Part shown: positions 1 to 64,000 of the stretch, one piece after another
How the letters are laid out: every line of letters starts with the position of its first letter
Numbering within the stretch: position 1 is the first letter of the stretch
DNA from: Porpolomopsis calyptriformis
Taxonomy: Eukaryota; Basidiomycota; Agaricomycetes; Agaricales; Hygrophoraceae
Direction of reading: 5' to 3'
NCBI GenBank assembly: GCA_951640195.1
Contig: OX621164.1
Span: forward strand, 3,205,098-3,269,097
DNA length: 64,000 nucleotides
Position numbers and translations under genes: made by a program
The notes under the pieces: model-generated
Database searches by the model: none
What the model was told of the DNA's origin: nothing
Seen by the model: only the letters and a program-made list of their open reading frames with translations

Positions 1-3000
1 AGAAGCGGCTTGTCAGGGATGGCTCCCAAATAATCTGCGCTTCATCTAAAAGTGGTAAATCTCCTCGCAAGAGATTCAAAGTGTCATAACAAACCTCCGT
101 CAGAATCTGGAAATTCAAGAAAATTCATGTAAATTCAAGAAACGGGATAAGTGAACGGTCCTTACCTCCTCCACTGAGCCAACTCTGGAGCGAACGAGAA
201 CCCTTGATCGGGAATACGGCTACGTCATAGTAGCCAGCGAGTTCGGCGTGGTCCACAGCCTTAACCTTGAATATTTATACAGCTCATTACGCCTACGATT
301 CCGGCGCAGTCAATGGAAACAACTTACCTTACGCATATCGGAGGGGACCCGCATAGGATTCCTCGCAACCTACAGAGGAATCATGAAAACGATCTTCATA
401 GACAGTAAGAATAGCACGCACAATTACATCACCAGTAAGGATATCAAAATAGCAATCAGTTTCGGGATCCTTCAGGGGCTCAGATGATCTGAAGTATATC
501 TCCCCCTCTCGTAGAACACCGCAGGGATCTGAGAGATATGGGTGAGTGTTGGGGTCGCCAAGAATGCGCAGGAATGTACCGGGGATTATGAACGCTCTGG
601 CCGATTGAAGGACCGGATAATGAAAATTCTTGATTAAATTGTCGATTACCAAGGTGAGGATCGACTGAATCTTCTTGTATAGGATGTGAGATTCTGTGGG
701 ATGAAATCCAGCCTGGACAAGCTCGAGAGCGGACTCGTGGAGGGTTAAAGGGTGCCCGCTATATGGGTTATGGCCCGAATATTCCACATCATCAATGAGG
801 TCTTGATCCTCTCCTTCTGTGGGCGTATCATCATGACGGCTAAAATCACGACCCGTCAAGCCCAGAGCGCGGCTTGTGCCAAGGGCCTGTCTTTGCATCC
901 TCGACCCACTCACGTTACCGACACTGTTGATGGCGTGACATAGAAATACCATTGCATTTGGCCTTGTCCAGCTTGTTAATTTCCGGACTTCCTCTTGGAG
1001 CGCTTCTTGCATGAGGGACACAAAAACTTCGTCAGCCACCCCATTATGGGATAAATTAAGGATGCTTTGCATCGACAGCCGATCGGGAGTCGTGGTTCTG
1101 GAAGGAGCAACCAATTCAAAAATTCGGTGGGCGCGAGCGAGCTCTGAAAAAGGCCCCAAGTCAATTTTCCTTTGCGATTTTCGGATCCAGATTCGCGGAG
1201 GTTCCTTTGGATCACGGTCGTATGGGTTCAGAACCCATAAACCCTTAGCACCCGCAATTCGACCTTGAACTGCAGTTGGACGATTAGGCAGATTCCTGTT
1301 TCTGGCTATCAATACTAAGGCAGCGCCATTCACGAATCCACAACCATCCGTCATGATTTGCTCTGCGCGGGGGTCGTCGCGTTCGTTCCAACTCTCTGCA
1401 TCTAGATAGAAGCAAATTAGAGTTGCAGGATACGCATGGTACAAGAGACAAACTCACAGATATCCTCGATGTAAAACATATTGTCCCCGTCGAATTCAAG
1501 GACAGGAACTGAAGTAGAGAGGCCCAGGGCCCAACGAGTGGTCCACTTGCTGATCGGCTGTTACACGATTTGTCAATCGATTCTATGCGCTCAAAACAAG
1601 GGGTAGACCTGTTTCCAATTCCTCTCCAAAGAGTTGTGCCATCGCACAAAGTCTTCCAAGGACATCCGAAACTGATCTCCGCAAGAGTCGGAATGTCGGT
1701 GGAAATTCTCACCGATCTCCACCATATAAACACTCTCTTTTGCGTGGAAGGGGATAAACACCCGCCCACAAAGGACAAACTTCTGTTGTAAAAATCGTCG
1801 AACATTATCATTCGCACGATAGTGAAGGGTCCGGGAAATTCGAAGCTGCATTATCCGCCTCGAGCCCATCAAGCGAGCGAAACGGTTCGAAGTTCGCATT
1901 TCGAGCCGTTCCAGGCGGATTTGATACGAACCCGTTTCCGGATCCTCGACGAGTCTGGCGATCTGCTGGACTCGACCACCATACCAATTGGGAACACCTT
2001 CCCAATCACCCAACAAGCCCAAACCGCGAGTCCTATCCTCCAGCATGGCCTTCTGCTCGCGATCAAGCTCTTGCCTGAATTATCTATCAAAGACCGAAGC
2101 GATAAATAAGAATGATATCTGACCATATGACAAGATCTGAGGGTGAAACTTTCGGTGAAGCTTCACCCTGAGGACGCATGAGATGGGCTACCCGTTGCGC
2201 AGCGACCGCGTTGGGGCCAGTAAGCTGCCTCAACTTTCCCGCAGTGACATCAGACCATCTCCACAACTTATTCGACACTCCACGTGCGATCTCGTATTGG
2301 ACACCATACGAAATGCGAAGCTGGTCCAGCAATATTTGTACCTTTGGGTCATGTGCAATGACGAATGGTTCCAAGTCCTCTCCAGATATGTCGCAGGAAT
2401 GAACAACGTCTGGAAGAGGATCCGAAGACGATTGGTCGTCCAGCGGAATTATAGCAGGAAACACTGTCTCCGTGTTAGGTACACTCTCTGCATCGGGAAT
2501 CTTGATTTGCTGTGAAATTCTGTGTGAACTTTTCAACCCGACCGTTCCCTTGAAAGTTGTAGGAGAACACGGAGATGCTCTGTGCGTCGAGACAGATGGC
2601 AAGGTAGGATTATGCCAGGCTTGCGATAATTCAGGAAGTTCCCATTCAGGTCGACTATGATTCCCTGCGGCGCTAGCACAACCGAACGTTGGCGATATCG
2701 GCGGTGAGGAATCATCGTAGGACATCCACGAAAGGCCGTTCCTGGTTTGCGTATCAGGGGACGTGACTAACGTTGTCCCCGAACTGTAAAAGAATGACGA
2801 CTCCCTCGTCAAACAGGGCGAAGTCTCGGTGTCGGCTAAGTCATAATCTCAGCAGATGAGATGAGATAAAGTCGAAACGCATACTTTCGTCCTGCTCACA
2901 ATCCAGTGAGATATGAGACCCCTCCCGGGAAATAATCTTGGCCCCCAACACAGGATCAGCAATAATTAGTCGATCACCATAACCGATGACATACCTTCAT

Positions 3001-3260
3001 TGGAAAGGGTACTCCTGTGGAGATACGCAATTTCTGATTGCCACTTAGTTTCTGTCTGGATGACCTGGAAGCATATGCTGCAAAACATTGAGTCATAAGC
3101 TTCAGAACGGAAGGCAGATGCTACCATTTCCTCGGTTGATATCCTCGCGAGCCTCCTTGATCATTTCGAGTCGGCTGGGGGAGACGGGAATGGCACTACG
3201 TGGCGTTTGCGGATTGTGCAATGCAGTCCGTACATCCAATGGTTGGGCGCGAGTGGGCAT
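1..3260 (-). CDS. RNA-dependent RNA polymerase (QDE-1/RdRP family), 3' end outside window
   Basis: Eukaryotic RdRP of the RNA-interference type, which turns single-stranded RNA into dsRNA for Dicer. The start ATG is at 3258-3260 (protein begins MPTRAQPLDV). Read leftwards, family blocks appear in order: MTDGCG and GRIAGAKGLW (about 1240-1356), DPCGVLREGEIYF (about 495-533), RNPMRVPSDMRK (exon 328-369), VKAVDHAELAGYYDVAVFP (exon 166-265), then catalytic SGGDSDGD followed by WEPSLTSRF at the window edge. The DxDGD motif is built from three exons, the middle one only 12 nt (95-106), with introns 107-165 and 46-94. Other clear joins: WKQ to PISKWTTRW near 1560-1605 and HLMRPQ to ELDREQK near 2075-2160. 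Joins between 2800 and 3260 are less certain. No frame break remains once the introns are removed, so the gene looks functional. The C-terminus is missing from the window. Confidence 0.9.
95..106 (-). other. 12-nt microexon encoding the core of the RdRP catalytic motif
   Basis: The exon ending at 166 reads S-G-G plus one base. The 12 bases at 106-95 give (G)AT TCT GAC GGA G, and the exon starting at 45 supplies AT. Together they read SGG-D-S-D-G-D. Flanking splice sites are GTAAGG...CCAG and GTTTGT...TTTAG. Reading straight through the second intron gives a stop after three codons, so splicing is needed for an active enzyme. Confidence 0.8.
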
Positions 3261-3966
3261 GCTTAAAATATTAACTTTGGTTGTCTGGGAGGGTAGGACC
3301 GAACGAGTTCAAGATTGCTTTCTACTTTAACACGGACAAGACTCACTCACGTAACCTTCTCCTGAGTTCTCTCGTCTTTAAACTTTGAGAGTCGCCAAAG
3401 TCCCTTGATAAGAGGGCGTCAATTGACCGCCAACGTTATCGCGGTCGATGACGCGAACAAAGTTTTCTTGCTATTGTTACTTCCCGCAACGAGGACGTCG
3501 GGAAAGTATGGTATCAAGAGTTCAGACGAGAATCAAGGGTGTTATATGTTGATCTTTTGTGCATAAGTTGAAGTCTCATCCCAAACTGAGGCTGGTTCTT
3601 GGGCGGAAATTAAGTAACGTGATCGCGTTGGTTCGGCTGTAATTGAGTACAAAGGCTGCAGGTGCCTGAACCAGGAGGTTTTTTACCCACAGCGCGGAGG
3701 GACCAAAGATAAAATCTGATGAGCAAGACTATCGATACTTGAAGGTCTAGGCATTTGGGATCGATCCGAGATCACGCGGGTCCGGTATTGACGTACTCAA
3801 CAATAATCCGCACAGTCGGGACGACGGTCCTTGGAAAAGTATTTCTGAAAATTTAGACAATCATCGACCAAACTTGGGAACAGAGTCACAGAACAATGCA
3901 AGGTCCTAATCCAGAACGCCATTCAAATGCTACTCGTCAATCAAACCAAAATCGAGGACTCACCAC
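3261..3966. other. intergenic, upstream of RdRP and downstream of malic enzyme
   Basis: About 700 bp between the RdRP start codon and the malic enzyme stop codon. It must hold the RdRP promoter and 5' leader and the malic enzyme 3' end. No further coding exon, RNA gene or repeat was recognised. The short open frames here have no family features. Confidence 0.5.
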
Positions 3967-6224
3967 TTAGTAGTCACCATCCTTATCGTACACATACGGC
4001 CAATAGACAGGCTGCCACTGCATTTCCTTCACTTTGGCCCTTGCCTCCTCCTTTGTCCAATCTACTCCTGCCAACCCTTCCTTGATAGTCTCCTCAGCTA
4101 CTGCCACTGCAATCTCGAAATTAACGCTCGGCGAGTCCGCAAAGTCAGGAAGGAGTGCGTCATCGGGATCGGTGAGAGCGGGAGATAAAGACGCAAGACG
4201 TCTAGCTGCCACGATGATCATCTCATCTGTCACCTTGCGGGATTGAACACACATCGCTCCGAAACCCAATCCAGGGTAAATCAATGCATCTGTAGCACCT
4301 TAGCGGAGGGAGGCACGCTGCACGTATAGCACTCACTATTGCATTCCGCGATGCTTGCGACCGATCAACAGATTAGTGTTGAATAAAATTCGCTTTATAC
4401 CAGAGCCATCGACCTACATGTAATCCTTCCCGTTCGGCATCTTCGCCGGAGGAAATGGACTTCCCGTAGCCAATAACGCCTTCCCACAAGTCCACTCATT
4501 CGCATCGCTTGGATTGACCTCAACCAGCTTGCTCGGATTCGACAACGGCAGGATAATAGGTCTCTCACAGCCTGCCGCCATAGCTTTGACGACTTCCTCC
4601 GTGAAACCACCAGCATGTGTCGAGCACCCGATCAGCACTGTCGGTTTCACCTTCTTCACCACCTCCAGCAAGGTCACCTCTCCGCGGTCGTTTGCGGGTA
4701 CACTCTCCCACTCTTCATCAGAACGGACAAATTCGTGCAGATCGGCACGGATCTTTTGGGACCCCAACGAGTTCTTTATCAAACCGAAACGATCAAGAAG
4801 GAAAAATTTGCGGTTAGCATCCTCAACCGAGACGCCATCCGTCTGAACGATGGCATCCCGCAATTGGCGGGTGATACCTAAACCGGCAGAACCGGCACCA
4901 TAGACGATGTATCGTTGGTCGGCAAGTTTGGATTTTGTGACACTGACGGCAGCCATGACAGCGGCGAGCGTCACTGCACCCGTTCCCTGTCTGTCATCCT
5001 TTCTTGAGATGGGACACACAAGTCTAGCAGTTGAAATAGACAAACATGTCGTCGTTGAACACTGATATTCGGGTAAGAGTCCAATACAAAAACTTAAGGG
5101 TAACTGAGCTCACCTGCATGTTGGCTCCTATAGATGTCGAGAAGCCTTCCAGCATTGGTCACACCAAAGTCTTCAAAGTGTAGGAGACTGTGCGGATGAT
5201 GCTTCCTCACAAGCTGGATGAACCTGTGAACCATACAGTCAGACTTGTACCTCGAGCCGGTCTCCACAGTATACGAACTTGTCCACGAATAAATCATACT
5301 CTTTTCCCCGAACCCGCTTGTGAGGCCATCCCTAAATAAAACAGTTCCGGCGTAGTGCCAAGAACGATTGTTTGCAAAAACATACGACGTAGAGAGGGTC
5401 ATTGAGAAGGTCCTCGTTATCTGTCCCGACGTCAAGCGTAACGCTGAGCGAGTTGGATGGATTGATTCCAGCGATTAAACTGCGGCCAGCGGTTATCCTC
5501 GACAAAGGATGACAAGTAAGCAAGCTTGCGTGTAAATAGCTGATTTAGCTGCTGAGATCTGAGACAGCTTGATCAGAAAATTGCAGGAGTGAACGGTAGG
5601 AAGAGCTCACCCCAATACCCTGTTGGGCGTGACATTCACATCAGCATAGAATATAAAACAAAAGGGAATCTGAGTACCCCAACGCCTTGATCGCCAATGC
5701 CCAAGATGGCCTCTGCATCGGAGCAGACAAGCAAATGAATATCCCGGTGTTTTGTCTGTTCAAGAAAGTCCTCTTCCATGGTATCTTGGTGGGCGAATGT
5801 CAAGTACAGGCCCTCGCTCCTTCGGAAAAGGTGAGAGTAATTGGATATGGCCTCTGCCTGAGATCGCACGTTAATCAGTTTATACCTATCAAATTAAAGG
5901 TGGAATACACACCTCAGTGGGCGTATATATGATCGGAATCATTTCGCGCAAATGCCTGGTGATCAGCGAATAATACAAAACCCAGTTCTGATCTTTCAGA
6001 CTTTGCAAGAAAGAGTTCTTGCGGATAGGTGTCTCCCTTGCCTGATATTGATCATATGCTCTTGCACATTGCTCGTCGAGGGTATTGACTTTGAAAGGTA
6101 ATCTACCATTGAGACCGAACGCATCGCGTTCCTCCTGACTGAAGGCAGTCCCTTTGTTGAAACGGGGGTTGGTGAGGACTGCATCGCCCCGAACGGAAAC
6201 ACGGTAGACAGGATCGCCAGACAT
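3967..6224 (-). CDS. MAE1: NAD(P)-dependent malic enzyme, 11 exons, 571 aa
   Basis: Oxidatively decarboxylates malate to pyruvate with reduction of NAD(P), typically in fungal mitochondria; no clear targeting peptide was judged. Exons: 6224-5913, 5857-5678, 5619-5611, 5558-5530, 5479-5386, 5331-5279, 5223-5114, 5061-5046, 4990-4418, 4353-4337, 4289-3967; phases agree throughout and total 572 codons including TAA. Motifs in order: IIYTPTE (~residue 98), GDQGVGGIGISAAK (~158), LDVGTDN (~193), FEDFG (~242, metal ligands), NDDIQGTGAV (~266), nucleotide-binding GAGSAG (~300), LSNPS (~428) and CNNALIYPGLG (~465). Length matches the family. Exons 3, 8 and 10 are only 9, 16 and 17 nt, and intron 4 is GC-AG. 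The exon 6/7 and 9/10 joins rest on frame logic. Tandem with MARVEL upstream (200 bp) and RdRP downstream. Confidence 0.93.
5480..5529 (-). other. MAE1: GC-AG intron in malic enzyme
   Basis: Donor ACAC/GCAAGC and acceptor GCCGCAG/TTTAAT. Only this 50-nt intron keeps the frame ISAAKSAIYT-LIAGINPSNSL, which has the spacing expected of the family. No GT donor gives an equally good join. Confidence 0.75.
5611..5619 (-). other. MAE1: 9-nt microexon of malic enzyme (codes Gly-Ile-Gly)
   Basis: GGT ATT GGG lies between acceptor AACAG and donor GTGAGC. It joins the preceding ...DQGVG to the following ISAAK, giving the invariant DQGVGGIGI block of malic enzymes. Without it the conserved block would lack three residues. 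Confidence 0.85.
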
Positions 6225-6423
6225 GAGCGATAATACTGGTGACTTTACTTATCAAGCCAGTACTTATATAGTCGCGGAAAGTCTATTTTTGGCGGGATCT
6301 GATAACTTAAGACTGCGGAGCGTTGGAGCTTGATGTATCATAACGCCGAGTTCTTGGATTCCATCCGTAGAGTATCATACAGTTATAGGAAGTCGTGGTG
6401 ATACAGTGGAAGGGGGGCCGGGG

Positions 6424-7191
6424 TCAAGCGCTTACAAGCTGACCACGATAACCATCTCCGCGTCGTGAGGCAGAAATACCAAGGAGAAGCACGACGATAA
6501 GAGCAAATGTAACCAGTATGCTACAGAAGAAACGTCAGCGAGCCAAATATGCAATGCTGTGTGAAGTACGCACGCTTCCACCCAAGCAAAGCCCTGCATG
6601 GCGTTCAGCTGGCCACAATAGACAAACGTATCTTGGGTCCTTTAAAAGGTCGGGTACTGATTCAAGAAAATGTGTGAATCGGACTTACTGGCAATTGAGC
6701 GCTCCACCAAGCATCTGAGTTACCGCAGCCGCACCCGCCACCCAGGCTATCCACGTTAAGATCAAGCTAGGGTAATTTATGATTCAGTGAGATAGACGAG
6801 AGAGAGAAAGACGTACAAAATGGCATGTGACGCAACACTCGTTAACACCGAACCAGCCGATGGGGCGTGTTGGAAAAGGACTAGGTAGAAAAGGGAGAAG
6901 AAGACTGTCCAGCAGCTTGTAAAGAGAATAAATCGAGTTCTGTCTCGTTCGGTATTATCATGTTGGTTGTGATGCGAGTCGAATTTGGCGGTCAGCCATC
7001 CAGAGGTAGCAACCTGAGAAGATGGTCAAAAGGAGGGCACACGGAGAGGACGGGGGACTTGCCAGGATTAGGCCAAAGAGGATTATGACACCAAAGACGA
7101 CTATGAGCAGTTTTGAGAGGTGTATCTCAGTTGAATTCTGATACGACTCACTCGGATGACCCCTGCGCACGTGGTAATCAATATTGCCCAT
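6424..7191 (-). CDS. MARVEL-domain four-pass membrane protein, 171 aa
   Basis: Small membrane protein of the fungal MARVEL type, a family linked to membrane apposition and organisation. Exons: 7191-7152, 7100-7063, 7013-6817, 6766-6689, 6639-6574, 6520-6424; phases agree and total 172 codons. Four hydrophobic segments lie near residues 14-27 (IVFGVIILFGLIL), 64-83 (FILFTSCWTVFFSLFYLVLF), 91-117 (begins IFLILTWIAWVAGAAAV) and 140-156 (ILVTFALIVVLLLGI). The loop before TM4 has C-x-QLNA...FAW, usual for this fungal group. The N-terminus is short and the C-terminal tail is basic (SRRGDGYRG). Intron 2 is GC-AG. It sits 199 bp upstream of malic enzyme on the same strand. Family call is good; cellular role is not readable from sequence. 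Confidence 0.8.
7014..7062 (-). other. GC-AG intron in MARVEL gene
   Basis: Donor CTG/GCAAGT (the textbook GC donor) and acceptor TTCTCAG/GTTGCT, 49 nt, with a TTTTGAC branch-like site near the end. It joins ...FGLIL to VATSGWL in phase. The nearby GT at 7061 would be out of phase with the next exon. Confidence 0.75.
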
Positions 7192-7457
7192 TCGTCCGAT
7201 ATTGAGAGGTTGAAGAGGAATATACGAGTGCTGTGGGTGTTGAGAGAGTGGTTTGAGAGATTTTCGTGAGTTTGGGCGTAAAAGGTCGTGGGGTGGAGTC
7301 GATGTTTCGATTCAAGTTGTAAATTTGACTTGTTGGCAACAAAGTAACCGCGAGTGGCTGTGCTGATGATGTGAAGTGGCTGTCCGTCGCTTTCGATTAT
7401 TTTACAGTACATACAACAAATCAATCGAAGAAGAGATAGCATCCAAAGTACACGAGT

Positions 7458-7988
7458 TCACTTCTCTGTCGATGGCGAAGGCGGCGAAGCCCCGGGTAAA
7501 CACATTGTGATTCCAGGCATCAGCCTATCGCAATCCATTCCTTTATTTGCATTGATGAGGTCCTCAAGTTTGCACCCGTGCGTCTTGGCGATTTCCCAGC
7601 AAGTGTCCCCGGGCTTTACCCAGTAGGACACACTGTGCGGTGGACAATGGCTCTCTGGAGGAGTAGTTGCAGGAGAAACAATTAGGCGCCATATGAGCAG
7701 TAAGAACACGCCGATGATGAGGAAGAACGAGTAGAGTGGCCGGTAAGGATTGTTGTCCTTGAGGCCACGCTTGTATCCGTTGCCCTGTGTTACAAAAGTT
7801 CAGGAATAGGTACAGTAAGGGCCGTTTCAAACCCACATCATCGATAGCCAGAGGTTGATAGCCATTCGACCTTGTCGGCGCCGCTTCCAGATCACGATTT
7901 GCTGAGGCTCCGACAGAAGCATGGGACACTGCGGGGGGCGAGCTTAGATGGAAGTAAAGCCAAACTGATAGAGCAAACCTGGGGTCAT
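7458..7988 (-). CDS. membrane-anchored LysM-domain protein, 142 aa
   Basis: Single-pass protein with one LysM domain; LysM binds chitin and related N-acetylglucosamine polymers. Exons: 7988-7979 (only ATGACCCCAG), 7928-7837 and 7784-7458; phases agree, 143 codons including TGA. Residues 1-50 are polar and probably cytosolic. Residues 51-70 (begin YSFFLIIGVFLLLIW) form one membrane segment. Residues 87-131 are the LysM: YWVKPGDTCWEIAKTHG at 88-104, then LEDLINAN and a C-terminal MPGITMCLP. Three cysteines (96, 105, 119) plus C129 could form disulphides. It has no cleavable signal peptide, unlike secreted LysM effectors, so a type II membrane protein is the simplest reading. The 10-nt first coding exon is unusual but gives the only ATG in frame. 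Confidence 0.8.
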
Positions 7989-8567
7989 TTCACCAAACTG
8001 TGCACCTTGTGCACCTACATATAGCCCACCTTTGGACAAAATTTGAGTTATTAACCAGCGCCCACGAACGAGCGCGAATCCGCAGGCTCACCGTCTGGGT
8101 CGCTAAAGTGGTAACATCCACTGTCAGCGTCATATCCCACACGTGTCATGCCCTCTGGCAGTCTGTAAGCATCCTAGAGAAACGACTGTGAGCAACCGCA
8201 AACGTAATTAATGAGTGCGGTAGGACCTCGTCGTACTGTGTCCACCTTCCTGGCATGAATGTTGTGGTTGGCGCTAAGCTAGCGGAGTTCTGTTACGTTG
8301 CTCATCAGCAAAAGGGGAAAAAATATTGTTGCAGTTAGAAACTCACAACACAATTTTGTAGCCTTGTACAGTGTAATACACCTCCTTCGCACATGACACC
8401 TCATTTGCACAAACTTTTGTCACGGCCACAATTCAATTCTTTGTCTACTGACAGGATAATTTAGTTACGTGTTTGTCCATGAAAGATACATCTTGAGGAA
8501 AAATTTGGTCTGAATTGATAGGATATTGCGCGATATGTGCCCATAAATATATGTTTGTACACTACAA
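7989..8567. other. intergenic between LysM gene and transposon island
   Basis: About 580 bp holding the presumed LysM promoter. No coding exon, tRNA or repeat was recognised. The left edge of chromovirus 1 starts at 8568. Confidence 0.5.
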
Positions 8568-8967
8568 TGTCACGGTCATAATTTTCTTTTCTTTCCTTTA
8601 TCTTATCATATGCAAAACCTGTATCTTATCTTGGGAATCCCCACATTCTTTTGTTGGGATTTCCCATTGCCTTTCTTCAGGATTCCCCATCACTCTATCC
8701 ATATGCAGATACCTTCATTTCCGTTATGTTTCAACCCCTTATGATTTGTCATCGATCACGATGACTCATTCTTATCTCTACCTCATGTTATGCTGCACTG
8801 ACTCACATAGATAAGTAGTTAGTATATAAGGAGTACCTCTTGTACATATCAGACCTTAAGTCTGATTCCTCATTAGCTACTCATAACAAGGACTTGGAAC
8901 CATACCCTATATCTCTTGGGACAGAACATCTGAAGTAAAACGCGTTCCGAACAACTGGTTTATAACA
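8568..8967 (+). repeat. 5' LTR of chromovirus 1
   Basis: Starts TGTCACGG and ends TTATAACA, 400 bp. A near copy of equal length lies at 25625-26024. Differences between the two are almost all transitions. Confidence 0.9.
8823..8868 (+). promoter_or_regulatory. TATA box and predicted mRNA 5' end (self-primer donor) of chromovirus 1
   Basis: TATATAA at 8823-8829, then AAGTCTGATTC at 8858-8868, 35 bp downstream and so where a Pol II transcript should begin. This 11-mer is complementary to the site directly after the LTR (8969-8979). Confidence 0.6.
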
Positions 8968-8979
8968 AGAATCAGACTT
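8968..8979 (+). promoter_or_regulatory. self-priming primer-binding site of chromovirus 1
   Basis: AGAATCAGACTT directly follows the LTR. Its last 11 bases pair with the predicted mRNA start inside the LTR. This is the arrangement of the Tf1/sushi self-priming retrotransposons, and no tRNA-like TGG start is present. Confidence 0.6.
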
Positions 8980-9788
8980 CCTTCTGGTTCTCTCCCACTT
9001 GCTTATCCAACGCCCTCATCACTGTGATCATCGACATCACCTCTTTGTCTCTTACCCACTTTCATCCTGGCTTCTACCGATAACTCAGACATTGAAGAAC
9101 AATACGAAGACCCTCTCTCAAGATCAACCTTCTCAGCTACCATCCAAGATCAAGAACCCTCCTTTTCCTCTGATCTTGAAGAAACTCTAGCTGCTCCAAC
9201 CCCAACTCCTGCTCCTGCCCCCCTAGGACTGCAAACTTGATCAAGAACAAGAGGACTCTTCTCTTCATCTTCAGCCTTAGCAACAAGACCAGTTCATCAA
9301 TGGACTGCTACCCCACCAGGACGATATGGTTCCCTTTACTCCCAACTTTCCTCTGTGACACCCACACCAACACCAACAGCTCCAACAACTCCCTTACCTA
9401 CAACATCTGCCAACATGTCAGGAACGTCCACCAATGCCCCCACCAACCCCCCTACCATTGATATCACAACCTTGATGGCCACAGTTCACCAACTCGAACA
9501 AACTATCACTCAACAACAACAACTGATCGCCCAGCTCTAACAACAACAACAACCTCCTCAACCCCCTCAGCTGCCCCAACAACCTCCCTTACCTCAACAA
9601 CCCGCTCCTCCCCCCATCAAGATAGCCAAACCTGATGAATACGACGGGTCTGCAGCCAAGTGTCTCAATTTTATCCAAGCTTGTCATCTAGTTGTCATGA
9701 AATTGGCATTCACTCTCTTAAAATTCCTCTCTTTTCTTCATTCTTTTCTTTTCTTTCTTATACCAATTCTTTTGAGAGGAAGGCTGTC

Positions 9789-9794
9789 TTTATT
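9789..9794 (-). terminator. AATAAA poly(A) signal of antisense LTR-A gene (copy 1)
   Basis: AATAAA on the minus strand, about 57 bp after the stop codon. Present at the same place in copies 2 and 3. Confidence 0.5.
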
Positions 9795-9850
9795 GGCAGC
9801 GGAAACTACTTGTACAAAAGGAGGAGTCCATGTCCGACTAGCTAATTATA

Positions 9851-10682
9851 CTAGTCCGTCTTGGCAATCTCCTGCACCATACTATCCCTCAAGAACTCTA
9901 CAAAACTCGACACTACTTGACCATCTATTGCGGCCAACTTATTACCCCAGTAGATTGCCCCATTGGTGTCACCACCGGAGGCCTGCAACTCGGCAGCCTT
10001 CCCTTCAATGAAACTCATCGCTATCTTTCTCGCTTCCTCACCCAACCAATCGTTGGTGGGACTCCATAACAAACTAGGAGGAACTTCTTCCTCCTTGATC
10101 TTGACGTTGACGTTGGTCAACGACGACGACAAATCTTCGACTAAAAAAGACAGGGAATCAGCAACTATGAAGAGAGCGAGAGAGTTAAAGGCTCACCACT
10201 AGACAAAACACTTGTTGGACCAGGGGTCCAAGGATGGAAAGGGGGGCTGGTAGCCAAGTCCTCAGGCTTAGCATCATCAAAGGGGAGGGGATACCCCCAA
10301 CGGTTGGAACTCCAATCAACTCGCTCCTCCAAAGGGAGCTTGGAGGTGGGAGGAGGGGCGTCATCATCCCAAGCTAAAAAGGGAAAGCCTATTATCAATA
10401 AACACAGACTAATAAAGACAAAACAAGATACATACCAAGCGGATCCTCCATCAAGCCACAAACATGCTGGATTGGCCAGCGAACATACGGACACTTTCTG
10501 ACCTTATGCTTGCCACCGCAAGCAAAACAAGAGAAGGAAGACCAGCAGAGGTTGGCGTCGGAAGGGATGCGCTGAAGGTAGTAATGAAACGAATTGCAAT
10601 CGAGACAGACAGGAGCAGTGTGGTGCACCACTCCAGACTGCTTGAAGAATCGAACGTAGTGGCCTTGGTGGGAAGAAGTCAT
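9851..10682 (-). CDS. antisense LTR-A gene, copy 1: zinc-knuckle-like protein, 237 aa
   Basis: I do not recognise this gene. Three exons: 10682-10436, 10373-10197 and 10140-9851, joined by GTATGT...TTTAG and GTGAGC...TTTAG introns, 238 codons with stop. It starts MTSSHQGHYV. Residues 46-64 hold CWSSF...C-x2-C-x3-H-x4-C (C52, C55, H59, C64), close to a retroviral zinc knuckle but one residue shorter. The middle is acidic and Pro-rich (AWDDDAPPP), and the C-terminal 90 residues are predicted mainly helical (WLGEEARKIAMSF; VVSSFVEFLRDSM). It has its own TATA box and AATAAA. Copies 2 and 3 have identical exon structure and no stops, while the flanking gag is broken. A captured host gene or a trans-acting element protein are both possible. 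Confidence 0.75.
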
Positions 10683-10730
10683 GATGATTGACAAGGATTG
10701 AACTAAAGCATAGGGATACAACCCCACACC

Positions 10731-10737
10731 TTTTATA
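10731..10737 (-). promoter_or_regulatory. TATA box of antisense LTR-A gene (copy 1)
   Basis: TATAAAAGG on the minus strand, about 49 bp before the ATG at 10682. Conserved in copies 2 and 3 as CTTTTATATG on the plus strand. Confidence 0.6.
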
Positions 10738-11039
10738 TGCTCAGACACAAAGGGAAGACCAAAAGGAGGTTCCTCAGTCAAAGAAGAGAAACCCAATACG
10801 CCGGACAAGAGATAGAAACAGCGGCGATCTCATGACTAGAAGAATAATAGGAACCAGTCATGAGACAGCACAGCCTGATACTGCAGAAGGCTATGCCCAA
10901 TAGAGTTGAGTCATCAAAACAACACAGCCTTCCGCAGTATGACTAAGAACAATGGCAAACCTTAAACCGGAGGCTGTGAACAATAGAAAATGGGGTGACT
11001 GCGGAAGCTGACTCATAGTGACTCCTAATTTAGAAATAC

Positions 11040-11047
11040 TATATAAA
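11040..11047 (+). promoter_or_regulatory. sense-strand TATA box of LTR A1
   Basis: TATATAAA followed by CCCTGAGGGCGAAGCGG, kept in all four LTR-A copies. Its place 350 bp before the LTR end fits a retroelement promoter at the U3/R border. Confidence 0.5.
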
Positions 11048-12271
11048 CCCTGAGGGCGAAGCGGATCATCACTTCGTCCTCCTGTGAGATTACTTGTAGT
11101 AGCACGAACGCAATCAGAATCATCAGACTTCTTTTCCATCAGAACAAGAAAAGAGAAACACAAAACACAACTACTGAGCCAACCGTTCATGCCCATATTC
11201 CCTAAACTCTCAGCAGAGGCACGCAATGGATTCAACCTGCAGAACAACTTCTTTGTAGAAGTAAAACTTAATTCAGAAGGAATCATCACTCTATATGAAG
11301 ATGTCCCTGTCAGAACCTTCTTCTACATCCTACTAGACTTATTGAGCTCCAAGGCCTGCCTTGTGATTAACGAAAAGACTTGCAACTACAGTTGTGACAC
11401 TAGTCCTTGATGACAGCCAGTGGTCCGACAGACAAAAGATTACTTATGTCTTGTTGTTCATGAAGATCAGTGTTGCCCAGTCATGGGCTCGACAGCAGAC
11501 CCAAGAGTTCAATCGTGTCCAATGGGTTGGAGCCAACTACGAGGACTTTATGGAAGAAATCGAGGAATGCTTCGGAGATGTTGATGCTAAGGCGACAGCA
11601 CAGGTCAAAATACAAAAGGTAACACAAGGATCTTCTACTGTGGACAATTATAATGTACGGTTTGGAGCTCTCACAGAAGAAACCAGATTTAACGATGACG
11701 CACTCAAAACTTTTTACCGGAATGGCCTCGATCCCCGGATCCTCAAAAGGATCTATGCTCTTGATCCCATCCCAGCCACCCTCAACACTCGGAAGCGAAA
11801 AGCTTCCATCTTCAATTGACAACGTCTCGAACTTGCACTTGAGCGTCATGCTGCTCCCCGGAGTAACTACTACACTCCCAGGGAAACCATGGCTTGAACG
11901 ACAACCTGAACTCCCTCCTCTGCTCCTGTCAAACAGGAGACAACTTCCTCTTCATCAATATTGCATGTTCCGAGAGGCAACTGCTATCGCTGCAGAGAAC
12001 CAGGTCATTGGGCGAACAAGTGTCCAAATACCTCTTTCACCCCTTCTTTGTCAGTGCACCCACTGAGTAGTGCCCCTGCCGGACGATGAGGAGGAAGACC
12101 AAACACAGGGCGAGGTTGAGGACGAAGCATATGAGGTGTTGAGACGGAATGAGTCGATGAGATGGTTTCCCCAGCTACTATGGAGGAAACTATCCGAGTG
12201 GTGGACAACTGCGGGATCGATTGCTGGCCGAAAGAGAGAAAAGCTCAGCTCATCAAGGAACTGAAAGAACA

Positions 12272-12281
12272 GGGTTTTTAA
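12272..12281 (+). promoter_or_regulatory. candidate -1 ribosomal frameshift site, chromovirus 1 gag/pol
   Basis: Zero frame is CAG GGT TTT TAA. The heptamer G-GGT-TTT fits the X-XXY-YYZ rule, and slipping back one base gives ACA GGG TTT TTA, which is exactly the pol frame. Chromovirus 2 has the same site at 48416. Confidence 0.55.
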
Positions 12282-15200
12282 GGAGTCCGAACGTTTCGCC
12301 TGCTGTTACGGACGTATCTACTCAAGAATGTATCATCACTCCATGCAATCTATTTCGAATTCTTGGTACTCTTGAAGAAGGCAATCTTGGACTCATTTTG
12401 GACATTTGGATTGAAGCTACCGACACTGGTCGACGTGTTCCGGCCACTGCTCTGGTTGATAGTGGAGCCTCTGGAAATTTCATGGATGAATCCTTCGCAA
12501 CTCGCCACAATTTTACTCTAACACGATTGGAAACTCCAATCCCCATATGGAATGCCGATGGATCTGAAAACCGAGGTGGACCCATCAAGAACGATATTGA
12601 TATTTGGTTAGAGGCTCCTGGAGGACACAATGAATGGATCCGATTGGAAGTGACCGATCTCGGATCTAAGATGGATATTATCCTCGGCTTCCTGTGGCTC
12701 AAAAAGCACAACCCCAACATCGATTGGAAAGAGGCAACACTGGCTCTGGATAGCAAAGATTTCCCTCTTCCACGATGGATAGTCAGCGATGCAGAGTCAC
12801 CGGGAATGAAATCGGTCACGCTGGCCATGAATCGACGTGTATCGAAGTTAGATGAATCCCGAGCCAGCACGGTGGAAGAAGATATGCGAAAGTTTGTACC
12901 GGAGGTATACTGGAAAGACTACTCTAGCGTCTTTGCCAAAGAATCCTTTGACCGCCTTCCACCGCATTCGGAATTCGACTACGCCATAGAACTGGACGAA
13001 ACCTTCAGACCAGTCAAGGGCACGAAATATGCAATGTCCCCTCTTGAGATGGATCACTTACACAAGTTCATTGACGAAAACCTATCCACTGGACGAATAC
13101 GAACTTCCAAGTCAAAACAAGTCTCTCCATTCTTCTTTGGAAAGAAAGCCAAAGAAGTAAATGCTAAAGGTAAGAACGCTGGCTTACGCCCTATCGAAGA
13201 TTACCGCTACCTTAACGAACACACGGTCCCTGACCATTATCCCCTCCCTCTACTCCACCAAATCCTCCAACAACCAAAGCTTTTGATAGCATCTCTGTTT
13301 ACGGTCATGGATATCTGATGGGGATTCAACAACGTCAGGATTAAGGAAGGCGACGAATGGAAAGCCGCTTTTATCACTGAAGCAGGCACCTTCGAACCCA
13401 CCATTATATTCTTTGGTTTGCGAAACTCTCTAGCCACCTTTTAACGGATGATCGATACAAGATTTAAGGAAGTTCTAGACTCTGGAAATGTTTTCATCTA
13501 TATCGATGACATGCTTGTTTGTGGAGACGATTTACAGGAACTGCGATACTGGACCTTCAAAACCTTGGATATTATGAAGAAACACAGACTTTCGTGTAAA
13601 CCCGTCAAATGCCAATTCGAGAAGGAAGAAGTTATTTATCTCAGAGTTGTCCTATCCAAAGGATGAATCACCACCAATCTGAAGAAAGTCAATGCTATCA
13701 TGTCTTGGCCTATTCCAGAAATGGTGAAACAACTCCAATCCTTCTTGGGTAGTGTGAACTTTTGGCAAAGATATATCAAGGGTTTCTCCAAAGTCGCTAC
13801 CCCTCTCTACGAACTCTTGCACAATGGAACTATGTGGGAATGGACTCCCCAAAGACAGGAAGCCTTCGACAACATCAAGACCCTCTTAACGAACGCACCT
13901 GTCCTTCATATTCCTGATCGCGATCTCCCTTATTATCTAGAGACTGACACCTCCATCATTGGAATCGCAGGAATACTCTCCCAGCTTCACAATGGACATT
14001 GGAAACCTGTTGGCTATCACTCAAGATCTACCTCTCCTGCCAAAAAGAACTACCCAACCCACGATCTAGAGCTCCTGGTGATCATCGACTCTTTCAAACA
14101 ATGGCGCCACCTCCTTGAAGGGGCAAGACATGATATTCTCATCAGAACAGACAGTTTGGCTTTACAATATTTCTCCAAGAATCTTCGCTTGTTGAATCGC
14201 CAAACTCATTGGTCTGAGTATCTGTCCAGATTCAGGTTCAAAATCGAGTACGTTCCAGGCAGGAAGAACAAGGCTGACGGCCTGTCTAGACGCCCTGATT
14301 ACTTGCCTAGCGTCGAAGCTGATATGGAGAACGAAGTTCTGATAGTGTGTGACCGATGGATTAATTCAATTGTCAAGTTGTCGAATTCAAGTCTTCTCTC
14401 TAGATTACACTTCAAAATCCCACTCCCACAGAAGATCCAAGATAAACTCAAGGATGCCTCACTCGCTTGGACCCAAGCTGATGGGCTTGTACGCAATGTT
14501 GAAGGTCGGATAGTGGTGCCAGAGGAAGTATCTTTGCGCACAGACATTATACGACTGTCCCATGCCTACCCCCACACTGGCCACCCTGGCATTGAGAAGA
14601 CGAAGGAACTCGTACTTCATAACTTTATTTGGGATGGTGCCCCACAAGACATCACCAACTATGTTCGATCCTGTCCAGCTTGTCAACAAAACAAGAACTT
14701 CCCCTCGAAGCCATCAGGACTACTCCAACCCATACCCCCTTCTACAGAACCATGGAAAGAAATCACTGTCGATCTCATTGTCCAACTCCCCAAGTCACAA
14801 GGCTATGATGCTGTGATGGTCGTTGTCGATTGCTTCACTAAACGTGCTCACTTTATTCTGACAACCTCCAATCTTTGATCAGAAGGCGCTGTGAAACTCT
14901 TTCGGAATCATGTCTGGAAACATCATGGATGGCCCCAAAAGGTTATATCTGATCGTGGAGTGCAATTTGCGTCCAAATTCACAGAAGCCCTCAATAACTC
15001 CTTAGGAATTATCTCCGGTCTCTCCACTGCGTATCATCCCCAAACAGATGGTCAAACGGAACGTACCAATCAAGAACTCGAGGTTTACTTACGTTTCTAT
15101 ACCAACTTCATGCAAGATGACTGGTTGGAATGGCTTGCTTCTGTGGAATTTGCCTACAACAATCGACAACACTCTGCAACTTCACAATCACCATTCTATA

Positions 15201-15822
15201 TGGAATACAGACGTCATCCCCACCTTCCCACGACTATTCTGGATCAAAGCAATGTACCCACAGCCAATACCTTTCACAAACGCCTCACGCGCGTACAGCA
15301 AAATGCCGAACGATCCTTACAGAAGACAACGGAATCAATGAAGAAATATACTGATCACAAATGGAAACCCTCACCCTCCTACGAAGAAGGAGATCTGGTC
15401 TGGTTGGACACCAAGAATATCAAGACGACACAACCCTCAAAGAAGCTCGACAACCGACGGACCGGACCATTCAAGGTCCTGAAGAAGATATTAGACCTTG
15501 CCTATCTGATCGATATCCCCAGAACATGGAGGCTACACCCAGTCTTTCATGTTTCACTCCTGAGACCCAACGTCGGAAATGAATCGCTCCACCCTGATGT
15601 CATCGACACATCACGGCCTCCTCCTGATCTGATCGAAAACAAAGAAGAATACGAGGTTGAATCCATATTACAACATTCCGGAGCTAAATGATGCTGAAAA
15701 TACTTGGTCAAATGGAAAGGCTATCTGATTGAAGAAGCCACTTGGGAAGATCGATTGAACATTTTACGACATGCCAAGGAAATTGTGAAGACATACGAAG
15801 ACTCAATTCAAATGGCGACCTG
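12282..15822 (+). pseudogene. chromovirus 1 pol (protease, RT, RNase H, integrase, chromodomain)
   Basis: Domains in order: aspartic protease with DSGAS (about 12458); RT with SPFFFGKK, MDI and catalytic YIDD (about 13499); RNase H starting LETDTS (about 13940); HHCC integrase zinc site (HPGIEKT...CPACQQ, 14570-14690); catalytic DDE core with TVDLI (14770), ISDRG (14950) and TERTNQE (15060); C-terminal chromodomain (YLVKWKGY...TWEDRLN, 15695-15800). In-frame stops at 13316, 13441, 13664, 14876 and 15689 kill it; the TAA at 13441 is a CAA to TAA change. The chromodomain places it in the chromoviruses, which target heterochromatin. Confidence 0.9.
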
Positions 15823-15967
15823 ATTCTATTCATTCATTTGTCATCATCCCATCTGCCAAGAATTGACCTCTATTTTTAGAACCACTCCTTATAAACTGCG
15901 AAACGTCTCCACTTTCCTTCACGACTCAATAACTTTGTTGCAACCAAAACACTGCAACAACTTTATC

Positions 15968-16698
15968 ATGCCCGCTATGCGATCCACACGATCCCCCTCC
16001 CCTCAAGTCGCCATCCGGCGTTCTGGATGAATTCCTTTGTCCGCCATCTGCTCCCCCACTCCCGGTCCCTCCACTTCTGCCTCCTCCACTCGGCAATTAC
16101 GTCGACAAGCTCGCGCACGTGCAGAAGATTTCTTTGGTCCTACTCAAACTCCTCCCCCCAAAGATCCCGCTGTCACCATCTCCCGCCTCACAGTCCACAG
16201 CAACAGCGTTAGCAACTGGAACCGTGAACTTCATCAAGAACGTGAAGTCCTACAAGCTGAACTCAAGGCATCAGAAAAAAGCACTCTATTTTGGAAGAAT
16301 CGTTGGGATCAGAGCGAGTTGAAAGTTTGGGAGCTCCAGCGACAGAAGAGACGAATGTGGGTTGACTGCTACGACGTCACCACCCGCGCCATCATCGCCA
16401 AGCTCGTAGAAGAGAGTCGTCGAAGTGAACGGCTCACCAGAGAAGACTTCCTTCAGGCGCAATGGGACCTCGCGACAATGGAAACGTTGATCGAGTATGG
16501 AGCATCAGTTGAATACCCCATCAATCTCGACTTGGAGTATCCCGACGACAACGATGACGTCGCGACAGTCCAAGCCCCCTCCCCCGTCGAAGCGACTTTG
16601 GAAGTTGAACTCATCGCTTCCCCCTCAGTGGCCGTCGAGGCCCCCGCCACTGAGGAAATCCCAACTCAGGCCTCAGAAGATGAAACAACCGACACCGC
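15968..16698 (+). pseudogene. chromovirus 1 ORF3 (post-pol coiled-coil protein), split by element C1
   Basis: A separate open frame begins ATG at 15968 (MPAMRSTRSPSPQ), 145 bp after pol. One TGA at 16028 probably arose from CGA. It then runs open to 16698, where C1 is inserted; the end lies after C1 as CCAAGTTTGA (stop near 25587). The protein has basic RRQARARAEDFFGP, a long Gln/Glu/Arg helix (about 16230-16460) and an acidic Pro-rich tail. Not part of canonical gag-pol. Chromovirus 2 has a counterpart at 52117. Function unknown. Confidence 0.6.
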
Positions 16699-17307
16699 TG
16701 ATATGACCCCTCCATCCCCTGAGCACTGTATATTCAACTATATGAATACTAGACGCCTACCAAGTCCTTCGAACACGAACTCGAACCCTCCGAACACTCC
16801 CGATAGCTCCCGAATGTCCCGAACGACTTCGAGAATCATCGAACGCTCCGAACGCGATCAAAGCTTTCCGAACGCGAATGAAAGTTTGTATATCAAAGGG
16901 AAGACACTATTTAAAGGCATCAGTTCTCTTCTATTTCTCCCTTTTTCATTCGATTCCTTCATTCCTATTCACTACTTTCCCCTTAGATCATTAGAGAGGC
17001 TCCCCTTTTATCATATACACTCAAAGGGATCCTTGTACTAGAAGATATATATACTGTATGTTGTAGCTAGTGATAAAACAAGTTAGATATTTGCTTCTCT
17101 CTCGCTCTCGAGTCTAGATCCTCTTTAGATCTTCTAAGACTTCCTCTTTCGACTTTCTGATCCTTCCGATTCCCCGATCGATCTCGTTCGCGAATGGTCG
17201 AAGACTCCCTTTCCACGATTATCGATCATAGACTGTGTCGAGACTCTTTATAGTCATCCTCGCACCTTGTTCTGTGTTCGGTTCTCATACACGAAGCAGA
17301 CGTATCA
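16699..17307 (+). repeat. 5' LTR of C1
   Basis: Starts TGATATGACCCC and ends GACGTATCA, with short inverted ends TGATACG/CGTATCA. The 3' copy has the same length, about 97 percent alike by eye; differences are mainly C/T and G/A. Confidence 0.9.
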
Positions 17308-17310
17308 TTT

Positions 17311-17328
17311 TGGAGCCCACCGTGAGGG
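17311..17328 (+). promoter_or_regulatory. primer-binding site of C1 (tRNA type, possibly Lys)
   Basis: TGGAGCCCACCGTGAGGG begins three bases after the LTR. It reads like the 3' end complement of a tRNA ending in CCA. The resemblance to Lys-type sites (TGGCGCCCA...) is an inference. Confidence 0.5.
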
Positions 17329-17574
17329 CCCACTATTAAATCTTAAAAGATTCCTTCGACTCAGTCCTTCGAACCGCCATTCCCGATGCACAATCAAGTC
17401 ACTCGAAGTACTACCCTACGAGATAGATTCACTCGGAACACTAATCCGACCCAACTGACACTTCCCAACTCTCCAATAAATTGAAATTCAACTTCGATCG
17501 AAAATCCCGATTCGCCCGACGAACCAACCTCTACTATATCACTTTTGTCTTTATCCTCGATTTCTACGACAACA

Positions 17575-18738
17575 ATGACGACTCCACCAACTCTAGTTAT
17601 GCCCGCTCGCGGTCACTCGACCACCCCAAAGTTCAACCCTGAACAACCTCATGAACTTCGAAGATACTTCCAAGACCTCAGAGGTCTTTTCACTAATTGT
17701 AGCATCACCGACGACGATGCTAAGAAGACTTACGCCTGCAAGTACGTCGACATCGATACCTCCGAACTCTGGGAATACCAAACGGAGTTCCAAGCTGGAC
17801 ATACGTTCAATGAATTTGTCGCTGCTATTTACAAGCTCTACCCAGGATCGGAAGACGATCAAAAGTGGTCCATTGCCAACATGGACAAAATAGTCAGAGA
17901 ACAGCTTCGATTAGGGATCATGAACACGAACGAACTCAGAGCGTATTTCCGATCATTTCTTGCTATTACTAAATTCCTGCGATCGAAGAATAGAATCTCC
18001 GAAGCGGAACAAAGTCACGCCTTCGTCCGAGGATTCCAACCCGAACTCTGGTCTAGGATCGTCCGACGACTGGAAATCAAGTTCCCCGATCACTTCCCCG
18101 ACGATCCTTATGGGGTAAACGATATCAACGAGGCGGCTCATTTTGTTCTATATGGAACATCTCCGAACACCTTTCTACCACGCGAAACGACGACTTCGAC
18201 GACGACTACTACCCCTGCCACTAAACAAGAAGACCTCAGTGTCTTCATGGAAAAACTAATGACTACGTTGGTCAAAACCCTGGACAATAGAGGTCCCCTG
18301 AAACGAAACCTGCCCCCTCGAACACCACAAACTTCAGATCGACGACCCAACGCTCCTGACCCATTCGAGCCGAAAACTTGCGTCTTCTGCGGAAGTCCCG
18401 ATCACTTCATCGGAAGCTGCCCAACCTGCTGCGAATATATCCAGAACAGTCGATGCAAGAAGAACTTCAAAGGAAGGATCGTACTCCCGAATGACAGGTT
18501 TGTCCCCCAGCAAATGCCAGGAAAAACCTTGAAAGAACGAATGGACGAATGGTACAAGCAAAACCCAACTCCGACCGCTGGAATGATGTATGGAATTTCA
18601 GCTGGTATCCAACGCGACCCAGCGACCGAAACCTATCAACTATCCGCCGACGAACGGATCGCTGCTCTCGAAAAGGAGATTTTCGCGTTAAGGAGTAAGA
18701 AGACGTTCGATGGAGTAGAGATAGTTCGGCCTCGATGA
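17575..18738 (+). CDS. C1 gag
   Basis: Capsid-nucleocapsid protein of 387 aa, open from ATG 17575 (MTTPPTLVMPARGHS) to TGA 18736-18738. Residues 20-200 form the capsid-like helical part (FNPEQPHELRRYFQDL; ELWEYQTEFQAG). A Thr-rich stretch follows near 18185-18230. One zinc knuckle CVFCGSPDHFIGSC (CX2CX4HX4C) is at about 18378-18420. The C-terminal helix ends EIFALRSKKTFDG. Pol continues in the same frame after the stop. C2 carries a stop at the same place. This is the best-preserved gag of the window. Confidence 0.85.
   Translation: MTTPPTLVMPARGHSTTPKFNPEQPHELRRYFQDLRGLFTNCSITDDDAKKTYACKYVDIDTSELWEYQTEFQAGHTFNEFVAAIYKLYPGSEDDQKWSIANMDKIVREQLRLGIMNTNELRAYFRSFLAITKFLRSKNRISEAEQSHAFVRGFQPELWSRIVRRLEIKFPDHFPDDPYGVNDINEAAHFVLYGTSPNTFLPRETTTSTTTTTPATKQEDLSVFMEKLMTTLVKTLDNRGPLKRNLPPRTPQTSDRRPNAPDPFEPKTCVFCGSPDHFIGSCPTCCEYIQNSRCKKNFKGRIVLPNDRFVPQQMPGKTLKERMDEWYKQNPTPTAGMMYGISAGIQRDPATETYQLSADERIAALEKEIFALRSKKTFDGVEIVRPR
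18736..18738 (+). promoter_or_regulatory. in-frame gag/pol stop, candidate readthrough codon
   Basis: CGA TGA CAA GAA, with pol open in the same frame afterwards. The matching site in C2 reads TGA TAA CAA GAA. A stop kept at one site with no frame change suggests suppression rather than decay. TGA followed by C is a known leaky context. Confidence 0.4.
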
Positions 18739-21700
18739 CAAGAACCCGAAAAAGAGAAAGCGACCGACAAACCATCAAACGCTCCAACCACGACCACCCC
18801 GACTCAGCCGACTACGACGGAACATCCATTCGTGAAAGCAAAAGAGTCCAACTACATACCGCCCCACGTCTGGAACTTTGGCTCTCTGATGGCGAAAAGA
18901 GACAGAGACCCCTCGTACCACACTCAAGCGCCGATCCAAGATGCCAAGATCGCCTCTGACGTCTATACTCGTTTGATGAAAACCCCTTGCATCACGCTTT
19001 CCCCTGAAGAGTTGTTATCCCTCTCACCCGAAGTCCGATCGAAGGTTCGAGAGGCAGTAACCCCTAAACGAACTCAGCCACCTAGTCGACCGATCGCGGT
19101 CAAAACCGTCGAAGTGGAAGCAATTCCGAACGACGCCCTCCCTTATTGCGACGACGATTGCTCGATCACCGTGCCCAACCCCTACGAATCATATTTGAAC
19201 ACTCTCTCATCCGACGAAACCCCTCACACCGTTACCGTCGCAAAGGAATCGCACGCTCTCCAATCGATCATAAAGAAACGATTGAATGCATTGTCAATCC
19301 CGGATCTCAGATAATCGCTATGTCTAAAGCCGTTTGTCACAACCTAGGACTGATCTACGACCCAACTATCCAACTAAACATGCAATCGGCCAACGGCAAA
19401 ATAGACCAGTTGTTAGGTCTCGCGAGAAATGTCCCCTGTCAGATTGGCGACATAACCCTGTACCTTCAAATCCACGTCATTCGCGCTCCCGCCTACGATA
19501 TCTTGCTCGGAAGACCGTTCAACATTTTAGCTCAAAGCCTCATCAAGAACTTCACCGACGAAAACCAGACGATCACCATTTGCGATCCGAATAGCGGAAG
19601 GACCATCACGATTCTGACAGTTCCACAAGGACTGCTGAAGCACCATTCGGATTTTCGCTCATCAAGGATTTGATTCCTGATCAAGGAGAGATCGTGATAA
19701 TTCTAGATTACGACCACGCTACGTCTATGCTATCTGTCAATTCCTGTGCGCCTCTATGCACAACAAATAAAGTTTCAACAGTTTCCCACGCTTATTTATC
19801 CGCTTGTGACCTCCCCGACCTTATCTCTAAATCTCGATCAACTAGCGATCGACCTTCCATTTCCGACTGTCTCGATCGATCGATGGAAATTGCAACCTTC
19901 CTTGCATTGAAAAAGAAATATAAACCCATCTCGAAGAAAGTTCGCTCTGTAGTAGCTGAACTCCCCGACAAGTTCTGAATCATTCAGAAAATCCTTGGCG
20001 ATCCACTCATGAATATGCCAACACTCGACCCGAACCCCCCCACGTTTACCCCAACTGAACGATATACGATCGAACGGATGGAGCTTTTCGATAAAGCTCA
20101 CCCCGGAGATTTCCTTTGGCCTCAAGAAAGGGCCCTCCTTCACAATTTCATGAGAAAACAAGATCTCGCCTTCACCTGGAACAACTCCGAACGAGGATGT
20201 TTCAGATCCGACTTTTTCCCTCCCGTCGATCTCCCAGTCATACCACATACGCCCTGGGTACAAAAGAATATTCCGATTCCCCCAGGGATCTACCATGAAG
20301 TATGTAAAGTTATCCAGCGAAAAATCGACGCTGGTGTCTACGAACCCTCGAACTCCTCCTACCAATCGCGATGGTTCACCATTCTAAAGAAAGGAGGAAA
20401 AGAACTTAGAATCGTTCACAGTCTCGAACCACTTAATCAAGTAACGATTTGACATTCGGGAGTGACGCCAATCCCCGAACACTTGGCCGAACAGTTCGGG
20501 GGTCGATCCTGCGGCGCTATGTTCGATCTGTACGTCGGATATGACGAACGAGTGATTGCGCCTTCGTCTCGCGATTTAACCACGTTCCAAACACCCTATG
20601 GGGCTCATCGACTAGTTACCCTACCCATGGGATGGACCAACTCTGTGCCTGTTTTTCACGACGACGTCACCTATATCCTCCAACCGGAGATTCCTGAGTT
20701 TACAATCCCCTATATCGACGATATCCCTGTGAAGGGTCCCGCGACTCGATACATACTCCCCGATGGATCCTATGAAACGATTCCCGAAAACGATAGAATT
20801 CGACGATTCGTATGGGAACACTTCGGGAATCTGAATCAGATAGTCCAGCGAATGAAATATTGTGGTGGAACGATGTTAGGCTATAAATCGTTCTTGTGCG
20901 CAGAAGAAACCACCGTTCTTGGACATCGATGTACTCACTTAGGACGACTACCCGACGAATCACGCGTATCTGCGATCCGAAATTGGGGTCCCTGTAAAGA
21001 CCTCTCCGAAGTTTGAGCCTTCCTTGGCACTATTGGCGTCGTTCAGATATTCATTCGCAACTTCGCGCATCGAGCGAACCACCTAGTCAAGCTCACTAGG
21101 AAGGATATGCCCTTCGAATTCGGTCCCGATCAACTCACCGCTCAAGAGGACTTGAAACAAGCTCTTCTAGAATCGCCCACTCTGTGAGTTCTCGATTATA
21201 CTTCTGACGCCCCTGTCATACTCGCCGTCGACACCTCCTATATCGTGGTTGGCTTTCATCTCTGCCAATGCGATCCCGACGACCCGAAGAAATGGTACTA
21301 TAATCGATTCAGTTCGATCACATTGAACGATCGAGAAAGAAGGTTCTCTCAGCCGAAACTCGAAATCTACGGTCTCTATCGAGCTTTGCGATCGCTCTGA
21401 CTCTACCTCATCGGTGTGCGGAACCTCATTATAGAAGTCGACGCCTGCTATATCAAGGGAATGCTAGCGAACCCAGACATCGCGCTGCAAGCTAGTATTA
21501 ACAGATGGATCGTAGTGATCCTAACGTTCCATTTTACCTTGGTACACGTCGCTGGTTCGAACCACAGTCCCGACGGTCTCTCTCGACGCCCCCGACAGCC
21601 CGATGACCAAGACGACAAAGAACCGATCGATAAAGACTTCGACAATTGGATCGATTGCGTCCACGGACTAATGCACCATATCAACGATTCGCCCGCGCCC

Positions 21701-23104
21701 TGAACGAAAACCCTCCGAATGCCCACCTCAGTTTACTCGCAGAGTAAACATTTCAGTGAGGAGGAGGAGGACCCTATCCACCAATGTACCGATTCTTACA
21801 ACATCGTTCCGCGATCGGAAGCAGCTCAGCAAGACGATCGATGACTTCTCCTCATTTGAAAATGGCTTTCAGATCTCAAACGACCAAGCAACATGTCCGA
21901 CAGCGACTACGCGAGTTTTATATGATACTGCGAAGAGTTCTTTATCGACAACCACCAACTATGGCGAAAGGATAGACAAGGAGCTCATAAATTAGTCATC
22001 GATCCGGATTGCCGATTAGCAATCATGACGGAACTTCACGATCGAACAGGCCACAAGGCTATCTTCACTACCCGATCGATTGTTTCCGAATGCTTCTGGT
22101 GGCCTCATATGGCCCCCGACATCATCTGGTTCGTTCGGACGTGTCATACCTGTCAGGTTCACCAAACCACGCAAGCCCTCGTTCCTCCAACCGTCTCCAC
22201 GCCAGCTCCCCTATTCGCCAAAATCTATGTCGACACTATGCATATGCCCCGATCTGGTCCTTTTCGATATATCGTTCAAGGGCGATGCTCCCTCACCCAC
22301 TATCCCGAATTTCAAATGCTTCGTTCGGAAACAGCGAAATCGATTGGCGAATGGATCTTCGAGGATATAATCTGTCGATGGGGCTCTCTTTGAGAAATCG
22401 TCATAGACAACAGAACAGCCTTCCTAGGAGCCATAGATCACCTCGCCAAGCACTATCGAATTAACCACATTCGCATCAGCGGATACAACTCTCGCGTGAA
22501 TGGAATAGTCAAATGATCTCACTTCGACATACGACAATCACTATTCAAAGCCGTCGATGGCAATCAGACGCAATGGTCGATCGGAGCCTACTCCGTATTT
22601 TGGGCTGAGCGCGTCACTACCCGAAAGCGATTGGGATGCTCACCCTACTTTGCCGTCACTGGATCTCAGCCATTGCTTCCTCTAGATATCTCCGAAGCGA
22701 CATATCTCCTTCCCGCTCCAGATTCAGTTCTCTCGACGACTGATCTAATATCGCAACACGCGATCGCCCTACAAAAACGAGATGCTGACTTAGAGCAACT
22801 TTGATCGAAGGTTCTCACTGCTCACCTATGATCCGCCGTTCGATTCGAGAAGAAACACGAGAAGATCATTCGCGACTACAATTTCAAGACTGGCGATCTC
22901 GTACTCATTCGGAACACGAAAATCGAGAAGTCTCTCAATCGGAAGATGCGTCCGCGATACCTAGGACCCCTAGTCGTGATATCCCGAAACCTAGGAAAAG
23001 CTTATATCATCGCAGAGCTCGACGGATCCGTCTTACATTGCCCAATCGCTGCATTTAGAGTTATCCCATACTTTGCTCGAAGATCGATCGCAATTCCCGA
23101 ATGA
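18739..23104 (+). pseudogene. C1 pol (protease, RT, RNase H, integrase)
   Basis: Protease near 19280-19640 has NPGS where C2 has DPGS, so the catalytic Asp is lost. There is a frameshift just before it relative to C2. RT 20170-20750 has SRWFTILKK, LPMGW and intact YIDD (about 20713). RNase H is recognisable at 21190-21600 (LDYTSDAP; HVAGSNHSPDGLSRRP). Integrase 22020-23104 has HHCC (HDRTGHK...CHTC) and catalytic Asp twice (VDTMH, VIDNR), but the expected Glu is Lys (NGIVK, 22500), next to a TGA. No chromodomain; the C-terminal GPY-like part is LNRKMRPRYLGPLVV. Most stops are CGA to TGA. Inactive. Confidence 0.85.
21747..21770 (+). promoter_or_regulatory. candidate central polypurine tract of C1
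   Basis: Contains CAGTGAGGAGGAG plus seven upstream bases (20 in all) identical to the sequence directly before the 3' LTR (24946-24965). It sits between RNase H and integrase. Kept in C2 at 54970-54994. Confidence 0.55.
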
Positions 23105-23316
23105 TTCCTAGACATATCGACTTCACGACTTAGAGAGATGGAACGTTCGCTAGCTAGCGAACCACTCGATAGCGTTGCGATCGAGGACTTGTAACCTGCC
23201 GTAACACATCGCTACGCACTTTTTTCATTCCAAAGTCTTTCTTTCATTTTTTTTAGACACAGAAATACAAAATTTATAAGAAAAAGACTAAAGGCTACAA
23301 ATTATTCAAGACAAGT

Positions 23317-24799
23317 CTACAGATTCTCTAAGACCATCTCCTCTTCCCTCTCTTCTAAACCCCTCAAAATCTCTTCGAGAATGACGATTCGCGCCTTTAC
23401 GTGCGCTTTCTCCTCTGCGATCGCCGCCAAAACCTCTCGCGATTTCTCTTCATCGACCGCCTTCCCCTTCCCCTTCCCTTTCCAACCCGCGACCGGCCGC
23501 GGCATTTCCTTCGAGCCTTCGCCCACCGTCTCCTCCTCAAAAGGCAGCGTCTCGTCGATATAGACTACTGGACCTATAGAAAGAGGAGATTAGAATAAAG
23601 AAAACAAAAGAAAAAGAAGCACTTACGAGAAACAGCCCTCGCCGACTTTCGAACCCCCTTCTTCGACTCTTCCGCCATCGCCGACTTGGTCGCGCCCTTC
23701 GCTGTCGCCTTGGGCCGCGGCTTGAACTTTTTCCCTAGCTGGGTTTCCTCCTTCCAATAGCAGCTGCGCTTATCCGTTACGCACTTGACGCATAACGGAT
23801 CCGCAGGGCTGATCTCACACTCCGCGCCCACCTTCTCGCAAAAATCACACTGCGAAATAAAGAAGTCCATTAGTAAAAACAAAAATAAGAGAAAGAAAGA
23901 GACTTACTTTGCCCTCGACCGGGTGCAAAGCCTCTTCTACCGCCTTTCGCTTGTGGTACTCCCGCGTCGTGATCGCAGGGAGCGACCATCCCTTCGCCGC
24001 CATCCTCTCCCGATGCGCCGCCTTCGACCGCTTGACCAGTTCTTCTGCAGTCAGTGATTGCGCTGCTGCCGCCGATTCGTCTTTGTCAACCGAGGGCTGG
24101 TGCCCGTCCTCCGTCGTTTCCGTCGTCCCCCCCATCATGTCTGGCATGTCTGCCGACACCTCCGCTGCCTTCATCCCACTCTCACCCGCCGCCTTTTCTG
24201 TTTCTCAATGGAATTCCTCCTCATCGATCTTCCCGTCCATAAGCGACTGGAGGAGCCTCTTGTAGGCTTCCTCCATCCGCTTCCGATCCTCTGCATCCTG
24301 TTCCTCCCGTTCTCATTCTTCTCGCTCCTCTCGCTCCTCGCGCTCGACCCTCTCTCGTTCCTCCTGCGCAGACGTCTCCGCCCTCTCCCTCGCCTCGCGT
24401 TCCTCTTCTGCCCTTCGCTCTCGCTCGACCCTCTCCGCCTCCGCTTTCTCCTCGGCCTCGCGACGTACCACCTCTGCCAACCTTGGCATCAGCAGCTCCC
24501 CCACCCATTCCAACCACTCTCGCTCTTCGAAAGCGTCGAAGGTCTCGCGGGCCTCTTTTTGCCACGCGACGACCTCATCGTCCATTGATGTTTGCTTCAG
24601 GGCCTTTACGACCCGATTATATGCGATCTAAAAAATGGATTAGCGGAAGAAAACGATTAGAAAAACAAAAACTCACCAGTAACTTGCAGAACTGTTGCCC
24701 CCAGATTTTGTAATCTTTGGGTTCGGCAACCCCATCCGGAAGTGACTTCATCTGGTCACTGATCTTCTGTTTCGCGATAGTAATAACGTTCTTCGACAT
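23317..24799 (-). pseudogene. antisense gene of C1: coiled-coil protein with Zn2Cys6-like cluster
   Basis: I do not recognise this gene. Four exons: 24799-24677, 24627-23908, 23849-23627 and 23573-23317; phases agree and total 441 codons. It starts MSKNVITIAKQKIS. Residues about 75-170 form a charged Glu/Arg coiled coil. Residues 282-311 have cysteines spaced C-X2-C-X6-C-X8-C-X2-C-X6-C, fitting the fungal Zn(II)2Cys6 pattern, followed by a Lys-rich stretch. The C-terminus has GWKGKGKGKAVDEEK and a helix. Two TGA codons interrupt exon 2 (24313, 24205); the second is shared with C2 and so may be ancestral. A minus-strand TATA lies at 24891. The first TGA may be CGA decay. A regulator of the element or a captured host gene are both possible. 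Confidence 0.65.
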
Positions 24800-24890
24800 T
24801 CTTGAATGGCTTGATGCGGTTTTCTCGGCATTGTGGTATGCGGTTTGAAGACGGTCGTGTCTAAAGATGAATGTGACACAGTTGTCACAC

Positions 24891-24897
24891 TTATAAA
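24891..24897 (-). promoter_or_regulatory. TATA box of C1 antisense gene
   Basis: TTTATAAG on the minus strand, about 93 bp before the ATG at 24799. It sits between the gene and the polypurine tract, and C2 keeps the site (TTATAAG near 44782). Confidence 0.45.
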
Positions 24898-24951
24898 CGC
24901 GCCTTGGCAACTACCGGCAAATCACGTGATTGACTGAGGACAGTCAACATT

Positions 24952-24966
24952 TCAGTGAGGAGGAGA
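24952..24966 (+). promoter_or_regulatory. terminal polypurine tract of C1
   Basis: CAGTGAGGAGGAGA directly precedes the 3' LTR start TGATACG, as expected for the plus-strand primer. Confidence 0.7.
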
Positions 24967-25575
24967 TGATACGACCCCTCCATCCCCTGAGCACCGTATA
25001 TTCAACTATATGAATACTAGATGCCTACCAAGTCCTTCGAACATGAACTCGAACCCTCTGAATGCTCCTGATAGCTCCTGAACGTCCCGAACGACTTCGA
25101 GAATCATCGAACGCTCCGAACGCGATCGAAGCTTTCCAAACGCGAATGAAAGTTTGTATATCAAAGGGAAGACACTATTTAAAGGCATCAGTTCTCTTCT
25201 ATTTCTCCCTTTTTCATTCGATTCCTTCATTCCTATTCACTACTTTCCCCTTAGATCATTAGAGAGGCTCCCCTTTTATCATATACACTCAAAGGGATCC
25301 TTGTACTAGAAGATATATATACTGTATGTTGTAGCTAGTGATAAAACAAGTTAGATATTTGCTTCTCTCTCGCTCTCGAGTCTAGATCCTCTTTAGATCT
25401 TCTAAGACTTCCTCTTTCGACTTTCTGATCCTTCCGATTCCCCGATCGATCTCGTTCGTGAATGGTCAAAGACTCCCTTTCCACGATTATCAATCATAGA
25501 CTGTGTCGAGACTCTTTATAGTCGTCCTCGCACCTTGTTCTGTGTTCGGTTCTCATACACGAAGCAGACGTATCA
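24967..25575 (+). repeat. 3' LTR of C1
   Basis: TGATACGACCCC...GACGTATCA, 609 bp, followed by target copy CCGC. Confidence 0.9.
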
Positions 25576-25624
25576 CCGCCCAAGTTTGAAATTTGGGACA
25601 AATTTCCTTTGAAGCTGAGGTGTA
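25576..25624 (+). other. last 49 bp of chromovirus 1 interior
   Basis: Holds the end of ORF3 (CCAAGTTTGA) and GGGACAAATTTCC...GAGGTG before the LTR. The same GGGACAAATTTCC block precedes the 3' LTR of chromovirus 2 at 53061, so it is a family signal near the polypurine tract. Confidence 0.6.
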
Positions 25625-26024
25625 TGTCACAGTCATAATTTTCTTTTCTTTTCTTTATCTTATCATATGCAAAACCTGTATCTTATCTTGGGAATCCCCA
25701 CATTCTTTCGTTGGGATTCCCCATTGCCTTTCTTTGGGATTCCCCATCACTCTATCCATATGCAGATACCTTCATTTCTGTTACGTTTCAACCCCTTATG
25801 ATTTGTCATCAATCATGATAACTCATTCTTATCTCTACCTCATGTTATGCTGCACTAACTCACATAGATAAGTAGTCAGTATATAAGGAGTACCTCTTGT
25901 ATGTATCAGACCTTCAGTCTGATTCCTCATTAGCTACTCATAACAAGGACTTGGAACCATACCCTATATCTCTTGGGACAGAACATCCGAAGTAAAATGC
26001 GTTCCGAACAACCAGTTTATAACA
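25625..26024 (+). repeat. 3' LTR of chromovirus 1
   Basis: TGTCACAG...TTATAACA, 400 bp, matching 8568-8967. Confidence 0.9.
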
Positions 26025-26645
26025 CTGAGGACAGTCAACATTTCAGTGAGGAGGAGATGATATGACCCCTCCATCCCCTGAGCACCATATATTCAACTAT
26101 ACAAATACTAAGTGCCTATCAAGTCCCTCGAATATGAACTCAAACCCTCCAAACGCCCCTGATAGCTCCCAAATGTCCCAAACAAGTTCAAAAATCATCA
26201 AACTCTCCGAATGCGAATGAAAGTTTGTATATTAAAGGGAAGACACTATTCAAAGGCATCAGTTCTCTTCTATTTCTCCCTTTTCATTTGACTTCTTCAT
26301 TCCCATTTACTACTTTCCCCTTAGATCATTAGAGAGGCTCCCCTTTTATCATATACATTCAAAGGGATCCTTGTACTAGAAGATATATATACTGTATGTT
26401 ATAGCTAGTGATCCAACAAGTTAGATATTCACTTCTCTCTGGCTCTCAAGTCTAGATCCTCTAAGACTTCTTCTCAACTTCCTCTTTCAATTCTCCGACT
26501 CTTCTAATCCCCTGATTGATCTCATTCACGAATGATTGAAGACTTCCTTTCCACAATCATTGATCATAGACTGTGTTGAGACTCTTTATAGTTGTCCTCG
26601 CACCTTGTTCTATGTTCAGTTCTCATACACGAAGCAGACGTATCA
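26025..26645 (+). mobile_element. C0: 3' remnant of another C element
   Basis: Starts in the same ACAGTCAACATTTCAG sequence that precedes the C1 3' LTR, then the purine tract, then a 588-bp LTR (26058-26645) ending GACGTATCA and followed by CCGT. It is more AT-rich than the C1 LTRs, so older. Its 5' part was not found next to chromovirus 1. Confidence 0.75.
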
Positions 26646-27049
26646 CCGTTATGTTTAGAACACATCTCTAAATTCAGATTTGATGATTAAGCAGTCAAGC
26701 TGAAATGCTGCTATAAAAAACAGTGCCCACCTGCCAAAAGTGCTGTTTTCAAACCTTAAATCTAAGAAGGGGGGTACCCCCCCCTTCTAGTTATAAAATG
26801 CGAGCTGTAAACTGATTTTCAATCTCTGCAAGATCACAAAGTGAGATCACAACCCATAAATGGGTTATTATATAAGCACATATGTCTACTTCCAATATGA
26901 GTGTGTAAGCACACTCAACTCCCTCCCCTTGTCGTTGGCCTCATCCCCTGGCTAACTGTCTTGGGGTTTATGCCTATATGTATAGGCACCATTGGTGAGT
27001 CCCACTAACTTATATTGTCTTAAACAATGTGCTAAATCCAGCAGCACAG
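26646..27049. other. unassigned, with G6/C8 palindrome
   Basis: No gene seen. A short palindrome GAAGGGGGGTACCCCCCCC lies at about 26766-26785, after AAACCTTAAATCTAAG. A loosely similar AAACCTTAATCTG next to C-runs appears on the minus strand near 63530, so this may be the degraded end of a Harbinger-type element. Weak. Confidence 0.3.
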
Positions 27050-27622
27050 TGATGCGATGTGGAGCCGTCTGAGCTCTGGGATCTGCCCCGAGAGATGATG
27101 GGAGGCACAATAGAAAGGAGCTATCAAAGAAATCATAAAAATTGAAGAAATAGAAGAAATCAGAAAATCAGAGCACTCTCTAGAGTGCTAGAGGCAGTCA
27201 AAGAGGCTCAAACATGAAGGACTGGACGTGGGACAATGGAATCTATCTTCCTTCTCTATGATACAAACATATCTACAAGTAAATATATCTGTGAAAACAA
27301 AGATCCCTTTATATGCTATATAGTAAAGGGATGAGACTTCTGAATAAAGCCACCAGTGAAAGGGTTGATGGAAACGATGAGGATCTACACAATGGATGTC
27401 TGGCTATCAGATGCATCCTTTGATATGAGCTGCAATCGTGAATTGAAGGATCGAAGAATTTGAAAAGATTTGCAGAAATCTGAAGCATTCGGAGATAAAT
27501 TGCTGGACAGGAAGCTGAATTGCATAGTCGGGGACATCGTAGTAGTGTAGTAGACGTCTTGAGGATCACGTAGATATATAAAACATATCCTCCGGAGCTC
27601 AGGGGACCAAGGGGTCATATCA
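27050..27622 (-). repeat. solo LTR, family D, minus strand
   Basis: Minus strand reads TGATATGACCCCTTGG...CATCGCATCA, 573 bp. A plus-strand copy is at 41782-42325. The start resembles LTR C (TGATACGACCCC...CCCCTGAG), so C and D are probably related. Flanks ACAG/GCAG differ by one transition and may be a 4-bp duplication. Confidence 0.7.
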
Positions 27623-27944
27623 GCAGGCCAATCTTTTGTTGCTGTTCACAATATAAAGGTAGGTGAATTTCCCTTGTAAGTCCATCCCATTTCCCCCCCA
27701 TGTCTAGATGTCTCACAAGTCCTCCCAGAACATTCCTTCCAGTGTCCATTCCATGTGTTTTAGCCCAAACGCGCAATAGACTCGCGTTGGCACTGACACA
27801 ACTCCTTTCCCAACCACCCTGGGTCCTATCCAGCCCACTGGCAACCCTGACTTCACCCACTCATTTGACACGATGGTAAGTGTACTCTAATATTTCATAC
27901 ATAGCGCTAATTCTTTTTTTATTTACTTCCCAGCCCTTTCTTCT

Positions 27945-29653
27945 TGTCATGAAATTGGCGTTCACTCTCTTAAAATTCTTCTCTTTTCTTCGTTCTTTTC
28001 CTTTCTTTTCTATGCCTGTTCTCTTTGGAAGGGGGGCTGTCTTTATTGGCAGCAGAAACTACTTGTACAAAAAGAGGAGTCCATGTCCGACTAATAAAAA
28101 ACCTAAACTAGTCCGTCTTGGCAATCTCCTGCACCATACTATCTCTCAAAAACTCTATGAAACTAGAAACTACTTGACCGTCTAAAGCAGCCAACTTATT
28201 ACCCCAGTAGATTGCCCCATTAGTGTCACCACTGGAGGCCTGCAACTCGGCAGCCTTCCCCTCAACGAAACCCACTGCTATCTTTCTCACTTCCTCACCC
28301 AACCAATCATTGGTGGGACTCCATAACAAGCTAGGAGGAACTTCTTCCTCCTCGATCTTGACGCTGACATTGGTCAAAGACGACAAATCTTCCACTAAGA
28401 ATAAAAGAGTCAACAAATCATGAAGAGGGCGAGAGAATTGAGAGCTTACCACTAGAAATAGAACTCATTGGACCAGGGGTCCAAGGACGGAAGGGGGGAC
28501 TGGCAGCCCAGTCGACTGCCTCCTTCTTGACAGGAGGGAGGGAATCAGCCCACTTGTCAGACCCCCAATTAACCTGCTCCTCCAAAGGGAGCTGGGAAGT
28601 AGGGGGAGGGGCGTCATCATCCCAAGCTGAGAAAGGGAAAGCCTATTATCAACAAACACAGACTAATAAAGACAAAACAAAATACTCACCAAGCAGATCC
28701 TCCATCAAGCCGCAAGCATGCTGGATTGGCCAGCGAACGAACGGACACTTCTTAACTTTGTGCTTGCCACCACAAGCAAAGCAGGAAAAGGAAGACCAAC
28801 AGAGGTCGGCGTCGGAGGGGATGCGCTGGAGGAAGTAATGAAACAAATCGCAATCGAGAAAGACAGGAGCAGTGCGGTGCACCACTCCAGACTGCTTGAA
28901 GAATCGAACGTAGTGGCCTTGGTGGGAAGGAGTCATGATGATTGACGAGGATTGAACTGAAGCATAGGGATACAACCCCACACCTTTTATATGCCCAGAC
29001 ACAAAGGGAGGACCAAAAGGAGGTTCCTCAGTTAAAGAAGAGAAACCCGATACACCAGACAAGAGATAGAAACAACGGCGATCTCATGACTAGAAAAACT
29101 ATAGAAACCAGTCATGAGACAACACAGCCTAATGCTGCAGAAGGCTATGCCTAATAGAATTGAGTCATCAAAAGCACACAGCCTTGCGCAGTATGACTAA
29201 GAACAATAGCAAACCTTAAACTGGGGCTGTGAACAATAGAAAATGGGGTGACTGCGGAAGCTGACTTATAGTGACTCCTATTTTAGAAATACTATATAAA
29301 CCCTGAGGGCGAAGCGGATCATCACTTCATCCTCCTGTGAGATTACTTGTAGTAGCACGAACGCAATCAGAATCATCAGACTTCTTTTCCATCAGAATAA
29401 GAAAAGAGAAACACAAAACCATAACTACTGAGCCAACCGTTCATGCCCATATTCCCTAAACTCTCAGCAGAGGCACGCAACAGATTCAACCCGCAGAACA
29501 ACTTCTTTGTAGAAGTAAAACTTAATTCAGAAGGAATCATCACTCTATACGAAGACGTCCCTGTCAGAACTTTCTTCTATATCCTACTAGACTTATTGAG
29601 CTCCAAGGCCTGCCTTGTGATTAACGAAAAGACTTGCAACTACAGTTGTGACA
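27945..29653 (+). mobile_element. solo LTR A2 (1709 bp) carrying an antisense gene
   Basis: TGTCATGA...TTGTGACA with perfect duplication CTTCT. It is inserted in exon 2 of the Harbinger Myb-like gene, whose frame rejoins across the site. Same content and order as A1. Confidence 0.88.
28108..28936 (-). CDS. antisense LTR-A gene, copy 2, 236 aa
   Basis: Exons 28936-28690, 28626-28450 and 28394-28108, lengths 247, 177 and 287 nt; the first two equal copy 1 and the third is one codon shorter. Splice signals are GGTGAGT...CTCAG and GGTAAGC...CTTAG. No stop or frameshift. Differences from copy 3 are single substitutions (for example HRT/HHT, SGDT/GGDT). The CWSSFSCFACGGKHKVKKC stretch is fully kept; the first Cys of copy 1 (CLDC) is Phe here. 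Minus-strand TATAAAAGG and AATAAA are present. Confidence 0.75.
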
Positions 29654-31128
29654 CTTCTGCCCATTTGGGATTTGCTCACCCCCCATGGATCCAGCCCCTT
29701 CAATCCTGCTCCAAATTACTCATTGAGCAGATTTACGCCCACTACAGGTCCATCCTCTTTTGGACCTGAGAATGTACCTCCAGCTCATTGTGAGCTTGGA
29801 GATATCACTTGACCCACACTTAGGGTCACTGGCTCTTGTCATGCCGCACTGAAGGCTAAGGCCCCTGAGCCCTCAAGAGGGAAGGTGCAGTTTCTGACTT
29901 GCACACTGTTACTGGAAAGCACCAACATGGATGCACTACTGGCACCATCAACTATTCTAATAAGGATATTGAAGCTATGCTTGATATTGTCATCAAGCTC
30001 CTCTTGACCAGAACCAAAGGCTGGGCCAAGGTCGAGAGGAGTTTCATGGTCTGGGCGAACACCAACAAATGCCCTCCCTGCACACTCAAGTTGCTCTCAC
30101 AAAAATTTAAGCAGGTACATCTTCATTGCTTAATTAAATAAATATACTGACTACTTCCTTTTACTTCTCAAGCTCATTCGAGCTGAGAAGCCTACTAGTG
30201 AGGGGGAATGCCCCCCTCACATTGATCAAGCCCATGCCATCGATGATACTATCAACACCAAGGCAGGGCTCCTTCCCCTCAATGACAATGAGATTGATGA
30301 CAATGATACCGTTATCATTGTCACCAGTTCGGAAGATGACCATCCAGCCCCAAAACATGTCAAGGCTGAGGCCTTGACACCTCAACTCCAGCCAGGCCAC
30401 TGTACCACAACCAAGGTGGACCAGAATATATTGCAAATGATAACTGCAGTGCTGGACCCTGCTATACAGTCTGTGTGGACAGATGACCGAATTGCGTGGT
30501 CATTTCAAACCACGCAAATCCTTGTGCTCACTACCTAGCTCCGTGATGTGCAAGCAATGGCTGAGAATCTCTGTAACCATCTCGGCTGCACAGAGTGGAG
30601 GGCTGACTGGGCTGAGCTCCTCAAGTTGCTCAAGCGTAAGGCAGCCCCCACCCCCCCAAAGTGATGGAGGCACCAGGAATTGGAGTTCCCAGGGGGGGGT
30701 GGGGCAACTATTTGGCCCTATAGCTCAGATGAATCTGAGCACCTCCAGCTCACCCCCACTGCCAAGATAACAGAGATAGAGTAGTCTCCCCCATCCCTCG
30801 CAACCACCTTCACTTGCAAGGGTAAGGCTATTACCACCCCCCCTACTCCCACCCCCATGCTCACAACCACACCAGTCACAGTCCTCAATGGTCCCCCCCC
30901 CAAGGATTAAACTGCAGATACCCCCCCCCCCCCTCCCCCTTTTTGTTATTCATCTGTAGATAATTTACATCGCAGAGGGAACGCCCTCCACATATACCTT
31001 AATGTAGATCCATTCTGTAGATAATTTCCATTGCGGAGGCTTCACCCTCCACAATGTTCCTTACATTCACCAGTCTAAGTGTGCAAATGAAATTAATATT
31101 ATTGAAAAAACAAAATGAGTGAGATAAT

Positions 31129-32438
31129 CTATGAGATACAATGAAACCATGCAACCTGGTTGTTCTTGTGCTGATCCAAAAATACCATGTGCTCGAACCT
31201 ATACCACACGTCGTCCTGCCAGATAGGCATGTACATGGATCAGATTTGATTCAATCTGATCTGTTGGCAGTGCAAGTTGTAGAGTTGCACGTATATCTCC
31301 AAGATGGCCCAGTGGCATACTGAGTTGTTGATGTCCAGTGGGACACGGAGGTGGCCAAACCAGCCCTGCAAGGCTCGATTCCCCTACTCCACGGACTGGC
31401 AGAAGGAGAGGAGCTATCAATTGAATGCAAGCACTTGGACGCATTCAGCTTCATTGGTGGGGAGGGGCTCATCCTGCTTCTGGGGTGCACAGGTGTGGCC
31501 CTCAACCGCATTGGATCCATGTAGGAAGGCAGTATCTGTGATGAGGTAGTAGCTGTCAGGTGTCTTCCTACACAGTTTGGTGTAGATGGGTTGGGCAATG
31601 TGTGAGTCATGCCAGCTCCCTGGCGCATTGAGTTGGCAGGCAGTAATTTCACCTGTATTAGTTAATTTGATTGATAAAAACAAGAGGGGAGGTACACACC
31701 TGATACAGCATAGGCAAATACATTGCCCACATAATGGCTGTGGAGCCATCCATTGTATGTTGCATTCTCTACTTCCCAATCACTCAATGTCTACACCGGC
31801 AGGTTGAGGCCATCCATGGTGCCAAAGGCACCAGTAAGGAGAGGGTAGCAGGTAGTGACCAGGGTATTGAGGCCCTGGAACTTGTTTCTGGCTGGCCACT
31901 GGATATGACAGTCGGGAAGGATCTGGAGGATGGAGAGGAGGATGGTGGTGGTGAACCTGAGATAGCGTGAGACCATTGCAGGCACAAGCGCAAAGATCTC
32001 CATCAAGCTCACATTGAGCATTGTGGAGTTGAGAAAATGGAGAATGAGGCTGAGGGCCCTAGAGGCATCCAACAATTGGCGAAGCACACACAGAGTGCTT
32101 CCGGCGGTAACATCACACCTAGGTATCACTCTTGAGGTCCATGTGGCCTTGAAACCATTCTCCAAGATGTGGAAGAAGGTTTTGATGTTGAAACCCATTG
32201 TGGTGATAAAGGCCATGTTATTGCATGTCTCATATAGGTGCTGCCATGGGGTACTTCCATGGGGGTTTGGCAAAAGGTCAGGGCACTTGAGGTAGTGTTG
32301 GCTCAGGTGCTGCCATTGGGTATGAATTCATTGGTCCTCCATGATTCCATGGACAAGTAGTCCTATAGCCGCCATTTGGATTGTGGTGAGTTCCTCATCC
32401 ACATTAGCCAGAAGGGTGGGAAGTAGATCTAAATCCAT
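31129..32438 (-). pseudogene. Harbinger unit 1: PIF/Harbinger DDE transposase
   Basis: DNA-cutting enzyme of a PIF/Harbinger transposon (HARBI1-like, DDE_4 fold). ATG at 32438 (MDLDLLPTLLANVDEEL). Landmarks: GFNIKTFFHILENGF (~32190), LTGAFGTMDGLNLPV with first catalytic Asp (~31810), NAPGSWHDS (~31605), ITDTAFLHG with second Asp (~31530) and a Glu-containing WGNRALQGWF block (~31395) in which the Trp codon is now TAG. The tail LNQI...VAWFH ends at TAG 31129. A GTGTGTAC...TTTCAG-like intron probably lies at 31640-31700. Further stops (near 32330 and 31788) make it a pseudogene. Related to the copy at 41400-43212. Confidence 0.75.
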
Positions 32439-33660
32439 TGCACATTTACATCTTGTCCTGCAGTTTTCTATTCTAAACATAAATTTATTATTCATTGTCC
32501 AACATACTTAGATTTAGAAATAGAATCAGTTCTAAATGCGATGGATAGGCAGCCAGTGTGAAAGTTGGTCTAATACTTGAGGTGTTTGATATTACTTGAT
32601 ACTACTAAAATCTACTTCATACACTTAGTCAACTTAATTTAAGTAATATCAAGTAAATTAAGATATAATTAAGGATATCAAGATATTAAGAGAAAACATT
32701 TTACTTATTATACTTTTACCTTTTTAACTTAAAGGTACTTAAAGTACTTGAAGCTACTTGAAGCTACTTAAAGCAACTTGAAGTACTTGAAGCTACTTAA
32801 AATTACTTAAAGCTACTTAAGCAACTTAAAATTATTTCATCTATAGAATTCTCCAAGTTTTTCAAGTATAAATAAAGTAGTTTCAAGTAGCTTTAAGTAA
32901 CTTTATCAAGTACTTCATTAAATACTTCAAGTGTATCAAGTGTATTAAGTAACTTATACTAAAAATGCAAAATTTACTAAGTCTAAAACTTACACATATT
33001 TATAGAGAATCTATATTATTTTTATATAAGAGTAAATAGTCTAGTAGTTAATATATATAAAGTTTGTACATTATTCAAGAGTGTAAAAGTGTTACATCCC
33101 AGTTCCGACGAACTCCGATGAATTCTGATGAACTCCAATAATTCCAACAACTCCGAACACTCCATACTTTTCACATGTTTCCTACTTATGACGTCCTCTG
33201 TCGTCACTATGTCTCAGATATAATTATCTAACAGGTATATAAGTACTGCATTTTTTCCCTGTATCTGTAGACAGAATATCGACTAAGTCCCATCGTTTAT
33301 CCAACTCCGATCTCTGAAATCAACTCCGAAACTTCGGACCTAACAAAAAGCTCAAATCCAGTTTAGTATAATATTATTAAATATTAATACAATTTTTAGG
33401 CTTATATAATAATGTTCTCATTTAATAAATTTAAGTTAAGTACTTAAGAAAGTTTCAAGTATAGGGACCTACTGAATTTAAGTTGAATTTTTTACTTATT
33501 TCAAGTTTAATTTTACTTAACTCAAGTTTAATTTAACTTAATTCAAGTAAGATTTTACTTGAAAGAATATTACTTGAACTTATTTGAAATAGATATCAAG
33601 CAAGTTTTAAGTAACTTCAAGTAGCTTTAGGTAAATTCAGATTTTTCTCATAAATAAAGT
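32439..33660. repeat. AT-rich field of degenerate ACTTGAAG / CAAGTA repeats
   Basis: At 32570-32960 and 33425-33650 the sequence is a dense mix of ACTTGAAG, ACTTAAAG and TTCAAGTA units on both strands, without a fixed period. LTR E1 (33090-33345) interrupts it. No coding content. It could be the subterminal repeat field of a DNA transposon or a decayed satellite. Confidence 0.5.
33090..33345 (+). mobile_element. solo LTR E1 (256 bp)
   Basis: TGTTACATCCC...GGACCTAACA with perfect duplication AAAAG. Near copy at 39392-39646. Contains GGTATATAAGTAC as likely TATA box. Confidence 0.8.
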
Positions 33661-34085
33661 TAAGCTCTAAATGTAGTAATTTTAATAGTAACAGAAATAA
33701 ACTTAGAGAAGTTGAAAAGTTTATTAAGAAGAGTTTGCTATTCTTCTAAACACTATCTTATATCTACTACTAAGGTCTCTTGGCTAGTGGAGCTTAATAT
33801 ATTATTGGGTTCAGCAGTTCTTGTTAACTATTGAAAATCTAAGGGATTTTAAAAATTGTATATTAGAGTTATACAATTATTTAGTCTCTACATGTAGAAA
33901 TTAAATAGTAATAGAAATCAACTTAGAGATATTAGAAACTATAATGGGAATAGTTTTCTATTATCTAAAACAACTTAATACCCTATACCTATTACTGCTA
34001 GGCTTCTATAGCTAGTGAAGCTCAAGATCCTTATCAGGTTCAGTACATATTTACCAATTATAGAAAATCTAAGGGATTAAATAAT
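33660..34085 (+). repeat. diverged tandem duplication, unit about 220 bp
   Basis: The block AATAGTAACAGAAAT...GAAAATCTAAGGGATT occurs twice in a row (about 33680-33850 and 33900-34080) with many differences. AT-rich, non-coding. Confidence 0.45.
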
Positions 34086-35577
34086 TTTTACAGCTGATTA
34101 GACTTTTAACTATAGTTAAATATTAGTATATGATAATTACTTAAATGTTGTAGGTGCCAAGCAATCCAGGCTTAACTATTTGGATAAATGATATATATTA
34201 TAGAAGTAACTCTTTATACACTCTGTTAATTATATTAAAGTTATTTTGAAGCTTTTCTTTATTAAAAACTAGTACTGAATCTTCTTGAGATTATACTTAT
34301 AATAAAGCTAACTATGTATAATAACTTCAGTGTGCAAATTCTGAGGGGTGATAAGTTAGGCTGGATAGTCCAGTTGAATAAGTAGAATAAATAATGATTA
34401 GCATTATATACTTTTGCAGCTGCAGATAAAAGGGGTATAACTATACATGTTCTTTAAATATCATCCCAAGTAAGCAGAAGCTTTACTGTAGCAGTATAAC
34501 TATATATGAAAGAGATGTGTAACTATCCTACCCTTTTAGTAAAGCTTCATAATAGTATTATAATTGTAATAAGAGTTAAGTAGGTATATGCTTCTAACTA
34601 TGGATATCAATATAGACCCTCTTAAACCCTCTGCTTTGGAATCTGCCTTTGTAAATTTGCCTTCCAATCTACCTGCAGATTCTACTAAGGAATCCCCTAA
34701 CCTTGGCCTAGAGTAAATTGAAATAATAATACTCAATATTAAGTTGAATAAATCTTCTGATGACTAGCTCTAGCTAGGTTATATCAATTGTATAGCTAAT
34801 AACACCTCTACATGGTGACTATTGGTTGTTGATATCTTACTATATCTTGCTATTATATTAGCCTACCTCTATAAAGGGTAATGTTATTAGGGGGAAGCAG
34901 TCTAACTAGGTAGAAGAGTTTGTAGAGAGATTTAGTAATGATTAGCTTGAGAAATTGAAGGGTGCAGAAAGAGGTGAATGAGAGTAATTAGTATTCCCTA
35001 ATTATACATTATATATACCCTTTCCAATTGCATACTTAGATAGGTCTTAATTACAATGACAGCAGTATTTCAAGTTAACACCCTCTCAGATGTGATAAAG
35101 AGGTTGGCAGCTTACTGGAAGTATGTTACACTTTCCTTTATATTACCTACTAGACTTACCTGTATCAAATAAAGGAGTGGACATTGGCATCGTGTTTAAT
35201 GAACAGCTACCATATCTGGCTATAACACCTGTTTACCTACTGCCTATGTACTTGTGTAATGGTACATCTAAGTGCTTGGAATGTATATCAACAACCTGGG
35301 TCTGCCTATCCAGGTTAGATTAGAATTGCAGTATAATTTATTAATCTGGATTTTGTGGTTCCCTTAATTTCTTTCAAAGTTCTTAGCAAAGTGTACCAAT
35401 TTCTATTCTTAGGGATAGCTCATGCAGATTTTATTGCATCTATCAGAAAAATGGATAATAGAGTGTGGAAAACTTGTGAATTTCTCTATACTAAAGCTGT
35501 TTTAGTATTCCAAAGTTCTAGGATAGTATCACAGATATTTTTTTTCTTTTTTCTTTTACTTAGACTTGATTAGTGTC
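34086..35577. other. AT-rich DNA, nothing recognised
   Basis: Roughly two-thirds A+T. No open frame of family character, RNA gene or terminal repeat was found. Probably old transposon debris. Confidence 0.4.
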
Positions 35578-36175
35578 TGTTAGAAATCTCAAACCCAACA
35601 CCACACACCATCTGAACACACTTGTTTTGTGCACCTTTGGATAATGTTATATTACTTTGCACCATCTGAGCATACTCATCCTACACACCTATCACAGCTT
35701 ATATAACAAACTACTAAACTAAAGATAACTCAAAATCTACTGATTGGATTCATTCCAAAATTGGTTCATTAGAATCCCTAAAGCTGTGTGCCATCTGAGT
35801 GCACTCGTCCTGTGCACTCTGAGCCACTTCACTATTTGGATCATCTATAATAGTCCCTTTCTTCCCTTTCTACTTTTCATTCAATACATTCTATTAAAGC
35901 CCCCTTTGAAGACTATGCTGTAGATGACTGCCCCTTACATACAAGGTCCTTATTACCCTTACATGTTCACTCCCCTTAGTCCTTCATAAAATCCCTTTAT
36001 TTAACTATGTATATATAACATAGACATTTTATAGTAGACTTTCTAGTTTTGACTTACTCATCTACATACTGTGGTTCTGCCTTGAATTCAATAACCTCTT
36101 TAGAACACTTGTCAACTCTAGATTGTGTTGTGTTAGGCCCAGAGAACCCCCTTGGAACCTCAGTCCTGACAGAAA
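35578..36175. repeat. degenerate direct repeat F1 (probable LTR)
   Basis: Starts TGTTAGAAATC and carries CACCATCTGAGCATACTC units, a GATTGGATTCATTCCAAA block and CCCCTTTGAAGACTATG. The same order recurs at 37336-37870 with different decay. The two copies flank a Ty3 pol fragment, so they are probably its LTRs; ends are not exact. Confidence 0.45.
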
Positions 36176-36179
36176 TGAT

Positions 36180-37335
36180 AATCTTGTAGCTCTATAAGCT
36201 AACAAGCTTGTTATTTATTGAGCTTTTGAGGGTTTTTGAAGTACTGGAGATTAGCATGATCTGTCCAAATCTTGAAATATTACTTAGCTGATATTAAATG
36301 TTGGTAGAATTCCTGGAGTACAATCATCACAGCAAGTAATTTGTAGTCATAGATCTGATAATTTCATTCTGCAGGGGTGAGAGATTTCGAGATGAAGCCA
36401 ATTGGTTTCCAAATGTTGTCCTGTTGTTGGGAGAGAACAGCACCTATAGTGTAGTCTGAAGTATTGGTCTCTATGTGGAAAGGGTCCTAGTTATTAGTAA
36501 TAGAGAGAATTGGAGAAGTAGTAATAAGAGTCTTGAGTTGGTCAAAAGCATTTGGCAATCTTGAGTCTAGTCAAAAGGAACATTTCCAGTAAGAGTGTTA
36601 AGAGGTTGAGCAATTCCAGCAAAGTAGTGGATAAAATGTCAGTAGAAGTTACAGAATCCAAGGAAGGACTGAATATCACATTTGCATTGGGGGATTAGCC
36701 ATTCAGAGATTCCCTTGACCTTGATTTGGTCCATCTTGACTTTTCCTTTAGAAATGATAACACCAAGGTATTCCACTTTATTCTGGTCAAAGTTACACTT
36801 CTCTAGCTTGAGGTAGAGCTTGTGTTTATAAAGAAGGGACATTACTTCATAGACATGTTTATGATGCATATTAAGATCCTTGTCAAAGATGAGGATGTTG
36901 TCAATATAGATTAGGACATGACCTTGGTGGATTTGGACATGGAAGATATTGTTCATCATATTTTGATAGGTGGCAGGGGAATTTGTGAGACCAAAGAATA
37001 TAACAAGGGGTTTAAAGTAACTGCAATTGGTATGAAAGGCTGCCTTGAATTCATCCCCCTCCCTGATTTGGACATTGTTGTAGCCCCAGTGTATGTCCAG
37101 CTTAGTGAAATAGCAGGCATTCTGTAGTGTGTTAATCAATTCTGTTATTAGAGGGAGAGGATATTAGTTCTTGATAGTGATTTCATTAAGCTTATGGTAG
37201 TCTTGTATAGGTCAGAGTCTTCCATCTTTTTTCTTGATAAAGAAGAAGGGGGAGGCAATGGGAGAGATAGAGGGTTGGATTTGTCCAGTCTAGAGGTTTT
37301 CATCAAGGAATTCATCAAGTTAAGCTCATTCATCC
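36180..37335 (-). pseudogene. old Ty3-type RT/RNase H fragment (element F)
   Basis: Minus strand: RT fragment with FTKLDIHWGYNNVQI (~37095), NSPATYQ, YIDN in place of YIDD (~36910) and EYLGVIISKGKV (~36760), then degraded RNase H (FHIETNTSDYTIGAVLSQQ, ~36470; NYQIYDYKLLAV). KKKDGRLRPIQDY remains at 37215-37250 with frameshifts. Similar to the chromoviruses of this window but much older. No gag or integrase is left between the flanking repeats. Confidence 0.7.
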
Positions 37336-37870
37336 TGTCAGAAATATCTGCGCCAAATGAGCACACTCATTTTGCCCACTCTCAGATGATGTCATGACAC
37401 CTTGCGCCAAATGAGCATACTCATTCCATACACCTTTTATAGTGTTTATACTAAAATTACTAAAGAGACTGTAACTTAAGAACTAGTGATTGGATTCACT
37501 CCAAACTTGCTTCACTGGACTCCTTGAAAGCTGCACCAAATGAGCACACTTGTTTCGTGCACTCTGAGCTACTGTGCCACTCAGATCATCAATAATGGTC
37601 CCTTTCACCCTTTCATTTTACTTCATTCTGTACTCTTATTGAACCCCCTTTAAAGACTATATTACAGACCATTATCCCTTACATATCAGGTCCCTATGAC
37701 CTTCAAACACTTGTCCCTTATAGTTCTTCATAGATTTCCCTTTTATTGCTTCATATACTATGCCTAGTTAGGAAGTTGGTTAGACTAGGTACTCAGTCAG
37801 TTGCTTCTATATCTGAAGGCAATGCTTTTTAGATACTTTCTGCAGTATAGACCAACAAGCTGTACTTAAG
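37336..37870. repeat. degenerate direct repeat F2 (probable LTR)
   Basis: Starts TGTCAGAAATATC. Contains GCGCCAAATGAGCACACTC units and GATTGGATTCACTCCAAA, parallel to F1. Confidence 0.45.
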
Positions 37871-38394
37871 GCCATGTCTGTACCAAATTTCAAGTTACTG
37901 ATCCACCTGCATCAAGGATTACAACTGTTTGATGGGTGACTTATGAGGATTCGGTCAGCTTTGGCTATTGGGCTAGGGATGCCTAATCCAGCCAAGGCTT
38001 CATTCTCCTCGATTTCTTATCCATTCTACTTAAAAATTTGGCACAACACAGCTAGCAAATTAACCCTTCATTTCCAAAGTTCCTCCTCCTCACACTGCAC
38101 CAAGTAAAGCCTATGTTTCCTCATATTCCTGTGTTATAGCATTAAAGCCTGTTTTATATCAGACAAAATCAATGCAAGCCTACCAAACAAGGAGGGAACA
38201 ATTTGCTCTACTTTTTTTTCACATGTCAAACCTCAGCACTACCCCTTTTGTTCTCTGCTATTTACAGATTTTATCCAATTTTTTACATTCAGCAATTCCA
38301 CATTCAACTTTGATCACAACAATACATACCTTCAATGTGTTTTTATCACTTTACATTTGAATCCTTCCCCCCACACAAATCTTGGCTTCCCACC
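37871..38394. other. leader of pogo-like element, no gene seen
   Basis: About 520 bp without recognisable coding content, directly upstream of the pogo-like transposase. Probably its 5' untranslated part. Confidence 0.35.
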
Positions 38395-39391
38395 ATGGCT
38401 CCACCTCTTGCTGAACCCCCTTTGCTTGTAGATCTCACTCAGGCATAGCTAATAGAGCACACACTTACTGTGCTTGTTGCCTCAGGTACCAAACCCAATG
38501 GCAAGCCAAATCTCTCTATCCAAAACATGGCAATGCAGTTTGAGGTCTCTCGAAGCACTCTTACTGATAGATGGAATAGTATCCTTACCCACAAGGAGGG
38601 CTATGCACATGAGCTCCTGCTTACTACTGCATAGAAGGAGGTGCTCACAGAGTGGATCCAAGTGGCAGGTTGCTGAGGACTTCCTATAACTGCTACCACA
38701 ATTACTGATTATGTTGTTCGCATTGTCAGTTATGCTGTCAGTGGGTCATGGGTTAAACACTTCAAAGCTCATCATCCTGAGCTGAAGGTAAAGTGGTCTT
38801 CCACATTAGAGAAGTACCAAGCAGCATCCCTAAATCCCACTCTTATTAATAAGTATTTCAATATACTGGGGGACACAGTCAAGCACTATAATATTCCTGC
38901 TAAAAACATCTATAACATGGATAAAAAAGGCATTCAGCTTGGCATCGGCCAAAAGGTCAAGGCATTTGTTAATTGTGATCAAAAGGATGTATACTCTGTT
39001 AAGGATGGTAACTGCGAGCTTGTTACTATGATCGAAACTATTTCTGCTGATGGATGGGGCCTTCACCCATCAGCAATTTACTAGGGAAAGCATTAGGACC
39101 TTGAGTAGGGTTGAAACAACCCATGTAACGTGAGGTATGTGTGATTCTATCCATTCTCTATGTGATACCGCTGATCAATTTATCAGTATATCTCACACCA
39201 AAAGGCTGGACCGATCAGGAATTGGGTGAAATGTGGATCAAGAAGGACTTCGAGCCTGCTTCCACTGCCAGAAACATAACTGGAGGCTACCATCTCTTGA
39301 TCCTTGATGGCTATAACTCGAATTGTACATATAGATTCTGTAAATTTGCAGCCAACCACAAGATCATCATCATTTGCCTTCTGCCTCATAC
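38395..39391 (+). pseudogene. pogo/Fot1-like DDE transposase, cut by LTR E2
   Basis: Transposase of the Tc1-mariner superfamily (pogo branch, related to CENP-B). ATG 38395 (MAPPLAEPPLLVDLT). N-terminal helix-turn-helix part: LSIQNMAMQFEVSRSTLTDR (~38509-38570). Second HTH with SWVKHFKAHHPEL (~38755). Catalytic core start YNMDKKGIQLGIG (~38910; usual DE replaced by DK), DQKDVYSVKDGNCELVT, and LLILDGYNSN (~39293, second Asp). Stops at 38446, 38632 and 38673, a further stop after SAIY and a frameshift. LTR E2 removes the expected PPHTTHxLQPLD end. Confidence 0.75.
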
Positions 39392-39646
39392 TGTTACATC
39401 CCAGTTCTGATGAACTCCAATGAATTCTGATAGACTCCAATTACTCCAACAACTCCAAACACTCTGTACTTTTCACATGTTTCCTACTTATGATGTACTC
39501 TATTACCATCATATCTCAGATATAATTATCTAGCAGGTATATAAGTACTGCATTTTTTCCTGTATCTGTAGACAGAATATCGACTAAGTCCCATCATTTA
39601 TCCAACTCCAATCTCCGAATTCAACTCTGAAACTTCAGACCTAACA
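39392..39646 (+). mobile_element. solo LTR E2 (255 bp)
   Basis: TGTTACATCCC...GACCTAACA, matching E1 but with more C-to-T changes. Flanks CATAC/CCCTG do not match, so the right flank was altered, perhaps by the neighbouring palindrome. Confidence 0.75.
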
Positions 39647-39655
39647 CCCTGTTGG

Positions 39656-40805
39656 CACTGTTTGAAATAAAATATCCATCTATCTGCATCTTTTACATAA
39701 TCATTTTTGATACCTCTGTTGTCACACTGTCACGCTGTGACTATTACCTAACTGGTTGAGTCACAGTTATAAATATATTATCTTTGTTGTTTTTACTGTA
39801 ACAACTACACTGTTTAAAATAAAATATCCATCCACTAACAATGTGACAGTGTGACAACAGTGTTACCTAACTGGTTGAGTCATGGTCACAAATATGTTAT
39901 TATTTTCACTGTAACAACTGCACTGTTTGAAATAAAATATCTATCTTATAAAGTTTGACAATGTGACAGGGTGACAATAGAGGTATCATTTGTTTACTGT
40001 TGTTATACTGTCACATTGTTTAATAGTCACATTGTGACAGCGTGACAGGTTGAGTCATAGTCACAAATATAATATCTTTGTTGTTTTTACTGTAATAACT
40101 GCACTATTTCAAATTAAATATCTATCCACTATTACATTGTTAAAGTTTACAATAGATAGATATTTCATTTCAAACAGTGCAGTTGTTACAGTGAAAATAA
40201 CAAAGATAACATATTTGTGACTGTGACTCAAACAGTTAGGTACCAGTCACATTGTGACAGTGTGACAACAGGGGCATCAAAATTAATAGATGTGGATAGA
40301 TAGATATTTCATTTCAAACAGTGCCAATAGGGGTATTAAAAATAATAGTGAAGAGATAATACCCCTGTTATCATGCTGTCACAATGTAACATATTTGTGA
40401 CTATGACTCAACCTGTCACGCTGTCACAATGTGACTATTAAACAATGTGACAGTATAACAACAGTAAACAAATGATACCTCTATTGTCACCCTGTCACAT
40501 TGTCAAACTTTATAAGATAGATATTTTATTTCAAACAGTGCAGTTGTTACAGTGAAAATAATAACATATTTGTGACCATGACTCAACCAGTTAGGTAACA
40601 CTGTTGTCACACTGTCACATTGTTAGTGGATGGATATTTTATTTTAAACAGTGTAGTTGTTACAGTAAAAACAACAAAGATAATATATTTATAACTGTGA
40701 CTCAACCAGTTAGGTAATAGTCACAGCGTGACAGTGTGACAACAGAGGTATCAAAAATGATTATGTAAAAGATGCAGATAGATGGATATTTTATTTCAAA
40801 TAGTG
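39656..40805. repeat. 1.15-kb palindrome (415-bp arms, about 320-bp centre)
   Basis: 39656-40070 is nearly the exact reverse complement of 40391-40805 (for example GGTATCATTTGTTTACTG at 39982 pairs with 40480). Each arm holds repeated modules: CACTGTTTGAAATAAAATAT, GTCACACTGTCACGC-like blocks and CTAACTGGTTGAGTCA. The centre has more of the same modules. No protein is coded. It could be a fold-back transposon or a nested MITE cluster; its transcript would form a long hairpin. Confidence 0.8.
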
Positions 40806-41400
40806 CTATTATTACAGTGAAAATAACAAAGACAATATAAGGGGGAGCCAGAGCTAATACTATTGCAACAGATAGAGGTATTTTTCTTAGACATAATAGA
40901 TCTAATTGTTACAATAAGTCTCTTTTTTGATTATTATTTCCTTTCTGTGCGCCAATTCTCTTTACTATCATTTTTGATGCTACAATTGTTATGCTGTCAC
41001 AATGTGACCATTACCTGACTGGTTAAGTCACAGTTACAAGTGTGACATTTGTCACTCTTTCTTATCTTTCCCATCTTATCTTTTACACTTAATTATTACT
41101 TATACAATTGTTCTATGGATTGATTATATAATCACATATTCGGACTTGGCTAGGGTGTTAGGTCTGAAGTTTTGGAGCTGAATTTGGAGATTGGAGTTAG
41201 ATAAATGATGGGACTTAGTTAATATTGGCTGACTTTCCATAAGGAATAAAATATGTTTATTGTCAAATCTCCAATTTGACAGCTAAGTGGGACCCCTACA
41301 TAAAATATTTTATTCAAGATGTGTTCCCATAGCATATTACACTGTGTAACAACATGTAATAAATCATAACAAAGTGTCACATAACGACTTATGGCTGACT
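40806..41400. other. AT-rich, includes reversed LTR E fragment (41157-41225)
   Basis: No gene seen. 41157-41225 starts TGTTAGGTCTGAAG and is the reverse complement of the last ~70 bp of LTR E. The rest is unassigned. Confidence 0.45.
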
Positions 41401-43212
41401 TAGTCTACTTCCAGGTAACACTCAAAGAGCAGGCCAACAATGAGGATGCAGAGCAGTTAACATGCAACCTGGCTGTCATATGGGCTGGAAGGGAGGTTGC
41501 TCACCTCGAACATGCAAGGATCCACAACCCCCACCATCTGTATTTAACCTGACCACAACTACTTCCAAACCCCCAGGTTCATACGCCTTGGCAATGTCTA
41601 CATTCAAGTTGCAGTGATTGTGTGTATATTACGACTATGGGTTTTGATGTTGCAACATTCAACCTAATCCTCAACTCAGGATTTAGGATGTCATAGTATT
41701 CCACCCCTATCCCATGCAACAACACTGACCAGGCAGGTTCCTCTCAACCTGGCCAATAATCATTAGATGCGGAGGGTGCACTGATACGACCCCTTGGTCC
41801 CCTGAGGTCCAGAGGACATGTTCCATATATCTACGTGATCCCCCAGATGTCTACTACACTGCTACAATATCCCTGACTAAGCGATTTGGCTTCCTGTCCA
41901 GCGATTCATCTCCGAATTCTTCGATCCTTTGATTCATGATTGCAGCTCATATCAAAGGATGCATCTGATAGCCAGACATCCATTGTGTAGATCCTCATCA
42001 TTTCCATCAACCCTTTCACTGGTGGCTTCATTCAGAAGTCTCATCCCTTTACTATATAGCATATAAAGGGATCTTTGTTTTCACAGATATATTTACTTGT
42101 AGATATGTTTGTATTATAGAGAAGGAAGATAGATTCTATCATCCCACGTCTAGTCCTTCATGTTTGAGCCTCTTAGACTGCCTCTAGCACTCTAGAGAGT
42201 GCTCTGATTTTCTAATTTCTTCTATTTCTTCGATTTTCACGATTTCTTTGATAGCTCCTTTCTATTGTGCCTCCCATCATCTCTCAGGGCAGATCCCAGA
42301 GCTCAGACAGCTCCACATCACATCAGTGCTTAGCCTCGTCCTTCATTACCTCAACTCCACAATGCGTGAGATCAGTTTACAAGAGATCTTTGCGCTGATT
42401 CCATCCACAGTTTCACAATATATCATGTTTGGCCTCCAACTACTCCTTCACGTCTTACGGAGCCTTTCCGATGCTGCCATTCACTGGCCTAAGCATTCTG
42501 TAAATGATGACAAGTCAGAATTCAACAAATTCAACCAGATGATTGTCCGTCACCATCCCCAACTCACTGGAGCATTTGCTAGCATTGACAGCCTCAACCT
42601 ACCACTTCAAATGTTATTGGACAAAGATATTGAGAATGCAACGTATAATGGCTGGTTGAAGGAATACTTCGTCTCATCTATATTGGTTTTTTCACCCAAA
42701 GGTAAGTAGTTTATTCAATAACTTTTTATAGAATTACAATTGTTAGCTAGGCATGGTGCTTGCTGCAAATCTCAATGCACCCAGAAGCTGGCATGATTCG
42801 CAGGTCGCGTGACCCATCTATGATTGACTATGATATGATACCCCCAAAGGCTACTACCTTGTAGCTGATTCTGCATTTCCTCAGGGGATGCAGAGTGTCG
42901 CTGGCCACATTTGTGTTCCAGTCAAAGCTAGTAATGTCTTGAGAGGCATGCAATGGGTAATCAAACAAGCCCTTGAGTTCGACTGCCAACTCCTGTCCTA
43001 TCAACAGACAGCAGAGTGGGGGAATCGGGGGCTGCAGGGTTCATTTGGGAGGCTGCATGTCCTGCTGGAGGTAAATTCGGTGGACCGCTGTAGTGATCTT
43101 TTAGAGACCTGCGTTTGTGCATTTTGTGTAAGATCTTGCAGGGTAGGATTGAATCAGATTGAATCAGTCTACATGCCAAATTGGCAAAGCAATGATGCAG
43201 AGTAGGAGGCTT
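41401..43212 (+). pseudogene. Harbinger unit 2: PIF/Harbinger transposase, split by solo LTR D
   Basis: Second, diverged copy of the DDE_4-type transposase. The N-terminal part has MGFDVATFNLILNSGF (~41640-41690). Solo LTR D (41782-42325) interrupts a helical block that continues as LSLVLHYLNSTMREISLQEI. Catalytic landmarks: LTGAFASIDSLNLP (~42565), ADSAFPQG (~42867) and AEWGNRGLQGSFG (~43010), so all three acidic positions are present. A GTAAGTAG...-type intron follows SPKG near 42700. Several stops (for example near 42810) and frameshifts. Convergent with the Myb-like gene at 43430. Confidence 0.7.
41782..42325 (+). mobile_element. solo LTR, family D, plus strand (544 bp)
   Basis: TGATACGACCCCTTGG...CACATCACATCA. 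Removing it with one 4-bp flank (left GCAC, right GTGC, two transitions apart) restores the transposase frame LDAEGA-LSL, which supports a 4-bp duplication. Confidence 0.7.
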
Positions 43213-43429
43213 AGTGGAATTTCAAGCGTATGCTTTTTTCAGAGCAACGCCAACACAATCAGGTTGCACGATTTCATATTCATGCAGAGTACGACTAGGA
43301 CATGTAATGACAGACTCTATTTGGAAAAACATAAAGATAGAAAATAAAGAAGAAAAAAAAAAACTGTAAAGACCAGCAAAAGTTAGCGAGAGAGGAGCAT
43401 ATATGTAAAACAGAGGAAACAAAAGATAC

Positions 43430-44113
43430 TTAGATGGATGCACCACACAACCCTTTGTCCACAGGGCCATCAACATTCATAGCATCAGTATTATGCTCCA
43501 TCAGCATATTAGTGAGAGAGTGTATTGGGGAATGGGTTAATTTGTGACGTACAAATGCCTGAGTGGGGGAAGGGAGGGAGGACAAGGAGGAGGAGGAGGG
43601 AGAGCAGGTATGATGGCAGGAGGGACGTGAGAGTGTGGGGGAGGAGGGGGAATAGGTGTGAGGGTGAGTGTGAGGGTGGGTGGGATGAGGCGGGGCCTTG
43701 GGGGTGTTGCATTTCTTGCGATACTTCTTACCCCTGTGCTTGGCAGGGGTGTTCTCTTTCTCTGAGTCCCCACCAATATCCATGTCAGTGAGCCAGACAA
43801 GCTGTTGATAGCCTTTGGCATCTGTCACCTCCACTTGGCTTTTCGCTCAGGTTCCGTGAGAAGATGAGGGTTGGGGGGCACGGTACTTGGGAAAGCCATG
43901 TCCCATCCCAAGCTGCATCAACTCCAGCTTCAGCTTGGCACACTGATGGGTGGTTTCCGACATGAGGGCACAGCCCTGGAGGTCCAACACCTGTGTGCGA
44001 AGCATCTCCATGATTCCCTGGGCATCCCACAATTGTTGGGATAATACAACCAGGTAGGTGTTGTGCAGGGAATAGGCTGTGCATTGGTCATCACGCACTT
44101 GCTGAGCAGCCGG
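43430..44113 (-). pseudogene. Harbinger unit 2: Myb-like protein, C-terminal half
   Basis: Minus strand continuation of the Myb-like gene whose N-terminal half is at 62170-62960; element C2 separates them with target copies CCGG. Readable pieces: AAQQVRDDQCTAYSLHNTYL (~44105), a helical Leu/Met-rich stretch, then SEKENTPAKHRGKKYRKK (~43740) and a Pro/Ser-rich tail ending at 43430. A stop and a frame change occur near 43845. Its 3' end faces the transposase 3' end, the same convergent layout as unit 1. Confidence 0.55.
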
Positions 44114-44711
44114 TGATACATCTGCTTCATGTATGAGAACCGAACACAGAACAAGGTGCGAGGACAACTATAAAGAGTCTCGACACAGTCTATGATCAAT
44201 GATTGTGGAAAGGGGGTCTTTGATCGTTCGCGAATGAGATTGATTGGAGGATCAGGAGAATCGGAAGATTGAAATAGGAAGTCTTAGAAGATCTAGACTC
44301 GAGAGCAAGAGAGAAGCAAATATCTAACTTTTTTGGATCACTAGCTACAATATACAGTATATATATCTTCTAGTACAAGGATCCCTTTGAATGTATATGA
44401 TAAAAGGGGAGCCTCTCTAATGATCTAAAGGGAAAGTAGTGAATAGGAATGAAGAAGTCAAATAAAAAGGGAGAAATAGAAGAGAAATAATGCCTTTGAA
44501 TAGTGTCTTCCCTTTGATATACAAACTTTCATTTGCATTCGGAAAGCTTCAATCATGTTTGGAGAGTTCGATGATTCTCGAACTTGTTCAGGACATTTGG
44601 AAGCTATTGGGGGCATTTGGAGGGTTCATGTTTATGTTTGAAGGACTTGATAGGCATCTAGTATTCATATAGTTGAATATACGGTGCTCAGGGGATGGAG
44701 GGGTCATATCA
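44114..44711 (-). repeat. 3' LTR of C2
   Basis: Reverse complement of LTR C; reads TGATACATCTGC...GGGTCATATCA on the plus strand. The purine tract (as TCTCCTCCTCACTG) follows. Confidence 0.88.
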
Positions 44712-44878
44712 TCTCCTCCTCACTGAAATGTTGACTGTCCTCAGTCAATCGCGTGATTTGCTGGTAGTTGCTGAGGCACATTTATAAGTGTGACCAGTGT
44801 GTCACATTCATCTTCAGACACAACTGTCTACACAACTGCATACCACAACGTCAAGAATCTACATCAAACCATTCAAAA

Positions 44879-46432
44879 ATGTTGAAGAACGTGATAACTA
44901 TTGTGAAACAGAAGATCAGTGACCAAATGAAGTCACTTCCGGATAGGGTTGCCGAACTCAAAGATTACAAAATCTGGGGGCAATAGTTTTGCAAGTTACT
45001 GGTGAGTTTTTTGTTTTTCTAATCGTTTTCTTTTGCTAATCCATCTTTTAGATCGCATATAATCAGGTTGTGAAGGCCCTGAAAGAGACATCAACAGATG
45101 ACGAGGTTGTTGCATGGCAAAAGGAGGCCTGCAAGACCTTTGACGCTTTTGAAGAATGAGGGTGGTTGGAGTGGGCAGGGGAGCTGCTAATGCCAAGGTT
45201 GGCAGAGGTGGTACATCAGGAGGTCAAGGAGAAAGTGGAGGTAGAGAGGGTAGAGCGAGAGCGAAGGGTGGAAGAGGAACGCAAGGTGAGGGAGATGGCA
45301 GAGGTGGAATGAGTCAAGCGAGAGGTGTGAGAAGAATGAGAGCAGGTGGAACGCGAGGAATGAGAGAAGTGAGAGGAGCAGGAGCAGGTTGAGTGGTTAG
45401 AATAACAGGAGTGAGAGAAATGAGAATGAGAGAAATGGGAGGAATAGGACGTGGAGGACTGGAAGTGGGTGGAGGAGACCTACGAGAGGCTCCTCCAGCT
45501 GCTTCTGGATGGCAAAATCGACAAGGAGGAGTTCCATTGAGAAACAGAAAAGGCAGTGGGCGAAAGCAGAATAAAGGCAGCAGAGGTGTCAGCAGATATG
45601 CCAGACATGATGGGGGTGACAATGGAGATAACAGAGGAGGGGCACAAGCCCCTGGTTGATAAAGATGAATCAGCGGCAGCAGCGCAATTGCTGACTGCAG
45701 AAGAACTGGTTGAGCAGTTGAAGGCAGCCTACTGGGAGAGGATAGTGGAGAAGGGTTAGTCCCTTCTAGTGATGACAATGCGGGAGTACTACAAGCAAAA
45801 GGTGATAGAGGAGACCTTGCGCCCAGTTGAGGGCAAGGTAAGTTTTCTTTCTTTTATCTTATTTTTGTTTCACTAATGGACTTCTTTATTTCACAGTGTG
45901 ATTTTTGTGAGAAGGTTGGCGCGGAATGCGAGATCGACCCCACCAATCTGTTATGCATCAAGTGTGTAACGGACAAGCACAGGTGCTATTGGAAGGGGGA
46001 AACGTGGTTGGGGAAGAAATTCAAGCCGCGGCCCAAGGCGGGGTCGAAGGGTATAAACAAGTTGGCGACAGTGGGAGAATTGTCGAAGGGGGTTCAGAAA
46101 TCGGTGAGGGCTGTATCTCATAAGTAATTCTTTTTCTATCATTTGTTTTTCTTTTCTAACCTCTTCTTTTTATAGGTCCTGTGGTTTATATCAATGAGAC
46201 CCCACCTTTTGAGGGGGAGATGGTGGGCGAGAGCTCAAAGGGAACGACGTGACTGATCACAGGTCAGAAAGGGAAGGTGAAGGCGATGGCGGCCAATGAA
46301 GACAAGTCGTGGGAGGTTTTGGTAGCAATCGCAGAGGAGAAAGCGCATGTAAAGGTGCGAATCATCATTCTCAAAGAGATTTTGAGGGGTTTAGAAGAGA
46401 AGGAAGAGGAAATGGTCTTGGACCAATTGTAG
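44879..46432 (+). pseudogene. antisense gene of C2 (Zn2Cys6-like, coiled coil), copy 2
   Basis: Same gene and exon order as 23317-24799. Starts MLKNVITIVKQKIS (44879), KIWGQ then TAG in place of Gln, GTGAG donor near 45001, Glu/Arg-rich coiled coil with frame changes, the shared TGA at 45538, and exon 3 from 45897 with CDFCEKVGAEC...CIKCVTDKHRC. All six cysteines and their spacing are kept although many other codons have changed. Ends VLDQL at TAG 46430. Stops and frameshifts in the coiled coil make this copy dead. Confidence 0.65.
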
Positions 46433-46466
46433 ATTTACTTATCTTGTATAATTTTTGTAGCCTTTA

Positions 46467-46826
46467 TGTCAGAGATATATTTTTTCTTTTTCCTTTGCTC
46501 ATCTATCTCTATTTATATCAGACAGTTTACATCAATAACTGCTTAGCCACCCAAGCTCCGCTTAGTAATAGAAGGTGACCAAGCCATATCTATATTTAGT
46601 CTACCATCACTCTCCTTATCTACATGACTCATCCATAGTCGTTACGACTCACACATAGTCAGCATAACTCATACTTGGCTAGTATATAAAGCTAGCAGTA
46701 GATAGACTTAGGATAAGTCTGTTTCTTTCATTAACACCCCAATCAGTAGTCTTCCAACCCTTTAAAAACCCTACACCCAGAGCCTGAAGTAAAACCTTGC
46801 GATCAACCCTAGACTGCCATCTAACA
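46467..46826 (+). repeat. 5' LTR of chromovirus 2
   Basis: TGTCAGAG...CATCTAACA, 360 bp, paired with 53089-53448. Confidence 0.92.
46683..46726 (+). promoter_or_regulatory. TATA box and predicted mRNA 5' end (self-primer donor) of chromovirus 2
   Basis: TATATAAA at 46683-46690, then AAGTCTGTTTCT at 46715-46726, 32 bp downstream. All 12 bases are complementary to 46827-46838. Confidence 0.65.
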
Positions 46827-46838
46827 AGAAACAGACTT
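46827..46838 (+). promoter_or_regulatory. self-priming primer-binding site of chromovirus 2
   Basis: AGAAACAGACTT directly after the LTR, exact complement of the predicted mRNA start. The fourth-fifth base differs from chromovirus 1 (AGAATC) with the matching change in its LTR. Confidence 0.65.
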
Positions 46839-47006
46839 CCTTCTTGCTCACTCCACACTATACAACCCCTACTCTGTCTGGCCAGCGCTGAAGGTCTTCA
46901 CCCACCAGATCAATTTCACCACCCAGACATCAATATCGATTAGGCTTGCTCTCTCCCCTTGTATTCCCGTCAAGCTCCCCAATATCCAACTGCCACTGTT
47001 CCACCA

Positions 47007-48425
47007 ATGGTTTTGACTTGTTCATCATCCACTATCCCTCACCCTGCTATCCCTCTCTCCCAGGAAGGCTCTCTCCCTCCTGTCCCAGCTCCCTCCCATG
47101 ATGAGATGGTTGACCCTGCCCAAGAACAAGAAGAAGGAGAAGAAGAACAAGCGGGTCCCTCTCACTCAAAAGGGAAAGGTCGAGCTGAGGATAATGATGA
47201 GGATGAAGAAGAAGATCCATGTGTAGCCTTCGAGATCATGAAGCAGGATTATCAGCAATTGTTGCAGGTCCAACAAGACCAAGCGCAAGCAAGTCATAGA
47301 ATCAAACAGCAACTTCAAGTATTGATGGCCAACCTCATAGGCCCCCAACCTGTCCCTGCCCCTCTTGGGCCATTTCCCCAACCCTTCCAAGCACCCCCAG
47401 TATTCCCCCAACCTGTCCCTGCCCCTGCCCCTGTCCCTGCCCCTGCCCCTGCCCCTGCCAAGATCAAGATGAACCCTCCTGACGAATTCTCTAGTGATCC
47501 CACCAAGCTTCGCAACTTCCTGTGTCAAGTGAAGTTGAATCATTTGGGATGACCAGGAATCTCAGAGGCCGACAAGATTATCTATGCCTTGTCATTTATG
47601 ATTGGAGGAAACGCAGAACCATGGGCTGAGCGTCAAGTAGACGCTTACACAATGTTGAACTGGGTTGGTGCCGATTGGGCTGTCTTTGAACAAGCCCTCA
47701 CCCGAGACTTTGGAGACTTGGACCCCAAGTCAACTGCTCAACTGAAGATCAAGGACGTCAAGCAGTTCAACAAGAGCGCAGAGGAGTACAACATCAATTT
47801 CAATCGATGGGCCCATGATACTGGATACGGACAAGAAGCTTCGGTGACTTTATATAAAGACGGACTCAACCCCTCCCTTTTGTGACAGATCTACCTTTCA
47901 GATCGTCAACCCACCACCCTCTTTGAATGGCAGTCTCATGCTGCTGAACTTGACAGATGACATCGAGAATTTTTGGCTAGAACATCTTCTAAGCCCCAGA
48001 CTTGCAACACTCGCATCACCAATACCCCTTACTGACAAGGACCACCTGCTGGTCCCTCCACCTATTCCAACCCTGCTGCCCCCAGAATCAAACAAGAAGA
48101 GAAGCCTGCTTCACTAGGAGGAATTCCCAAAGGAGCATGTTTCAACTGTGGACAATTTGGCCACTTTGCCAGTTCTTGTCCCAATGCTCCTAGGGCAAGT
48201 ACTTCTGGCTCTGGAAGCCGCTCCTTCACCCCAGCAGCTAGAGGTCGTGGAGGAAAGAAACCTGGTCGAGGGAGAAATGTTCGAGTTCTGGAGACCTCAG
48301 CCTCAATTGAGGAGGTCAACTCCAATGAAGATTCTCGTCAAGATTTCGAGAAGTGTGGTATCGTCAACTGGGAGCCAAAGAGGAAAGAAGAGCTGAAGAG
48401 AGCTTTGGAGAAACAGGGTTTTTGA
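47007..48425 (+). pseudogene. chromovirus 2 gag
   Basis: First ATG in frame at 47007 (MVLTCSSSTIPHP). Acidic region EEGEEEQAGPSH, a Gln-rich helix (47230-47330), then Pro/Ala repeats coded by CCCCTG units (47340-47460), capsid part (NPPDEFSSDPTKLRNF; AEPWAERQVDAY; EYNINFNRWA) and zinc knuckle CFNCGQFGHFASSC (~48137-48180). It ends CAG GGT TTT TGA at the frameshift site. TGA near 47551, TGA 47883 and small frameshifts break it. Confidence 0.8.
48416..48425 (+). promoter_or_regulatory. candidate -1 ribosomal frameshift site, chromovirus 2 gag/pol
   Basis: CAG GGT TTT TGA in gag frame; -1 slip gives ACA GGG TTT TTG AAC, the pol frame. Same heptamer and stop position as chromovirus 1. Confidence 0.55.
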
Positions 48426-51400
48426 ACAGTCCGGACAATAGCTCATGCGTTGCGGACTCCTTTTCTATGTGTACCACTACCCCTATGCAATCTATTTCCC
48501 AAATTCTTGGTGCACTTGATTCGAGCGAAGAAGCTTTAACCATACCCCTTTGGTTGGAAACCACAGACACTGGTAGACGAATTGCCACCAGTGCATTGAT
48601 AGACTCTGGCGCCTCTGGATGCTTTATAAACTGGAATTTCGTGTAGGAGCGCGATATCCCTTTTTATTGATTGGAAGGACCAATCCCCGTGCGGAACGCA
48701 GATGGGACAGACAACTAAGGAGGTCCCATCGAATATGCTGTAGACCTGTGGATGGAGATGCCAGATTTTCCTAGGGAACGAACCCATTTGGAAGTGACAA
48801 ATTTAGGAGATATGATACAGGTTATCCTCGGCTACCCGTGGCTCAAATGTAATGATCCCCTGGTTGACTAGAAGGCTGGAACACTGACTTCACGTCAGAC
48901 TGTGGCCCCAACCAAGACTTCTCAGGCTGGAGTGATAGTGTCACGAGTAGGCTCTACATTGAATGGCGACTCCTACGCCAAGATTATCAGATTGGTCTCA
49001 CTGGGAGACCATGCAAGACCCACTACTGTGGAGGAAGATATGAAGAAGTATGTGCCGAAGAAATACTGGAGGCACTGGAAGGTGTTTATGAAGACCACCT
49101 TCGATGAACTTCCCCCACGATGACCAGAATTTGACCATGTGATCGATCTCGAACCTACCTTTAGACCCAAGATTGGAAAGGTGTACAAACTCACTAAGTA
49201 CGAACAGGGGAAGCTGAATGAGTTCCTGGAGGAACAACTTGCAAGTGGACAAATACGACGATCAAACTCCAAACAAGCTGCCTCGTTCTTCTTTGCTGCC
49301 AAAGGTGAAGAAGTTAATGCCCAAGGACAAGATGCTAGACTGCATCCAATCCAATACTATTGCTATCTGAATGCTCACACAATCCCAGATGCCTATCCCT
49401 TACCTCTCATCTCTGAGATTATTCAACAAACCAAGTTATCAGAAGCGGAACTGTTCACAGTCATGGATATCTCATGGGGCTTTAACAATATTCATATCAA
49501 AGAAGGAGACGAATGGAAAGGAGCCTTCAACACTCGACGAGGGCTGTTCGAGCCCACTGTCATGTTCTTTGGAATGCGAAACTCGCCTGCCTCCTTTCAA
49601 CAAATGATTGACATTCTCTTCAAAGAGGTTATCAATTCCAAGCAGGTCCACATCTATATTGACGATATCTTGATCATGGGAAAGGACCTTACTAAACTCA
49701 CCTATTGGACGGAACGAACTCTAGAGATCATGGAGAAGAATCAATTGTCCTGCAAACCCGTCAAGTGCCAGTTCGAGAAAAAGGAAGTGATTTATCTGGG
49801 GATGATGATCTCTAAAGGCCACATTGCTATTAACCCCAAGAAGGTTGAGGCGATCAGAACCTGGCCTATCCCCCAGAAGAAACGAGATCTCCAATCCTTC
49901 CTTGGCACTGCCAACTTTTGGCGAAGGTTTATCAAGGATTACTCCCTGATTGCTCGTCCTCTCAATGAGCTCCTACGAAAGGATCAAGAATGGATTTGGA
50001 CCCTAGGCAACAACGTGCTTTTGATACCCTCAAGAATGCACTTACCTCTGCTCCTGTTTTGAGAACCCCGAAGCCAGACCTTCCTTACCTTCTGGAGACA
50101 GATGCTTCTGGTGTTGGACTGGGTGCAGTCTTAACCCAGAAAGAGAATAACGAAGAAGATTGGCACCCCATTGGTTTCTACTCCAAGACCCTCCTCCCAG
50201 CTGAACAAAATTACCCCACCCATAACCAAGAGCTTTTAGCCATCATATCTGCCTTGAATAAATGGAGATACCTCCTACAAGGGACACAGCAACCCATTAT
50301 GATCAAGACTGACAACCAGTCCCTCCAATACTTCATGACCAGTCATCAGCTCTCCAGACGTCAGGCTAGATGGTCTGAGTTTTTAGCTCGCTTTTGGTTC
50401 AGAATCAGCTACCAGCCTAGAATCAAGAATAAGGCTGATGGACTCTCCAAATGTCCAGATCATTACCCGGAGTCTTATGAGGAGGTGGAGGACAAGGTCC
50501 TTCTGCCAAAAGAACTTTTTGTCAATACGCTTTTCATCAATGCAATCATCAGTTTATCATCCCCCAACTTTTTATCCAAGCTTTGCTTCCATTCCCCCCT
50601 ACCCTCTGAGATCATGGCCAAAATTGAAGATCCCTCTTCTGGATACACCCACATAGATTGCATTGTGCGTGATGCTGGAGATCGTATAGTTGTGCCAAAG
50701 GACGTATCTTTGCACACAGAAATTATTCAATTGACCCACGACAAACCCACTGGTGGCCATCCCGGCATTGAGAAGACAAAGGAACTGCTCCTCCGTAATT
50801 ACACATGGGAAGGTGCCCCACAAGATATCACCAATTACATGAAGTCCTGCCTTGCTTGTCAACAGACCAAGGTTTATCCACAGAAACCCACTGGACTTCT
50901 CCAACTGTTACCCCCTCCTACTAAACTGTGGCAACAGATCACTGCTGATCTTATCGTGGAACTCCCTAACTCAAAAGGATTCGATGCCATTCTAGTTGTA
51001 GTAGACAGATTCACCAAACAGGCTCACTTCATCCCAACAACTGGAAACCTGTCTGCTAAAGGAACTGCTGCGCTATTTCAAGAACATGTCTGGAAGCACC
51101 ATGGATGGCCAGAGAAGATCATTACCAATCGAGGAACCCAATTCTCATCGAAGTTCGCTACGTCATTGAACAAACTCCTAGGAACCACTTCTGGGCTTTC
51201 TACTGCCTATCACCCCCAAATAGATGGACAAACCGAACGAACCAATCAAGAGTTAGAGCAGTACGTACGGCTCTACACTAACTTCATGCAAGACGATTAG
51301 AAAGACTGGTTAGCCCCAGTGGAGTTTGCTTATAACAACTGAGAACATTCCTCCACTCACCAATCCCCCTTCTGGCTTGAATATGGTCGACATCCTCACA

Positions 51401-52002
51401 CCCCCTTATCAGTTCCAACCCAAACCTCAAATCCCGATGCCAACGAGTTTTACGTGCAGCTTACTAGAGCTAGAGAGAATGCTGAAGAGTCTCTTCAAAA
51501 GACCGCTAACTCAATGAAGCTCTATGCCGATCGAAAACGTCAAAAGGAACCCACATTTTATGAAGGACAAAGGGTCTGGCTTGATGCCAAGAATTTGAAA
51601 ACTGGCCGGCCTGCGAAGAAACTGGATGTCCGCTGGCTCGGACCTTTTATAATTCTAAAACAAATATCGCCTGTGGCTTACCGACTAAAGCTACTGCTGT
51701 CATGGAGGATCCACCCCGTGTTTCACGTTTCGCTACTCAAAGCTCTAGAGGAGAATCTCGATCTCCATCCCCCCATTGAGGAAGATGACAATCTCCGACC
51801 ACCTCTGGATGTGATCGAAGGAGAGCCTGAGTATGAAGTGGAACATATCTTAAATCACACCCCAGGAAAACGAAACTGACAATATCTAATCAAGTGGAAA
51901 GGCTACCCAATAGAGGCAGCTACCTGGGAACCACGATGGAACCTCAAGCATGCAAAAGACGTCTTGATGAACTATGAAAAGTCTATTCAAGCGGCGACTT
52001 AA
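48426..52002 (+). pseudogene. chromovirus 2 pol (protease, RT, RNase H, integrase, chromodomain)
   Basis: Protease with DSGAS (~48602); RT with AASFFFAAKG, FTVMDISWGF (~49458), NSPASFQQ and catalytic YIDD (~49655), open from 49139 to the RNase H overlap; RNase H LETDASGVGLG (~50093), SLQYF, KADGLSK; integrase HHCC (HPGIEKTKEL...CLACQQ, 50757-50865) with catalytic TADLI, ITNRG (Asp now Asn, ~51112) and TERTNQELE (~51235); chromodomain YLIKWKGYPIEAATWEPRW (~51880-51940). Stops near 48646, 48897, 49122 and 51298 and a frameshift at ~50000. Much less damaged than chromovirus 1, but the integrase Asp is lost. Confidence 0.9.
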
Positions 52003-52116
52003 CTCTCTTTCACGAATACTACTGACATCACGATCGTTAAATCTCTTTTTCTCCTTTTCAATCTCCGACGACTATAAGGACTTCCCCTTCCCGACAATCA
52101 TCAAAAGAAGCACGAA

Positions 52117-52809
52117 ATGCCCCACCAAGTTCTTTACACCCGCAAGTCAACTGGGAGGCGTCCACCCCGAGGGAACCCCACCGCTTCTACCTCCAACCTC
52201 CCCCCCAATTCTTCTTCCTCCTCTTCCTCGTCCGACAGTGTCTTGGTTACCCGACAGTTCAAGAAGCTGAAACGACGTACCGATACTATTGACAAGCTGG
52301 GATGAAATTGTAACTACCGAGGGCTCCCCTTTGCCAAGGTCGAGCACCTATCTGGGTGCCCCGAAACCTACATCCCTTTTATCTCTGGAGCACATTGATG
52401 CGAACTTAACTACGACCGTCACTGGTACACGTTTGACAAGGACAGTGACTTTGATGACAAGAAGAATCAACTTGAAGATTGGCTGGAGGCATACCAAGTT
52501 GGGCACCAACTTTTGATAGTTATACTGGACCAGGACGAATCCAACATCACCACCCCCACTATCCCTGAAGACCCCATCTCACACTGCATCCATTGCATTG
52601 CCAACCGACTCTATACTGCCCGGAACGGCTATCGCTCGATGATGGATGCCAAGTACGAAAGGATCCTTGACCTGGAGGAGAATGCTGTGATGTGTAGGGA
52701 GCTGGCTGAAACTTGGTTGCGACATGCCCAGGAGTTGGATGGCCGTTACCACTGGTTTGACCCAGATGGACACCTGCTTCAACCCCCAGTTTATGATGGC
52801 GCGACCTAG
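52117..52809 (+). pseudogene. chromovirus 2 ORF3 (post-pol protein)
   Basis: Begins ATG 52117 (MPHQVLYTRKSTGRRPP), 115 bp after pol. Ser-rich stretch, basic RQFKKLKRRTD, then stops at 52303 and near 52397. The remaining frame runs to TAG 52807 with HCIHCIANRLYTARNGYRS and a helix EENAVMCRELAETWLRHA, ending LLQPPVYDGAT. Placement and general composition match ORF3 of chromovirus 1, though no clear residue alignment was made. Confidence 0.5.
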
Positions 52810-53088
52810 GGACCAGATGCTGTTTCCAAACGAACAGTATTCCTTATGCCTCCCTTCTGGATGTGTGGTTAGAGAAGGTAGTATCTACTGGAGAGTTGAG
52901 GAAAAGTATACCTAGTGGATAGTCTTTGATCCGACAACTATCCACTCATCCCTCCTCTTCATCGCTCACCCATCTCATCACCCCTCTACCCACCTCTACC
53001 ATCCCTTTACACCTCCCCTTGACACCCTTCCTTCGCTTCGAAGGGTCTTCTCAAAATTCGGGACAAATTTCCTTTTTGTGGAGGTGAA

Positions 53089-53448
53089 TGTCAGAGATAT
53101 ATTTTTTCTTTTTCCTTTGCTCGTCTATCTCTATTTACATCAGACAGTTTACATCAATAACTGCTTAGCTACCCAAGCTCCGCTTAGTAATAGAAGGTGA
53201 CCAAGCCATATCTATATTTAGTCTACCATCACTCTCCTTATCTACATAACTCATCCATAGTCGTTACGACTCACACGTAGTCAGTATGACTCATACTTGG
53301 CTAGTATATAAAGCTAGCAGTAGATAGACTTAGGATAAGTCTGTTTCTTTCGTTAACACCCCAATCAGTAGTCTTCCAACCCTTTAAAAACCCTACACCC
53401 AGAGCCTGAAGTAAAACCTTGTGATCAACCCTAGACTGCCGTCTAACA
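53089..53448 (+). repeat. 3' LTR of chromovirus 2
   Basis: TGTCAGAG...GTCTAACA, 360 bp; followed by target copy CTTTA. GGGACAAATTTCC and TTTTTGTGGAGGTGAA precede it. Confidence 0.92.
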
Positions 53449-53637
53449 CTTTAGTCTTTTCTTCTTTCAAAATTGTATTTCTGTTTCTAAAAATTGAAAG
53501 AAAGACTTTGGAATGAAAAACAGTGTGTAGCAATGCATTACAGCAGGTTACAAGTCCTCAACCACAATGCTATCGAGTGGTTCACTAATTAGCGAACATT
53601 CCATCTCTCTAAGTTGTGAAGTTGATATATTGAGGAA

Positions 53638-56575
53638 TCATTTAGGAATTGTGATCAATCTTCTGGCAAAGTATGGGATGACTCTAAATGCAGCAATCAG
53701 GTGATGTAAGATGGATCTGTCGAGCTCTGCGATGATATAAGCTTTTCCTAAGTTTCGAGATATCATAACTAGGGGTCCTAGGTATCAAGGACGCATCTTC
53801 CGATTGAGAGACTTCTTGATTTTCATGTTCGGAATGAGTATGAGATTGCCAGTTTTGAAGTCGTAGTCATGAATGGTCCTCTTGTGTCTTTTCTTGAATT
53901 GAACTGCAGATTGTAGGTGAGCAGTAAGAACCTTTGATCGAAGTTGCTCTAAGTCAGTGTCTCATTTCTGTAGAGCAATCATGCATTGCGATATTAGATC
54001 AGTCATCGATAGAACCAAATCTGGAGTGGGAAGGAGATATGTTGCTTCAGAAATATCTAAAGGAAGCAATGGCTGTGATCTAGTGATAGCGAAGTAGGGT
54101 GAGCATCCCAATCGCTTTCGGGTAGTGACGCACTCAGCCCAAAATACAGAGTAGGCTCTGATTGACTATTGCTTCTAATCACCATCGACAGCTTTGAATA
54201 GCAATTGTCATATGTCAAAGTGAGATTGTTCAACTATTCTGTTCACTTGGGAGTTGTATCTGCTGATGTGAATGTGGTTGATTCAATAGCACTTGGTGAG
54301 GTGATCTATGGCTCCTAAGAGGGCCATTCCATTATCTGTGATGATTTCTCGAAGGGAGCCCCAGTGACAGATTATATCCTTGAAGATCCATTTGCCAATC
54401 AATTTTGCTGTTTCCAATTGGAGCATTTGAAATTCAGGATAGTGGGTGAGGGAGCATCGCCCTTGGACTATATATCGAAATGGGCCAGATCAGGGCATAT
54501 ACATCATGTCGATGTGGATTTTGGTGAATAGGGGAGCTGGCGTGGAGATGGTCGGAGGGATGAGGGCTTGCGTAGTTTGATGAACCTGACAGGTATAACA
54601 TGTTCAAACAAACCAGACTATGTCAGGGGCCATATGAGGCCACCAGAAGCATTTGGAAATGATCGATCAAGTAGCAAAAATAGCCTTGTAACCTGTTCAA
54701 TTGTGTAGTTCTGTCATGATCACTAATCGGCAATCTGGATTGATGACTAATTTATGAGTGCCTTGTCTATCCTTTCACCATAGTCAATAGTTGTCAATAA
54801 AGAACTCTTCACAGTATCATATAAAACTCGCGTAGTCATTGTCAGATATGTTGCTCAGTTGTTTGAGATCTGAGAGCCATTTTCGAACAAGGATAAGTCA
54901 TTGATTGTCTTGCTGAGCTGCTTCTGATCATGGAATGATGTTGTAGGAATCGGTACATGGATGGATAGGGTCCTCCTCCTCCTCACTGAAATGTTTACTC
55001 TGCAAGTAAACAGAGGTGGGTGATTGGAGGGTTTTCATTCGGGGTGCAGGTGAATCGTTGATATAGTGCATTAATCCGTGGACGCGATCAATCCAATTGT
55101 CGAAGTCTTTATTGATCAGCTCTTCATAATCTTGGTTATCAGGCTGTCAGGGGCGTTAGAAGAGGCTGTCAGGACCATGGTTCAAACCAGCGACATGTAC
55201 CAAAGTAAAATGGAATGTGAGGATTGCTACGATCCATCTGTTAATACTAGCCTGGGGCGCAATGTCTGGGTTCACTAGCATTCCTTTGATATAGCGAGCG
55301 TCGACTTCTATAATGAGGTTCCGAACACCAATGAGGTAGAGTCAGAGCGATCACAAGGCTTGATAGAGACTGTAGATTTCAAGTTTCAGCTAAGAGAACC
55401 TTCTTTCTTGATCATTCAAAGTGATCAAACCGAATCAATTATAGTACTGTTTCTTTGGGTCATCAGGATCCCATTAGCACAGGTGAAAGCCAACCACAAT
55501 ATATGAGGTGTTGACGGCAAGTATGACAGGGGCGTCAGAAGTATAATTGAGAACTCATAAAGCGGGCAATTCTAGAAGGGCTTGCTTTAAGTCCTCTTGG
55601 GTGGCGAGCTGATCGGGACCGAATTCGAAGGGCATATCTTTCCTAGTGAGCTTGACTAGGTGGTGTGCTCAATGCGCGAAGTTGCGAATGAAAATTCGAA
55701 CAATGCTGATAGTGCCAAGGAAGGCTTGAATAATGCTGATAGTGCCAAGGAAGGCTCGAACTTCAGAGAGGTCTTTACAGGGACCCCAGTTTCGGATTAC
55801 TGAGACACATGATTCGTTGGGTAGTTGTCCTAAGTGAGTACATCAATATCCAAGAATGGTGGTTTCTTCTACGCACAAGAACGATTTATAGCCTGACATA
55901 GTTCTGCCGCAATATTTCATTCACTGGACTATTCAATTGAGATTCCTGAAGTGTTCCCGCATGAATCATTGAATTCTGTCATTCTCTAGAATCGTTTTGT
56001 AGGATCCATCAGGTAATACGTATCAAGTCACAGGACCCTTCACAGGGATATTATCAATATAGGGGATCATAAATTTAGGAATCTCTGGTTGGAGGATATA
56101 GGTGACATCATCGTGAAATACTGGTACAGAATTCATCCATCCCATGGGTAGGGTAACTAGTCGATGAGCCCCATAGGGAGTTTGGAATGTGGTTAGATCA
56201 TGAGATGAAGGCGCGATCGCTTGTTCATCATATCTAATGTAAAGATTGAACATAGCACTACAGGATCGACCACCAAACTGTTTGGCCAAGTGTTCAGGAA
56301 TTGGCGTGACACCTGAATGTCGAATCATGACTTGATTGAGTGGTTCGAGACTATGAACGATTCTAAGTTCTTTCCCTCCTTTCTTTAGAACGGTGAGCTA
56401 TCATGATTGGTAGGAGGAGTTTAAAGGTTTATAGATACTAGCATTGATTTTTTGCTGGATAACTTTGCATACTTCATGGTAGATACCTGGGGGAATTGGA
56501 ATATTCTTCTGTACCCAAGGCGTATGTGGTATGACTGGAAGGTTGATGGGAGGGAAAAAGTTGGATCTGAAACAT
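53638..56575 (-). pseudogene. C2 pol, RT to integrase part
   Basis: Minus strand, C-terminal to N-terminal from left to right: integrase end with TGA at 53638, integrase core (VEQSH keeps the catalytic Glu lost in C1, near 54220), internal purine tract (54970), RNase H (about 55100-55560) and RT (55700-56575) with LPMGW and YIDN where C1 has YIDD (~56060). Many stops, mostly TGA/TAG/TAA from CGA/CAA/CAG. The RT is cut at 56575 by LTR A3. A short direct duplication (CTTGAATAATGCTGATAGTG) lies near 55690-55740. Confidence 0.8.
54970..54994 (-). promoter_or_regulatory. candidate central polypurine tract of C2
   Basis: Plus strand TCCTCCTCCTCCTCACTG then AAATGTT; the reverse complement matches the tract at 21747 and the C-family terminal tract. 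Retained despite heavy decay around it. Confidence 0.5.
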
Positions 56576-58278
56576 TGTCATGAAATTGGCGTTCACTCTC
56601 TTAAAATTCCTCTCTTTTCTTCGTTCTTTTCTTTTCTTTCTTATACCAATTCTTTTGGAAGGAAGGCTGTCTTTATTGGCAGTGGAAACTACTTGTATGA
56701 AAGGAGGAATCCATCTCCGACTAGCTAATTATACTAGTCCATCTTGGCAATCTCCTGCACCATACTATCTCTCAAGAACTCTATGAAACTAGAAACTACT
56801 TGACCATCTAAAGCGGCCAACTTATTACCCCAGTAGATTGCCCCATTAGTGTCACCACCGGAGGCCTGCAACTCAGCAGCCTTCCCCTCAACGAAACTCA
56901 CTGCTATCTTTCTCGCTTCCTCACCCAACCAATCGTTGGTGGGACTCCATAACAAACTAGGAGGAACTTCTTCCTCCTCGATCTTGACGCTGACATTGGT
57001 CAACGACGACAAATCTTCCACTAAGAATAAAGAGTCAACAAATCATGAAGAGGGCGAGAGAATTGAGAGCTTACCACTAGAAATAGAACTCATCGGACCA
57101 GGGGTCCAAGGACGGAAGGGGGGACTGGCAGCCCAGTCGACTGCCTCCTTCTTGACAGGAGGGAGAGAATCAGCCCACTTGTCAGACCCCCAATTAATCT
57201 GCTCCTCCAAAGGGAGCTGGGAAGTAGGGGGAGGGGCGTCATCATCCCAAGCTAAGAAAGGGAAAGCCTATTATCAACAAACACAGACTAATAAAGACAA
57301 AACAAAATACTCACCAAGCGGATCCTCCATCAAGCCGCAAGCATGCTGGATTAGCCAGCGAACGAACAGACACTTCTTGACTTTGTGCTTGCCACCGCAA
57401 GCAAAGCAGGAAAAGGAAGACCAACAGAGGTCGGCGTTGGAGGGGATGCGCTGGAGGTAGTAATGAAATGAATCACAATCAAGAAAGACAGGAGCAGTGT
57501 GGTGCACCACTCCAGACTGCTTGAAGAATCGAACGTAGTGGCCTTGGTGGGAAGGAGTCATGATGATTGACGAGGATTGAACTGAAGCATAGGGATACAA
57601 CCCCACACCTTTTATATGCCCAGACACAAAGGGAGGACCAAAAGGAGGTTCCTCAGTCAAAGAAGAGAAACCCGATACGCCGGACAAGAGATAGAAACAA
57701 CGGCAATCTCATGACTAGAAGAACTATAGAAACTAGTCATGAGACAACACAGCCTAATACTGCGGAAGGCTATGCCTAATAGAATTGAGTCATCAGAAGC
57801 ACACAGCCTTGCGCAGTATGACTAAGAACAATAGCAAACCTTAAACTGGGGGCTGTGAACAATAGAAAATGGGGTGACTGCGGAAGCTGACTCATAGTGA
57901 CTCCTATTTTAGAAATACTATATAAACCCTGAGGGCGAAGCGGATCATCACTTCGTCCTCCTGTGAGATTACTTGTAGTAGCACGAACGCAATCAGAGTC
58001 ATCAGACTTCTTTTCCATCAGAACAAGAAAAGAGAAACACAAAACACAACTACTGAGCCAACCGTTCATGCCCATATTCCCTAAACTCTCAGCAGAGGCA
58101 CACAACGGATTCAACCCGCAGAACAACTTCTTTGTAGAAGTAAAACTTAATTCAGAAGGAATCATCACTCTATACGAAGACATCCCTGTCAGAACCTTCT
58201 TCTACATCCTACTAGACTTATTGAGCTCCAAGGCCTGCCTTGTGATTAACGAAAAGACTTGCAACTACAGTTGTGACA
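56576..58278 (+). mobile_element. solo LTR A3 (1703 bp) carrying an antisense gene
   Basis: TGTCATGA...TTGTGACA with perfect duplication AACAT, inserted in the RT of C2. Same content as A1 and A2. Confidence 0.88.
56734..57561 (-). CDS. antisense LTR-A gene, copy 3, 236 aa
   Basis: Exons 57561-57315, 57251-57075 and 57020-56734, lengths 247, 177 and 287 nt, same phases as copies 1 and 2. Open throughout. Cys/His residues of the CWSSFSCFACGGKHKVKKC stretch are kept. Minus-strand TATAAAAGG lies about 49 bp before the ATG (near 57610) and AATAAA after the stop (near 56672). It faces the same way as the C2 host, so it is not explained by host transcription alone. Confidence 0.75.
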
Positions 58279-60129
58279 AACATCCTCATTCAGAGTCATT
58301 CCAGGCAAAGGCGAGATCTTGTTTTCTCATGAAATCATGAAGGAGAGCCCTTTCCTGGGGCCAAAGGAAATCTCTGGGGTGAGCTTTATTGAAAAGCTCC
58401 ATTCGTTTGGTTGTGTATCGTTCAGTCAGAGTAAATGTGGGGGGGTTCAGGTTGAGTGTTGGCATGTCTGCGAGTGGATTGCCAAGGATTTTTCAAATGA
58501 TTCGGAACTTGTTGGGGAGTTCAGCTACTATGGAGCGAACTTTCTTTGAGACAGGTTTGTATTTCTTTTTCAATGTGAGGAAGGTTGCAATTTCTATCGA
58601 TCGATCAAGATGGTTGGAATTGGAAGGTCAATCACTAGTTGATCGAGATTTAGAGATAAGGTCGGGGAGGTCACAAGCGGATAAATAAGCATGGGAAACT
58701 GTTGAAACTTTATTTGATGTGCATAGAGGCACACAGGAATTGACAGATAGCATAGATGTAGCATGGTTGTAATCTAGAATTATTGCAATCTCTCCTTGAT
58801 TAGGAATCAAATCCTTGATGAGTGAAAATCTGAATGATGCTTTGGTAGTCCTTGTGGAACCATTGGAATCGTGATGGTCCTTCCACTATTTGGATTGCAA
58901 ATAGTGATCATCTGGTTTTTGTTGGTGAAATTCTTGACGAGGCTTTGTGCTAACACGTTGAACAGTCTTCCGAGCAAGATATTGTAGGTAGGAGCGTGAA
59001 TAATGTGGATCTGAAGGTAGAGGGTTATGTCACTGATCTGACAGGGGACATTCCTCGTGAGACCTAGGGATTGGTCTATTTCGCTGTTGGCTGATTGCAT
59101 GTTGAGTTGAATAGTCGGGTTGTAGATTAGTCCTAGATCATGGCAAACAGCTTCAGACATGGCAATTATCTGAGATCCAGGATCGATGATACATTCGATC
59201 GTTTCTTTATGATCAATCAACATGATGATTGATCGGAGAGCGTGCAATTCCTTCGTGACAGTAATAGTGTGGGGAGTTTCATCAGATAAGAGGGTGTTTA
59301 GATACAATTTGTAGGGGTCAGGCACTGTGATTGAACAATCATCGTCATCGCAATAAGGGAGGGCGTTGTTCAGAATTGCTTCTACTTCGATGGTTTTGAC
59401 TGCAATCAGTCAACCAGTAGGCAGAGTCCATTTAGGGGTTACTGCCTCTCGAACCTTCAATCAAACTTTGGGTGAGAGGGATAGTAATTCTTCTGGGGAT
59501 AGTGTGATGCAAGGGGTTTTCATCAAACAGGTATAAATGTTGGAAGCGATTTTTGAGTCTTGGATTGGCGCTTGGGTATGGTACAAGGGGTCTTTGTCTT
59601 TCTTCGCCATCGGAGAGCCAAAGTTCTGGATGTGGGGTGGTACATAGTTGGACTCTTTTGCTTTCGCGAATGGATGTTCCTGCATAGCTGGCTGAGTCGG
59701 TGTTACGGTTACTTCATTTTTGTCATCTCACCAACTTTCCTTTTTCTTGCTATCTAATCTTATCCTCAATCTTATCTTATCTTATCTCTACCTATCTAAT
59801 CTTTTATCTTATCTCCTCATAGATCAGAGGTGATAATGCCATTGGCTGATGAAGACGTGCTCTGCAGTAGCTGCACATTAGTCAGCCATTCCATGGATTA
59901 TTGCTGTGGTTATCACAATCACAGCCCAGGCCCAGGTAGATATAAGTAGTGCACAGAACACTTGTATCTTCCTTAGATTTGTCCTTTAACGTTGTCACCT
60001 TCAGTTTATGCACTGAACTCCTTGCTGTCCCTGGTTAAGCAACCTGAGGCACCACTGCTGATATAACAGTTGGGGTGGTTGCAATTGGAGTGCTCAATAG
60101 TTTGTCAGCTGCTTTCTCTTTCTCCGGTT
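58279..60129 (-). pseudogene. C2 pol, protease and start of RT
   Basis: Protease at 58807-59325 is open and has the expected active site DPGSQIIAMSEAV (~59175) and ILLGRLFNVLAQSL. It precedes (in gene order) the RT linker at 58279-58700, interrupted by LTR A3. The gag/pol stop is at about 60130 (TGA TAA CAA). Comparison with C1 shows Asp-to-Asn in the C1 protease and a deletion before it. Confidence 0.75.
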
Positions 60130-61299
60130 CTTGTTATCAGGGCTAAACAATCTCTACTCCATCGAACATCTTTTTGCTTCTTAATGTGAAAATCTCTTTT
60201 TTGAGAGTGGCGATCTGTTCATTGGCAGATAGTTGGTAAGTTTTGGTTGCTGGATCGCAGTTGCTACCTGCTGAAATTCTGTACATCATTCCAGCAGTCG
60301 GAGTCAGGTTTTGCTTATACCATTTGTCCATTCGTTCTTTTAAGGTTTTTCCTAGCATTTGCTAGGGGATGAACCTGTCATTCAGGAGTACAATCCTTCC
60401 TTCGAAGTTTTTCTTGCATTGACCATTTTGAATATATTCGCGGTAGGTCGGGCAGCTTCCAATGAAGTGATTGGGACTTCCACAGAAGACGCAGGTTTTC
60501 AGCTCAAATGGGTCAGGAGTATTGGGTCATTGTTTGGAAGATTGCAGCAATTGAGGGGGCAGGTTTCATTTTGGGGGACCTCTATTATCCAAGGTCTTGA
60601 CGAGCATTGTCATCAGTTTCTCCATGAAGATGCTGAGGTCTTCTTACTTAGTGGCGGGAGCAGTAGTTGTTGTTGAAGTCGTAGTTTCACATGGTAGGAA
60701 AGTGTTCGGAGATGTTCCATACAGAATGAAATGGGCTGCCTCATTGATATCGTTTACCCTATAAGGATTGTCAGGGAAGTGGTCAGGGAACTTGATCTCC
60801 AGTTGTCGAACAATCCTAGACCAGAGCTTGGGTTGGAATCCTCAGATGAAAGTGCAACTTTGTTCTGCTTCAGAGATTCTATTCTTCGATTGCAGGAATT
60901 TAGTGATCGCAAGTAATGATCAGAAATACGCTCTGAGTTCGTATTCATGATTCCTAGTTGAAGCTGTTCTCTGACTATTTTGTCCATACCGGCGATGGAC
61001 CATTTTCAATTGTCTTCCAATCCTAGGTAGAGCTTATAGATAGCAGCAATGAATTCATCGAAGGTGTGTCCAGCTTGGAACTCTGTTTGGTATTCCCAGA
61101 GTTCGGAGGTATCAATATCGATGTATTTGCAGGCATAGGTCTTCTTAGCATCGTCATCGTTGATGCTACAGTTAGTGAAGAGGCCTCTGAGGTCTTGAAA
61201 GTATCTTCGAAGTTCTTGAGGTTATTCTGGATTGAACTTCAGGGCAGTCAAGTGACCGCAAGTGGGCATAACTAGAGTTGGTGGAGTCATCATAGTCAT
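60130..61299 (-). pseudogene. C2 gag
   Basis: Minus strand start ATG 61299 (MTMMTPPTLVMP). Follows C1 gag closely: SSELWEYQTEFQAGHTF-type capsid (~61090), KIVREQLQLGIMNTN, a frameshift near 60940, a zinc-knuckle region near 60470-60490 and TLKERMDKWYKQN (~60320). Stops in several places. CpG sites of C1 are mostly TpG or CpA here. Confidence 0.75.
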
Positions 61300-61560
61300 T
61301 GTAGAAATCGAGGATAATGACGAAAGGGATTTAGTAGAGGATGATTCATCGGGTGAATTGGGTTAGTTGATTGAAGTTGAATTTCGATTTATTGGAGAGT
61401 TGGGAAGTGTGGTTTGGGTTGGATTGATGTTCTGAGTGAATCTATCTTGTAGGGTTGTGCTTTGAGTGACTCGATTGTGCATCGGGAATGGCAGTTCTAA
61501 GGACTGAGTCGAAGGAATCTTTTAAGATTTATTAGTGGGCTCTTGCGGTGGGCTCCAAAA

Positions 61561-62169
61561 TAATACATCTGCTTTGTGTATGAGAACCGAACACAGAACA
61601 AGGTGTGAGGATGACTATAAAGAGTCTCAACACAGTCTATGATCAATGATCATGGAAAGGGGGTCTTTGATCATTCGCAAATGAGATCGATCAGAGGATC
61701 GGGAGAATCGGAAGATCAAAATAGGAAGTCGAGAGGAAGTCTTAGAAGATCTAGACTCGAGAGTAAGAGAGAAGCGAATATCTAACTTTTTTGGATCACT
61801 AGCTACAACATACAGTATATATATCTTCTAGTACAAGGATCCCTTTGAATGTATATAATAAAAGGGGAGCCTCTCTAATGATCTAAAGGGAAAGTAGTGA
61901 ATGGGAATGAAGAAGTCAAATGAAAAGGGAGAAATAGAAGAGAAATAATGCCTTTGAATAGTGTCTTCCCTTTGATATACAAACTTTCATTTGCGTTCAG
62001 AAAGCTTCAATCGTGTTTGGAGAGTTTGATGATTCTCGAACTCGTTCGGGACATTCGGAAGCTATTAGGGGCATTTGGTGGGTTCATGTTCATGTTCAAA
62101 GGACTTGATAGGCATCTAGTATTTGTATAGTTGAATATATGGTGCTCAGGGGACAGAGGGGTCGTATCA
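61561..62169 (-). repeat. 5' LTR of C2
   Basis: Reverse complement of LTR C, 609 bp; outer end GGGTCGTATCA then target copy CCGG. Inner end followed by the primer site as GGGCTCCA on the plus strand (61551-61558). Confidence 0.88.
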
Positions 62170-62960
62170 CCGGGTCCAGGGCTTGAGTTAATCTGTCGAT
62201 TACCTCCAACCTGCATGCATGAGCCCGCAGTGTGGGAGCCTTTGGGCAGGTGATACAAGTAGTCACCTTCAGAGCAGGGGTGGAGCCTGCATTGTCGTGT
62301 TCATTGCTACTAATCTCCAAGGGTGCGTCAGCATTGTTTCTATCAAGTTCGGAATCATTGACTTCTCAGGTGCCAGCGTGATTAAGGATGAGGGCCTCAA
62401 TCTCCTGGGCCTTTTCTATGTGAGGAGGGCATTTGCCATCTCTGGTGGGCTTGGTGGTCTTGACAAGCTAGTGCATTGGGAGGATTTTAGTATGTATGTG
62501 TGAGACTCAGAATAAGAAATAGACATACCTGTTTGAACTTGGTCTTGAGAGAGCGCAAAGTGCACTCCAGTCAGTTCACCTGCTGAGCCCACCTGGTGAA
62601 CATCGAATGGATCGCAACCCAGCCATGATGGCCTTAGTGGAAGCTTAGGCTCGACAAACTTGAGGAGGGCACAGATGTCCCCATCCATATAGTTGCCTGC
62701 ACCCATGGTTCAACCATGCTTTCCTTGGGGCTGATTGTTGGGTTCAACATTGGGAGGGACCAGGTTAGTGGACCGACATGGCCTGCAGGTTTGCAGCTGT
62801 GTTGCGGGGGCAGGGGCAGGGGCGGGGGCAGGGGCAGGAAGCAATGGCTGTATAGAATAGGTTAGTCAGTTAAATAATCAAGACATAGAGGTGGATTACT
62901 TACCATCATAAGTGACGTGTCCCATTGCTGCTGCTTACTGACAGCCTGGGGGTAAGGTCG
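62170..62960 (-). pseudogene. Harbinger unit 2: Myb-like protein, N-terminal half
   Basis: Minus strand: exon with KQQQWDTSLMM and a GTAAGT donor (~62905), Pro/Ala stretch coded by CCCCTG-like repeats (~62815-62850), a TGA near 62712, then GAGNYMDGDICALLKFVE (~62650-62700, Myb-like start). An intron-like GTATGT is followed by DGKCPPHIEKAQEIEALI (partner block, ~62390-62440) and helical C-terminal sequence up to the C2 insertion at 62169. Equivalent in layout to 29940-30440 of unit 1; the rest is at 43430-44113. Confidence 0.6.
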
Positions 62961-63682
62961 ATGATCGTGAGTCAGAGGGAAGGTGAAGGTGAAGGTTGAA
63001 GTGGGCTAGGATATAGGTAAGGTGGCAGTCAATTAAAAGAGCAGTAGAAAATGATTGGATGCAGTTAGTTGGGAGGAAGGGGTGAACATCCTTCGGATTT
63101 TATATGTAGGGGTCCAGGGGGGGGATGGTCTGGATGGAACACAAGACTTAGGTTCTACCCATGAGAAATGCAAAAAAACTTACAAAAGGATAGCAGGATT
63201 GTGTTAAAAACAAAAAGACTTGAATTCCATGCAGATACATCTTGATGGTGGGACAGCGATTGGGGGGTGAAAACAATAGAGAATCTAGCGATTGGCTGCA
63301 TGGTGAGTGGGCCAAGCCAATGCTATGAGGATGGGAGGGAGCCAGGGCATGAATGTGACCTATCTTGAGGCCAAGGGGGGACTCGGACCTTTGACAGAGA
63401 AGTAGGGGACACAGAGATGTAGTCATGAGTATGAGTTGACTCAGCATGATTACAAAGTGACATTACCAAATTTAGGGAAATTCATGTCTGATACATCTAT
63501 TCAAGGCTATTTGGGGGGGGGGATGTCTTACAGATTAAGGTTTATAAACAGTCCAGTTTTGGGAGTATGTTAGATTGAGGACCCCAAATCTCATCGGCTT
63601 CTCGGCTTCCTTCCATTTCAGACTTTTATTGGGTGAGTTTATTCTATTCTATGTTGAAAAACTGTACGGGAAGTCACCCACT
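62961..63682. other. unassigned DNA beside LTR A4
   Basis: No gene recognised. A G-run (GGGGGGGGGG near 63517) lies before ATGTCTTACAGATTAAGG, loosely like the reversed end at 26755, so the outer end of Harbinger unit 2 may lie here. Confidence 0.35.
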
Positions 63683-64000
63683 AAAAGGAGCTTCCTCAGT
63701 TGAAGAAGAGAAACCCAATATGCTGGACAAGAAATAGAAACAATGGTAATCTCATAACTAGAAAGAACAATAAGAACAAGTTATGAGACAACACAGCCCT
63801 GTGCTGTGGAAGGCTATGCCTAATAGAGTTAAGTCATCAGAAGTACACAGCCTTCCACAGTATAACTAGGAACAATAGCAAACCTTAAACTGGAAGCTGT
63901 GAACAATAGACTAGGGGGTGACTGTAGAGGATGACTTATAATGACTCCTATTTTAGAAATACTATATAAACCCTGAGGGCAAAGCAGATTATTACTTTGT
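63683..64000 (+). mobile_element. LTR A4, truncated copy without the antisense gene, cut by window end
   Basis: Matches A1 from about 10761 onwards (AAAAGGAG...TATATAAACCCTGAGGGC) with about 10 percent differences. The part that would hold the antisense gene and its TATA box is absent; upstream sequence is unrelated. Confidence 0.75.

What the first reader, a model, noticed from the sequence alone, without database searches (positions are those of the whole stretch)
9851..10682. Spliced antisense gene inside a long LTR, open in all three copies
Seen: LTR A copies at 9693, 27945 and 56576 each hold, on the strand opposite to the LTR, a three-exon gene with identical exon sizes (247, 177, 287-290 nt), canonical introns, TATAAAAGG about 49 bp upstream and AATAAA after the stop. 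None of the three has a stop or frameshift over ~237 codons, while the elements they sit in are riddled with stops. Known: LTRs very rarely contain full protein genes (MMTV sag is one). Inferred: an accessory or captured gene spread with the LTR; possibly a previously undescribed mobile-element system.
Basis: partly seen in the sequence, partly recalled or inferred. Interest (0 to 1): 0.88.

Follow-up and report, generated by a model that had tools for sequence, protein, structure and literature searches.

The report
Antisense gene inside a retrotransposon LTR
A fungal jumping gene carries, inside its repeated ends and on the opposite strand, a small spliced gene for an unknown, probably zinc-binding protein that selection has kept intact in the copies that spread, so that many leftover solo ends still hold a complete little gene.

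Summary
The three window repeats are solo LTRs (about 1.7 kb, 5-bp target duplications) of a chromodomain Ty3/gypsy element; paired-LTR elements exist elsewhere in the genome. U3 carries, antisense, its own TATA box, three exons (247/177/287-290 nt), two short GT-AG introns and mostly AATAAA. The 236-237-aa protein has no detected relative.

Of 131 full-length genomic copies, 75 are intact and 130 keep all four splice dinucleotides; among 50 LTRs found by U5 alone, 47 hold the full-length gene, 26 of them intact. dN/dS is 0.12-0.18 for pairs over 3% apart, above 1 in shifted frames. Of 57 premature-stop events 55 lie on single tips, none in clades of four or more. In seven LTR pairs post-insertion change shows no constraint. 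So the gene is selected while the element spreads, then drifts: an element accessory gene.

Function is inferred: a Cys/His-rich protein, probably regulating its own LTR or helping replication. Known antisense accessory genes (Grande, Retand, Boty brtn, HBZ) lie outside the LTR; a whole spliced gene inside U3 is a new variant. No expression data.

The parts
9693..11399 (+). LTR A copy 1, solo LTR (1707 bp), TSD CTAGT
27945..29653 (+). LTR A copy 2, solo LTR, TSD CTTCT
56576..58278 (+). LTR A copy 3, solo LTR, TSD AACAT
10436..10682 (-). copy 1 exon 1 (ATG at 10682): Cys/His-rich module, candidate ligands C29 C46 C52 C55 H59 C64 H73 C75
10374..10435 (-). copy 1 intron 1 (62 nt)
10197..10373 (-). 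copy 1 exon 2: fast-evolving linker (dN/dS 0.36)
10141..10196 (-). copy 1 intron 2 (56 nt)
9851..10140 (-). copy 1 exon 3 with stop: acidic (pI 4.4), predicted helical at low confidence, dN/dS 0.10
28690..28936 (-). copy 2 exon 1
28450..28626 (-). copy 2 exon 2
28108..28394 (-). copy 2 exon 3
57315..57561 (-). copy 3 exon 1
57075..57251 (-). copy 3 exon 2
56734..57020 (-). copy 3 exon 3
10729..10740 (-). TATA box of the antisense gene (identical 12-mer in 51 of 53 LTRs)
9789..9794 (-). AATAAA downstream of the antisense stop (kept in 37 of 53 LTRs, AACAAA in 16)
11039..11049 (+). TATA box of the sense LTR promoter (identical 11-mer in 51 of 53)
11071..11080 (+). probable start of R: complementary over 10 nt to the sequence just after the 5' LTR of L010 (self-primed PBS)
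10828..10865 (+). conserved inverted repeat 1 between the two promoters (arms 10828-10837 / 10856-10865)
10877..10941 (+). conserved inverted repeat 2 with one strongly covarying pair (arms 10877-10892 / 10926-10941)
10907..10913 (+). TGAGTCA site (Gcn4/AP-1-like by recall), unchanged in 52 of 53 LTRs
11009..11015 (+). TGACTCA site, unchanged in 47 of 53 LTRs
11189..11399 (+). start (70 codons) of a sense ORF that begins in R-U5 and continues past the LTR end in L009 and L010

Best explanation
The LTR of a self-primed chromodomain Ty3/gypsy element carries a two-way transcription unit. SHOWN from sequence: sense promoter and R-U5 on one side; on the other, within U3 and antisense, a complete intron-containing gene with its own TATA box. 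Genomic RNA traverses U3 of the 3' LTR in sense, so (established retroelement biology) the antisense introns are not spliced out and the gene is copied into both LTRs at each cycle; recombination then leaves it in solo LTRs. SHOWN: the protein is selected in lineages that transpose, and change after insertion shows no constraint. INFERRED: it is a Cys/His-rich, probably zinc-binding protein that helps its own element spread, most likely by binding the LTR's divergent promoter region or nucleic acid and controlling LTR transcription or silencing. I hold the gene-level claim at about 0.95 and the regulator step at about 0.4; the confidence given is for the whole statement.
For: Selection: in-frame dN/dS 0.18, 0.12 and 0.16 for pairs at 3-6%, 6-9% and >9% divergence against 1.1-1.6 in shifted frames; exons 0.11/0.36/0.10. 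55 of 57 premature-stop events on single tips, 2 shared (codon 64 in two copies, codon 235 in three), none in clades of four or more; Fisher 2.5e-10 against synonymous events (131 copies). Splice dinucleotides kept in 130 of 131. No constraint after insertion: seven LTR pairs give S 47, N 77, stop 13 against a CpG-aware neutral 46/85/5. Element: L009 and L010 have PBS and PPT next to gene-bearing LTRs, gag domains shown in L009 and protease to chromodomain in L010. Regulator idea: exon 1 is basic (pI 8.8) and its eight candidate Cys/His ligands took 1 internal change where 4.6 would be expected from exon 1 as a whole; two conserved inverted repeats lie between the promoters.
Against: No transcript, splicing or protein data. 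No fold or family: Pfam none, protein searches none, AlphaFold low confidence (pLDDT 47 and 55). The Cys/His pattern CX2CX3HX4C is one residue shorter than the zinc knuckle as I recall it and matched no model. A strict CTRAY branch-site motif is present in intron 2 of only 56 of 118 copies (a looser motif is in intron 1 of 118 of 118). A freely diffusible regulator should be supplied in trans by other copies, yet no lineage with an early-broken gene left more than two sampled copies; that fits a cis-limited role, or expression of few copies at a time, better. The inverted repeats could be structures of the genomic RNA rather than binding sites.
Confidence: 0.5

Rival explanations
1. Same accessory gene, but the protein acts in the replication cycle (RNA packaging, particle assembly, nuclear import) rather than on the LTR promoter.
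For: No sampled clade of four or more copies shares a premature stop although intact copies are many in the same genome, as expected of a cis-preferring replication factor; constraint is of the same order as that of pol (ratio 0.22 between two elements).
Against: Its own promoter on the other strand, rather than the gag-pol RNA, suggests separate control; no similarity of exon 1 to the Gag zinc-knuckle ORF of L009.
Confidence: 0.3
2. A host gene, or a gene domesticated by the host, that happens to be spread by the LTR.
For: It has introns, and many solo copies are open.
Against: After insertion the gene shows no constraint (S 47, N 77, stop 13 against 46/85/5), and broken copies are scattered over the tree. 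Whether a copy exists outside any LTR was not tested systematically: each genome search scores only the best 40 or 150 hits.
Confidence: 0.07
3. The antisense transcript itself (dsRNA or interference) is the functional product and the ORF is incidental.
For: Antisense RNA of retroelements is proposed to regulate in this way (PMC7264820, passages read).
Against: Constraint follows the spliced reading frame; shifted frames do not show it.
Confidence: 0.06
4. The 1.7-kb unit is an independent small transposon, not an LTR.
For: Most examined copies are solitary with 5-bp duplications (40 of 53, two of these with 4 of 5 bases).
Against: Seven pairs of copies lie 7.0-7.1 kb apart in the same orientation (places); the two read through flank a gag-pol body with a self-primed PBS and a purine-rich tract.
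Confidence: 0.02
5. Chance open frames or a gene-model artefact.
For: Three copies alone could be open by chance if recent.
Against: 131 copies, frame controls, splice-site conservation and stop mapping.
Confidence: 0.02

Closest known systems
Antisense additional ORFs of plant gypsy elements (aORF-3R: maize Grande gene23, rice RIRE2, Retand TRP28, PvRetro13)
   Same: Extra gene antisense to gag-pol, in most copies of a family, own promoter in Grande, suspected regulatory or DNA-binding role (PMC7264820: section 5 and passages; PMC11963269: passages).
   Different: Those lie between pol and the 3' LTR, one region per element; here the whole gene with two introns is inside U3, so two per element and one in a solo LTR. 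No TRP28 or other Pfam match.
Boty/BcGypsy1 brtn (Botrytis cinerea, Sclerotinia sclerotiorum)
   Same: Antisense additional gene of a fungal element (Zhao et al. 2011 not read; seen only as cited in PMC7264820 and PMC8365987).
   Different: Described there as an aORF-3R, between pol and the 3' LTR; protein sequence not compared here.
HTLV-1 HBZ and HIV-1 asp
   Same: Antisense gene driven by a promoter of the 3' LTR (asp: U3); HBZ is spliced and encodes a bZIP factor (PMC10186651, passages read).
   Different: By recall most of their coding sequence lies outside the LTR, so a solo LTR would not carry the whole gene; no sequence relation was tested.
MMTV sag
   Different: Sense strand, superantigen of a mammalian virus (recalled).
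VANC proteins of Arabidopsis VANDAL elements
   Same: Possible analogy: element-encoded protein that binds the element's own noncoding DNA and lifts silencing (PMC10398659, abstract and outline seen).
   Different: DNA transposon (recalled), other protein; binding and anti-silencing untested here.

Membership tests
Ty3/gypsy chromodomain LTR retrotransposon (Tf1/sushi-like) | gag CCHC, protease, RT, RNase H, integrase, chromodomain in gypsy order | tested here: met
   Retrotrans_gag and zf-CCHC (L009); RVP_2, RVT_1, RT_RNaseH, Integrase_H2C2, SH3_Tf2-1, Chromo (L010); rve just below its cut-off
Ty3/gypsy chromodomain LTR retrotransposon (Tf1/sushi-like) | TG..CA LTR ends and 5-bp target duplication | tested here: met
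   38 of 53 solo with perfect TSD, 2 with 4 of 5, 6 LTRs of full elements, 7 unclear
Ty3/gypsy chromodomain LTR retrotransposon (Tf1/sushi-like) | self-priming: PBS complementary to the start of the transcript | tested here: met
   10-nt complementarity between the sequence after the 5' LTR of L010 and LTR position 1379; the start site itself is inferred from the TATA box
Antisense aORF-3R | ORF antisense to gag-pol, present in most copies | tested here: met
   full-length gene in 47 of 50 LTRs found by U5
Antisense aORF-3R | located between pol and the 3' LTR | tested here: not met
   it is inside the LTR
Antisense aORF-3R | sequence relation to a known aORF protein (e.g. TRP28, PF04195 as named in PMC11963269) | tested here: not met
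   no Pfam family at E <= 10; brtn and gene23 not compared directly
VANC-like anti-silencing factor | binds the element's own DNA and removes silencing marks | not testable with these tools
   would need binding and methylation assays
CCHC zinc knuckle (Pfam zf-CCHC) | model match | tested here: not met
   spacing is CX2CX3HX4C

The most novel reading that the evidence does not exclude
The LTR is a self-contained bidirectional regulatory cassette: LTRs, solo ones included, encode a DNA-binding factor that acts on the inverted repeats of its own divergent promoter and counters host silencing (the copies show heavy CpG decay), so a population of intact solo LTRs would form a genome-wide self-encoded control network; the lack of broken descendants would mean that this control is cis-restricted or that few copies are ever expressed.
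Probability: 0.2. Interest if true: 0.85.

Novelty: new variant of a known kind. Interest (0 to 1): 0.66.

Why it matters
LTRs are normally treated as regulatory DNA and solo LTRs as relics. Here both strands of the LTR code for protein: a complete intron-bearing antisense gene in U3, and the start of a sense ORF in R-U5. Many solo LTRs are therefore complete genes, which matters for genome annotation (they may be taken for host genes), for how elements regulate or defend themselves, and for the open question of what antisense accessory genes of LTR elements do: with many natural intact and broken copies in one small genome, this family makes that question testable.

Tried and rejected
Homology: Pfam on two spliced products, PDB by sequence (best E 0.37; profile of exon 1, best E 0.83), three searches of 5.8 billion proteins (none at E <= 10). 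I do not know how much fungal sequence that collection holds, so the taxonomic range is untested. AlphaFold of exons 1 and 3 separately was too uncertain for fold searches, which I did not run. Origin of exon 1 from the element's Gag zinc knuckle: no alignment. The LTR piece at the window end (63680-64000, continuing in L119) holds only the last 640 bp of LTR A, without the gene. tblastn of the product on the window with the three LTRs masked gave only noise (best E 1.0). Species: genome size and contig number resemble Heterobasidion irregulare (15 scaffolds, 33.6 Mb in PMC5870257, passage read); not proven and not used. An earlier count said about 29 of 150 exon-1 hits carry a stop; recounting one search gives 24 of 150. 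One search prints 53 of 53 LTRs without a stop in the sense ORF, but two of those LTRs (second LTR of L009, L055) are cut before it, so it is 51 of 51. Literature: ten searches; no title or abstract opening listed there describes a spliced gene inside an LTR of a retrotransposon. PMC1654176 (title and abstract opening only) claims an antisense gene in HIV-1 LTR DNA. The library lacks most subscription journals.

Limits of the counts: copies whose match did not run from gene base 100 or lower to base 780 or higher (of 832) were left out of the 131 (L080, L083, L124, L141, L142, and six extra pieces within L005, L045 (two), L048, L051, L055). The sixty copies come from the upper part of a list ranked by exon-1 similarity, which favours intact copies; the U5 sample avoids this. 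Its 50 LTRs are the union of two lists of 40 that I matched to gene places by hand; each list is itself the best 40 of 261 candidates. Independence of stop events rests on a FastTree topology used without support values.

Full report
WHAT IS THERE. The three repeats are solo LTRs with perfect 5-bp target duplications. The LTR is 1707 bp in copy 1, begins TGTCA and ends TGACA. Elsewhere in the 33.5-Mb genome seven pairs of copies lie 7.0-7.1 kb apart in the same orientation (places). Two were read through: their bodies encode gag with a CCHC knuckle (L009) and protease, RT, RNase H, integrase, an SH3 domain of the Tf2-1 type and a chromodomain (L010). The sequence after the 5' LTR of L010 is complementary over 10 nt to LTR position 1379, about 30 bp downstream of the sense TATA box: the self-primed arrangement of Tf1/sushi elements (established knowledge). 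So U3 is about 1.38 kb and the antisense gene lies wholly inside it. Of 53 LTRs with flanks, 40 are solo (two with 4 of 5 TSD bases), 3 are 5' LTRs, 3 are 3' LTRs and 7 are unclear.

THE GENE. Minus strand of copy 1: exons 10436-10682, 10197-10373, 9851-10140; introns of 62 and 56 nt; 237 aa. Unspliced, none of the six frames is open across the region; the longest open stretch is 118 codons. The four splice dinucleotides were all present in 117 of 118 copies and in 130 of 131 of the final set. Exon lengths were 247/177/290 in 91 and 247/177/287 in 13 of the first 109 copies. A loose branch-site motif (YTRAY) is in intron 1 of 118 of 118 copies; the stricter CTRAY in intron 2 of only 56 of 118.

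IS IT A PROTEIN GENE UNDER SELECTION? Four checks. (a) Polymorphism by frame in 109 copies: among alleles carried by at least 10 copies, 55 nonsynonymous, 100 synonymous, 0 stops, 0.20 of the ratio expected from the mutation spectrum; the two shifted frames gave 1.80 and 1.65. Singletons gave 0.52 (shifted 1.04, 1.65). Alleles in 2-3 copies gave 0.32 (shifted 0.88, 1.31) but 11 stops. Alleles in 4-9 copies gave 0.58 with four stop alleles against 0.60 and 0.82 in shifted frames, so that class does not discriminate. On the tree, stops seen in four or more copies (codons 11, 167, 231) map as repeated single-tip changes, each a C-to-T or G-to-A transition. (b) Pairwise dN/dS over 2,500 random pairs of 118 copies (6,903 possible): 0.34 below 3% divergence, 0.18 at 3-6%, 0.12 at 6-9%, 0.16 above 9%; shifted frames 0.73-1.07 below 3% and 1.10-1.63 above. 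By exon, on 1,500 pairs: 0.11, 0.36, 0.10. (c) On a tree of 131 copies, tip events are 815 S, 765 N, 55 stop; events in clades of 2-3 are 370, 149, 2; in clades of four or more 200, 70, 0. Stops against synonymous, tips against internal: p = 2.5e-10 (with 118 copies 2.0e-8). One of the two shared stops, at codon 235, removes only the last three residues. (d) Candidate metal ligands: C29, C55 and C75 are invariant in 118 copies; C46, C52, H59, C64 and H73 change to another residue in 1-3 copies each, 7 tip events and 1 internal.

WHO BENEFITS? The two LTRs of one element are identical at insertion, so differences between them arise afterwards (gene conversion aside). In seven pairs (L009 and L010 read through; five paired by spacing and orientation, two of these also with a PBS or PPT next to one member) I counted 47 synonymous, 77 nonsynonymous and 13 stop differences; a neutral model that treats CpG transitions, other transitions and transversions separately expects 46, 85 and 5. 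The plain ratio without the CpG model is 0.50, so the conclusion depends on that model; the excess of stops points the same way, to no constraint after insertion. 70 of these 137 differences are CpG transitions, although CpG transitions are only 56 of the 2,133 possible changes, as expected of methylated copies. The introns differ at only 4 of 595 inner positions in these pairs; they contain a single CpG in copy 1. Selection therefore acts through transposition, not through the host.

SAMPLE NOT CHOSEN BY THE GENE. Queries with the U5 part only (best 40 of 261 candidates each) gave 50 distinct LTRs. 47 hold the full-length gene, 26 of those intact; splice sites are intact in 47 of 47. Of the other three, one has the gene interrupted by about 370 bp of other sequence (L141), one keeps only 49 bp (L142), and one is truncated (C7:545477, seen, not part). 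In one search, 24 of 150 exon-1 matches carry a stop.

YARDSTICK. Protease-polymerase of the only two full-length elements read, L009 and L010: ratio 0.22 at 96.7% identity; 7 stop codons in L009 and 2 in L010, the latter including the natural end of its frame. This mixes change before and after insertion, so it is only a rough comparison, but the antisense gene is constrained to a similar degree.

SURROUNDINGS. About 300 bp separate the two TATA boxes, each unchanged in 51 of 53 LTRs. Between them lie two TGASTCA sites (52 and 47 of 53), resembling Gcn4/AP-1 sites by recall, and two inverted repeats. The folded strand has z = -5.0. On 49 distinct rows one pair of repeat 2 is AU in 25, UA in 14 and GU in 9; cells paired and the covariation score exceed all 500 shuffles and the slid controls, but the number of pairs with double changes and of pair types does not exceed the shuffles, so the covariation rests mainly on one pair and few events. 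These may be paired binding sites or hairpins of the genomic RNA. R-U5 also codes: a sense ORF starts at 11189; its 70 LTR codons are stop-free in the 51 LTRs that include them and vary mostly at third positions (alleles in four or more copies 10 N, 18 S, no stop). In L009 and L010 the frame continues past the LTR end and PBS, but each has a stop in the internal part that the other lacks, so its full extent is not settled.

MECHANISM. Because U3 of the 3' LTR is part of the sense genomic RNA, an antisense gene there is copied without splicing, retains its introns, and is duplicated into both LTRs (established retroelement biology). What the protein does is inferred. The basic Cys/His-rich first exon, the fast linker and the acidic, possibly helical C-terminal part look like a small nucleic-acid-binding regulator; its own divergent promoter makes the LTR the obvious target. 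The strongest argument for a different, replication-linked role is that no sampled lineage with an early-broken gene multiplied beyond two copies although intact copies abound.

WHAT IS KNOWN. Antisense extra ORFs of LTR elements are established, in plants and in fungal Boty, between pol and the 3' LTR, and reviewers suspect regulatory roles (PMC7264820 section 5 and passages; PMC11963269 passages). Retroviral antisense genes use 3' LTR promoters (PMC10186651 passages). I found no description of a complete spliced antisense gene inside the LTR of a retrotransposon in the listings. I file it as a new variant of a known kind.

Noticed in passing
window 11189-11399; L010 from about 1741; L009 (minus strand): A sense ORF begins inside R-U5 of the LTR and runs over the LTR end and PBS; its LTR part is stop-free in the 51 LTRs that include it and varies mostly at third positions. 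No Pfam match to 91 residues of it. Full extent unsettled.
   Followed up: partly
window 10828-10865 and 10877-10941: Two conserved inverted repeats between the divergent promoters; one pair covaries (AU/UA/GU).
   Followed up: partly
L009, L010 and five further LTR pairs: About half of post-insertion differences in the gene are CpG transitions (70 of 137), suggesting methylated, silenced copies.
   Followed up: partly
window 63680-64000, continuing in L119 to about 1820: Old LTR fragment holding only the last 640 bp of LTR A (84% identity), without the gene.
   Followed up: yes
window 39655-40070 and 40391-40806: An inverted repeat with 416-bp arms listed as 100% complementary and 320 bp between them; not examined.
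   Followed up: no
L141 (C3:936000-937740): One gene copy is interrupted by about 370 bp of other sequence.
   Followed up: no
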